Source: Megasphaera sp. NM10 | GTDB lineage: Bacteria; Bacillota; Negativicutes; Veillonellales; Megasphaeraceae | Length of the DNA: 33,016 bases | Reading direction: 5' to 3' | Assembly: GCF_000417505.1 (NCBI RefSeq) | Contig: NZ_APHY01000036.1 | Span: 1-33,016, forward strand | Part shown: positions 1 through 33,016 of the stretch, piece by piece | How positions within the stretch are numbered: the first letter of the stretch is position 1 | How the letters are laid out: each line of letters opens with the position of its first letter | Made by a program: the position numbers and the translations under genes | Notes under the pieces: model-generated | The model's database searches: none | What the model saw: the letters and a program-made list of their open reading frames with translations, nothing else | What the model was told of the DNA's origin: nothing

Positions 1-1
1 T

Positions 2-499
2 TCACGTAAATATGGAATGGAAAGTAGCGCAATTGCTAAAGTGGACTGCAGCCTACAAAGCATTGGAGATGATGGATTGAAAAGATCTCGCTCTCGAAAA
101 ATATACTCTTTCAAAGAGAAACTTTCTGTGGTACAGTCTTACTTAACAAGCGAATTTTCATATCAGGAACTCGCCCTTCAAGTAGGAATCAACAATCCGA
201 CAATGATTGCCAGATGGGTCAATGAATTTAAAATAGCTGGGCCGGATGCATTACGGCCACATAAGAAAGGCAGGAAAAGAACTTTGAGCGAATCACGAAC
301 CAGCAAACCAGATACTCAGGGTCAGAAACCAGTCGTCGATACCAGTGTGGAACATGTCCAGGAGTTAGAGGATGAAAATCTCAAACTCCGGATAGAGAAT
401 GCTTTTTTAAAAGAACTGAGGAGACTGCGTTTAGAGGACGAAGCAAAAACGAGAGGGTTTCAAAAATCATCTGCAGTCTCCGAAAATCATTCAAATTAA
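2..499 (+). CDS. IS3-family transposase OrfA (5'-partial)
   Basis: DNA-binding subunit of the transposase. The frame is open to the left edge, and the residues before the first in-window ATG at 17 (SRKYG) read as part of a first helix-turn-helix, so the true start is probably upstream. A second helix-turn-helix follows (SFKEKLSVVQSYL ... ELALQVGINNPTMIARWV), then a basic linker and a leucine-rich coiled coil (ELEDENLKLRIENAFLKEL) as expected for OrfA oligomerisation. The gene overlaps the OrfB frame, and an A-rich slip site at 445-449 can redirect ribosomes into OrfB. Confidence 0.85.
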   Translation, partial: SRKYGMESSAIAKVDCSLQSIGDDGLKRSRSRKIYSFKEKLSVVQSYLTSEFSYQELALQVGINNPTMIARWVNEFKIAGPDALRPHKKGRKRTLSESRTSKPDTQGQKPVVDTSVEHVQELEDENLKLRIENAFLKELRRLRLEDEAKTRGFQKSSAVSENHSN

Positions 500-522
500 A
501 CGATCTTCTCTCCTATACGCAG

Positions 523-1341
523 ATGCCCAAGGCAACCTATATGTACTGGCAGAAACGGTTTGACCGTGAGAATCCCGATCAAGAACTAGAAGACAAAATA
601 CAGGAAATCCGTAGCCAGCATAAAGATTATGGCTATCGGCGCATGACCGGTGAATTAAAGAATCAAGGGTATTGCGTGAACAAGAAGAAAGTCCAACGTA
701 TCATGCAGAAACTAGGCCTTCAGGTAACATCCTTTACTCGAAAAAGCCGTAAATACAGCTCTTACAGAGGCAAGGTAGGAACCGTGGCTCCGAATCGGAT
801 ACGACGTCGTTTTAACACGACTATTCCGCACCAGAAGATTACAACCGACACGTCAGAATTCAAATATTATGAAGTAGATACACAGGGACATCTGACCCTG
901 CACAAGCTTTATCTGGATCCTTTCCTGGACATGTTCAACAATGAAATCATCAGTTATGGAATAGCGAAACATCCTTCAGCTAAAAGCATACTGGAAGCTC
1001 AGGCTGAAGCAATCAAAATCACGGCTGATTGTCCGTATCGAAGAACGTTTCACTCCGATCAGGGCTGGGCATATCAAATGAAAGCCTATACCCAGAAACT
1101 TAAAGAAGAACGAATTTTTCAGAGTATGTCTCGAAAGGGCAACTGTCATGATAACGCTGTCATGGAGAACTTCTTCGGCTTAATGAAGCAAGAAATGTAT
1201 TATGGGGTGATTTACTACAGCTATGAGGAACTAAAAGCCGCTATCGAACGATATATCAAATACTATAATGAGCAAAGAATCAAAGAAAAACTAGGTTGGA
1301 AAAGTCCTGTACAATACAGAATTTTCCGACAGACAGCATAA
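523..1341 (+). CDS. IS3-family transposase OrfB, DDE integrase
   Basis: Catalytic part of the transposase. Counting from the ATG at 523, the DDE triad is visible as D109 (TTDTSEF), D179 (HSDQGWAY) and E215 (NAVMENFFG), with the N-terminal HTH_21-like region (DYGYRRMTGELKNQGY) before it. The OrfB frame is open well upstream of 523: from about base 448 it encodes residues such as SLRKSFKLNDLLSYTQ, typical of the start of OrfB. The functional product is therefore probably an OrfA-OrfB fusion made by -1 frameshifting at the A run 445-449, not a protein begun at 523, which has no good ribosome site. Length and motifs look intact. Confidence 0.9.
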   Translation: MPKATYMYWQKRFDRENPDQELEDKIQEIRSQHKDYGYRRMTGELKNQGYCVNKKKVQRIMQKLGLQVTSFTRKSRKYSSYRGKVGTVAPNRIRRRFNTTIPHQKITTDTSEFKYYEVDTQGHLTLHKLYLDPFLDMFNNEIISYGIAKHPSAKSILEAQAEAIKITADCPYRRTFHSDQGWAYQMKAYTQKLKEERIFQSMSRKGNCHDNAVMENFFGLMKQEMYYGVIYYSYEELKAAIERYIKYYNEQRIKEKLGWKSPVQYRIFRQTA

Positions 1342-1349
1342 AAAAAAAA

Positions 1350-1379
1350 GTAACGAGACAGTAAAAACTGTCTCGTTAC
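1350..1379. terminator. 13-bp hairpin downstream of OrfB
   Basis: GTAACGAGACAGT and ACTGTCTCGTTAC form a perfect 13-bp stem around an AAAA loop. The A run before it (1340-1349) is a T tract on the - strand, so it should act mainly as an intrinsic terminator for transcription entering the element from the right. Confidence 0.7.
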
Positions 1380-1500
1380 CAAGGTCTAACTTTTTGGGGT
1401 CACATCAGCGGCTATCATGTGTGGTCTTTTTTGGATTCAGATGCGGCGTTCCGCCGCGACAGATTCATGAAATGAACGCAGTTCGCCGGTCGCAGTTCGC

Positions 1501-1525
1501 AAAAAAAAACGGCCTGGGTGGCCGT
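1501..1525 (-). terminator. minus-direction terminator-like hairpin
   Basis: On the - strand ACGGCC, loop ACCCA and GGCCGT are followed by nine T residues. No - strand gene upstream of it is evident, so its client transcript is unknown. Confidence 0.45.
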
Positions 1526-1528
1526 ATT

Positions 1529-1553
1529 GTAGGGGCTTCCTGTAGGAAGCCCG
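1529..1553. repeat. GTAGGGG-type palindromic repeat, copy 1
   Basis: GTAGG leads into GGGCTTCC, a short loop and GGAAGCCC. The same lead-in with a different stem recurs at 7111 and, as an inverted pair, at 26421-26500. The rest of the 1407-1720 gap holds a GC-rich sequence and a short heptad run at 1601-1621 (ACGAGCC twice, then ACTATTT); no gene is supported there. Confidence 0.6.
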
Positions 1554-1698
1554 CCAGAGAGATTCGATCACAGCTGATTCGAGTATAATGGCAGGCTTTT
1601 ACGAGCCACGAGCCACTATTTTTTCACGAGACGAGGGTCACTCTAGGCGGCCTGCGACCGGCGGGGCCGATAGGCTCCCCAACACATGCAAAAGGCAC

Positions 1699-1727
1699 TG
1701 GCTAGGTCTGCACCGATGTTGTATAAT
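1699..1727 (+). promoter_or_regulatory. probable promoter of hslO
   Basis: A perfect -10 box TATAAT is at 1722-1727. The -35 is weak (TGGCTA at 1699-1704, 17-bp spacer). It lies about 35 bp before the hslO start. Confidence 0.5.
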
Positions 1728-1762
1728 AGAGACTGGATTTGTAAAGAAAGGATAGAACATAC

Positions 1763-2659
1763 ATGATTACACGCAACCAGATCATTCATTATACATCGGA
1801 TGAGCTCATCCGGGTATCTATTGCCTTGACGACGGGTATCGTCGAGAAGGCACGGCAGCGCCATAATTTGTCGCCTGTGGCTAGTGCGGCTCTGGGCCGG
1901 ACGATGACCGGCGCAGCCCTGTTGGCTGGCGATTACAAGAACCACGAAGGCGTTTCCCTGAAGGTCGCTGGTGACGGGCCCTTAGGCGCCGTCCATGCAG
2001 ACTGCTTCGATACGAATAAGCTCCGCGGCTATGTAGACAATCCGCAGGTCGACCTGCCGCTGAAGGTCAATGGCAAGCTCGATGTGGCAGCCGGTGTCGG
2101 CCAGCACGGCCAGTTGACGGTGACGCGTTTCACGCCGGAAAAGACGACTTATACGAGCCAGGCCGATTTGGTGTCCGGTGAAATTGCCGAAGACATCGCT
2201 TACTATCTGTTCACATCGGAACAAGTGCCGTCGACGATCAGCCTGGGCGTCCTGGTCAGCCAGGATTACACCATTGCTGCAGCCGGCGGTTTCCTCGTCC
2301 AGGCCCTGCCGGGCGCGAAGGATGAAGACCTGGCCCGTGTCGAAGCCAATATCACCCAGGTCGGTGCTTTGACGACGTATTTGCAGGACCATCCCAATGG
2401 TGAAGGCCTCATTGACATCATCCTCAGCGGTATGCATTTCAAGGAACTCTACCGGCAGAATCTGTACTGGCGCTGCACGTGCTCGCGCCAGCGCTTTGAA
2501 AATGCTCTGTTGTCCCTGCGCCAGGAAGATAAGGAAGCCCTCTTGAAGGACCCGCAGGTGGAAATGACCTGTCAGTATTGCGGGGCCAAATACGTATTGT
2601 CTCACGATGAACTGGCAGCGCTGTATGAAGCGGCTGCCCAGCGCCATAAGAAGAATTGA
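1763..2659 (+). CDS. hslO: Hsp33 redox-regulated chaperonin
   Basis: Cytoplasmic holdase chaperone activated by oxidative unfolding. Hsp33 binds zinc through four conserved cysteines in the reduced state and releases it on disulfide formation. All four are visible: C238 and C240 (CTC) and C270 and C273 (CQYC). The 298-residue length is normal for the family. The start has an AAAGGA ribosome site. The gene leads a run of closely spaced genes, with the phosphorylase beginning 21 bp downstream after its own strong GGAGG site, so co-transcription is likely, although hslO has no metabolic link to the salvage genes. Confidence 0.95.
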   Translation: MITRNQIIHYTSDELIRVSIALTTGIVEKARQRHNLSPVASAALGRTMTGAALLAGDYKNHEGVSLKVAGDGPLGAVHADCFDTNKLRGYVDNPQVDLPLKVNGKLDVAAGVGQHGQLTVTRFTPEKTTYTSQADLVSGEIAEDIAYYLFTSEQVPSTISLGVLVSQDYTIAAAGGFLVQALPGAKDEDLARVEANITQVGALTTYLQDHPNGEGLIDIILSGMHFKELYRQNLYWRCTCSRQRFENALLSLRQEDKEALLKDPQVEMTCQYCGAKYVLSHDELAALYEAAAQRHKKN

Positions 2660-2680
2660 TTCTCCGAAGGAGGTTTTACG

Positions 2681-3475
2681 ATGGGACTCATTGCCATCAT
2701 CGGCGGTACCGGTGTCTGCGACCCGAAGATTTTGTCCAATGTCCATGAAGACTATATGGATACCTTTTACGGGACCATTCATTATTGGCAGGGGACGTAT
2801 AAGGATAAGGAACTCGTCTTTTTGCCCCGCCACGGCCGGAATCATTCCATTCCGCCGCACCTCATCAATTACCGGGCCAATATCCTGGGCTTGAAGCGCC
2901 TGGGCGTCACGGCCATCTTGTCGACGACGGCTGTCGGCTCGCTGAACCGCGATGACAAGCCGGGCGATTTCGTCCTGCCCGACCAGTTCCTGGATTTCAC
3001 CAAATGCCGTCATACGTCGTTCTTCGACGGCGGCGAAAACGGCGTCGTCCACGTGGACATGACCGAACCGTACTGCCCGACCCTGCGCCGGACCGTAGCG
3101 GCTGCGGCTCAGGCCCTTGGCGGTTATGCGCTCCATGATAAGGGAACCTATGTCTGCACGGAAGGGCCCCGCTTCGAGACGCCGGCTGAAATCAGGATGT
3201 ATGAAAAGCTCGGCGGCGATTTGGTCGGCATGACCAACGTCCCCGAAGTCTGCCTGGCCAGGGAAGCGGAAATCTGCTATGCCACGATTTCCATGGTCAC
3301 CAATTTTGCCGCCGGCATTTCGCCGACGCCCCTGACCCATGAAGAGGTCGTCGAAGCTATGGCCGAGAATTCCCAGCGCCTGCAGCAGCTCATCCTGAAG
3401 AGCATCGAATTATATGATAATGAGGACTGTGCCTGCCGCCACACCCTGCAGGCTTATGGAGGGTTTACGGTATAA
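2681..3475 (+). CDS. mtnP: MTAP/PNP-family phosphorylase, probably 6-oxopurine (methylthioinosine) type
   Basis: Cleaves a purine (methylthio)nucleoside with phosphate to give free base and (methylthio)ribose-1-phosphate. Family motifs are IIGGTGV at the N terminus, LPRHGRNHSIPPH, the phosphate/base region CTEGPRFETPAEIRM and MTNVPEVCLA. Human MTAP recognises adenine with an aspartate in TDYD; here the equivalent segment reads VTNFAAG, with Asn as in 6-oxopurine nucleoside phosphorylases. That suggests S-methyl-5'-thioinosine or inosine rather than MTA as substrate, which fits the MTA/SAH deaminase encoded downstream. Its TAA stop shares one base with the mtnA ATG. Family is certain; substrate is inferred. 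Confidence 0.88.
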   Translation: MGLIAIIGGTGVCDPKILSNVHEDYMDTFYGTIHYWQGTYKDKELVFLPRHGRNHSIPPHLINYRANILGLKRLGVTAILSTTAVGSLNRDDKPGDFVLPDQFLDFTKCRHTSFFDGGENGVVHVDMTEPYCPTLRRTVAAAAQALGGYALHDKGTYVCTEGPRFETPAEIRMYEKLGGDLVGMTNVPEVCLAREAEICYATISMVTNFAAGISPTPLTHEEVVEAMAENSQRLQQLILKSIELYDNEDCACRHTLQAYGGFTV

Positions 3476-4521
3476 TGGATACACTGCGCTGGCAAGCGGG
3501 CACGCTGTTCCTCCTGGACCAGACGAAGCTGCCCTTTGAAGAAATCTATCTGCCCTGCCATTCCTGGCAGGACGTGCGCCAGGCCATTTCCGTCCTGGCT
3601 GTCCGCGGGGCGCCGGCTATCGGCGTCGCTGCGGCCTATGCCGTCGTCCTGGCGGCGCGGACCCTGTGCCAGAAAGGGGGAGATACGCCCTTTTTGACGG
3701 ACCTGGAAGCTATCTGCCGGGACCTCGATGCGGCCCGGCCGACGGCGGTCAACCTGCACTGGGCCCTGACCCAGATGATGGCTTGTGCCCGCCAGCATGA
3801 AGCCGACGGTGCTGAAGCCACGACGGCAGCCCTGGAAGAAAAGGCCGTGGCCATCCATAAAGCCGATATTGCCATCAATACGGCTATGGCCCGGTTCGGT
3901 GCCGACGAGCTGGAAAAAATAGGCCGTCCCTTGACGCTGCTCACGCACTGCAATGCCGGGGCCCTGGCTACGGCTGGCGTCGGCACGGCGCTGGGCGTCA
4001 TCCGCGAGCTCCATCGCCGGGGCCGGGTATCCATGGTCTACGCCGATGAAACGCGGCCCCTCCTGCAGGGCGCCCGCCTGACGGCTTTCGAGCTCATGGC
4101 TGACCATATCCCGGTGACGCTCATTACCGACAACATGGCGGCCTGGACGCTCAAGACGAAAGGCGTCGATGCCATCATCGTCGGTGCCGACCGCATCGCC
4201 GCCAATGGCGATACGGCCAATAAGATCGGGACTTACGGCCTGTCCCTGATGGCAAGGGAACTGGATATTCCCCTGTACATCGCTGCGCCGGCTTCGACTT
4301 TCGATTTGTCCATTGCCGACGGCAGCCAGATCCCTATTGAAGAACGGAATCACGATGAAGTCCGTTCTTTCCGGGGTGCGGCGGCAGCCCTCCCCGAAAC
4401 GCCCGTCTTCAATCCCGCCTTCGATGTGACGCCTCATGAAAATATCCGCGCCATCGTGACGGAACAGGGCATCATCCACCGGCCGGATGCCATATCCGTA
4501 CCGGCGTTTTTCCAACACTAA
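3475..4521 (+). CDS. mtnA: S-methyl-5-thioribose-1-phosphate isomerase
   Basis: Isomerises the methylthioribose-1-phosphate released by the upstream phosphorylase to methylthioribulose-1-phosphate. Recognisable signatures are RGAPAIG near residue 44, the catalytic cysteine C159 in THCNAG, and the catalytic aspartate D239 in VGADRIAANGD; the tail GSQIPIEERNHDEV is also typical. At 348 residues it is full length. It is translationally coupled to the preceding gene (TAATG overlap). No mtnB, mtnK or later methionine-salvage genes follow, so the fate of the sugar phosphate, for example a DHAP-shunt-type aldolase, is not shown here. Confidence 0.95.
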   Translation: MDTLRWQAGTLFLLDQTKLPFEEIYLPCHSWQDVRQAISVLAVRGAPAIGVAAAYAVVLAARTLCQKGGDTPFLTDLEAICRDLDAARPTAVNLHWALTQMMACARQHEADGAEATTAALEEKAVAIHKADIAINTAMARFGADELEKIGRPLTLLTHCNAGALATAGVGTALGVIRELHRRGRVSMVYADETRPLLQGARLTAFELMADHIPVTLITDNMAAWTLKTKGVDAIIVGADRIAANGDTANKIGTYGLSLMARELDIPLYIAAPASTFDLSIADGSQIPIEERNHDEVRSFRGAAAALPETPVFNPAFDVTPHENIRAIVTEQGIIHRPDAISVPAFFQH

Positions 4522-4548
4522 TTCATTACAGAAAGAGGTCTTACTCGT

Positions 4549-5790
4549 ATGGAATCTATTATTCGCGATATCAAGTTAGCTAAAAGCGGTCATGAAAAAA
4601 TCAGCTGGGTCGATCGTCACATGCCGGCCCTCAATGCCATTGGCGACAAACTGAAAGCCGACCAGACCTTTAAAGGCAAAACGATTTGCGTCAGCGTCCA
4701 TCTCGAAGCCAAGACGGCCTATTTGGCAGAAGTCCTTCATCGCGCCGGCGCCAACGTCATCGTCACCGGCAGCAACCCCTTGTCCACGCAGGACGACGTC
4801 GCTGCAGCCCTCGTCGAAGATGGCTTGACCGTCTATGCCTGGTATGGCGCAACGGACGAAGAATACTTCGATTTCCTCAATAAATCCCTGGACCATCATC
4901 CGGACATCATCATCGACGACGGCGGCGACCAGGTCCATCTCCTGCACACGACGCGGGCCGATGCCATGGAAAATCTCCTGGGCGGCACGGAAGAAACGAC
5001 GACAGGCGTCAACCGTCTCCACGGCCTCGACAAAGCCGACGAATTGAAGTTCCCCATGGTCGCAGCCAATGATTCGTACTGCAAATACCTCTTTGATAAC
5101 CGCTACGGCACAGGTCAGTCCACGTGGGACGGCATCATGCGCACGACGAACCTGACCGTCGTCGGCAAGAAAGTCGTCGTCGCCGGCTATGGCTGGTGCG
5201 GCAAGGGCTGCGCTATGCGTGCCAAAGGCCTGGGCGCTCATGTCATCGTCACCGAAGTCGACCCGATCAAAGCCATCGAAGCCGTTTTCGACGGTTTTGA
5301 AGTCATGCCCATGGCTGAAGCCGCTAAAGTCGGCGATATCTTCGTCACCCTGACTGGCGACAAGGACGTCATCCGTGGCGAACACATGAAGAACATGAAA
5401 GACGGCGTCGTCCTGGCCAATGCCGGTCACTTCGACGTAGAAATCAACAAACCCGAATTGGAAGCCCTGGCAGTCCGCCACTTTGAAGCCCGCCACAACA
5501 TCGAAGGCTATGAACTCCCGAACGGCCATGTCATCAACCTCCTGGCTGAAGGCCGCCTGGTCAACCTGGCTGCCGGTGACGGTCATCCGGCTGAAATCAT
5601 GGACCTGTCCTTTGCCGTCCAGGCCCTGGCTGCTAAATACATCCTCGAACACCATGCCGAACTGGGCAATCATGTCTATGTCCTGCCCCATGAAATCGAC
5701 ACGGAAATCGCCAAGATCAAACTGGCTTCCATGGGTTATGCCATCGACACGCTCAGCGAAGAACAGCGTAAATATTTGAATCTCGACTAA
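4549..5790 (+). CDS. ahcY: adenosylhomocysteinase homologue, probably S-inosylhomocysteine hydrolase type
   Basis: NAD-dependent hydrolase releasing homocysteine from an S-nucleosylhomocysteine. Visible are H51 (HLEAKTA), D123/D124 (IIDDGGD), E148/E149 (TEETTTG), K179 and D183 (CKYLFDN), the NAD loop GYGWCGKG at 213-220 and H294 in NAGHFDVEI. At 413 residues it lacks the extra segment of many bacterial enzymes and has the archaeal/Thermotoga-style YGTGQSTWDGI. In the common type the position two after the HMT motif is Glu or Gln, which contacts the adenine amino group; here it is Lys (K55). Methanocaldococcus has a hydrolase of this type that prefers S-inosylhomocysteine. With the deaminase 18 bp downstream, an inosine route is inferred; ordinary SAH activity is not excluded. 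Confidence 0.9.
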   Translation: MESIIRDIKLAKSGHEKISWVDRHMPALNAIGDKLKADQTFKGKTICVSVHLEAKTAYLAEVLHRAGANVIVTGSNPLSTQDDVAAALVEDGLTVYAWYGATDEEYFDFLNKSLDHHPDIIIDDGGDQVHLLHTTRADAMENLLGGTEETTTGVNRLHGLDKADELKFPMVAANDSYCKYLFDNRYGTGQSTWDGIMRTTNLTVVGKKVVVAGYGWCGKGCAMRAKGLGAHVIVTEVDPIKAIEAVFDGFEVMPMAEAAKVGDIFVTLTGDKDVIRGEHMKNMKDGVVLANAGHFDVEINKPELEALAVRHFEARHNIEGYELPNGHVINLLAEGRLVNLAAGDGHPAEIMDLSFAVQALAAKYILEHHAELGNHVYVLPHEIDTEIAKIKLASMGYAIDTLSEEQRKYLNLD

Positions 5791-5808
5791 GGACCAGGAG
5801 GGGAAACG

Positions 5809-7089
5809 ATGAAAAAACTGATTCAGCACGTAGCCCTCTACCAGGACCACGGCGTCTTAGAAGGCCAGAACATCGCCATCGACGGCTCGCGCATCACGGG
5901 ATTTCCCGAAGCGCCGAAGGCATCGGACTATGATGAAGTCATCGACGGCAAGGGCATGCTGGCCCTGCCGGGTTTCGTCAACACCCATAACCATGTAGCC
6001 ATGACGGTTTTCCGCAGTTATGCCGACGACATGCAGCTCATGGACTGGCTGGAAAAGAAAATCTGGCCGGCTGAAGCCAAATTGACAGACGATGTCATTT
6101 ACGCCCAGTCCATGCTGGGCATTGCCGAAATGATCCGATGCGGTACGACGGCCTATGCCGATATGTACGACCACATGGACCAGGAAGCCCGCGCCGTCGA
6201 AGAATCGGGTATCCGCGCCTGCTTGTGCCGCGGCAGTATCGGTATCGGGCCGAATGCCCAGGCCGGCCTCGATGAAAACCGCCAGCTCTTCCTCGACTGG
6301 CACGGCACGGCCGATGGCCGCATCACGGTCATGATGGGGCCGCATGCGCCGTATACGTGCCCGCCTGATTATCTCCATAAATTCGTCGACCAGGCACGGG
6401 AACTGGGAGCCGAAATCCATATCCACCTCAGCGAAACTAAGGGGGAAGTGGAAAACATCAAGCAGCAATACGGCAAGTCGCCCATCGCCCTGATGGATGA
6501 AATCGGCGTATTGGACTGCGGCTGCCTGGCTGCCCACTGCGTCTGGGTCGATGATGACGATATGGATATCATGGCGGCAAAGCACGTCCGCGTCGCCCAC
6601 AATCCGGGCAGCAACCTCAAGCTGGCCAGCGGCATCGCGCCGGTCCCCAAGATGCTGGCCAAAGGCATCACTGTCGGCCTCGGTACCGATGGGGCATCGA
6701 GCAACAACAACCTGGACATCGTCGAAGAAATGCGCCTGACTACGCTCATCCACAAGGCCAATACCCTGGACCCGCTGGTCATCCCGGCCGAAACGGCCAT
6801 CAACATGCTGACCGAAGGCGGCGCCAAGTGCCTGGGCTACAAAGACGTCGGCAAATTGGAAACAGGCTATAAAGCCGACATCACTCTCGTCGACCGCGAA
6901 GGCCTGCACTGGTACCCCAAGAACGACACCCTGAGCCTCATGGCCTACAGTGCCAACAGCATGGATGTCGATACGGTCCTGGTCAACGGCGAAGTCCTCT
7001 TGCGCCATAAAGAATTCACCAAACTGGACATCGAAAAGATCAAAGCCGAAGCCGAACGGACCCGGAAGAAACTCTTTGCCCAGATTTAG
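5809..7089 (+). CDS. mtaD: 5'-methylthioadenosine / S-adenosylhomocysteine deaminase
   Basis: Amidohydrolase-superfamily deaminase converting MTA and SAH to S-methylthioinosine and S-inosylhomocysteine with loss of ammonia. Metal-ligand and substrate motifs are in place: NTHNHVAM (H60 and H62), HIHLSET, AHCVW and the Asp of GTDGASSNNNLDI. At 426 residues it is full length. The start follows a strong AGGAGGGG site, 18 bp after ahcY. Its clustering with a phosphorylase carrying a 6-oxopurine Asn and a hydrolase with Lys in the base pocket makes a concerted deaminated salvage route the simplest reading. Confidence 0.92.
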   Translation: MKKLIQHVALYQDHGVLEGQNIAIDGSRITGFPEAPKASDYDEVIDGKGMLALPGFVNTHNHVAMTVFRSYADDMQLMDWLEKKIWPAEAKLTDDVIYAQSMLGIAEMIRCGTTAYADMYDHMDQEARAVEESGIRACLCRGSIGIGPNAQAGLDENRQLFLDWHGTADGRITVMMGPHAPYTCPPDYLHKFVDQARELGAEIHIHLSETKGEVENIKQQYGKSPIALMDEIGVLDCGCLAAHCVWVDDDDMDIMAAKHVRVAHNPGSNLKLASGIAPVPKMLAKGITVGLGTDGASSNNNLDIVEEMRLTTLIHKANTLDPLVIPAETAINMLTEGGAKCLGYKDVGKLETGYKADITLVDREGLHWYPKNDTLSLMAYSANSMDVDTVLVNGEVLLRHKEFTKLDIEKIKAEAERTRKKLFAQI

Positions 7090-7110
7090 TTTTAGTGGTT
7101 CGTGACTCCT

Positions 7111-7140
7111 GTAGGGGGCTTGCACGTGGCAAGCCCGCCG
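7111..7140. repeat. GTAGGGG-type palindromic repeat, copy 2
   Basis: GTAGG leads into GGGCTTGC, ACGTG and GGCAAGCCC-type arms (7116-7123 with 7129-7136). It shares the GTAGGGG lead-in and a CCCGCC-type tail with copy 1 but has a different stem, as if the stem pairing rather than its sequence is maintained. It sits just after mtaD and may help end that transcript, although there is no T tract. Confidence 0.6.
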
Positions 7141-7209
7141 CAGGTTATGTTGGAATTTCCTCATTAGCTTTTTGGGGGAGAATCGTACATATCCTGACCT
7201 TATTAAGCC

Positions 7210-7237
7210 TTGCAAGTCCACCCTTTCCTTGTATAAT
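7210..7237 (+). promoter_or_regulatory. promoter of the M48 protease gene
   Basis: -35 TTGCAA at 7210-7215 and -10 TATAAT at 7232-7237 with a 16-bp spacer. Transcription would begin near 7244, which rules out a start codon at 7172. Confidence 0.75.
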
Positions 7238-7276
7238 GGAAGTATAGATTTCCAGTACAGGGGAAGGGTGATTTTT

Positions 7277-8368
7277 ATGCATATGAAGAAAAAAATAGCC
7301 GCTGCCTGTGTGGCAGCCATGGCCGCGTTCTCACTGCCTATGGGCATCGTGCCGGTCCAGCCGGTCCAGGCTGACCTCATTACCGATGTCATCGGCGGCT
7401 TCCAGGTGAAATCGGCCTTGAGCAAGCAGATCAAGCACTATGACACGACCAAAGAAGGACAGAGCGAGATTTACCAGTCCGTCACCAAGCAGACCGGCGT
7501 CCTCAATAATTCTTATTACGATGAACGGCTGGCTTCTATCATGAACCGCCTCAGCGCCAGCATCGCCCAGACGGACCCCAGCATCAAGACCTTGCCCTAC
7601 CGCTGGTATGTCAGCCCGGACACGACGTTCAATGCGGCCTGCACCATGGGCCACGTCATGGTCGTCAATAAGGGCATGTTCGACCTGGTCAGCAACGATG
7701 ATGAAATCGCCGTCGTCTTAGGCCATGAAATGGGCCACGGCCAGAAACACCACGTCGCCAATTCGACGCAGAAGAAGGTCAATGTCGAAATCGGCAAGAT
7801 GGTCCTGGCCGATACGATTGGCGGCTCGGGCCTGAACAACCTCATCCTCAACACGGTCAGCAATCAGATCGAAACGGTCCATATCGACAGGGCTGCCGAA
7901 TGGGAAGCGGACAACCTGTCCTTCGGGTATATCACCCGTGCCGGCTATAATCCCGGTGCGACGGCCGCCATCTGGCAGCGGGTCATGGAAAAACAGGGCG
8001 ATAATGCCAGCAACTTTGTCGGTGAAATCTTCTCTCCCTCTGACCATCCATCGAATCAGGAACGGCGCGACAATTATGCCAACAAGCTCTATGAAATGAG
8101 CGGCAAACACGCCAGCGTCAAAGACGGCACGGTCTACGTCAACGGCAACAAATTCATCAAGCCCGCAGCCACGTCCAGCATGAGCAGTGCCGAACGGTCC
8201 TATTTCGTCCTGGGCAACCTGGCCGCAGCCTACCAGAACGGCCACAGCAAGCAGCAGGCCACGGCGTCCGGCGGTACGCTCTACTTGGGGGCGCAGAACA
8301 TCATGACGCCGGTCAACGGCGACCCGTCGGCAGAAGAATTGGCGACGCAGCTCAATAAAATTAAATAA
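7277..8368 (+). CDS. secreted M48-family zinc metalloprotease
   Basis: Zinc-dependent endopeptidase exported across the inner membrane. The N terminus is a signal peptide: basic MHMKKK, a hydrophobic stretch to about residue 30 and a VQA cleavage motif before DLITDV. The catalytic motif HEMGH lies near residue 150 and a third-ligand glutamate region EWEAD follows. The length of 363 residues with periplasmic export resembles the YggG/LoiP and BepA-type M48 proteases that act in envelope quality control; no TPR tail is evident. The start at 7277 follows GGGGAAGGG, and a second ATG at 7283 is possible. The gene is monocistronic between its own promoter and a terminator. Confidence 0.88.
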   Translation: MHMKKKIAAACVAAMAAFSLPMGIVPVQPVQADLITDVIGGFQVKSALSKQIKHYDTTKEGQSEIYQSVTKQTGVLNNSYYDERLASIMNRLSASIAQTDPSIKTLPYRWYVSPDTTFNAACTMGHVMVVNKGMFDLVSNDDEIAVVLGHEMGHGQKHHVANSTQKKVNVEIGKMVLADTIGGSGLNNLILNTVSNQIETVHIDRAAEWEADNLSFGYITRAGYNPGATAAIWQRVMEKQGDNASNFVGEIFSPSDHPSNQERRDNYANKLYEMSGKHASVKDGTVYVNGNKFIKPAATSSMSSAERSYFVLGNLAAAYQNGHSKQQATASGGTLYLGAQNIMTPVNGDPSAEELATQLNKIK

Positions 8369-8425
8369 TGACTGAAACGAATAGTAAAGGGCGGAATCGC
8401 CAGGTACTATGTATATTTTATATCT

Positions 8426-8459
8426 ATCACCTGTAGTAAAATACAGGTGATTTTTTTTT
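8426..8459 (+). terminator. terminator of the M48 protease gene
   Basis: ATCACCTGTA and TACAGGTGAT form a 10-bp stem with loop GTAAAA, followed by a run of T residues. Confidence 0.9.
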
Positions 8460-8503
8460 GAAATTTGATGATAATTTACAATAAAGGTAACGTACCATAC
8501 TGG

Positions 8504-8533
8504 TTTACAAAAAGGCACTTTTTCAATTACAAT
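8504..8533 (+). promoter_or_regulatory. promoter for the 8572 gene
   Basis: -35 TTTACA at 8504-8509 and -10 TACAAT at 8528-8533, 18-bp spacer. The predicted start of transcription near 8540 argues for translation from 8572 rather than 8539. Confidence 0.5.
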
Positions 8534-8571
8534 AAAAGATGACATTTAGGAAAAGGAGGCGATGCCTTTTT

Positions 8572-9003
8572 ATGAAGACTTCATCGACGCGGCGCAGTCT
8601 GATTGCCTTGGCGCGCCGTATTTTACATTCCTATTTCGCCTCATCCAGCCTGGACCTGCTCTTGGCTTATCTGGCGCCCGATGTCGTCTGGCTCGGCGCC
8701 GGCCGGGAAATGAGTGCCGAAGGGCGGCAGCGGGTCGGCGATATCTTCCGGGCCAGTGCCAACCGGCTCATCCCCTGTGTCATGAGCCAGGAAACGTACC
8801 GGGCCAAGGAACTGACGGAGGACTTGTGGCTGGTTGAGGGTTCGTGTCAGCTGAGGGCCGACTCGTCGTATAAGGTCTATCTGCAGGAATATCAGCGCTG
8901 TACCTTCATTTTCACCGTCAAGAAGCGCTTGTCCCAGCTCTATCACCGCTTCGGCGTGACCAATCGGACCAGCCTGATCCATAAATTCAAGGGCAAGGCC
9001 TGA
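8572..9003 (+). pseudogene. SnoaL-like/LuxR-type regulator with middle deleted
   Basis: The first ~110 residues (DVVWLGAG, EMSAEGRQ, LWLVEGSCQL, EYQRCTFIF) resemble an NTF2/SnoaL-like sensory domain seen at the front of signalling proteins of gut Firmicutes. Directly after RCTFIF the protein switches to KKRLSQLYHRFGVTNRTSLI, which reads as only the second half of a LuxR-type helix-turn-helix. The first half of that domain and the end of the sensory domain are missing although the frame is open, which points to an in-frame internal deletion. The AAAGGAGG site is 13 bp before this ATG; an ATG at 8562 is in another frame and gives an unconvincing protein. It may instead be a genuine short protein of unknown role. 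Confidence 0.5.
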
Positions 9004-9013
9004 AGGCTGTCTG

Positions 9014-9042
9014 TTGCGGCAGGCGGCGATGGCCTGTATAAT
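9014..9042 (+). promoter_or_regulatory. promoter of the GNAT gene
   Basis: -35 TTGCGG at 9014-9019 and -10 TATAAT at 9037-9042, exactly 17 bp apart. Confidence 0.7.
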
Positions 9043-9070
9043 GGAGAGAAAATAGATAGGAAAGAGGAGA

Positions 9071-9565
9071 TTGTTTATAAAAATCAGGACGGCTACGATG
9101 GCCGATTTAGCCGCTGTGGCGGCTGTAGAGAAAGCCTGCTTCCCGCCGGCAGAAGCGGCGACGGCCGATGAATTCCGGGACCGCCTGGCCCATTATGCGG
9201 CCCATTTCTGGCTGCTCTTCGATGAAAAGGGGGACCTCGTGTCCTTCGTCGACGGCATGGTGACGGATGAACGGGATTTGACTGACGCCATGTACGCTCA
9301 GGCGGCCATGCATGACGAAAAGGGGGCCTGGCAGATGATTTTCGGCGTCAATACCCTGCCTTCGTGCCGCCGCCATGGCTATGCCGGGAAGCTCCTGGAA
9401 GCGGCCATTGCCGACGCCAGGCAGCAGGGACGACAGGGCCTGGTCCTGACCTGCAAAGACAAGCTCCTCCCGTACTATGCGAAATTCGGCTTCCAGAACG
9501 AAGGCATCAGCGCCTCCGTCCACGGCGGCGTCACATGGTACCAGATGCGGCTGACTTTTGAGTAG
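9071..9565 (+). CDS. GNAT-family N-acetyltransferase
   Basis: Acetyl-CoA-dependent acetyltransferase of unknown substrate. The N terminus IRTATMADLAAVAAVEKACFP is the usual first strand and helix of the fold. The acetyl-CoA loop is modified, CRRHGYAGKLLEAAI (residues ~98-112, R-x-x-G-Y-A/G type), and the C-terminal LPYYAKFGFQNEG is typical. The start is taken as TTG at 9071 because the family-conserved IKIRTA follows at once and AGGAAAG lies 7-10 bp upstream; ATG 9098 would cut into the first strand. The gene has its own promoter and stands alone. Confidence 0.8.
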   Translation: MFIKIRTATMADLAAVAAVEKACFPPAEAATADEFRDRLAHYAAHFWLLFDEKGDLVSFVDGMVTDERDLTDAMYAQAAMHDEKGAWQMIFGVNTLPSCRRHGYAGKLLEAAIADARQQGRQGLVLTCKDKLLPYYAKFGFQNEGISASVHGGVTWYQMRLTFE

Positions 9566-9624
9566 CCGTCGTACGAGCCCCTGCAATATAAATACAAATT
9601 TTAAATTTGTCCCTCCTGCTGTAT

Positions 9625-9708
9625 AGTTTGTAGTGCAGAGTTTGTAGAGGATGGTTTTAAATTTAAAGCCTTCACTAAAAACTACAAACTGCAAACTTAA
9701 TACTCAAC
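9625..9708. repeat. heptad composite repeat, copy A
   Basis: Left arm in 7-bp steps (AGTTTGT, AGTGCAG, AGTTTGT, AGAGGAT), core GGTTTTAAATTTAAAGCC at 9653-9670, then right-arm steps ACTAAAA, ACTACAA, ACTGCAA, ACTTAAT, ACTCAAC without phase loss. The right arm runs straight into a terminator hairpin. See the copies at 12061, 12226, 19606 and 26556. Confidence 0.85.
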
Positions 9709-9742
9709 AAGGGCTGTCGCATGTGCGACAAGCCCTTGTTTA
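9706..9742. terminator. terminator after the GNAT gene
   Basis: AACAAGGGCTGTCGCA pairs with TGCGACAAGCCCTTGTT (one bulged A) around a two-base loop, followed by T. The A-rich left side makes it potentially bidirectional. Confidence 0.85.
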
Positions 9743-9764
9743 ATCCATGAAAAACGTGTATAAT
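9736..9764 (+). promoter_or_regulatory. promoter of the small membrane protein gene
   Basis: -35 TTGTTT at 9736-9741 and -10 TATAAT at 9759-9764, 17-bp spacer. The -35 is built into the 3' end of the preceding terminator. Confidence 0.75.
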
Positions 9765-9817
9765 TAAAATTAGTATGATGATTTTTATGTATGTCGACAG
9801 GGGAGATGTGTTTGTTC

Positions 9818-10066
9818 ATGAATAAAACGATCGTTACGTCTATTTTTGTCGTATTGGCCTTATTGTTATCGACGACGTGGGACTTGCTGGCTGTCAAGAT
9901 CTTGCTGACAGGCTGTCTCATGGGCTGGCTGGCCCGGACTATCGTCGCCAATTTCCAGGCCAATGCCAAAAAAGCCGCTGCCCGTAAGAAGCGGGTTCGC
10001 CGTCCGCGTGCGGCCCAGCACCGTCAGGCCAGCCAGACGAGCCAGGCCAGCGTATCCGGGCACTGA
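9818..10066 (+). CDS. small membrane protein with basic tail, unknown function
   Basis: Not recognised as a named family. From the ATG at 9818 it is 82 residues. A hydrophobic stretch follows MNKTIVTSIFVVLALLL, a second hydrophobic segment spans AVKILLTGCLMGWLA, and an Arg/Lys/Ala-rich cytoplasmic-style tail (KKAAARKKRVRRPRAA) ends in Gln/Ser-rich SQTSQASVSGH. One or two membrane segments with a nucleic-acid- or lipid-binding tail would fit. AGGGGAG precedes the start by about 12 bp; an in-frame ATG at 9806 is an alternative. The gene has its own promoter and terminator. Confidence 0.6.
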   Translation: MNKTIVTSIFVVLALLLSTTWDLLAVKILLTGCLMGWLARTIVANFQANAKKAAARKKRVRRPRAAQHRQASQTSQASVSGH

Positions 10067-10127
10067 GGATGAAAAAAACTGAAATCCATAAAATATAAAT
10101 AATTGTCACATTGACATGTAATATGTT

Positions 10128-10165
10128 AAAGGGATTAAACGAAATCATAACGTTTAATCTCTTTT
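10128..10165 (+). terminator. terminator of the small membrane protein gene
   Basis: AAAGGGATTAAACG pairs with CGTTTAATCTCTTTT (one G-U pair), followed by T residues. Confidence 0.85.
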
Positions 10166-10215
10166 TTATTCTTAAAAAATATAAGTAAAACGCCGACGAT
10201 GACTTAATAGTATAT

Positions 10216-10244
10216 TTGACAGGCCCTTTTAATCGTGTTATACC
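10216..10244 (+). promoter_or_regulatory. promoter of cstA
   Basis: -35 TTGACA at 10216-10221 and -10 TATACC at 10239-10244, 17-bp spacer. The start of transcription near 10251 leaves a leader of about 109 nt. Confidence 0.75.
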
Positions 10245-10252
10245 GTACACAT

Positions 10253-10353
10253 GCGCAGAAGCGAAGATGTATTTTATGGTATTCATTTTTATTTACCTTA
10301 ACATCTTCAGCTCCTCCGCACAGATCCATTTGTTTTTTTGGAGTATAGGAGGA
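10253..10353 (+). promoter_or_regulatory. structured cstA leader, possible translational switch
   Basis: The 5' segment 10253-10270 pairs with 10301-10319 (core GAAGATGT with ACATCTTC, extended outward by AGC/GCT, AG/CT and GCG/CGC). The 3' strand contains TCCTCC (10312-10317), which is perfectly complementary to GGAGGA of the ribosome site (10348-10353). The two helices exclude each other, so forming the first would free the ribosome site. A 16-codon reading frame (10251-10301) coincides with the 5' arm and loop. No known riboswitch class is recognised. Confidence 0.4.
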
Positions 10354-10359
10354 ATTTCT

Positions 10360-11883
10360 ATGAATGGTGTTGTTTTAGTCACTTGTGCTATCGTCATCCT
10401 GGCGGTAGCCTATCGGTTCTATGGCAAGTGGCTGGCTAAGACGTGGGGCATCGACCCCAACGCCCTGACGCCGGCCCATCGCCTGGAAGATGGCCAGGAT
10501 TATACGCCGTCTTCTAAGTTCACGGTCTTTGCCAATCAGTTCTCGTCCATCACCGGTGCCGGCCCCGTCACGGGCCCGATCATCGCCGCTGCCTACGGCT
10601 GGCTGCCGGCTTTTTTATGGCTCATGATCGGCGGCGTCTTCTTCGGTGCCGTCCAGGACTTCGCAGCCCTCTACGCATCCATGAAGAATGACGGCAAATC
10701 CATGGGCGTCCTCATCGAAAAGTACATCGGCACGACGGGCCGCCGCCTGTTCCTGCTCTTCTGCTGGGTCTTCAGCCTGCTGGTCATCGCCGCTTTCGGC
10801 GATATCGTCGCTACGACGTTCAATGGCTTTGCCAAGGATGGATCCATGGTCCTGCCCAATGCGGCTGCCGCTTCCATTTCCATGCTGTTCATCTTCGTCG
10901 CCATTGCCTTTGGCCTGTTCATCAAGAAGTTCAATCCCAGTGAAAAAGTACGCTTCGTCATCGCCATCGTCCTCTTGATCGCCATGCTCTATGTCGGCAT
11001 CGACCTGCCGATTTACCTGGACCGCATGACCTGGCTGTACATCATCTTCGCTTATATTTTCTTTGCTTCCATCATGCCCATGTGGCTCCTGAAACAGCCG
11101 CGCGACTACATCAGCGCCTTCCTGCTGCTCATGATGATCGCCGGCGGCGTCATCGGTATCTTCATCGCCCAGCCGACGCTGAATATGCCGGCCTTCACGT
11201 CCTTCTCGGTCGGCGGCAAGGATTTGTTCCCAATCCTGTTCATCACCATCGCCTGCGGTGCCGTTTCCGGCTTCCACAGCCTCGTTTCGTCCGGTACGTC
11301 GTCGAAGACCCTGGATAAGGAACAGGATTCGGTCTTTGTCGGCTACGGTTCCATGTGCGTCGAATCGGTCTTAGGCGTCGTTTCCCTGGTCATCGCCTGC
11401 GCTGCCGCTTCCAACGGCCACGTCGCTTCGGGCACGCCGTTCCAGATCTTCTCCGGCGCCGTCGCTGGTTTCTTCACCATGTTCGGCCTGTCCCAGACGG
11501 CAGCTGCCTGCATCATGACCATGTGCGTATCGGCCCTGGCCCTGACGACCCTCGATGCCGTCGGCCGTATCGGCCGTATGTCCTTCCAGGAACTGTTCAG
11601 CGTCGATGAAGGACAGGAAATGAACACGATCCAGAAAATCTGCGTCAATAAGTATTTTGCTACGGTCATCACCTTGTTCTTCGGCTTCCTGCTCTGCTTA
11701 GGCGGCTACATGAACATCTGGCCTCTCTTCGGCTCGGCCAACCAGCTGCTGTCGGCCATGGTCCTCATCTGCCTGACGGTCTTCCTCAAGACGACAGGCC
11801 GCAAGAGCTTCATGCTCTACATCCCCATGGTCGTCATGTTCTGCGTTACCATGACAGCCCTCGTCGAATCGGCTTATGCCTGA
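10360..11883 (+). CDS. cstA: CstA-family carbon starvation / pyruvate transporter, C terminus frameshifted
   Basis: Multi-spanning inner-membrane transporter; characterised members take up pyruvate or peptides. Typical signatures are YRFYGKWLAK, the conserved GAGPVTGPI, FGAVQDFAALYASM, and SGFHSLVSSGTSSKTL, with about a dozen hydrophobic segments. The start at 10360 has GGAGGAATTTCT before it; the frame extends upstream to the -35 box, but no translated start is possible there. The frame closes with TGA at 11881-11883, yet the next 170 bp in the -1 frame encode a good final membrane segment (see 11883-12056), so one base appears lost near 11880 and the native protein would be about 565 residues. 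Confidence 0.9.
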   Translation: MNGVVLVTCAIVILAVAYRFYGKWLAKTWGIDPNALTPAHRLEDGQDYTPSSKFTVFANQFSSITGAGPVTGPIIAAAYGWLPAFLWLMIGGVFFGAVQDFAALYASMKNDGKSMGVLIEKYIGTTGRRLFLLFCWVFSLLVIAAFGDIVATTFNGFAKDGSMVLPNAAAASISMLFIFVAIAFGLFIKKFNPSEKVRFVIAIVLLIAMLYVGIDLPIYLDRMTWLYIIFAYIFFASIMPMWLLKQPRDYISAFLLLMMIAGGVIGIFIAQPTLNMPAFTSFSVGGKDLFPILFITIACGAVSGFHSLVSSGTSSKTLDKEQDSVFVGYGSMCVESVLGVVSLVIACAAASNGHVASGTPFQIFSGAVAGFFTMFGLSQTAAACIMTMCVSALALTTLDAVGRIGRMSFQELFSVDEGQEMNTIQKICVNKYFATVITLFFGFLLCLGGYMNIWPLFGSANQLLSAMVLICLTVFLKTTGRKSFMLYIPMVVMFCVTMTALVESAYA

Positions 11884-12056
11884 TCATCAAGATTGCCTCG
11901 GGTAACTGGTCGTTCCTCATCGAAGGACTGCAGTTCGTCCTGGCCATCGCCCTCATGGTCCTGGCCATCTCCATCGTCTACTACTGCGGCAAAGAACTCG
12001 TCCACGCCGACAACAAAACGGCCCATCACGACGCCCAGCCCACGGCGACGCATTGA
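11883..12056 (+). pseudogene. displaced 3' end of cstA
   Basis: In the -1 frame relative to cstA this reads IIKIASGNWSFLIEGLQ, then the hydrophobic FVLAIALMVLAISIVYY, then a soluble tail ending in TATH and a TGA at 12054. The codon choice matches the neighbours. Inserting one C at 11879-11881 (GCC TGA to GCC CTG A) joins it seamlessly to ESAYA of cstA. Confidence 0.75.
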
Positions 12057-12060
12057 GGGT

Positions 12061-12172
12061 GTTAGCGGTCAGCCGTCAGCTGTACGAAGTTTGCAGTTTG
12101 CAGTTTTTAGTGAATGGTTTTAAATTTAAAGCCATTTACTAGCCACGAGCCACTAACTACTAACCACTTAAA
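12061..12172. repeat. heptad composite repeat, copy B
   Basis: GTTAGCG, GTCAGCC, GTCAGCT, a 6-base step, AGTTTGC, AGTTTGC, AGTTTTT, AGTGAAT, core GGTTTTAAATTTAAAGCC at 12116-12133, then ACTAGCC, ACGAGCC, ACTAACT, ACTAACC, ACTTAAA. The left arm is nearly the reverse complement of the right arm of copy A, and a terminator-like hairpin follows. Confidence 0.85.
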
Positions 12173-12214
12173 AGGGCCTGTCGCACGAAGGCTTCTGCCA
12201 TCATGCAAGGCTCC
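12171..12214. terminator. imperfect terminator-like hairpin
   Basis: AAAGGGCCT at the left and AGGCTCCTTT at the right bracket an inner part sharing CACGA..GG and TGCCATCATGC with the hairpin at 26503-26548. It looks like a degenerated member of the same family. Confidence 0.5.
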
Positions 12215-12225
12215 TTTCTCTTTAA

Positions 12226-12317
12226 AGTTTGTAGTACAGAGTTTGTAGTTTATAGAAGAAAGTTTTAAATTTTTTACCATTTGCTGCAAACTAAAAACTA
12301 CAAACTTAAAACTCAAA
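12226..12317. repeat. heptad composite repeat, copy C
   Basis: AGTTTGT, AGTACAG, AGTTTGT, AGTTTAT, AGAAGAA, a diverged core (AGTTTTAAATTTTTTACC), then ACTAAAA, ACTACAA, ACTTAAA, ACTCAAA, running directly into the terminator at 12314. It is adjacent to copy B, separated only by the hairpin. Confidence 0.85.
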
Positions 12318-12352
12318 AAAGGGCCTGCTGTATATACAACAAGCCCTTTTTA
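12314..12352. terminator. terminator before the cysK promoter region
   Basis: AAAAAGGGC and GCCCTTTTT close a stem with inner pairing CTG..TGTA/TACA. It insulates cstA from the sulfate locus and could work in both directions. Confidence 0.75.
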
Positions 12353-12448
12353 CTTATAAAAAATATAATTTATAAAGTTAAATTCCTATCTAAAGCCATA
12401 GGTATAACGTTTACATTGTAAAATATGAAAGTTTTTGCTTAAAATCCC

Positions 12449-12477
12449 TTGACAATATACTCTGTAAAGTGTACACT
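12449..12477 (+). promoter_or_regulatory. upstream promoter candidate of the cysK operon
   Basis: -35 TTGACA at 12449-12454 and -10 TACACT at 12472-12477, 17-bp spacer. The -10 overlaps the palindrome GTGTACAC (12469-12476 region), a possible operator. Confidence 0.5.
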
Positions 12478-12553
12478 CTTGGTAACGTTTCCGATAGGAA
12501 GCTATTCATTTTAGTCATCAAAGAGGTATGTTATCATGGGGTACTTAAAAAAT

Positions 12554-12581
12554 TTGACCATCATGTGTTGTATGATATGAT
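12554..12581 (+). promoter_or_regulatory. proximal promoter of the riboswitch and cysK
   Basis: -35 TTGACC at 12554-12559 and -10 TATGAT at 12576-12581, 16-bp spacer. Transcription would start near 12588, about 36 nt before the riboswitch. Confidence 0.6.
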
Positions 12582-12623
12582 CGTATTGTACAACCATTCA
12601 TAAGGACAATACAATACGAAACC

Positions 12624-12780
12624 TATTCATCCAGAGCAGCTGAGGGACTGGCCCGATGACGCTGCGGCAACCTACGTAGGTAAGGTGCCAATTCCAGCAG
12701 GAAATAACCTGGCAGATGAAGTCATGGGCATACGTCTATTTATAGCGCCATCTGCATCAGCAGGCGGCGCTTTTCTTTTT
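12624..12780 (+). promoter_or_regulatory. SAM-I (S-box) riboswitch with terminator platform
   Basis: The S-box signature is clear: GAGGGACTGGCCCGATGA (12642-12659), CGGCAACC (12665-12672) and GGTGCCAATTCC (12684-12695). P1 is TTCATC (12626-12631) with GATGAA (12715-12720). The expression platform is a terminator, GCGCC/GGCGC and CTGC/GCAG (12745-12770) followed by a T tract (12771-12780). The antiterminator is visible too: GCAGATG (12712-12718), part of P1, is fully complementary to CATCTGC (12749-12755) in the terminator. High SAM should keep P1 and stop transcription, so the sulfate locus would be on when SAM is low. Confidence 0.93.
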
Positions 12781-12800
12781 GCCAAAAAGGAGCTGAGTAC

Positions 12801-13732
12801 ATGGAGCATGTGGCAACGTATTTGACAGAGCTGATTGGCAACACGCCGCTCTTGGAACTGACTCATTGGCAGGCTCGGCACGGCCTCAAGGCCCGCGTCC
12901 TGGCCAAGCTGGAGTACATGAACCCCTTGGGCAGCGTCAAGGACCGCGTAGCGGCAGCCATGATCGACGAAGGGATACGGCAGGGGAAGATCAACAAAGA
13001 TACGGTCATCATCGAACCGACGAGCGGCAATACCGGCATCGGCCTGGCCCTGGTCGCCGCCGTGAAGGGCCTGCACCTGATCTTGACCATGCCCGATACG
13101 ATGAGCCTGGAACGGCGTAAGATCGTGTCGGCCCTGGGGGCGGAAATCGTGCTGACACCGGGCATCGAGGGGATGCGCGGCAGCATCGGCAAAGCCGAAG
13201 AATTGAGGGATTCTTACGGCAATGCTTCATTCCCCAGCAGTTCGACAATCCGGCCAATCCGGCCATCCACCGCCAGACGACGGCGGAAGAAATCTGGCGC
13301 GACACGGACGGCAAGGTAGATATCTTCATTTCGTCCGTCGGCACAGGCGGCACCATCACCGGTACGGCCCAGGGCCTGAAAGGCCATAAGCCGGACGTCC
13401 AGATCGTCGCCGTCGAGCCGAAAGATTCCGCCGTCCTGCACGGCGGCCGGCCGGGCCCGCACGCCATTCAGGGGATTGGCGCCGGGTTCATCCCGAAAGT
13501 TTTGGATATATCTCTCGTAGATGATGTGATCGACGTATCCAATGAGGACGCCTACGGCCGGGCCAGGGAAGTCGCCAAGACCGACGGCCTTTTGGTCGGC
13601 ATTTCGTCCGGTGCGTCGCTGCAGGCGGCCCTGGAACTGGCCAGCCGGCCGGAAAACGAAGGCAAGACTATCGTCGTCCTCCTGCCGGATGGCGGCGAAC
13701 GCTATTTATCGACGGCTTTATTTGAGGGGTAA
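12801..13732 (+). pseudogene. cysK: cysteine synthase (O-acetylserine sulfhydrylase), one-base frameshift
   Basis: PLP enzyme joining sulfide with O-acetylserine to form cysteine, the last step of the pathway encoded downstream. The first part has the family start LIGNTPLLEL, the PLP lysine in NPLGSVKDRVAAAMI and the substrate loop EPTSGNTGIGLAL. At about 13222 the frame breaks: restoring one T in GCTTCATTCCCC gives [14 protein letters not shown], and the new frame continues through [17 protein letters not shown] and GISSGAS to the stop at 13730-13732. The restored length of about 310 residues is normal. AGGAG lies 9 bp before the start. It is either a sequencing error or a recent mutation; without correction the product would lack the second half. 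Confidence 0.88.
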
Positions 13733-13764
13733 GGAATCTAAGCCGGTATAGAGGGGGAAAGAAA

Positions 13765-14811
13765 ATGAACAAGAAGCGCATCATAGCTATACTGGCTTTT
13801 TCGGCGGCACTCGCCGTCGCCGGGGCCCTGGCTGGCTGCGGACGCAGCGATGACGCCGGGGGCGGCGGCACGATGACGCTGACCAATGTCTCGTATGATC
13901 CAACCCGTGAGTTATATAAAGAATACAATGAATTATTCCAGCAGCACTATCGTGAGACGACAGGCAAGGATATCCGCATCATCCAGTCCCATGGCGGATC
14001 GGGCAGTCAGGCCCGGTCGGTCATCGAAGGCAGCAAGGCCGATGTCGTGACCCTGGCCCTGGCCCACGATGTGTCGCTCATCGAAAGGGCCGGCCTCATC
14101 CATGAAGGCTGGCAGGGGGATTTCGCCAACGATTCGGCGCCGTACACGTCGACCATCGTCTTCCTGGTCCGCAAGGGGAACCCGAAAGGGATACGCGACT
14201 GGGACGACCTGGTAAAGCCCGGCGTGAGCGTCATTACGCCGGGCCCGAAGAGCAGCGGCGGCGCCTGCTGGAACTTCCTGGCCGCCTGGAGCTGGGGCCT
14301 TGACCATTTCGGGGGAAATGAAATCAAGACCCGGGCCTTCATGACCGACTTGTACCGCAATGTGACGGTCATGGATTCCGGCGCCCGCGGCTCGACGACG
14401 ACCTTTGTCGAAAACGGACAAGGTGACGTCCTTATCGCCTGGGAAAACGAAGCGCTTTATTCGATGCGCGAATATCCCGATAAGTTCGACCTCGTCGTGC
14501 CCAGCATCAGTATCCTGGCCCAGCCCAGCGTGGCTGTCGTCGACCGCCTGGCCCGGCGCAAGGGTCATGAAGAGGCGGCTCATGAATACCTGGCCTACCT
14601 CTATTCCGATGAGGCCCAGGAACTGGCCGCCAAGAACGGTTTCCGGCCGTCTAATCCGGATATCCTCCGGCGTTATGCCGACCGCTTCGATCTCAAGGTC
14701 AAGCTGACCAAGATCAGCGATTTCGGCGGCTGGGAGGCTGCGTATGTTAAATTTTTCAACGACGACGCCTTGTTCGATAAGATCATGGCCGACGTCAACG
14801 GCGATGCATAG
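13765..14811 (+). CDS. sbp: sulfate ABC transporter substrate-binding lipoprotein
   Basis: Captures sulfate (or thiosulfate) outside the membrane for the CysTWA transporter. The N terminus is a lipoprotein signal: MNKKR, a hydrophobic stretch and lipobox LAGC, with the lipidated cysteine near residue 27. The Sbp/CysP family shows in NVSYDPTRELYKEYN, SHGGSGSQARSV, ADVVTLALAHDV, the TPGPKSSGGACWNFLAAW region and FVENGQGDVLIAWENEA. At 348 residues it is full length. It begins 32 bp after cysK and 12 bp before cysT. Sulfate versus thiosulfate cannot be separated from sequence alone, but the APS pathway downstream favours sulfate. Confidence 0.93.
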   Translation: MNKKRIIAILAFSAALAVAGALAGCGRSDDAGGGGTMTLTNVSYDPTRELYKEYNELFQQHYRETTGKDIRIIQSHGGSGSQARSVIEGSKADVVTLALAHDVSLIERAGLIHEGWQGDFANDSAPYTSTIVFLVRKGNPKGIRDWDDLVKPGVSVITPGPKSSGGACWNFLAAWSWGLDHFGGNEIKTRAFMTDLYRNVTVMDSGARGSTTTFVENGQGDVLIAWENEALYSMREYPDKFDLVVPSISILAQPSVAVVDRLARRKGHEEAAHEYLAYLYSDEAQELAAKNGFRPSNPDILRRYADRFDLKVKLTKISDFGGWEAAYVKFFNDDALFDKIMADVNGDA

Positions 14812-14823
14812 GAGGGGAGCCGG

Positions 14824-15669
14824 ATGAAACACTTTTTTGCCCGTTCCGGCGGGCGCAATCAGATTATTCCCGGCTTCGGCCTGTCCATGGGCATGACCCT
14901 TACCATGTTGTCCCTGCTCATCCTCATCCCGCTGGCGTCGGTCCTGGCGCACTCCCTGCAGCTGACGGCCAATGACTATGCCAAGCTCATCACCAACAGC
15001 GGCATCCGCAACGCCTTCATCACCAGCATTTCCTGTTCTGTCCTAGCGGCTTTGGTCAACTGCGTCTTTGGCTTCATCCTGGCCTGGGTCCTGGTCCGCT
15101 ACGATTTCTTCGGGAAACGTCTCTTGAACGGCGTCATCGAACTGCCCTTTGCCTTGCCGACGGCTGTCGCCGGCATCACCCTTTCCAAGCTCTATTCCGA
15201 TACGGGCTTCTTCGGAAGTTTCTTTGCCAGCTATGGCATCCAGATCGCCTATACCAAGATCGGCCTGACCATCGCCATGGTCTTCGTCGGCATCCCGTTC
15301 GTCGTCCGCTCGATCCAGCCGGTCCTGGAGAAGCTCGACCCGACGTATGAAGAAGCGGGCAGCATGCTCGGCGCGTCGCAGTTCACCATTTTCCGGCGCA
15401 TCATCTTCCCGGAACTGCGGCCGGCTCTGTTGACGGGCTTCGGCCTGGCTTTTGCCCGGGGCCTCGGCGAATACGGCAGCGTCATCTACATTTCTGGCAA
15501 CAGTGCCAAGCATCATACGCAGGTCGTTTCTTACGTCATCATGCAGAAGCTCAATTACGTCGATTACGCCAGCGCCACGGCCATCGCCCTGGCCATGCTG
15601 GTCATCGCCTTTGTCACACTGTTTTCTATCAATATGATCCAGGTCCATCAGGCCCGGCGCGTCCAGTAG
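14824..15669 (+). CDS. cysT: sulfate ABC transporter permease CysT
   Basis: One of two membrane subunits of the sulfate importer. It has about six hydrophobic segments and the permease EAA loop, EEAGSMLGASQFTIFRRIIFPELRPALLTG (positions ~177-206), which contacts the ATPase. Family signatures are ELPFALPTAVAGITL and ARGLGEYGSVIYISGN. The length of 281 residues is normal. ATAGGAGGGG precedes the start, and cysW follows after 15 bp. Confidence 0.94.
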   Translation: MKHFFARSGGRNQIIPGFGLSMGMTLTMLSLLILIPLASVLAHSLQLTANDYAKLITNSGIRNAFITSISCSVLAALVNCVFGFILAWVLVRYDFFGKRLLNGVIELPFALPTAVAGITLSKLYSDTGFFGSFFASYGIQIAYTKIGLTIAMVFVGIPFVVRSIQPVLEKLDPTYEEAGSMLGASQFTIFRRIIFPELRPALLTGFGLAFARGLGEYGSVIYISGNSAKHHTQVVSYVIMQKLNYVDYASATAIALAMLVIAFVTLFSINMIQVHQARRVQ

Positions 15670-15684
15670 AGGAGGGGAGCCATT

Positions 15685-16515
15685 ATGAAACACAGTAAGA
15701 CGGAAATCGCCTTGCTCACGATCAGCGTCGTCTTCATCGTGGTCATGCTCATCGTTCCCCTCGTGTCGGTCCTCACCAACTCGCTGGCCGAAGGCTGGGA
15801 CTTTTACGTACAAGCCCTGACGACGCCATACGTCCTGTCGGCCCTGCGCCTGACCCTGATCGCCACGGTCGCCGCCGTCATCGTCAATACTATCGTCGGC
15901 CTCGGTGCGGCCTGGGCTATTTCCAAATTCGACTTCCGGGGCAAGCATTTCCTGACGACCCTCATCGATATACCCTTTTCCATCTCGCCGGTCATCGCCG
16001 GCCTGGCCTTCATCATGACCTTCGGCCGCATGGGCTGGATCGGTCAGTGGATCGAAGTCCTCAACGACTACTGGGGGACGGATATCCAAATCGTCTTTGC
16101 CGTTCCCGGCGTCATCTTGGCGACGATTTTCGTCACCTTTCCCTTCGTCTTCCGGGAAATCATCCCCGTCCTCAGCACCAACGGGCGCGATGAAGAGGAA
16201 GCGGCGGCCCTCATGGGAGCCAGCGGCTGGACTATTTTCTTCCGCATCACCCTGCCGCAGATCAAATGGGCCCTGCTCTACGGCATCGTCCTCTGCACGG
16301 CCCGGGCGCTGGGCGAATTCGGTGCCGTCAGTGCCTTGTCGAAACTGCGCGGCGAGACTTTTACGCTGCCCCTGGAAATCGACGCCCTCTATCAATCGGG
16401 GTCGGCCGATGCCATTACGGCGGCCTTTGCCGTATCGTCACTGCTCGTCTTATTAGCCATCATCGTCCTGCTGCTCCGGACTTTCCTCGAAGCCAAGGCC
16501 GATAAAACGTCATAA
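15685..16515 (+). CDS. cysW: sulfate ABC transporter permease CysW
   Basis: Second membrane subunit, pairing with CysT. The EAA loop is EEEAAALMGASGWTIFFRITLPQIKWALLYG; the CysW-style segments DIPFSISPVIAGLAFIMTFG and ARALGEFGAVSALSKLRGETFTLPLEID are present. The length of 276 residues is normal and about six membrane spans are visible. The cysA ribosome site overlaps the end of this gene, suggesting coupled translation. Confidence 0.94.
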   Translation: MKHSKTEIALLTISVVFIVVMLIVPLVSVLTNSLAEGWDFYVQALTTPYVLSALRLTLIATVAAVIVNTIVGLGAAWAISKFDFRGKHFLTTLIDIPFSISPVIAGLAFIMTFGRMGWIGQWIEVLNDYWGTDIQIVFAVPGVILATIFVTFPFVFREIIPVLSTNGRDEEEAAALMGASGWTIFFRITLPQIKWALLYGIVLCTARALGEFGAVSALSKLRGETFTLPLEIDALYQSGSADAITAAFAVSSLLVLLAIIVLLLRTFLEAKADKTS

Positions 16516-16529
16516 AGGAGGTGAAGCTC

Positions 16530-17591
16530 ATGTACGTCGAAATGAAACACATCGAAAAGAATTATGGGTCCTTCCACGCGTCGCGCGACGTTTCCTTTGG
16601 CATCGACAAGGGCAAGCTCGTCGCCCTCCTCGGTCCCAGCGGCAGCGGCAAGACGACGATCCTGCGCATGCTGGCCGGCCTGGAGAATCCCAACAGCGGC
16701 GACATCTTCATCGACGGCCGCCGGGTCAACGACATTCCCGCTGCCAAGCGGGGCATCGGCTTCGTCTTCCAGAACTACGCCTTGTTCCGCTATATGACCG
16801 TCTACGACAACGTCGCCTTCGGCCTGGAAATCCAGAAGCGGCCGAAAGAGGAGATACGCCAGCGCGTATTGGAGATGATCGACCTCGTCGGCCTGTCGGG
16901 CATGGAAAAGCGCTATCCCAACCAGCTCTCCGGCGGCCAGCGCCAGCGCGTGGCCTTTGCCCGGGCCCTGGCGCCGAATCCCCAGGTCCTGCTCCTGGAT
17001 GAACCTTTTGCCGCCATCGACGCCAAGGTCCGTCAGGAACTGCGCAACTGGCTCAAGGATACGATTCACCGCGTCGGCATTACCAGCATCTTCGTCACCC
17101 ACGACCAGGACGAAGCCGTCGAAGTGGCCGATGAAATCATCATCACCAACCACGGCCATATCGAACAGGTCGGGACGCCGCTGGATATTTACCGCCAGCC
17201 CAGGACGCCCTTTGTAGCTCAATTTATCGGAACTCCAGTTGTCATCGACAACTGCAACATCCTCACGGGATTCCTGCAAGTCGGAGCGGGCAAACAAGCC
17301 ATCGTCCGACCGGAGTTCCTTAAAATTTACAAACACGGCACGATGAAACAGTATATCAGCGCTGCTGAAGAAGGGACGGTCGAAGCCGTCGTCTTCCGCG
17401 GCAGCCACCTCGACGTGACCGTCCGCATCAAGGGCCTGGCCATCCACGGCGAATATTCCTTCGACGACCCGCCACTGTCTGTCGGCGAGACCGTCCAGGT
17501 CCTCATTTACCGCTTGTACGTCCTCGACGGCGACAAGACGTATTTAAAAGAAAACAGCGCCATGACCTCGGCTGACGTTTTCTATATTTAA
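16530..17591 (+). CDS. cysA: sulfate ABC transporter ATP-binding protein
   Basis: ATPase that powers CysTW. From the ATG at 16530 (353 residues) it shows Walker A GPSGSGKTT near residue 34, the Q-loop FVFQNYALF, signature LSGGQRQRVAFARAL, Walker B VLLLDEPFAA and the H-loop FVTHDQDEA, then a C-terminal regulatory TOBE-like domain from about residue 235. An in-frame GTG at 16521 is part of the AAGGAGGTG ribosome site and is unlikely to be the start. It ends 16 bp before aprA, tying import to APS reduction. Confidence 0.94.
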   Translation: MYVEMKHIEKNYGSFHASRDVSFGIDKGKLVALLGPSGSGKTTILRMLAGLENPNSGDIFIDGRRVNDIPAAKRGIGFVFQNYALFRYMTVYDNVAFGLEIQKRPKEEIRQRVLEMIDLVGLSGMEKRYPNQLSGGQRQRVAFARALAPNPQVLLLDEPFAAIDAKVRQELRNWLKDTIHRVGITSIFVTHDQDEAVEVADEIIITNHGHIEQVGTPLDIYRQPRTPFVAQFIGTPVVIDNCNILTGFLQVGAGKQAIVRPEFLKIYKHGTMKQYISAAEEGTVEAVVFRGSHLDVTVRIKGLAIHGEYSFDDPPLSVGETVQVLIYRLYVLDGDKTYLKENSAMTSADVFYI

Positions 17592-17607
17592 CGAAGGAGT
17601 CTATGTT

Positions 17608-19305
17608 ATGCAGATTACCAGCGAGAAGATCATCCATACGGATGTCCTCATCATCGGCGGCGGGACGGCCGGCTGTTATGCCGCCCTGACCCTCCGCAGC
17701 CTGTCTGATGCGTCCGTGGTCATCGCCGAAAAGGCCGATATCCGCCGCAGCGGCTGTCTGGCAGCCGGCGTCAATGCCCTGAACGCCTATATCACCAAGG
17801 GCCATACGCCGCAGTTCTACGTCGACTACGCCAAGAAAGACGCAGCCGGTATCGTCCGGGAAGACTTGCTCCTCACCATGTCCGAAGGCCTCAACGAAGT
17901 CACCAGGAAGCTGGAAGACCTGGGACTGGTCATCTTGAAGGACGAAAAAGGAGAATACGTCGCCCGCGGCACGCGCAACATCAAGATTAACGGCGAAAAT
18001 ATCAAGACCATCCTGGCCGACGCCGTCAAGAAGCTCGATGGCGTCCAGGTCATCAACCATCTGAATATTACCGACTACATCGTCCGCGACAATACCATGG
18101 CCGGCGCCCTGGGCTTCGATATGCGCACGGGCACGGCCTATGAAATCCGGGCCAAAGCCGTCCTCTGTGCCACAGGCGGCGCAGCCGGCCTCTACCGGCC
18201 CAACAATCCCGGTTTTTCCCGGCACAAGATGTGGTACTGTCCCTTCAACACCGGTGCCGGCTATGCCATGGGCATCCGGGCCGGGGCCGAAATGACGACC
18301 TTTGAAATGCGCTTCATCGCCCTGCGCTGCAAGGATACCATCGCGCCGACAGGGACTATCGCCCAGGGCGTCGGGGCCAAGCAGGTCAACGCCCGCGGTG
18401 ACGTATATGAACAGAAATACGGCCTGACCACGTCCCAGCGCCTGTACGGCACGGTCCGGGAAACGCTGGATGGCAACGGTCCCTGTTATCTCCGCACGGA
18501 AGGCATCACGCCGGCTCAGGACGAATCGCTCCTCAAGGCCTACCTCAACATGGCGCCGAGCCAGACTTTGAAATGGATCGAGTCGGGGAAATTGCCGAGT
18601 CAGCAGAACGTCGAAATCGAAGGGACCGAACCGTACGTCGTCGGCGGCCATACGGCCAGCGGCTACTGGGTCGACACGAACCGTCAGACGACGATCCGCC
18701 ACCTCTATGCGGCTGGCGACGTCGCCGGCGGCTGTCCGCAGAAATACGTCACGGGTGCCCTGGTCGAAGGGGAAATCGCCGCCAAGAATATGGTCCGCCA
18801 GGGCCTGAGCGATGCATCCGGCCTCGATGAAGCCCAGGAAAAAGCCATCCTCGCCGAAAAGGTAGCCGAATACAACGCCGCCCTCGGTGAGACGGACAGC
18901 TTCTTCACTGTGGAACAGCTGGAAGAAGCCATGCAGAAAGTCATGGATACCTACGCCGGCGGCATCGGCAGCCATTACCAGTACAACGAAAAGCAGCTGG
19001 CCCTGGCCGATGAAAAGATCGACCAGCTCATGGAACTGGCCGCCCACGTCGGCGCCAGCGATTACCATGAACTGCTCTTCGTCTACGAACTGCGCGAACG
19101 GCTGACGGTCTGCAAGGTCCTCATCGCCCACCTGCGGGCCCGCAAGGAAACGCGGTGGCATTCCTTTGCAGAGAACCTCGATTATCCGGAACAGCGTGCG
19201 GATTGGCTGAAATACGTCAATTCCCGCATGGACGAAGACGGCCAGGTCCACATGATCTACCGCGATTTAGTACCAGGAGGGGAAACTTATGAGCATACGC
19301 ATTAA
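17608..19305 (+). CDS. aprA: adenylylsulfate reductase alpha subunit (FAD)
   Basis: Flavoprotein that reduces adenosine-5'-phosphosulfate to sulfite and AMP. The N terminus has the FAD dinucleotide motif LIIGGGTAGCYAALTL; ADIRRSGCLAAGVNALNAY and RGTRNIKINGENIK are AprA-specific; active-site-type residues occur in FEMRFIALRCKD (Arg) and VVGGHTASGYWVDT (His); AAGDVAGGCPQKYVTGA closes the FAD domain. At 565 residues it is shorter than the roughly 620-670 of classical sulfate reducers. Its place between cysA and cysDN, with no APS kinase or PAPS reductase near, suggests assimilatory use. The last 17 bp overlap aprB. Confidence 0.9.
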   Translation: MQITSEKIIHTDVLIIGGGTAGCYAALTLRSLSDASVVIAEKADIRRSGCLAAGVNALNAYITKGHTPQFYVDYAKKDAAGIVREDLLLTMSEGLNEVTRKLEDLGLVILKDEKGEYVARGTRNIKINGENIKTILADAVKKLDGVQVINHLNITDYIVRDNTMAGALGFDMRTGTAYEIRAKAVLCATGGAAGLYRPNNPGFSRHKMWYCPFNTGAGYAMGIRAGAEMTTFEMRFIALRCKDTIAPTGTIAQGVGAKQVNARGDVYEQKYGLTTSQRLYGTVRETLDGNGPCYLRTEGITPAQDESLLKAYLNMAPSQTLKWIESGKLPSQQNVEIEGTEPYVVGGHTASGYWVDTNRQTTIRHLYAAGDVAGGCPQKYVTGALVEGEIAAKNMVRQGLSDASGLDEAQEKAILAEKVAEYNAALGETDSFFTVEQLEEAMQKVMDTYAGGIGSHYQYNEKQLALADEKIDQLMELAAHVGASDYHELLFVYELRERLTVCKVLIAHLRARKETRWHSFAENLDYPEQRADWLKYVNSRMDEDGQVHMIYRDLVPGGETYEHTH

Positions 19306-19603
19306 GCAGGAACGCTGTATCGGCTGCGGCCAGTGCATCGACGTCTGCCCGGGCAGCCTCATCGACCGCAACGGCCAGGGCAAGGCCTGGATGCATTATC
19401 CCAAGGACTGCTGGGGCTGTGTATCCTGCGTCAAAGTCTGCCCGGTCCAGGCCATCGACTTCTACCTCGGCGCCGATATGGGCGGCCGCGGCAGCACGAT
19501 GAACGTCACTGCTGACGGCCACTACCTGCATTGGCATATCCATAAGGCCGACGGCAGTGAAAAGACCATCACCGTCGACCGCAAACAGGCGAATTCATAT
19601 TAA
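19289..19603 (+). CDS. aprB: adenylylsulfate reductase beta subunit (2x[4Fe-4S])
   Basis: Ferredoxin-like electron-transfer partner of AprA. Two cluster motifs are visible: CIGCGQCIDVCP near residue 10 and CWGCVSCVKVCP near residue 44, with the wide insertion between that is characteristic of AprB. At 104 residues it is shorter than the ~150 of dissimilatory AprB and seems to lack the C-terminal tail that wraps around AprA. It overlaps aprA by 17 bp, so translation is coupled. The electron donor is not encoded nearby. Confidence 0.9.
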   Translation: MSIRIKQERCIGCGQCIDVCPGSLIDRNGQGKAWMHYPKDCWGCVSCVKVCPVQAIDFYLGADMGGRGSTMNVTADGHYLHWHIHKADGSEKTITVDRKQANSY

Positions 19604-19605
19604 TT

Positions 19606-19686
19606 AGTTTGCCGTTTGTAGTAGCGAGTTTGTAGTAAAAGAGCACCCATTACGGCAAACTGCAGACTATAAACTGGAAACTGCAT
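19606..19686. repeat. heptad composite repeat, copy D (no core, no terminator)
   Basis: AGTTTGC, CGTTTGT, AGTAGCG, AGTTTGT, AGTAAAA, an 18-base spacer unlike the usual core, then ACTGCAG, ACTATAA, ACTGGAA, ACTGCAT. It lies inside the sulfate operon and no terminator accompanies it, so transcription probably reads through from aprB to cysD. Confidence 0.8.
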
Positions 19687-19710
19687 TTTATCAATAGGGG
19701 GATTCATATT

Positions 19711-20610
19711 ATGTGTGCATTATCGCATCTCGACAAGTTAGAGGCCGAAGCGATTTACATCATCCGCGAAGTCGCTGCGGAATGTGAAAAGCCGGTCATG
19801 CTCTATTCCATCGGCAAGGACAGTTCTGTCATGCTTCACCTGGCCCGGAAGGCCTTTTATCCGGAAAAGCCGCCTTTCCCGTTCCTCCATGTCAATACGA
19901 CGTGGAAGTTCAAGGAAATGATCCGCTTCCGCGATGAAACCATGAAGAAGTACGGCCTGCAGCTCATTGAATACATCAACCAGGAAGGCGTCAAACAGGG
20001 CGTCAATCCTTTCGATTACGGCGCAGCCTATACGGACATCATGAAGACCCAGGCCCTCAAGCAGGCCCTGCACAAATACGGCTTCACCGCTGCTTTTGGC
20101 GGCGGCCGCCGGGACGAAGAAAAATCCCGCGCCAAAGAACGTATCTTTTCCTTCCGCAATGAAGCCCAGGCCTGGGACCCGAAGAACCAGCGCCCGGAAA
20201 TGTGGAAGCTCTACAATACGCACATCCATAAAGGCGAAAGCATGCGCGTATTCCCCATTTCCAACTGGACGGAAAAAGATATCTGGCAGTACATCAAACG
20301 GGAAAACATCGACATCGTCTCTTTGTACTTTGCCAAGGAACGGCCCTGCGTCTATCGTGACGGCAACATCATCATGGTCGACGACGACCGCATGCGCCTC
20401 AAGCCGGGAGAAGAAATCATGCACAAGAAGATCCGCTTCCGGACCTTGGGTTGCTATCCTTTGACAGGGGGCATCGAATCCGATGCCGATACGCTGGATG
20501 CCATCATCGATGAAACGCTGAGCGCCGTATCGTCGGAACGGACGAGCCGCGTCATCGATAATGAAGCAGCTGGCAGCATGGAACGCAGAAAGAGAGAGGG
20601 GTATTTCTAA
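19711..20610 (+). CDS. cysD: sulfate adenylyltransferase small subunit
   Basis: PP-loop nucleotidyltransferase that makes APS from sulfate and ATP together with the CysN GTPase. The PP motif [17 protein letters not shown] is near residue 34; [34 protein letters not shown] and [14 protein letters not shown] are family hallmarks. The length of 299 residues is normal. Its stop is one base from the cysN ATG. It provides the substrate for AprAB. Confidence 0.95.
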
Positions 20611-20611
20611 A

Positions 20612-22305
20612 ATGGATAGAAACGGAAACGGCTTGTTAAAATTTATTACCTGCGGCAGCGTCGATGACGGCAAATCGACACTCATCGGTCATTTGCTCTA
20701 TGACGCCAAATTGCTCTACGCCGACCAGAAGAAGGCTCTGGAACTGGAAAGCAAGGTCGGCAGCCGCGGCGGGGCCATCGACTACTCGCTGCTCCTGGAC
20801 GGCCTCATGGCAGAACGGGAACAGGGCATTACCATCGACGTAGCCTATCGCTATTTCAGCACGGACAACCGCAGCTTCATCGTCGCCGACACGCCGGGCC
20901 ATGAAGAATATACGCGCAACATGGCTGTCGGTGCTTCCTTTGCCGACTTGGCCATCATCCTCATCGACGCCACCAAAGGCGTCCTGGTCCAGACCCGCCG
21001 CCATGCCCGCATCTGCGCCCTCATGGGAATCCGCTACTTCATCTTCGCCATCAACAAGATGGACCTGGCCGGCTACAGCCAGGAACGTTTTGAAGAAATC
21101 AAGGTCCAGATCGCCAAGCTCCGCGATGAATTGGAACTGGCCAACGTCATCCTCATCCCTGTCTCGGCGACGGAAGGGGACAACGTTACCAAGGCCTCGG
21201 CCAATATGCCTGGTACCAGGGGCCGACCATCCTCGACTATCTGGAAACGGTCAACGTCGAAGAAGACGAAGAAGAAGGCTTTTACCTGCCCATCCAGCGC
21301 GTCTGCCGCCCGAACCACACCTTCCGCGGCTTCCAGGGCCAGATCGAAAGCGGCGCCTTGGCCGTCGGCGATACGATTACGACCCTGCCCAGCAAGGAAG
21401 AAGCTAAGGTCAAATCCATCCTCATCGGCTTCGATACCGTCGATTCGGCCGTCAAAGGCCAGCCGGTCAACGTCCAGCTCGACCGCGAAGTCGACGTATC
21501 CCGGGGCTGCGTCTTTACCAAGGGGACGGACGTCGCCCTGAGTCAGCGCATTACAGCGACCATGCTCTGGATGGATGACCAGGACCTGGCTGTCGGCAAA
21601 GAATACGTCGTCAAATTGGGGATCAAGGAAATCGTCGGCGTCCTCACTGATATCGACTACACCATTGACGTCAATACAGGCGAAAAGAAACGCGCTTCGA
21701 GCCTTACGAAGAACGAAATCGCCGTCTGCACGCTCTTCCTGCAGGAACCGATTGTCGTCGATACCTTCAGTCATCACAAGGTCCTGGGCGAACTCATCCT
21801 CATCGACCGCGTCACCAATATGACCTCGGCCTGCGGCGTCGTCATCGACGTTAACGACACCAACGCCGACCACACCTTCGTCAACGGCTCCCTGAAGGCC
21901 CGCGGCGACGTCTTTGAAGACTTCTTCTACGGCATGCAGAGCCTCAATATCACCAAGGCCAAACCGGCCTTCCACCAGTACCACATCGGCGATACGATCC
22001 CGACGAAAGGCGAAACCTATGCCTATCCGGATAACTTCGACATCCTCATCCTCCGCGACAAGGTTGCCGTCGAAATCCGCGACGCCAAAGTCGCCAACAT
22101 CCTGTCCCTCGACGGCTATGCCTATACGGAACAGCCTTTAGTCAACGGCCGCGGCTTTGCCATCAACGTCCATTCGCCGCAGGAATTCGCTGCCTTCAAG
22201 GCGGACTACGCCAAGGCCGGGGGAAACTCCGATGCCGAACTCTTCGACAAGTGGATGACTTTTGAAACGTATCGCAAGATTAAATTCCACAACGATTTTG
22301 AATGA
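20612..22305 (+). pseudogene. cysN: sulfate adenylyltransferase large subunit (GTPase), one-base frameshift
   Basis: EF-Tu-like GTPase subunit that drives APS formation. G1 [10 protein letters not shown]3 DTPGHEEY and G4 NKMDL are intact. At about 21208 the frame breaks in ATGCCTGGTACC: one extra C restores [17 protein letters not shown], and the downstream frame continues through [19 protein letters not shown] to the stop at 22303-22305. The restored protein is about 565 residues. The C-terminal third is not an APS kinase (no P-loop), consistent with direct APS reduction by AprAB. As given, the sequence yields only the GTPase part; a sequencing error is as likely as a real mutation. Confidence 0.88.
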
Positions 22306-22317
22306 TTATTAACACTC

Positions 22318-22352
22318 AAAAAGAGGCTGTCTTCAGGCGACAGCCTCTTTTT
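22318..22352 (+). terminator. terminator after cysN
   Basis: AAAAAGAGGCTGTC and GACAGCCTCTTTTT form a perfect 14-bp stem with T tail. It separates the cysK-cysN block from the asr genes. Confidence 0.93.
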
Positions 22353-22442
22353 CTGTATGCAAAGACAGCATGGACTACCGGTAATAAGTTACAGCGTTAT
22401 GATGAGTCATAGGACCTGAAAAGAAAAGATTATGGGGAAAAG

Positions 22443-22588
22443 TATAATGTATTTAAATTCCTCAACGATAACGATTTTATATGATAAAAAAGCATAGTAT
22501 TTAGAAAAAAATTAAAAAAACTGTTGCTACGGCAACGGTTTTTTTCTTCTCCCGCTGTTATCATAAAATCAACGAGGCGGCTTATGAT
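22443..22588 (+). promoter_or_regulatory. asr upstream region: possible small transcript, terminator and operator
   Basis: The 363-bp gap before asrA has no gene. It holds a TATAAT box (22443-22448, weak -35), a strong terminator (22514-22545), and beyond it an inverted repeat ATCATAA (22560-22566) with TTATGAT (22582-22588). The arrangement could mean a ~70-nt small RNA or an attenuated leader. The asrA promoter itself is unclear; TTGTTT at 22618-22623 is a candidate -35. Confidence 0.35.
22514..22545 (+). terminator. intrinsic terminator upstream of asrA
   Basis: AAAAAAACTGTTGC pairs with GCAACGGTTTTTTT (one G-U pair), loop TACG. It is not next to a gene end, since cysN already has its own terminator 160 bp earlier. 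Confidence 0.85.
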
Positions 22589-22668
22589 GTCGTCACGGTG
22601 TATGTGAAAAAAATAATTTGTTTATCCATTATATTTGTCATTTATTTCTTTAGAAAGAGGGTAACAGC

Positions 22669-23687
22669 ATGGGCTATCAATTAAATGCAGATGCATTGAA
22701 CACGGTCTTTGCCAAATGGTCGGATACGTATGACATTTACGCTCCGAAACTGTTTGCCGGCACGGGACGTTCTTCGATGCAGGACATCGTACGCTATGGC
22801 AAGATCACCAAGCCGGAAGAAATCGTTTGGGACAAACGGTCCGACTACTCGGCAAAAGACGTTTTATTGCCCGTTTGCCAGACGTTGTTCTATTTCAATG
22901 AAAATACCGTCACCGAAGCCGAAGCCCCGGAAAAGGGTGCCATCATTTTGCTGCGCAGCTGCGACTTGCACGCCATCAAGCGCTTCGACTACATGTACCT
23001 CCAGAACGGTCCGGAAGACTATTATTACAAACGCGTCCGCGACCGCGTCAAATTCGTCCTCATGGGCTGCAGCCAGGAATTCGACAACTGCTTCTGCGTT
23101 TCCATGGGCACCAATACCAGCGATAACTACGATGTCGCCTTGAACGTCAAAGACGGCCAGTATTTCCTCGATGTCAAAGATGACGTCCTTGGGAAAGCTG
23201 TCAGCGAAGCCAAGGCACCGGAAGTCGACGTCGTCCCGGACCATGTGACGGAAAACAAGCTCCAGGTACACATTCCGGAAAACCTCTCGTCGGCTATCGC
23301 CAAATCCCACGTATGGATGAATACGACAAGCGCTGCATCAAATGCGGCCGCTGCACCCTGGCCTGTCCGACCTGTACCTGCTGGTCCATGCAGGATGTGT
23401 TCTTCACGGAAGACCATAAAGCCGGTGAACGCCGCCGTGTACAGACGTCCTGTATGTTCGACGACTATACCCTGGTTGCCGGTGGCCTTTGCTTCCGCAA
23501 GAAGGCGGGCGAACGGATGCGCTTCAAAGTGCTCCATAAGACGCTGGAATTCAAACAGCGTTCCGGTTTCCAGATGTGCGTAGGCTGCGGCCGCTGCGAT
23601 GCCATCTGTCCGGAATACATTTCGCTCAGCCATTGCATCAATGTCAAACTGCCGGAAGGCATGAAGGAGGTCACAGAGAATGAATAA
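22669..23687 (+). pseudogene. asrA: anaerobic sulfite reductase subunit A, one-base frameshift
   Basis: Iron-sulfur electron-transfer subunit of the AsrABC sulfite reductase. The N-terminal part (RSCDLHAIKRFDYMYL, CSQEFDNCFCVSMGTN) is typical. At about 23310 the frame breaks; one extra base after CACGT restores HxMDEYDKRCIKCGRC and leads into two [4Fe-4S] motifs, CIKCGRCTLACP and CVGCGRCDAICP. The restored length is about 339 residues. The end overlaps asrB by 8 bp. Without repair both clusters are lost, which would disable electron delivery. A sequencing artefact cannot be excluded. Confidence 0.88.
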
Positions 23688-24492
23688 CGAATATTTACCG
23701 TTCCGTTCGGAAATCTTAGAAGTCATTAAACATGCTGATGTGGAATATACCTTCCGTATGTCCTATGACCGCGGCAAAGAACATCCGGTCAAACCGGGCC
23801 AGTTCTTTGAAATCTCTATCCCGAAATACGGTGAAGCGCCCATTTCCGTCAGCGGCATTACCGACCATTCCCTGGATTTCACCATCCGTAAAGTCGGCAG
23901 CCTGACCGATGAAATCTTTGAAAACTACGTCGGCGGCCACTTCTTCATGCGCGGGCCTTATGGCAACGGCTTCGACGTCAATATGTTCAAAGGCAAGGAA
24001 ATCGTCCTGGTCACAGGCGGCTCCGGCTTGTCCCCGGTCCATGGCGTCATCGACTACTTCGCCGATCACATGGACGAATGCAAGAGCCTGACTGTCATCT
24101 CCGGTTTCAAATCGCCGGCAGACATCCTCTTCAAAGCAGACCTCAAACGCTGGATTGACGACGGCATGAACTTCATCTGCACCGTCGACAAGGCTCCGGA
24201 AGAAGGGGATTACGACGGCCATGTCGGCTTGGTCACCCAGTATATCCCGGAACTGCCCCTCAAGGACTTCGACAACGCCATCGCCGTCGTCGTCGGTCCG
24301 CCGATGATGATCAAGTTCTCCATCCAGGAATTGATTAAACTCGGTTTCGATGAAGAAAAAATCTGGCTCTCTGAATCGCGCAAAATGTGCTGCGGTCTCG
24401 GCAAATGTGGCCACTGCCGTATTGGCAAAGTCTACGTCTGCCAGGACGGGCCGGTATTCAAATACACCGAACTTCGTACATTGATCGACTAG
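23680..24492 (+). CDS. asrB: anaerobic sulfite reductase subunit B (FAD/NADH)
   Basis: Flavin subunit that takes electrons from NAD(P)H for sulfite reduction; related to dihydroorotate dehydrogenase electron-transfer subunits and ferredoxin-NADP reductases. The FAD-binding barrel occupies the first ~95 residues (KPGQFFEISIPKYGEAPISVSG), then the nucleotide-binding motif VTGGSGLSPVHGVIDYF, and the C-terminal cysteine cluster CCGLGKCGHC with a later C for a [2Fe-2S] centre. At 270 residues it is full length. AAGGAGG overlaps the end of asrA. Confidence 0.93.
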   Translation: MNNEYLPFRSEILEVIKHADVEYTFRMSYDRGKEHPVKPGQFFEISIPKYGEAPISVSGITDHSLDFTIRKVGSLTDEIFENYVGGHFFMRGPYGNGFDVNMFKGKEIVLVTGGSGLSPVHGVIDYFADHMDECKSLTVISGFKSPADILFKADLKRWIDDGMNFICTVDKAPEEGDYDGHVGLVTQYIPELPLKDFDNAIAVVVGPPMMIKFSIQELIKLGFDEEKIWLSESRKMCCGLGKCGHCRIGKVYVCQDGPVFKYTELRTLID

Positions 24493-24506
24493 GAGGCTGA
24501 TACATT

Positions 24507-25556
24507 ATGGATATGAATTGCGGTAAGTTAAAGAAATACGCTTTCCGGGTAACAAAAAATCGTAATATGGCTTCAGCCCGTGTACGTGTACCCGGCGGTT
24601 CCCTGAATGCCAAGGTCCTGGGCCAGGTCCAGCATATTGCCGAAACGTACGGTAATGGCGAAATCCATCTGACCATCCGTCAGGGCTTTGAAATCATGGG
24701 GATTCCCTTTGAAAAAGTTGAAGAAGTAAAGAAGGCTCTCCAGCCGATCATCGATGAACTCGACATCAATCAGAGCGAACGAGGCGCTGGTTTTGAAGCG
24801 TCCGGTACCCGAAATGTCATGGCCTGCGTCGGCAACCGCGTCTGCCCCTTTGGCAACTACGATACGACGGCCCTGGCGAAACGGATCGAAAAGGCTATTT
24901 TCCCGAACGACCTGCACGTCAAAGTCGCCCTTACAGGCTGTCCCAACGACTGCGACAAAATCCGCATGCATGACTTCGGCGTCATGGGCATGACGGAACC
25001 TCAGTTCGATGCCAGCCGCTGCGTCAGCTGCGGCATGTGCGTCCGCAAGTGTAAACAGCTTTCTGTCGAAGCCTTGCAGATGAAGAATTTCCGTCCTGTC
25101 CGCAATGTCGAAAAATGCATCGGCTGCGGCGTCTGTGTCTGGGCCTGCCCGAACCGTGCCTGGACGCGCAGCAAGGAACAGTATTTCCGTATCACCCTTT
25201 TGGGCCGTACAGGCAAAAAGAACCCGCGCATGGGCGTCGATTTCATCAAATGGGCCGATGAAGACAGCGTCGTGAAGATTATCTCCAACGTCTATGCTTT
25301 TGCCAAGAAATATATCGACCCGACCGCTCCGGGTGGCAAGGAACATATCGGCTACATGGTAGACCGTACGGGTCCGGAAGAATTCATCAAGTTCATCCTC
25401 CAGGACGTCCATCTGCCGAAGAAGGCGGAAATCTACCGTCCTCTTAACTGGTCCGGTATCCGCTATGTCGGCTTGAAATCGGAACCGTTCTACGTCGGCA
25501 AAGACGTAAATCCGGCCGATCTGGATGTATTCCAGAAACCGTTGCCGCTGAAATAA
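24507..25556 (+). CDS. asrC: anaerobic sulfite reductase subunit C (siroheme)
   Basis: Catalytic subunit reducing sulfite to sulfide by six electrons. The siroheme/[4Fe-4S] ligands appear as CVGNRVCPFG and GCPNDC around residues 110-155, and two ferredoxin-type clusters follow (CVSCGMCVRKC and CIGCGVCVWACP). The N-terminal parachute domain (RVRVPGGSL, GEIHLTIRQGFEIMGIP) is normal. The length of 349 residues agrees with characterised AsrC. GGAGG precedes the ATG. Confidence 0.94.
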   Translation: MDMNCGKLKKYAFRVTKNRNMASARVRVPGGSLNAKVLGQVQHIAETYGNGEIHLTIRQGFEIMGIPFEKVEEVKKALQPIIDELDINQSERGAGFEASGTRNVMACVGNRVCPFGNYDTTALAKRIEKAIFPNDLHVKVALTGCPNDCDKIRMHDFGVMGMTEPQFDASRCVSCGMCVRKCKQLSVEALQMKNFRPVRNVEKCIGCGVCVWACPNRAWTRSKEQYFRITLLGRTGKKNPRMGVDFIKWADEDSVVKIISNVYAFAKKYIDPTAPGGKEHIGYMVDRTGPEEFIKFILQDVHLPKKAEIYRPLNWSGIRYVGLKSEPFYVGKDVNPADLDVFQKPLPLK

Positions 25557-25566
25557 GGAGGAGCCT

Positions 25567-26328
25567 ATGTACAACGACGAATACGCTGCGACCGCGGCCG
25601 GGGCAGCTGCGAAAGTAGGCCTCTTGAAGAAGAATCCCCTGGGATACTTCCTGTTGTCGGCCTTAGCCGGTGCCTATATTGGCTTTGGCATCCTCCTGTC
25701 CTTTACGGTCAGCGGGACCTTGGGAGCCATTCCCATGACTAAGATCGCCATGGGCCTGTCCTTCGGCATCGCCCTGAGCCTGGTCATCATCGCCGGGGCG
25801 GAACTGTTCACGGGTAACGCCTTCGTCCTCTACAATGGCTGGCGGTCGAAGACGGTCACCTTGACGGACGTCATCCGCCTGTGGGTCGTCTGTTACCTGG
25901 GCAACTGGTTCGGCGCCATCGTCCTGTCCCTGCTCTTCTATGGTGCTGCCGGCACGGCTGGCGGCGTCGGCCAGGCTTTGGCCAATGCCGCTGCCATGAA
26001 GATGAGCTTGCCGCCGCTGGTCCTCTTCCTCAGAGGTATCCTCTGTAACGTCCTGGTCTGCCTGGCCGTCTGGTGCGGCTTCCGCTGCAAATCGGACAGC
26101 GGCAAACTGATCATGGTCTTCTGGTGCCTCTACGCCTTCTTTACCTGTGGCTTTGAACACAGCGTAGCCAACATGACCGTCCTGACCCTGGGTCTGCTGA
26201 ATCCCGCCGGTACGGCCGTCAGCGTCGGCGGTTACCTCTACAACCTGGCCTTCGTCACCTTAGGCAACATCGTCGGTGCCGTCCTCTTCCTGTCCATTCC
26301 CTACGGCATCGCAGCCAAAAAAGATTAG
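25567..26328 (+). CDS. FNT-family anion channel, probably hydrosulfide (HSC-type)
   Basis: Pentameric formate/nitrite-transporter-family channel with six membrane helices plus re-entrant loops. Family marks are GAELFTGNAFVL, LRGILCNVLVCLAVW and EHSVANMTVLTLG, which carries the conserved His and pore-lining Asn. It starts 10 bp after asrC with AGGAGG. In Clostridioides difficile an FNT gene beside asrABC encodes a hydrosulfide channel; the same position here suggests release of HS- made by AsrABC. Formate or nitrite transport is the alternative. Confidence 0.88.
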   Translation: MYNDEYAATAAGAAAKVGLLKKNPLGYFLLSALAGAYIGFGILLSFTVSGTLGAIPMTKIAMGLSFGIALSLVIIAGAELFTGNAFVLYNGWRSKTVTLTDVIRLWVVCYLGNWFGAIVLSLLFYGAAGTAGGVGQALANAAAMKMSLPPLVLFLRGILCNVLVCLAVWCGFRCKSDSGKLIMVFWCLYAFFTCGFEHSVANMTVLTLGLLNPAGTAVSVGGYLYNLAFVTLGNIVGAVLFLSIPYGIAAKKD

Positions 26329-26342
26329 TGGCTCGTGCTCGT

Positions 26343-26385
26343 GGCTCTCCTTATAGGAGAGCTGTCAGCGAAGCTGACTGAGAGG
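26343..26385. repeat. CTCTCC / GTCAGC double-hairpin repeat
   Basis: CTCTCC-TTATA-GGAGAG is followed at once by GTCAGC-GAA-GCTGAC and GAGAGG. From memory, similar double hairpins are common between genes of gut Firmicutes; this could not be checked. Confidence 0.6.
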
Positions 26386-26420
26386 TTGCTCTTTCTTTAT
26401 AGTAGAGTAGTCCGTGATTG

Positions 26421-26500
26421 GTAGGGGCGACCACGTGGGGCGCCCGTCAGGGATGATAGGACATATCCCGGAGCGGGCTCGCCACGTGCGAGCCCCTACA
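26421..26500. repeat. inverted pair of GTAGGGG-type repeats, copies 3 and 4
   Basis: GTAGGGGCGACCACGTG at 26421 faces CACGTGCGAGCCCCTAC ending at 26500. Each copy is itself palindromic about CACGTG, and together they bracket a 25-bp AT-richer spacer. Confidence 0.65.
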
Positions 26501-26502
26501 GA

Positions 26503-26548
26503 AAAGGGACCTCACACGATGGTTTTTGCCATCATGCGAGGTCCCTTT
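26503..26548. terminator. two-tier terminator-like hairpin
   Basis: Outer arms AAAGGGACCTC (26503-26513) and GAGGTCCCTTT (26538-26548); inner arms GATGG and CCATC around TTTTTG. A weaker relative is at 12171-12214. Confidence 0.65.
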
Positions 26549-26555
26549 GCCTTAT

Positions 26556-26647
26556 AGTTTGTAACAAAGAGTTTGTAGTTTGCAGAGAAAACCTTTAAAT
26601 TTAAAGCCATCTGCTAACCCCTAGCCACTAACTGCTAACCACTAAAA
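26556..26647. repeat. heptad composite repeat, copy E
   Basis: AGTTTGT, AACAAAG, AGTTTGT, AGTTTGC, AGAGAAA, core ACCTTTAAATTTAAAGCC, then GCTAACC, CCTAGCC, ACTAACT, GCTAACC, ACTAAAA, leading directly into the terminator at 26644. The right arm uses the ACTAACC variant seen in copy B. Confidence 0.85.
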
Positions 26648-26680
26648 AAGGCGCTGTCTTCATGCGACAGCGCCTTTTTT
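26644..26680. terminator. bidirectional terminator between FNT and crp/fnr genes
   Basis: AAAAAAGGCGCTGTC and GACAGCGCCTTTTTT form a perfect 15-bp stem with loop TTCATGC. It lies between convergent genes and has T tracts on both strands. Confidence 0.92.
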
Positions 26681-27342
26681 CAATACAGCGTCACCCGCTG
26701 CTGGTTTATTTCGATGAGGCCTTCGTCTTTCATGTGAGCCAGTTCCCTGGCAACAGCCGTGCGGTCGGCACAGAGATAGTCAGCCAGCTGGGTCCGGGTC
26801 AGGGGGATGGTGAAGGTCTGGCTGCCGGCCTGTTCAGACTGGAATGAGAAGTAGGTCAATAGTTTCTTGCGCAGCTTCTTCTTGGAAACGACTTCTAGTT
26901 TGGTCAGCAGCTGGGCATTCTTGTCAGCCATGAGATGCAGCATGTTCTCGATGAGCTGGTGATGGAAGGGACAGGCATTGGTACAGATGTGCAGGACCTT
27001 CTGGAAGGGGAGGACCAGGAACTGCGTGTTCTTGACGGCCTGGAAGGTTACGATGGATTGCAGGATTGTGCCGCAGACGAAGGTTTCGCTAAAGAGGCCG
27101 CCGCTGCGGATGACGGCCAGGACGGCTTTGTCGCCCCAGCGGTCTTCATGGATCATATGGACTTCGCCGCTGAGGACGATGCCGATGTAATTCACTTCAT
27201 CCTGGGCCAGGACGAGGAATTCCCCTTTGCGGACTGTCCGGACCCGTGCGCCCAGGCAGGTGAGCATGGCCTTCCTTTTTTCCTGGCTGATGCCGGAAAA
27301 TAAGGGAAGGTTATCGGGCAGGACCACCGAGAAATCAGACAT
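26680..27342 (-). CDS. Crp/Fnr-family transcriptional regulator
   Basis: Cyclic-nucleotide-binding-fold sensor with a C-terminal winged helix-turn-helix. The N-terminal barrel covers about residues 15-130 (VRKGEFLVLAQDEVNYIGIVLSG), a dimer helix follows, and the DNA-binding part is LTRTQLADYLCADRTAVARELAHMKDEGLI. The Fnr-type N-terminal four-cysteine cluster is absent; cysteines occur at LTCLGAR and ICTNACPFH. It starts after AAGGGAGG, 13 bp behind lexA, so the two genes probably share a transcript. The ligand and targets are unknown; control of the neighbouring asr or FNT genes is only a guess. Confidence 0.88.
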   Translation of the reverse strand: MSDFSVVLPDNLPLFSGISQEKRKAMLTCLGARVRTVRKGEFLVLAQDEVNYIGIVLSGEVHMIHEDRWGDKAVLAVIRSGGLFSETFVCGTILQSIVTFQAVKNTQFLVLPFQKVLHICTNACPFHHQLIENMLHLMADKNAQLLTKLEVVSKKKLRKKLLTYFSFQSEQAGSQTFTIPLTRTQLADYLCADRTAVARELAHMKDEGLIEINQQRVTLY

Positions 27343-27355
27343 GAGAAGACCTCCC

Positions 27356-27973
27356 TTAATACCGACGATAGAGGCCGATGACTTTGCCTAAGATTTGGCA
27401 ATCCCGGGTATAAATCGGTTCGTATTCGTCATTTTCCGGCTGCAGGCGGATCGTGTCGGCTTCGTGGAAGTAGCGCTTGACCGTCGCTTCTTCGCCAATG
27501 AGGGCGACGACGATTTCGCCGTTTTCTGCCGTTTCCTGGCGGCGGACGATGAGCTGGTCGCCTTCGAGGATGCCGGCGTTCTTCATGCTGTCCCCTTGGA
27601 CGACGAGCATGAAGCAGTCGTCATTGCCGATGAAGTCCGCCGGGAAGGGGTAGACGTCTTCGACACATTCTTCAGCAAAGATGGGGGCACCGGCCCGGAC
27701 CTGGCCGACCAGGGGCAGGGGGACGATTTTCTTGGACCGCCACGAACCTTCGTCGAGGAGTTCGATGGTCCGGTTCTTGGCTGGGTCGCGGCGGATATAG
27801 CCCAGATCTTCCAGGCGGTGGAGATAGCCGTGGACCGTCGACGTCGAGCTCAGGCCGACTTCCTTGCAGATTTCCCGTACCGACGGGGGATAGCCGAATT
27901 TATGGACACACGTGCGGATGTATTCTAAGATTTGTTTTTGACGGGTCGTCAGCATTTTTTCATTATTAATCAT
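27356..27973 (-). CDS. lexA: LexA SOS repressor
   Basis: Represses DNA-damage genes until RecA filaments stimulate self-cleavage. From the ATG at 27973 the N-terminal winged helix-turn-helix is visible (PPSVREICKEVGLSSTSTVHGYLHRLEDLGYI), the cleavage site is A94-G95 (VRAGAPIF), and the Ser/Lys dyad is S129 (QGDSMKNAG) and K166 (ATVKRYF). The 205-residue length is normal. A GTG at 27982 overlaps the ribosome site and is not favoured. The promoter carries a LexA-like box, indicating autoregulation, and crp/fnr follows in the same direction. Confidence 0.96.
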   Translation of the reverse strand: MINNEKMLTTRQKQILEYIRTCVHKFGYPPSVREICKEVGLSSTSTVHGYLHRLEDLGYIRRDPAKNRTIELLDEGSWRSKKIVPLPLVGQVRAGAPIFAEECVEDVYPFPADFIGNDDCFMLVVQGDSMKNAGILEGDQLIVRRQETAENGEIVVALIGEEATVKRYFHEADTIRLQPENDEYEPIYTRDCQILGKVIGLYRRY

Positions 27974-28026
27974 ATATATCACTCCAGTCTTGGAAAGTTA
28001 TAGCAATTCCAGTATAAGCTACCTTC

Positions 28027-28065
28027 ATTATACCGAAATTCATAAAAAAAATCAAACGTTTGTTC
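28027..28065 (-). promoter_or_regulatory. lexA promoter with LexA box
   Basis: On the - strand -35 TTGATT (28055-28050) and -10 TATAAT (28032-28027) are 17 bp apart. GAACAAACGTTT (28065-28054) overlaps the -35 and differs from the Firmicute consensus GAAC-N4-GTTC by one base. Confidence 0.75.
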
Positions 28066-28073
28066 AAAATATC

Positions 28074-28127
28074 TTGACAGGAACAACCGTTCGACGATAT
28101 AATAAAACCATCGACGAACGGTTGTTC
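28074..28127 (+). promoter_or_regulatory. yneA promoter with two LexA boxes
   Basis: -35 TTGACA (28074-28079) and -10 TATAAT (28098-28103), 18-bp spacer. GAACAACCGTTC (28081-28092) sits between the two elements and GAACGGTTGTTC (28116-28127) lies just downstream; both fit GAAC-N4-GTTC exactly. A strong promoter buried in operators should be tightly SOS-controlled. Confidence 0.88.
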
Positions 28128-28177
28128 TAAGAAAATTCGTTCCAGGAACGTTCGTTTCAAAGTCAGGAGTGATTGCC

Positions 28178-28477
28178 ATGAAATATGTCATCTTGGCCAT
28201 ATTGGCCCTCTTTATGTGTACGCAGATCGGCTGGAGTTACCAGTCTTCGCAGGAATTCATTTCCGTCGCCGTCGAACCGGGGCAGACCGTCTGGCAGCTG
28301 GCTTCGGTTACAGCCGGTGATGATACGGATGTGCGTGAAGTCATGGATTCGATTTTAAAAGAAAACGGCCTGACCGGCACCAGTGACATCCGTCCGGGCC
28401 AGGTCCTGCGCCTGCCGGTAGCCCCAGGCCGGGCCGAACAGGTGCGGACGGTGCTGGCCCGGCAGCTGGTGGATTAG
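28178..28477 (+). CDS. yneA: YneA-like SOS cell-division inhibitor (LysM)
   Basis: Small secreted or membrane-anchored protein, 99 residues. It has an N-terminal hydrophobic helix (YVILAILALFMCTQIGW) and then a LysM domain (VAVEPGQTVWQLA ... ENGLTGTSDIRPGQVLRLP). In Bacillus subtilis the division inhibitor YneA has the same architecture and is also divergent from lexA, which strongly supports the assignment despite low sequence conservation. ATG 28178 follows AGGAG with a 9-bp gap; GTG 28169 is too close to that site. The TAG stop overlaps the stop of the convergent recombinase by 4 bp. Confidence 0.85.
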   Translation: MKYVILAILALFMCTQIGWSYQSSQEFISVAVEPGQTVWQLASVTAGDDTDVREVMDSILKENGLTGTSDIRPGQVLRLPVAPGRAEQVRTVLARQLVD

Positions 28478-29475
28478 TGAGGGTGAGAATCTTCGGTAAT
28501 CTTTAAAATCGGGCTGTCGATGAGGCGGTCGGCTTCGTCGATGTAGCGGCGCACGATGGCCTGGGACTTATGCCGGGTCTGGCGCATGATCTGCCGTTCT
28601 TCGACGTGATGCTGGGCCGCCGACGTGGCAAAGCCGTGGCGCAGGCTGTGGGCGCCGTAGTCGTCGGGATTCATGCCCATGAGCCCGGCATAGTGCTTGA
28701 CGATGAGGGCGATAGATTTATCGGAAATCCGGGTCTTACGAACATGATGCCCCTTCGTCAATCCCCGGAAGACCGGACCTGTCGTGATGCCGCTGACATC
28801 GAGCCATTTCTGCAAGGCCGTGACGGCACAGAGGTCCTTGTCTTTGACCATGGGGATGGCAATCATCTGGCCCTGGTCGAACTGGTCCGTCTTCGATTTG
28901 CGCAGGGTAATGAGCAGGCCCAGGCGGGTGAACTTCAGGTCTTCCACGTCGATGCCGGCCAGTTCTGACCGGCGCAGGGCCCCGTAGAAGCCGACCAGCA
29001 GGATGGCCTTGTCGCGGACCTGCTGGATTTCGTCGCCTTCAAGATAGGTCAGCATTTCCTTGATGTCGTCGAAGAGAATCGGTGCCTTGCCGTGCTGGAT
29101 GGTCCCTTTCATGCGCTTGATGCCCCGCAGGGCGTTTTTGACGATGGGGTAGCGGCAGGGATTCTCTTTGAGACCGGCGGCGTCGAAATTCTCGGTCAGG
29201 GCACTGATGCGCCGGGCGATGGTATTGGCCTTGGCGTTGTCGGCCAGGTCGTTGATGTAATTGACGATGGTTTCCGGTTCGGCCGGGAATGACGACAGCT
29301 GGTGATAGCTGCACCAGTCGCAGAAATCGTTCCAGTCCGACCGGTAGGCATCGACGGTATTGGCGGCCCGTGCCGTATACAGGCTCTGACGGGCTTTATT
29401 GGATAATTTATCATTCTGGGCAATGGCTTCACTGCGGCCGATAAAAAAATTCGGCGCATCCGGTATTTTTGTCAT
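28474..29475 (-). CDS. tyrosine-type site-specific recombinase
   Basis: DNA strand-exchange enzyme of the phage-integrase family, 333 residues from the ATG at 29475 (AAAGGAGG site). It has a SAM-like core-binding domain (residues ~35-125, TVDAYRSDWNDFCDWC) and a catalytic domain with R168 (GALRRSEL), H276 and R279 (HSLRHGFAT), H302 (TRHKS) and the nucleophile Y311 (RRYIDE). It is not XerC/XerD-like in its N terminus and no phage, plasmid or att-like repeats are seen beside it, so its substrate is unknown. It is convergent with yneA, their stops overlapping by 4 bp. Confidence 0.88.
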   Translation of the reverse strand: MTKIPDAPNFFIGRSEAIAQNDKLSNKARQSLYTARAANTVDAYRSDWNDFCDWCSYHQLSSFPAEPETIVNYINDLADNAKANTIARRISALTENFDAAGLKENPCRYPIVKNALRGIKRMKGTIQHGKAPILFDDIKEMLTYLEGDEIQQVRDKAILLVGFYGALRRSELAGIDVEDLKFTRLGLLITLRKSKTDQFDQGQMIAIPMVKDKDLCAVTALQKWLDVSGITTGPVFRGLTKGHHVRKTRISDKSIALIVKHYAGLMGMNPDDYGAHSLRHGFATSAAQHHVEERQIMRQTRHKSQAIVRRYIDEADRLIDSPILKITEDSHPH

Positions 29476-29511
29476 ATTCAAACCTCCTTTGGGCAGTTTA
29501 CAAAAAAACAC

Positions 29512-29541
29512 TTGTGAATCTGCCCTTTTTAGGTATACAAT
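29512..29541 (+). promoter_or_regulatory. promoter of the VTT-domain gene
   Basis: -35 TTGTGA (29512-29517) and -10 TACAAT (29536-29541), 18-bp spacer. The -35 lies inside an inverted repeat GGGCAG (29491-29496) with CTGCCC (29520-29525), a possible operator shared with the divergent recombinase gene. Confidence 0.55.
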
Positions 29542-29573
29542 AGAATTATCAAGGGTGAGAGAAGGGGATATCT

Positions 29574-30251
29574 ATGGCTATTCGCAATGGGCCTTTATGG
29601 GATAAAGTGATAAAAGGCGCCGTCTGCCTGGGCTTATTCCTGGCTTTTTGGAGCGTCCAGTGGGTCATCCCCGACTTCTATCAGGAACTGTTCCGCCTGA
29701 GCCTGGCCGGTGATGTCGACGTCCTCATCGATTATATTTCATCTTTCGGCATCTATGCGGCCCTCATCAGTATCTTCATGATTACCGTCACCGATATGAC
29801 CGGTCTGCCGTCGATTCCCTTTCTGACCGTCAACGGAGCCATCTTCGGCCTCGTGCCGGGCCTTATCATTTCCTGGATTGGCGAAGTCCTGGGGACGGAA
29901 CTGAGCTTCCTCATCTTGCGGACGGTCCTGCGCCGCCAGGCCCTCCACGTCATCTCCCGCCATCACTTGCGGAATCAGCTCGATAAATACAGCCGCTTCT
30001 CGACGCTGGCCATGGCCCGGTCCATTCCGTATATCCCCAACGTCCCCTTTACGGCTATCGCCGCCGTCAGCCACCTCAGCCAGAAAGACCACTTCCTGGC
30101 GACGGCTGTCGGCAAGGTCCCGCGGGTCGTCATCGAAGTCCTTTTAGGCCATGACCTCATCCACCTCGGCCAGCACAGCGGACGGCTGATGTTCTGGGTC
30201 ATCCTGACGGTCCTGATCTGCTACTGCTGGCACCGCCATCAGCAGGCTTAG
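29574..30251 (+). CDS. TVP38/TMEM64-type VTT (DedA-like) membrane protein
   Basis: Inner-membrane protein of the SNARE-associated/VTT family, whose members are linked to phospholipid or undecaprenyl-phosphate flipping; the substrate here is unknown. It has a first hydrophobic helix near residues 14-32, the family segment LPSIPFLTVNGAIFGLVPGLIISWIGEVLGTELSFLI with G-rich re-entrant character, and the conserved RSIPYIPNVPFTAIAA. The length of 225 residues is normal. GAAGGGGATATCT precedes the ATG. Its TAG stop overlaps the TAA of the convergent transporter by 4 bp. Confidence 0.88.
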   Translation: MAIRNGPLWDKVIKGAVCLGLFLAFWSVQWVIPDFYQELFRLSLAGDVDVLIDYISSFGIYAALISIFMITVTDMTGLPSIPFLTVNGAIFGLVPGLIISWIGEVLGTELSFLILRTVLRRQALHVISRHHLRNQLDKYSRFSTLAMARSIPYIPNVPFTAIAAVSHLSQKDHFLATAVGKVPRVVIEVLLGHDLIHLGQHSGRLMFWVILTVLICYCWHRHQQA

Positions 30252-31009
30252 CGGCCGAAGAGGACCATGATGATGCCGCCCAGGGTCGGCATGGCGACGA
30301 TAGCTGCCTTGAGCAGGGGCTTAGGGGCTAAGTGCGTGAACTTTGCACCTATATAGGCGCCGAGACTCAGGCCCAGCAGGGTCTGGACGAAAATCCACAG
30401 GTCCAGGCGGCCATTGAACAAGTAGCTCAAGCCGCCGGCAGCCGAAATAGGCAGGACGATCATCATGCAGGTCCCGATAGCGTGGAGCAGGGAAATGCCG
30501 AAGACGACCATCAGAGCCAGCTGGATGAAGGCCGCGGCACCGATGCCGAAGGCACCGGACAGGAAGCCGACGATGAGACCGGTAATGATGCCGTAGATAT
30601 AGAGCTTCTTTCCCGTTAAGGCTGTCGTCCGCACGGGAAAGTGCCGGGTCAGCCAGGCGTCTTGGTAGAGGCGGACATAGAGAATCAGTCCGGAAGCGAT
30701 GAGCATGAGCGACGTCATCGTCGCCAGCAGTTCCGACGGCATGATGTTGGACACATTGGCGCCGGCAATCGAGCCGATCATACCGCTGCCGCCGATGATG
30801 GCCCCAGGCTTCACATCGACTTCATGTTCCCGGTAATGACTGACCGTCCCGGAAATCATGGTAAAAGTCATGGCCGCCAGGGAAACGGCCAGGGCCGTAT
30901 GGACAGGAACACCGAAACCGACCGTCAGCAGCGTAATCGTGACGCCGGCTCCGCCAGCACCGACAAAGCCGATAACGGAACCTAACAGAATCATGGCAAC
31001 GAAAATCAT
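30248..31009 (-). CDS. TauE/SafE (TSUP) family permease
   Basis: Multi-spanning transporter; characterised TSUP members move sulfite, sulfonates or organic acids. From the ATG at 31009 (253 residues, AGGGGG site) it has about eight hydrophobic segments, the glycine-rich first repeat GSVIGFVGAGGAGVTITLL, and the second-repeat signature GLIVGFLSGAFGIGAAAFIQLALM. The upstream in-frame ATG at 31045 lies within a promoter palindrome and is unlikely to be used. Sulfite export would suit the sulfur theme of the window but is only an inference, as it is separated from the asr genes. Confidence 0.85.
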   Translation of the reverse strand: MIFVAMILLGSVIGFVGAGGAGVTITLLTVGFGVPVHTALAVSLAAMTFTMISGTVSHYREHEVDVKPGAIIGGSGMIGSIAGANVSNIMPSELLATMTSLMLIASGLILYVRLYQDAWLTRHFPVRTTALTGKKLYIYGIITGLIVGFLSGAFGIGAAAFIQLALMVVFGISLLHAIGTCMMIVLPISAAGGLSYLFNGRLDLWIFVQTLLGLSLGAYIGAKFTHLAPKPLLKAAIVAMPTLGGIIMVLFGR

Positions 31010-31020
31010 AACGAAAAATC

Positions 31021-31067
31021 CCCCTAATATATGATATAATAACACTTATTATACCATATATTAGGGG
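31021..31067. promoter_or_regulatory. near-perfect 47-bp palindrome with divergent -10 boxes
   Basis: Arms CCCCTAATATATG (31021-31033) and CATATATTAGGGG (31055-31067) enclose TATAATAA-CAC-TTATTATA; only one base pair (31034/31054) mismatches. The inner arms supply a TATAAT for each strand (+ 31035-31040, - 31053-31048), so both divergent genes (TSUP and LOG) probably start here. It may be an operator or a cruciform/hairpin; -35 boxes are poor on both sides. Confidence 0.75.
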
Positions 31068-31085
31068 AAAGAAAGGACGCAACTT

Positions 31086-31892
31086 ATGAATATTACCGTT
31101 TATCTCGGTTCCCGCAGCGGGAACCGGTCTTGTTATGCTGATTATGCTTATGCGTTAGGGGCTTGGATTGCCCGCCACGGGCACACCCTCGTTTACGGCG
31201 GCAGCCGGACTGGGCTCATGGGGAAACTGGCTGACGGTGCTTTGCAGGCCGGAGGCCAGGTCATCGGCGTGGAACCGCAGTTCTTCATGGATGAGGAATT
31301 ACAGCATGAAGGCTTGACGAAACTGATTGTGACGCCGGATATGACGTCACGCAAGCAGCAGATGATGGATTTAGGCGATATCTTCCTGGCCTTTCCCGGC
31401 GGTATTGGGACGCTGGAAGAAATCAGCCAGGTCATGAGCCAGGTGAAACTGCATCAGATGGAAGGACGCTTTGCCTTTCTCGACTTCGATGGCTATTACC
31501 AGCCCATGAAAGCCTTGATCCAGCAGATGAGCGACGAAGGCTTCGTCGACGAGGATTGGGCCGACGCCGTACCCTTCCTGCCGTCCTTTGCGGCTCTGAC
31601 GGCCTTTGTCCTCGGCCGCGACCTGCCCAGGCCCGGCGAAACGTGGCGCCATTTCAAGAACCATATGTACCGCATCCTCGATTTAGCCGACGACGCCGAA
31701 ACGGGCGAGACTTACGTCGTCTATAAGACCTTATATGGCGAATACCGCGACTTCATCCGGCCTCTGGACATGTTCCTCAGCGAAGTGGATCATGACAAAT
31801 ATCCCGACGTCCGACAGAAATGGCGCTTTGAAAAAACGGCGGGACTCTGCTCGTGGAACCCCGCCATTTCCAGTCAATATCTGAAGAAATGA
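31086..31892 (+). CDS. LOG-family protein (Rossmann fold phosphoribohydrolase)
   Basis: Member of the lysine-decarboxylase-like LOG family, whose enzymes cleave nucleoside 5'-monophosphates (cytokinin riboside monophosphates in plants, AMP or related in bacteria). Nucleotide-binding motif VYGGSRTGLMG is near residue 37, the catalytic Arg is in MTSRKQQMM (R89), and PGGIGTLEE spans 104-112. The fold ends near residue 190, and the remaining ~80 residues (from HFKNHMYRILDLADDAETG) form an extension absent from the usual 180-195-residue proteins. AAAGGA precedes the ATG. Confidence 0.88.
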   Translation: MNITVYLGSRSGNRSCYADYAYALGAWIARHGHTLVYGGSRTGLMGKLADGALQAGGQVIGVEPQFFMDEELQHEGLTKLIVTPDMTSRKQQMMDLGDIFLAFPGGIGTLEEISQVMSQVKLHQMEGRFAFLDFDGYYQPMKALIQQMSDEGFVDEDWADAVPFLPSFAALTAFVLGRDLPRPGETWRHFKNHMYRILDLADDAETGETYVVYKTLYGEYRDFIRPLDMFLSEVDHDKYPDVRQKWRFEKTAGLCSWNPAISSQYLKK

Positions 31893-31894
31893 GT

Positions 31895-32316
31895 CTATAA
31901 GCGCTGAATCGCATCGAGGGCCAGCAGCGACCGTTCAATCGCAGGACCAGGTCTTTCGTGACCAGGATGGGCTGGCACTGCTGCAGATGACGGCAGACCT
32001 TGAGGATGCGATTGTCGGCCTGGTCATTGGGCAGGGAATCGGGAAGGGCTTCATGGACGCAGTTGATTTCGATACGCAGCGTACCGCCGTTATCCAAGGG
32101 GACTCCGTCGAGCAGATTGCCCCGGAGACGCAGGCGTTCTAAAAAACGGATGGCTTGACGGGCATTGAACCCGCGTTCACCATCCGCTTTTTTCAGCCCA
32201 TCCAGCTCTTCGACGACGACCAGGGGAATAACGACGTGATTGTCTTCAAAACACTGCATGGCATACGGCGCCTGAATGAGCACATTCGTATCGAGTACAT
32301 AAGTCTTTGCCTTGAA
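31895..32316 (-). pseudogene. PhoH-type PIN-domain gene remnant
   Basis: Residues KTYVLDTNVLIQ, IPLVVVEELDGLKK, NARQAIRFLERL, NDQADNRILKVC and ILVTKDLVLRL are the N-terminal PIN domain of PhoH-like ATPases (YlaK type), including the acidic metal-binding Asp and Glu. The gene is damaged at both ends. Upstream the frame runs directly into the right end of an IS605-type element with no start codon before an internal GTG at 32283. Downstream of VTKDLVLRL the shifted frame gives IERSLLALDAIQRL and a stop at 31895-31897, resembling the far C terminus of PhoH, so the whole ATPase domain seems deleted. Confidence 0.65.
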
Positions 32317-32319
32317 CCT

Positions 32320-32341
32320 CTCCCGCTTATAGAAGCGGGAG
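32320..32341 (-). ncRNA. right-end hairpin, probable 3' end of TnpB guide (omega) RNA scaffold
   Basis: CTCCCGCTT and AAGCGGGAG form a 9-bp stem with a four-base loop, just inside the right end. In studied TnpB systems the guide RNA runs from the 3' part of tnpB through this hairpin and its guide is the DNA just outside the end, here the PIN-domain gene start. The extent of the RNA is inferred. Confidence 0.5.
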
Positions 32342-32379
32342 ATTCTTGAGAAGGTTGCTGTTTAAGTTTCCTCCTGAAA

Positions 32380-33016
32380 TCAGGATAGCCTTATTCTCAA
32401 AGGGCTGTCCAAAAGCCCCTTACACAGTCCCTCGAAATCGAAGTTCTGCTTACTTTTACGAAGTATGTTGGCGGCGCCATTGATATCGGCATTAGCCGTC
32501 CTGCCGTTGGCGAAACGGTACAGGCCGCGCCGGATTCGTTTCCCACTGAACGTTCCTGTATAGGGTGTATCCGGCTGGTATACGGGAATGTTGTCCAAAT
32601 CCAGGCAGCTGGCCTGAGAGGTATACGATTCTTCCTGTTCCAGATAGGTTATCCCATAGCGTTCACACAGGTGTTTCAAGGTACTACGAAGATAGCTCAG
32701 ACTGATTTGAGTGAAATGCTGATTCATCACTTTGCCCAGCTTTAGTCCTCGTTTAAAATCGCGATTATAGCCGCAAACAATGGTACCTATCTGATGGTCA
32801 ATGCAGAAATTAACAATGTAACGGGCTGTCTTGCAAAGGATGTCCTTCATCCGGAAATTGCGTTTCTTCGCTAACTGACAGAGCTGGTTCGTCGTCTTCC
32901 GGCCCTGCTTGGCGGCAATGCTTTGGAGTCTGGCTTTGCGTTTGTTCCAATACTGGTTAATAGATTTGAGTTTACGACCGTCCATGAGGAACGACGTCCC
33001 CGTATTGGTAACGCAC
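32380..33016 (-). CDS. tnpB: TnpB, RNA-guided nuclease / IS605 OrfB family (5'-partial)
   Basis: The frame is open to the right edge (CVTNTGTSFLMDGRKLKSINQYWNKR), so the N-terminal part including the first RuvC aspartate is outside. Visible are the bridge/RuvC segment (ARYIVNFCIDHQIGTIVCGYN), the second acidic residue in LEQEESYTSQAS, and the final RuvC Asp in NADINGAANILRK. The usual zinc finger with two CxxC pairs is replaced by ASCLDLDNIPVYQP...FSGKRIRRGLYR, a known variant of the family. The remaining catalytic residues look intact. The stop is at 32380-32382, followed by a small CCTGA/TCAGG hairpin. Confidence 0.85.
   Translation of the reverse strand, partial: CVTNTGTSFLMDGRKLKSINQYWNKRKARLQSIAAKQGRKTTNQLCQLAKKRNFRMKDILCKTARYIVNFCIDHQIGTIVCGYNRDFKRGLKLGKVMNQHFTQISLSYLRSTLKHLCERYGITYLEQEESYTSQASCLDLDNIPVYQPDTPYTGTFSGKRIRRGLYRFANGRTANADINGAANILRKSKQNFDFEGLCKGLLDSPLRIRLS

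Follow-up and report, generated by a model that had tools for sequence, protein, structure and literature searches.

The 5' end of a Megasphaera cstA leader and the Shine-Dalgarno sequence as candidate competitors for a single strand

Examination of the region upstream of cstA in Megasphaera sp. NM10 (33,016 nucleotides of contig NZ_APHY01000036.1, all of which is here called the window; genome of 2.61 Mb in 174 contigs) reveals a leader in which a single strand is complementary both to the beginning of the predicted transcript and to the Shine-Dalgarno sequence (SD) of the gene. Both helices are present in the sequence, their combined layout is above what chance delivers, and it recurs in a sister species. 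We tentatively propose that the leader is a fast-evolving, cis-acting translational control element built on rivalry between the transcript's 5' end and the SD for a single strand, a possibility that we favor while holding it with less than confidence. As such it would be a plausible member of a familiar class of translational elements.

The longer of the two helices (helix A) joins 10253-10270 (GCGCAGAAGCGAAGATGT) to 10301-10319 through 16 pairs, interrupted by two 1x1 mismatches and one bulged A. The shorter (helix B) is formed by TCCTCC at 10312-10317, the exact reverse complement of the SD GGAGGA at 10348-10353, which itself ends 6 nt 5' of the ATG at 10360 (Table 1). An earlier sequence-only reading had described both pairings as well as a 16-codon frame ending at 10301; the coordinates of the pairings proved exact and the frame is present. 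Its description of the helices as mutually exclusive holds for their outer part, where 10253-10262 and the SD conflict over 10310-10319, but not for the inner 8 bp (10263-10270 with 10301-10308), which fit both folds. Inspection by eye shows no conserved ligand-binding core in the leader, and the earlier statement that no known riboswitch class is recognizable agrees with an Rfam scan of the window, in which the leader gives no hit at or above a gathering score. The only element of the window to attain that score is a SAM riboswitch (RF00162, 84.3 bits, 12624-12722), which precedes a cysK-like frame at 12801 in a neighborhood of sulfur and methionine genes (gene names assigned by eye). Frames near the window ends, at 17-1341 and 32380-32985, resemble by eye a transposase pair of the IS3 type and a TnpB-like protein.

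Table 1. Features of the cstA locus in the window, and leader elements of cstA orthologs listed by locus.
Feature	Position or loci	Strand	Basis
Terminator-like hairpin and T-run, ending the upstream unit	10130..10169	+	by eye; largely kept in the sister species
Promoter TTGACA (10216-10221), 17 nt, TATACC (10239-10244)	10216..10244	+	by eye; hexamers identical in the sister species
16-codon frame, ATG 10251 to TAA 10299-10301	10251..10301	+	sequence; probably not functional
Outer 5' arm of helix A; rivals the SD for the anti-SD strand	10253..10262	+	predicted folds; shuffles 0/2000
Inner 5' arm of helix A; fits both folds	10263..10270	+	8/8 pairs with 10301-10308
Inner 3' arm of helix A	10301..10308	+	predicted folds
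Shared strand: outer 3' arm of helix A, holding anti-SD TCCTCC 10312-10317	10310..10319	+	sequence, predicted folds; helix B 6/6 in the sister species
Shine-Dalgarno GGAGGA	10348..10353	+	sequence
cstA CDS, 507 aa	10360..11883	+	PF02554 505 bits vs cut-off 27; open frame
T-box cores upstream of cstA	L034, L041-L048, L051, L052, L054, L060, L066, L099 and others		
Terminator motif upstream of cstA, Selenomonas-like relatives (name inferred)	L049, L055, L056, L058, L059, L061, L062, L063, L086, L089, L090, L115, L120, L125		

Against the NCBI model of the E. coli-type CstA, the encoded protein scores 267 bits, far below the cut-off of 1188. Since the unit upstream appears to be ended by a terminator-like hairpin (stem about 10130-10141/10151-10162, loop of 9 nt, by eye; absent from the list of an automated scan whose loop limit is 8), cstA probably has its own promoter, and a start of transcription is predicted near 10250-10252. 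The sequence-only reading had let the 16-codon frame begin at this start. Its ATG at 10251 does lie there, but the start itself depends on a promoter recognized by eye, the pair TTGACA-17-TATACC at 10216-10244 not being among the calls of a consensus promoter scan.

The minimum-energy fold of 10249-10335 is the helix A hairpin, at -22.3 kcal/mol, where shuffled sequences average -10.25 (z -4.41; 0/200 shuffles as low), while the longer stretch 10249-10380 gives a weaker signal (z -2.12; 9/200 shuffles as low). A perfect 6-nt anti-SD, taken alone, is weak evidence, because it occurs in 228 of 3000 shuffles. The statistic used for the combination of a 5'-terminal arm with an anti-SD strand asks for pairing of the first 22 nt to a strand including an anti-SD, and it was designed after the NM10 leader had been seen. 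It is matched by 0/2000 shuffles of the NM10 leader and by 3/2000 of the sister leader (4/2000 with a later start for the latter); an earlier version gave 1/3000 and 8/3000, respectively. The same test was applied to orthologs from the bacterial class, for which 111 leaders were collected (113 places minus three, G350, G096 and G098, plus L034). In the 64 of these that could be anchored on a promoter, the other 47 having no promoter call, no SD or a leader below 40 nt, a value of 0/200 shuffles is seen only in NM10 and its sister (ranks 1 and 2), with 4/64 leaders at <=0.01 and 6/64 at <=0.05. The layout thus looks specific to this pair and not general for cstA.

All 15 genomes of the genus encode CstA relatives, and this particular ortholog is found in two of them, NM10 and the sister species (G002), the others being 27-41% identical; ortholog counts are 2/17 in the family at 1e-120, and 2/61 in the order and 111/380 in the class at 1e-130. 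The two proteins differ at 3/507 residues. Between the two loci, 54/271 fourfold sites of the gene differ as against 45/93 aligned sites of the leader (10251-10345, with 15 further gap columns), which indicates that the leader evolves faster than silent sites. The promoter region (10130-10244) differs at 7/115 sites, so that the boundary of divergence falls sharply at the predicted transcription start. Gene order around cstA is common to both genomes on either side; just upstream, the place of about 1.3 kb in the window (8465-9734) is taken in G002 by about 15 kb (2234473-2249597), most of which is different sequence.

Despite this divergence, a strand complementary to the SD is present in both leaders, exact in NM10 and with 6/6 pairs in its sister, where helix B has undergone one two-sided change (U-A to A-U) and one change from C-G to U-G. 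Slid versions of helix B pair in 42-67% of cells as against 100% for the true register; a shuffle control (246/500) is uninformative with two rows. Helix A keeps 9/16 pairs (alignment A1) or 7/16 (A3) at aligned columns, with no two-sided change, and the sister arm meets the anti-SD strand in a shifted register, in which helix A re-forms. Compensatory changes, which the sequence-only reading had named as a check, are hence seen once in helix B and not in helix A, at the aligned columns of two sequences. As judged from these alignments, the pattern is one of preservation of layout and not of classical covariation, in a comparison of only two leaders that share ancestry. The translational-switch layout suggested by the earlier reading is supported to this extent: arm and anti-SD strand co-occur beyond the shuffles, and helix B is intact in one divergent relative.

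A search of viral contigs for further cstA relatives found none. Genome contigs yielded five further loci; the one close relative among them is L034 (Megamonas sp. UBA1799, 70%), whose 300-nt leader is identical to that of L046. A regulon sharing the promoter region was considered and dropped: the 2 full matches both lie upstream of cstA, and the rest are short and weak (E >=0.14). At the two loci inspected, L172 and L176, such weak matches lie within an open frame or at its beginning.

In the folding model, the ensemble energy of the fold with helix B relative to that with helix A (folds B and A) is better by 1.0 kcal/mol when the 3' end is at 10359, worse by 0.4 at 10371, better by 2.9 at 10389 and worse by 0.8 at 10419. 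The difference never exceeds 2.9 kcal/mol across the four 3' ends, so the model predicts a near-bistable leader RNA. In transcripts that do not yet include the SD, the arm is predicted to hold the shared strand with a probability of 0.78-0.79 in NM10 and 0.43 in the sister species; in the latter the value is 0.00-0.42 once the SD has been transcribed. The predicted unpaired fraction of the SD differs modestly between fold A (0.26-0.35) and fold B (0.14). The SD has further pairing partners in fold A, including a U-run, and helix A retains its inner 8 bp in both folds. With the 3' end at 10389, masking the anti-SD raises the modeled unpaired fraction to 0.35, and removal of the first 12 nt shifts it just from 0.21 to 0.17, which disfavors a strong equilibrium effect of the 5' end. 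Among the 109 of the 111 ortholog leaders that were ranked, modeled SD accessibility in NM10 (0.17) is the tenth lowest, against a median of 0.54 and a value of 0.29 in the sister species; by this model it is low but not extreme.

In light of these features, we propose a mechanism whose transcription start, folding order, direction of effect and regulatory character we infer. The 5' arm, made up of the transcript's first dozen nucleotides, would vie with the SD for the CU-rich strand 10310-10319. Helix A, presumably forming first during transcription, would keep this shared strand off the SD; should the arm be released, whether by refolding, by an RNA or protein acting in trans or because the 5' end is lost, helix B would then cover the SD, and translation would drop. 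Removal or occupation of the arm should on this scheme close the SD, an effect that is weak in the equilibrium model. A bolder version, which we regard as quite improbable, makes the extreme 5' end an intramolecular anti-anti-SD that licenses translation: only fresh, unprocessed transcripts with an intact end would be well translated, loss of the end would close the SD, and the element would evolve so fast that its layout outlasts the change of nearly half its letters.

Several other readings bear on the same observations, foremost among them a plain hairpin and chance. The leader might simply carry a 5'-terminal stabilizing hairpin that shields the mRNA from decay, with the anti-SD match a by-product and no switching involved. 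A predicted start no more than about 3 nt away from the stem, the ease with which shuffles produce a 6-nt anti-SD (228/3000) and the inner 8 bp kept in both folds would suit such a hairpin, but the anti-SD pairing is retained 6/6 in the sister species with a two-sided change, and the arm there again meets an anti-SD strand; we consider this account unlikely, though one to be taken seriously. A leader that diverges freely, its helices meaningless, would likewise be in keeping with the 45/93 changed sites that exceed the fourfold 54/271, with a helix A that is not conserved pair by pair (7-9/16) and with a z of just -2.12 for the longer fold. The 0/2000 and 3/2000 shuffles and the ranking of NM10 and its sister as 1 and 2 of 64 leaders speak against such a chance origin, which we hold to be unlikely without dismissing it.

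Control through a leader peptide, in which ribosomes on the 16-codon frame would disrupt helix A and so set the fold, had been raised in the sequence-only reading, and the frame from ATG 10251 to TAA 10301 does span the 5' arm. However, this ATG stands at or beside the predicted first nucleotide, and by eye the sister leader has neither ATG nor GTG near its 5' end and no counterpart frame, so that the suggestion appears very improbable. The same reading also named an RNA thermometer, whereby heat would melt helix B and open the SD, which indeed lies inside a predicted helix; yet predicted SD accessibility is flat between 25 and 50 C (0.07-0.09 in NM10, where the modeled SD stays closed throughout, and 0.19-0.27 in the sister species), and none of the thermometer families in Rfam attains its gathering score within the window. 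We regard a thermometer as extremely unlikely. Repression of the CsrA type, with a protein on GGA sites covering the SD, has a precedent in the E. coli cstA leader, which a passage of PMC2784878 cites as regulated by CsrA, and GGA words do occur in the SD region here. This alternative was rejected, as no CsrA was found in the NM10 genome (PF02599, matched in 0/1 genome, versus 3/14 control genomes), and we assign it next to no weight.

The translational expression platforms of riboswitches operate by competition between anti-SD and anti-anti-SD strands. The proposed competition in the cstA leader resembles these in having a strand with two alternative partners, an upstream arm and the SD, and differs in that no conserved ligand core is seen, the arm is at the extreme 5' end and there is no Rfam match at the leader. 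With the E. coli cstA/CsrA system it would share translational control at the cstA SD, though that system is protein-mediated and NM10 lacks a CsrA match. In Bacillus subtilis, ncr22 is described in a passage of PMC2784878 as a predicted trans-acting RNA that blocks the cstA SD by pairing; the predicted SD blocking by RNA is common to both, whereas the Megasphaera element would act in cis. Two further kinds of leader, T-boxes and a terminator motif (TCGCAAYGGNGCGA), precede cstA orthologs within the class. T-boxes are RNA leaders of the same gene family but sense tRNA, and the Megasphaera leader has no T-box match (no RF00230 match in the window and no core by regular expression before L002 or L003). 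The terminator motif, likewise an RNA leader of orthologous cstA, consists of a conserved hairpin and a terminator; homology with it was rejected, since R1, the model of the motif, matches neither the window nor the sister locus.

T-box cores precede cstA in 23/111 class leaders, 22 found by regular expression (with L034 and L046 sharing one leader) and L099 by Rfam. RF00230 was detected at E <=0.001 in 15/20 loci scanned, its gathering score being passed only by L099; the regular-expression cases L081, L083, L084, L087, L088, L096, L098 and L109 lie outside that scan. In most leaders readable by eye, with L041 as an exception, the specifier is AUC (Ile), on what we take to be the usual T-box anatomy. 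This prevalence of an isoleucine specifier hints that this CstA branch may move branched-chain amino acids, related acids or peptides. By eye, L081, L083, L084, L087, L088 and L096 have the word ATGATCGCGACATG in common, located after the T-box terminator and ahead of the cstA SD. A T-box has been noted before cstA1 of Bacillus methanolicus, in a passage of PMC4342826 whose authors doubt that it belongs to cstA1.

The terminator motif (allowing <=2 mismatches) lies upstream of the SD in 14/111 class leaders. Its consensus fold comprises a short hairpin and a terminator stem with 16 pairs, 7 of which show a two-sided change, and the terminator loop looks by eye complementary to the hairpin (UCGCA/UGCGA), making a possible candidate antiterminator. 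A model built from the 14 motifs, searched under strict filters that weak copies elsewhere may escape, matches 15 of the 189 genomes of their family at E <=0.01, namely the 14 and a weak case in G343 (E 0.009). All matches lie just upstream of cstA orthologs, and four further weak ones are opposite-strand echoes. Among the literature matches listed, no paper deals with this motif or with the Megasphaera cstA leader.

Together these observations suggest that orthologous cstA genes of one bacterial class carry unrelated RNA leaders, namely T-boxes, the terminator motif and the putative SD competition described here. The two Megasphaera leader variants, about half of whose sites differ while the promoters and coding starts are almost the same, offer a clean natural pair for comparison. 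RNA control in this transporter family is known best from E. coli, and the competition, if real, would add to it a translational element without an obvious ligand.
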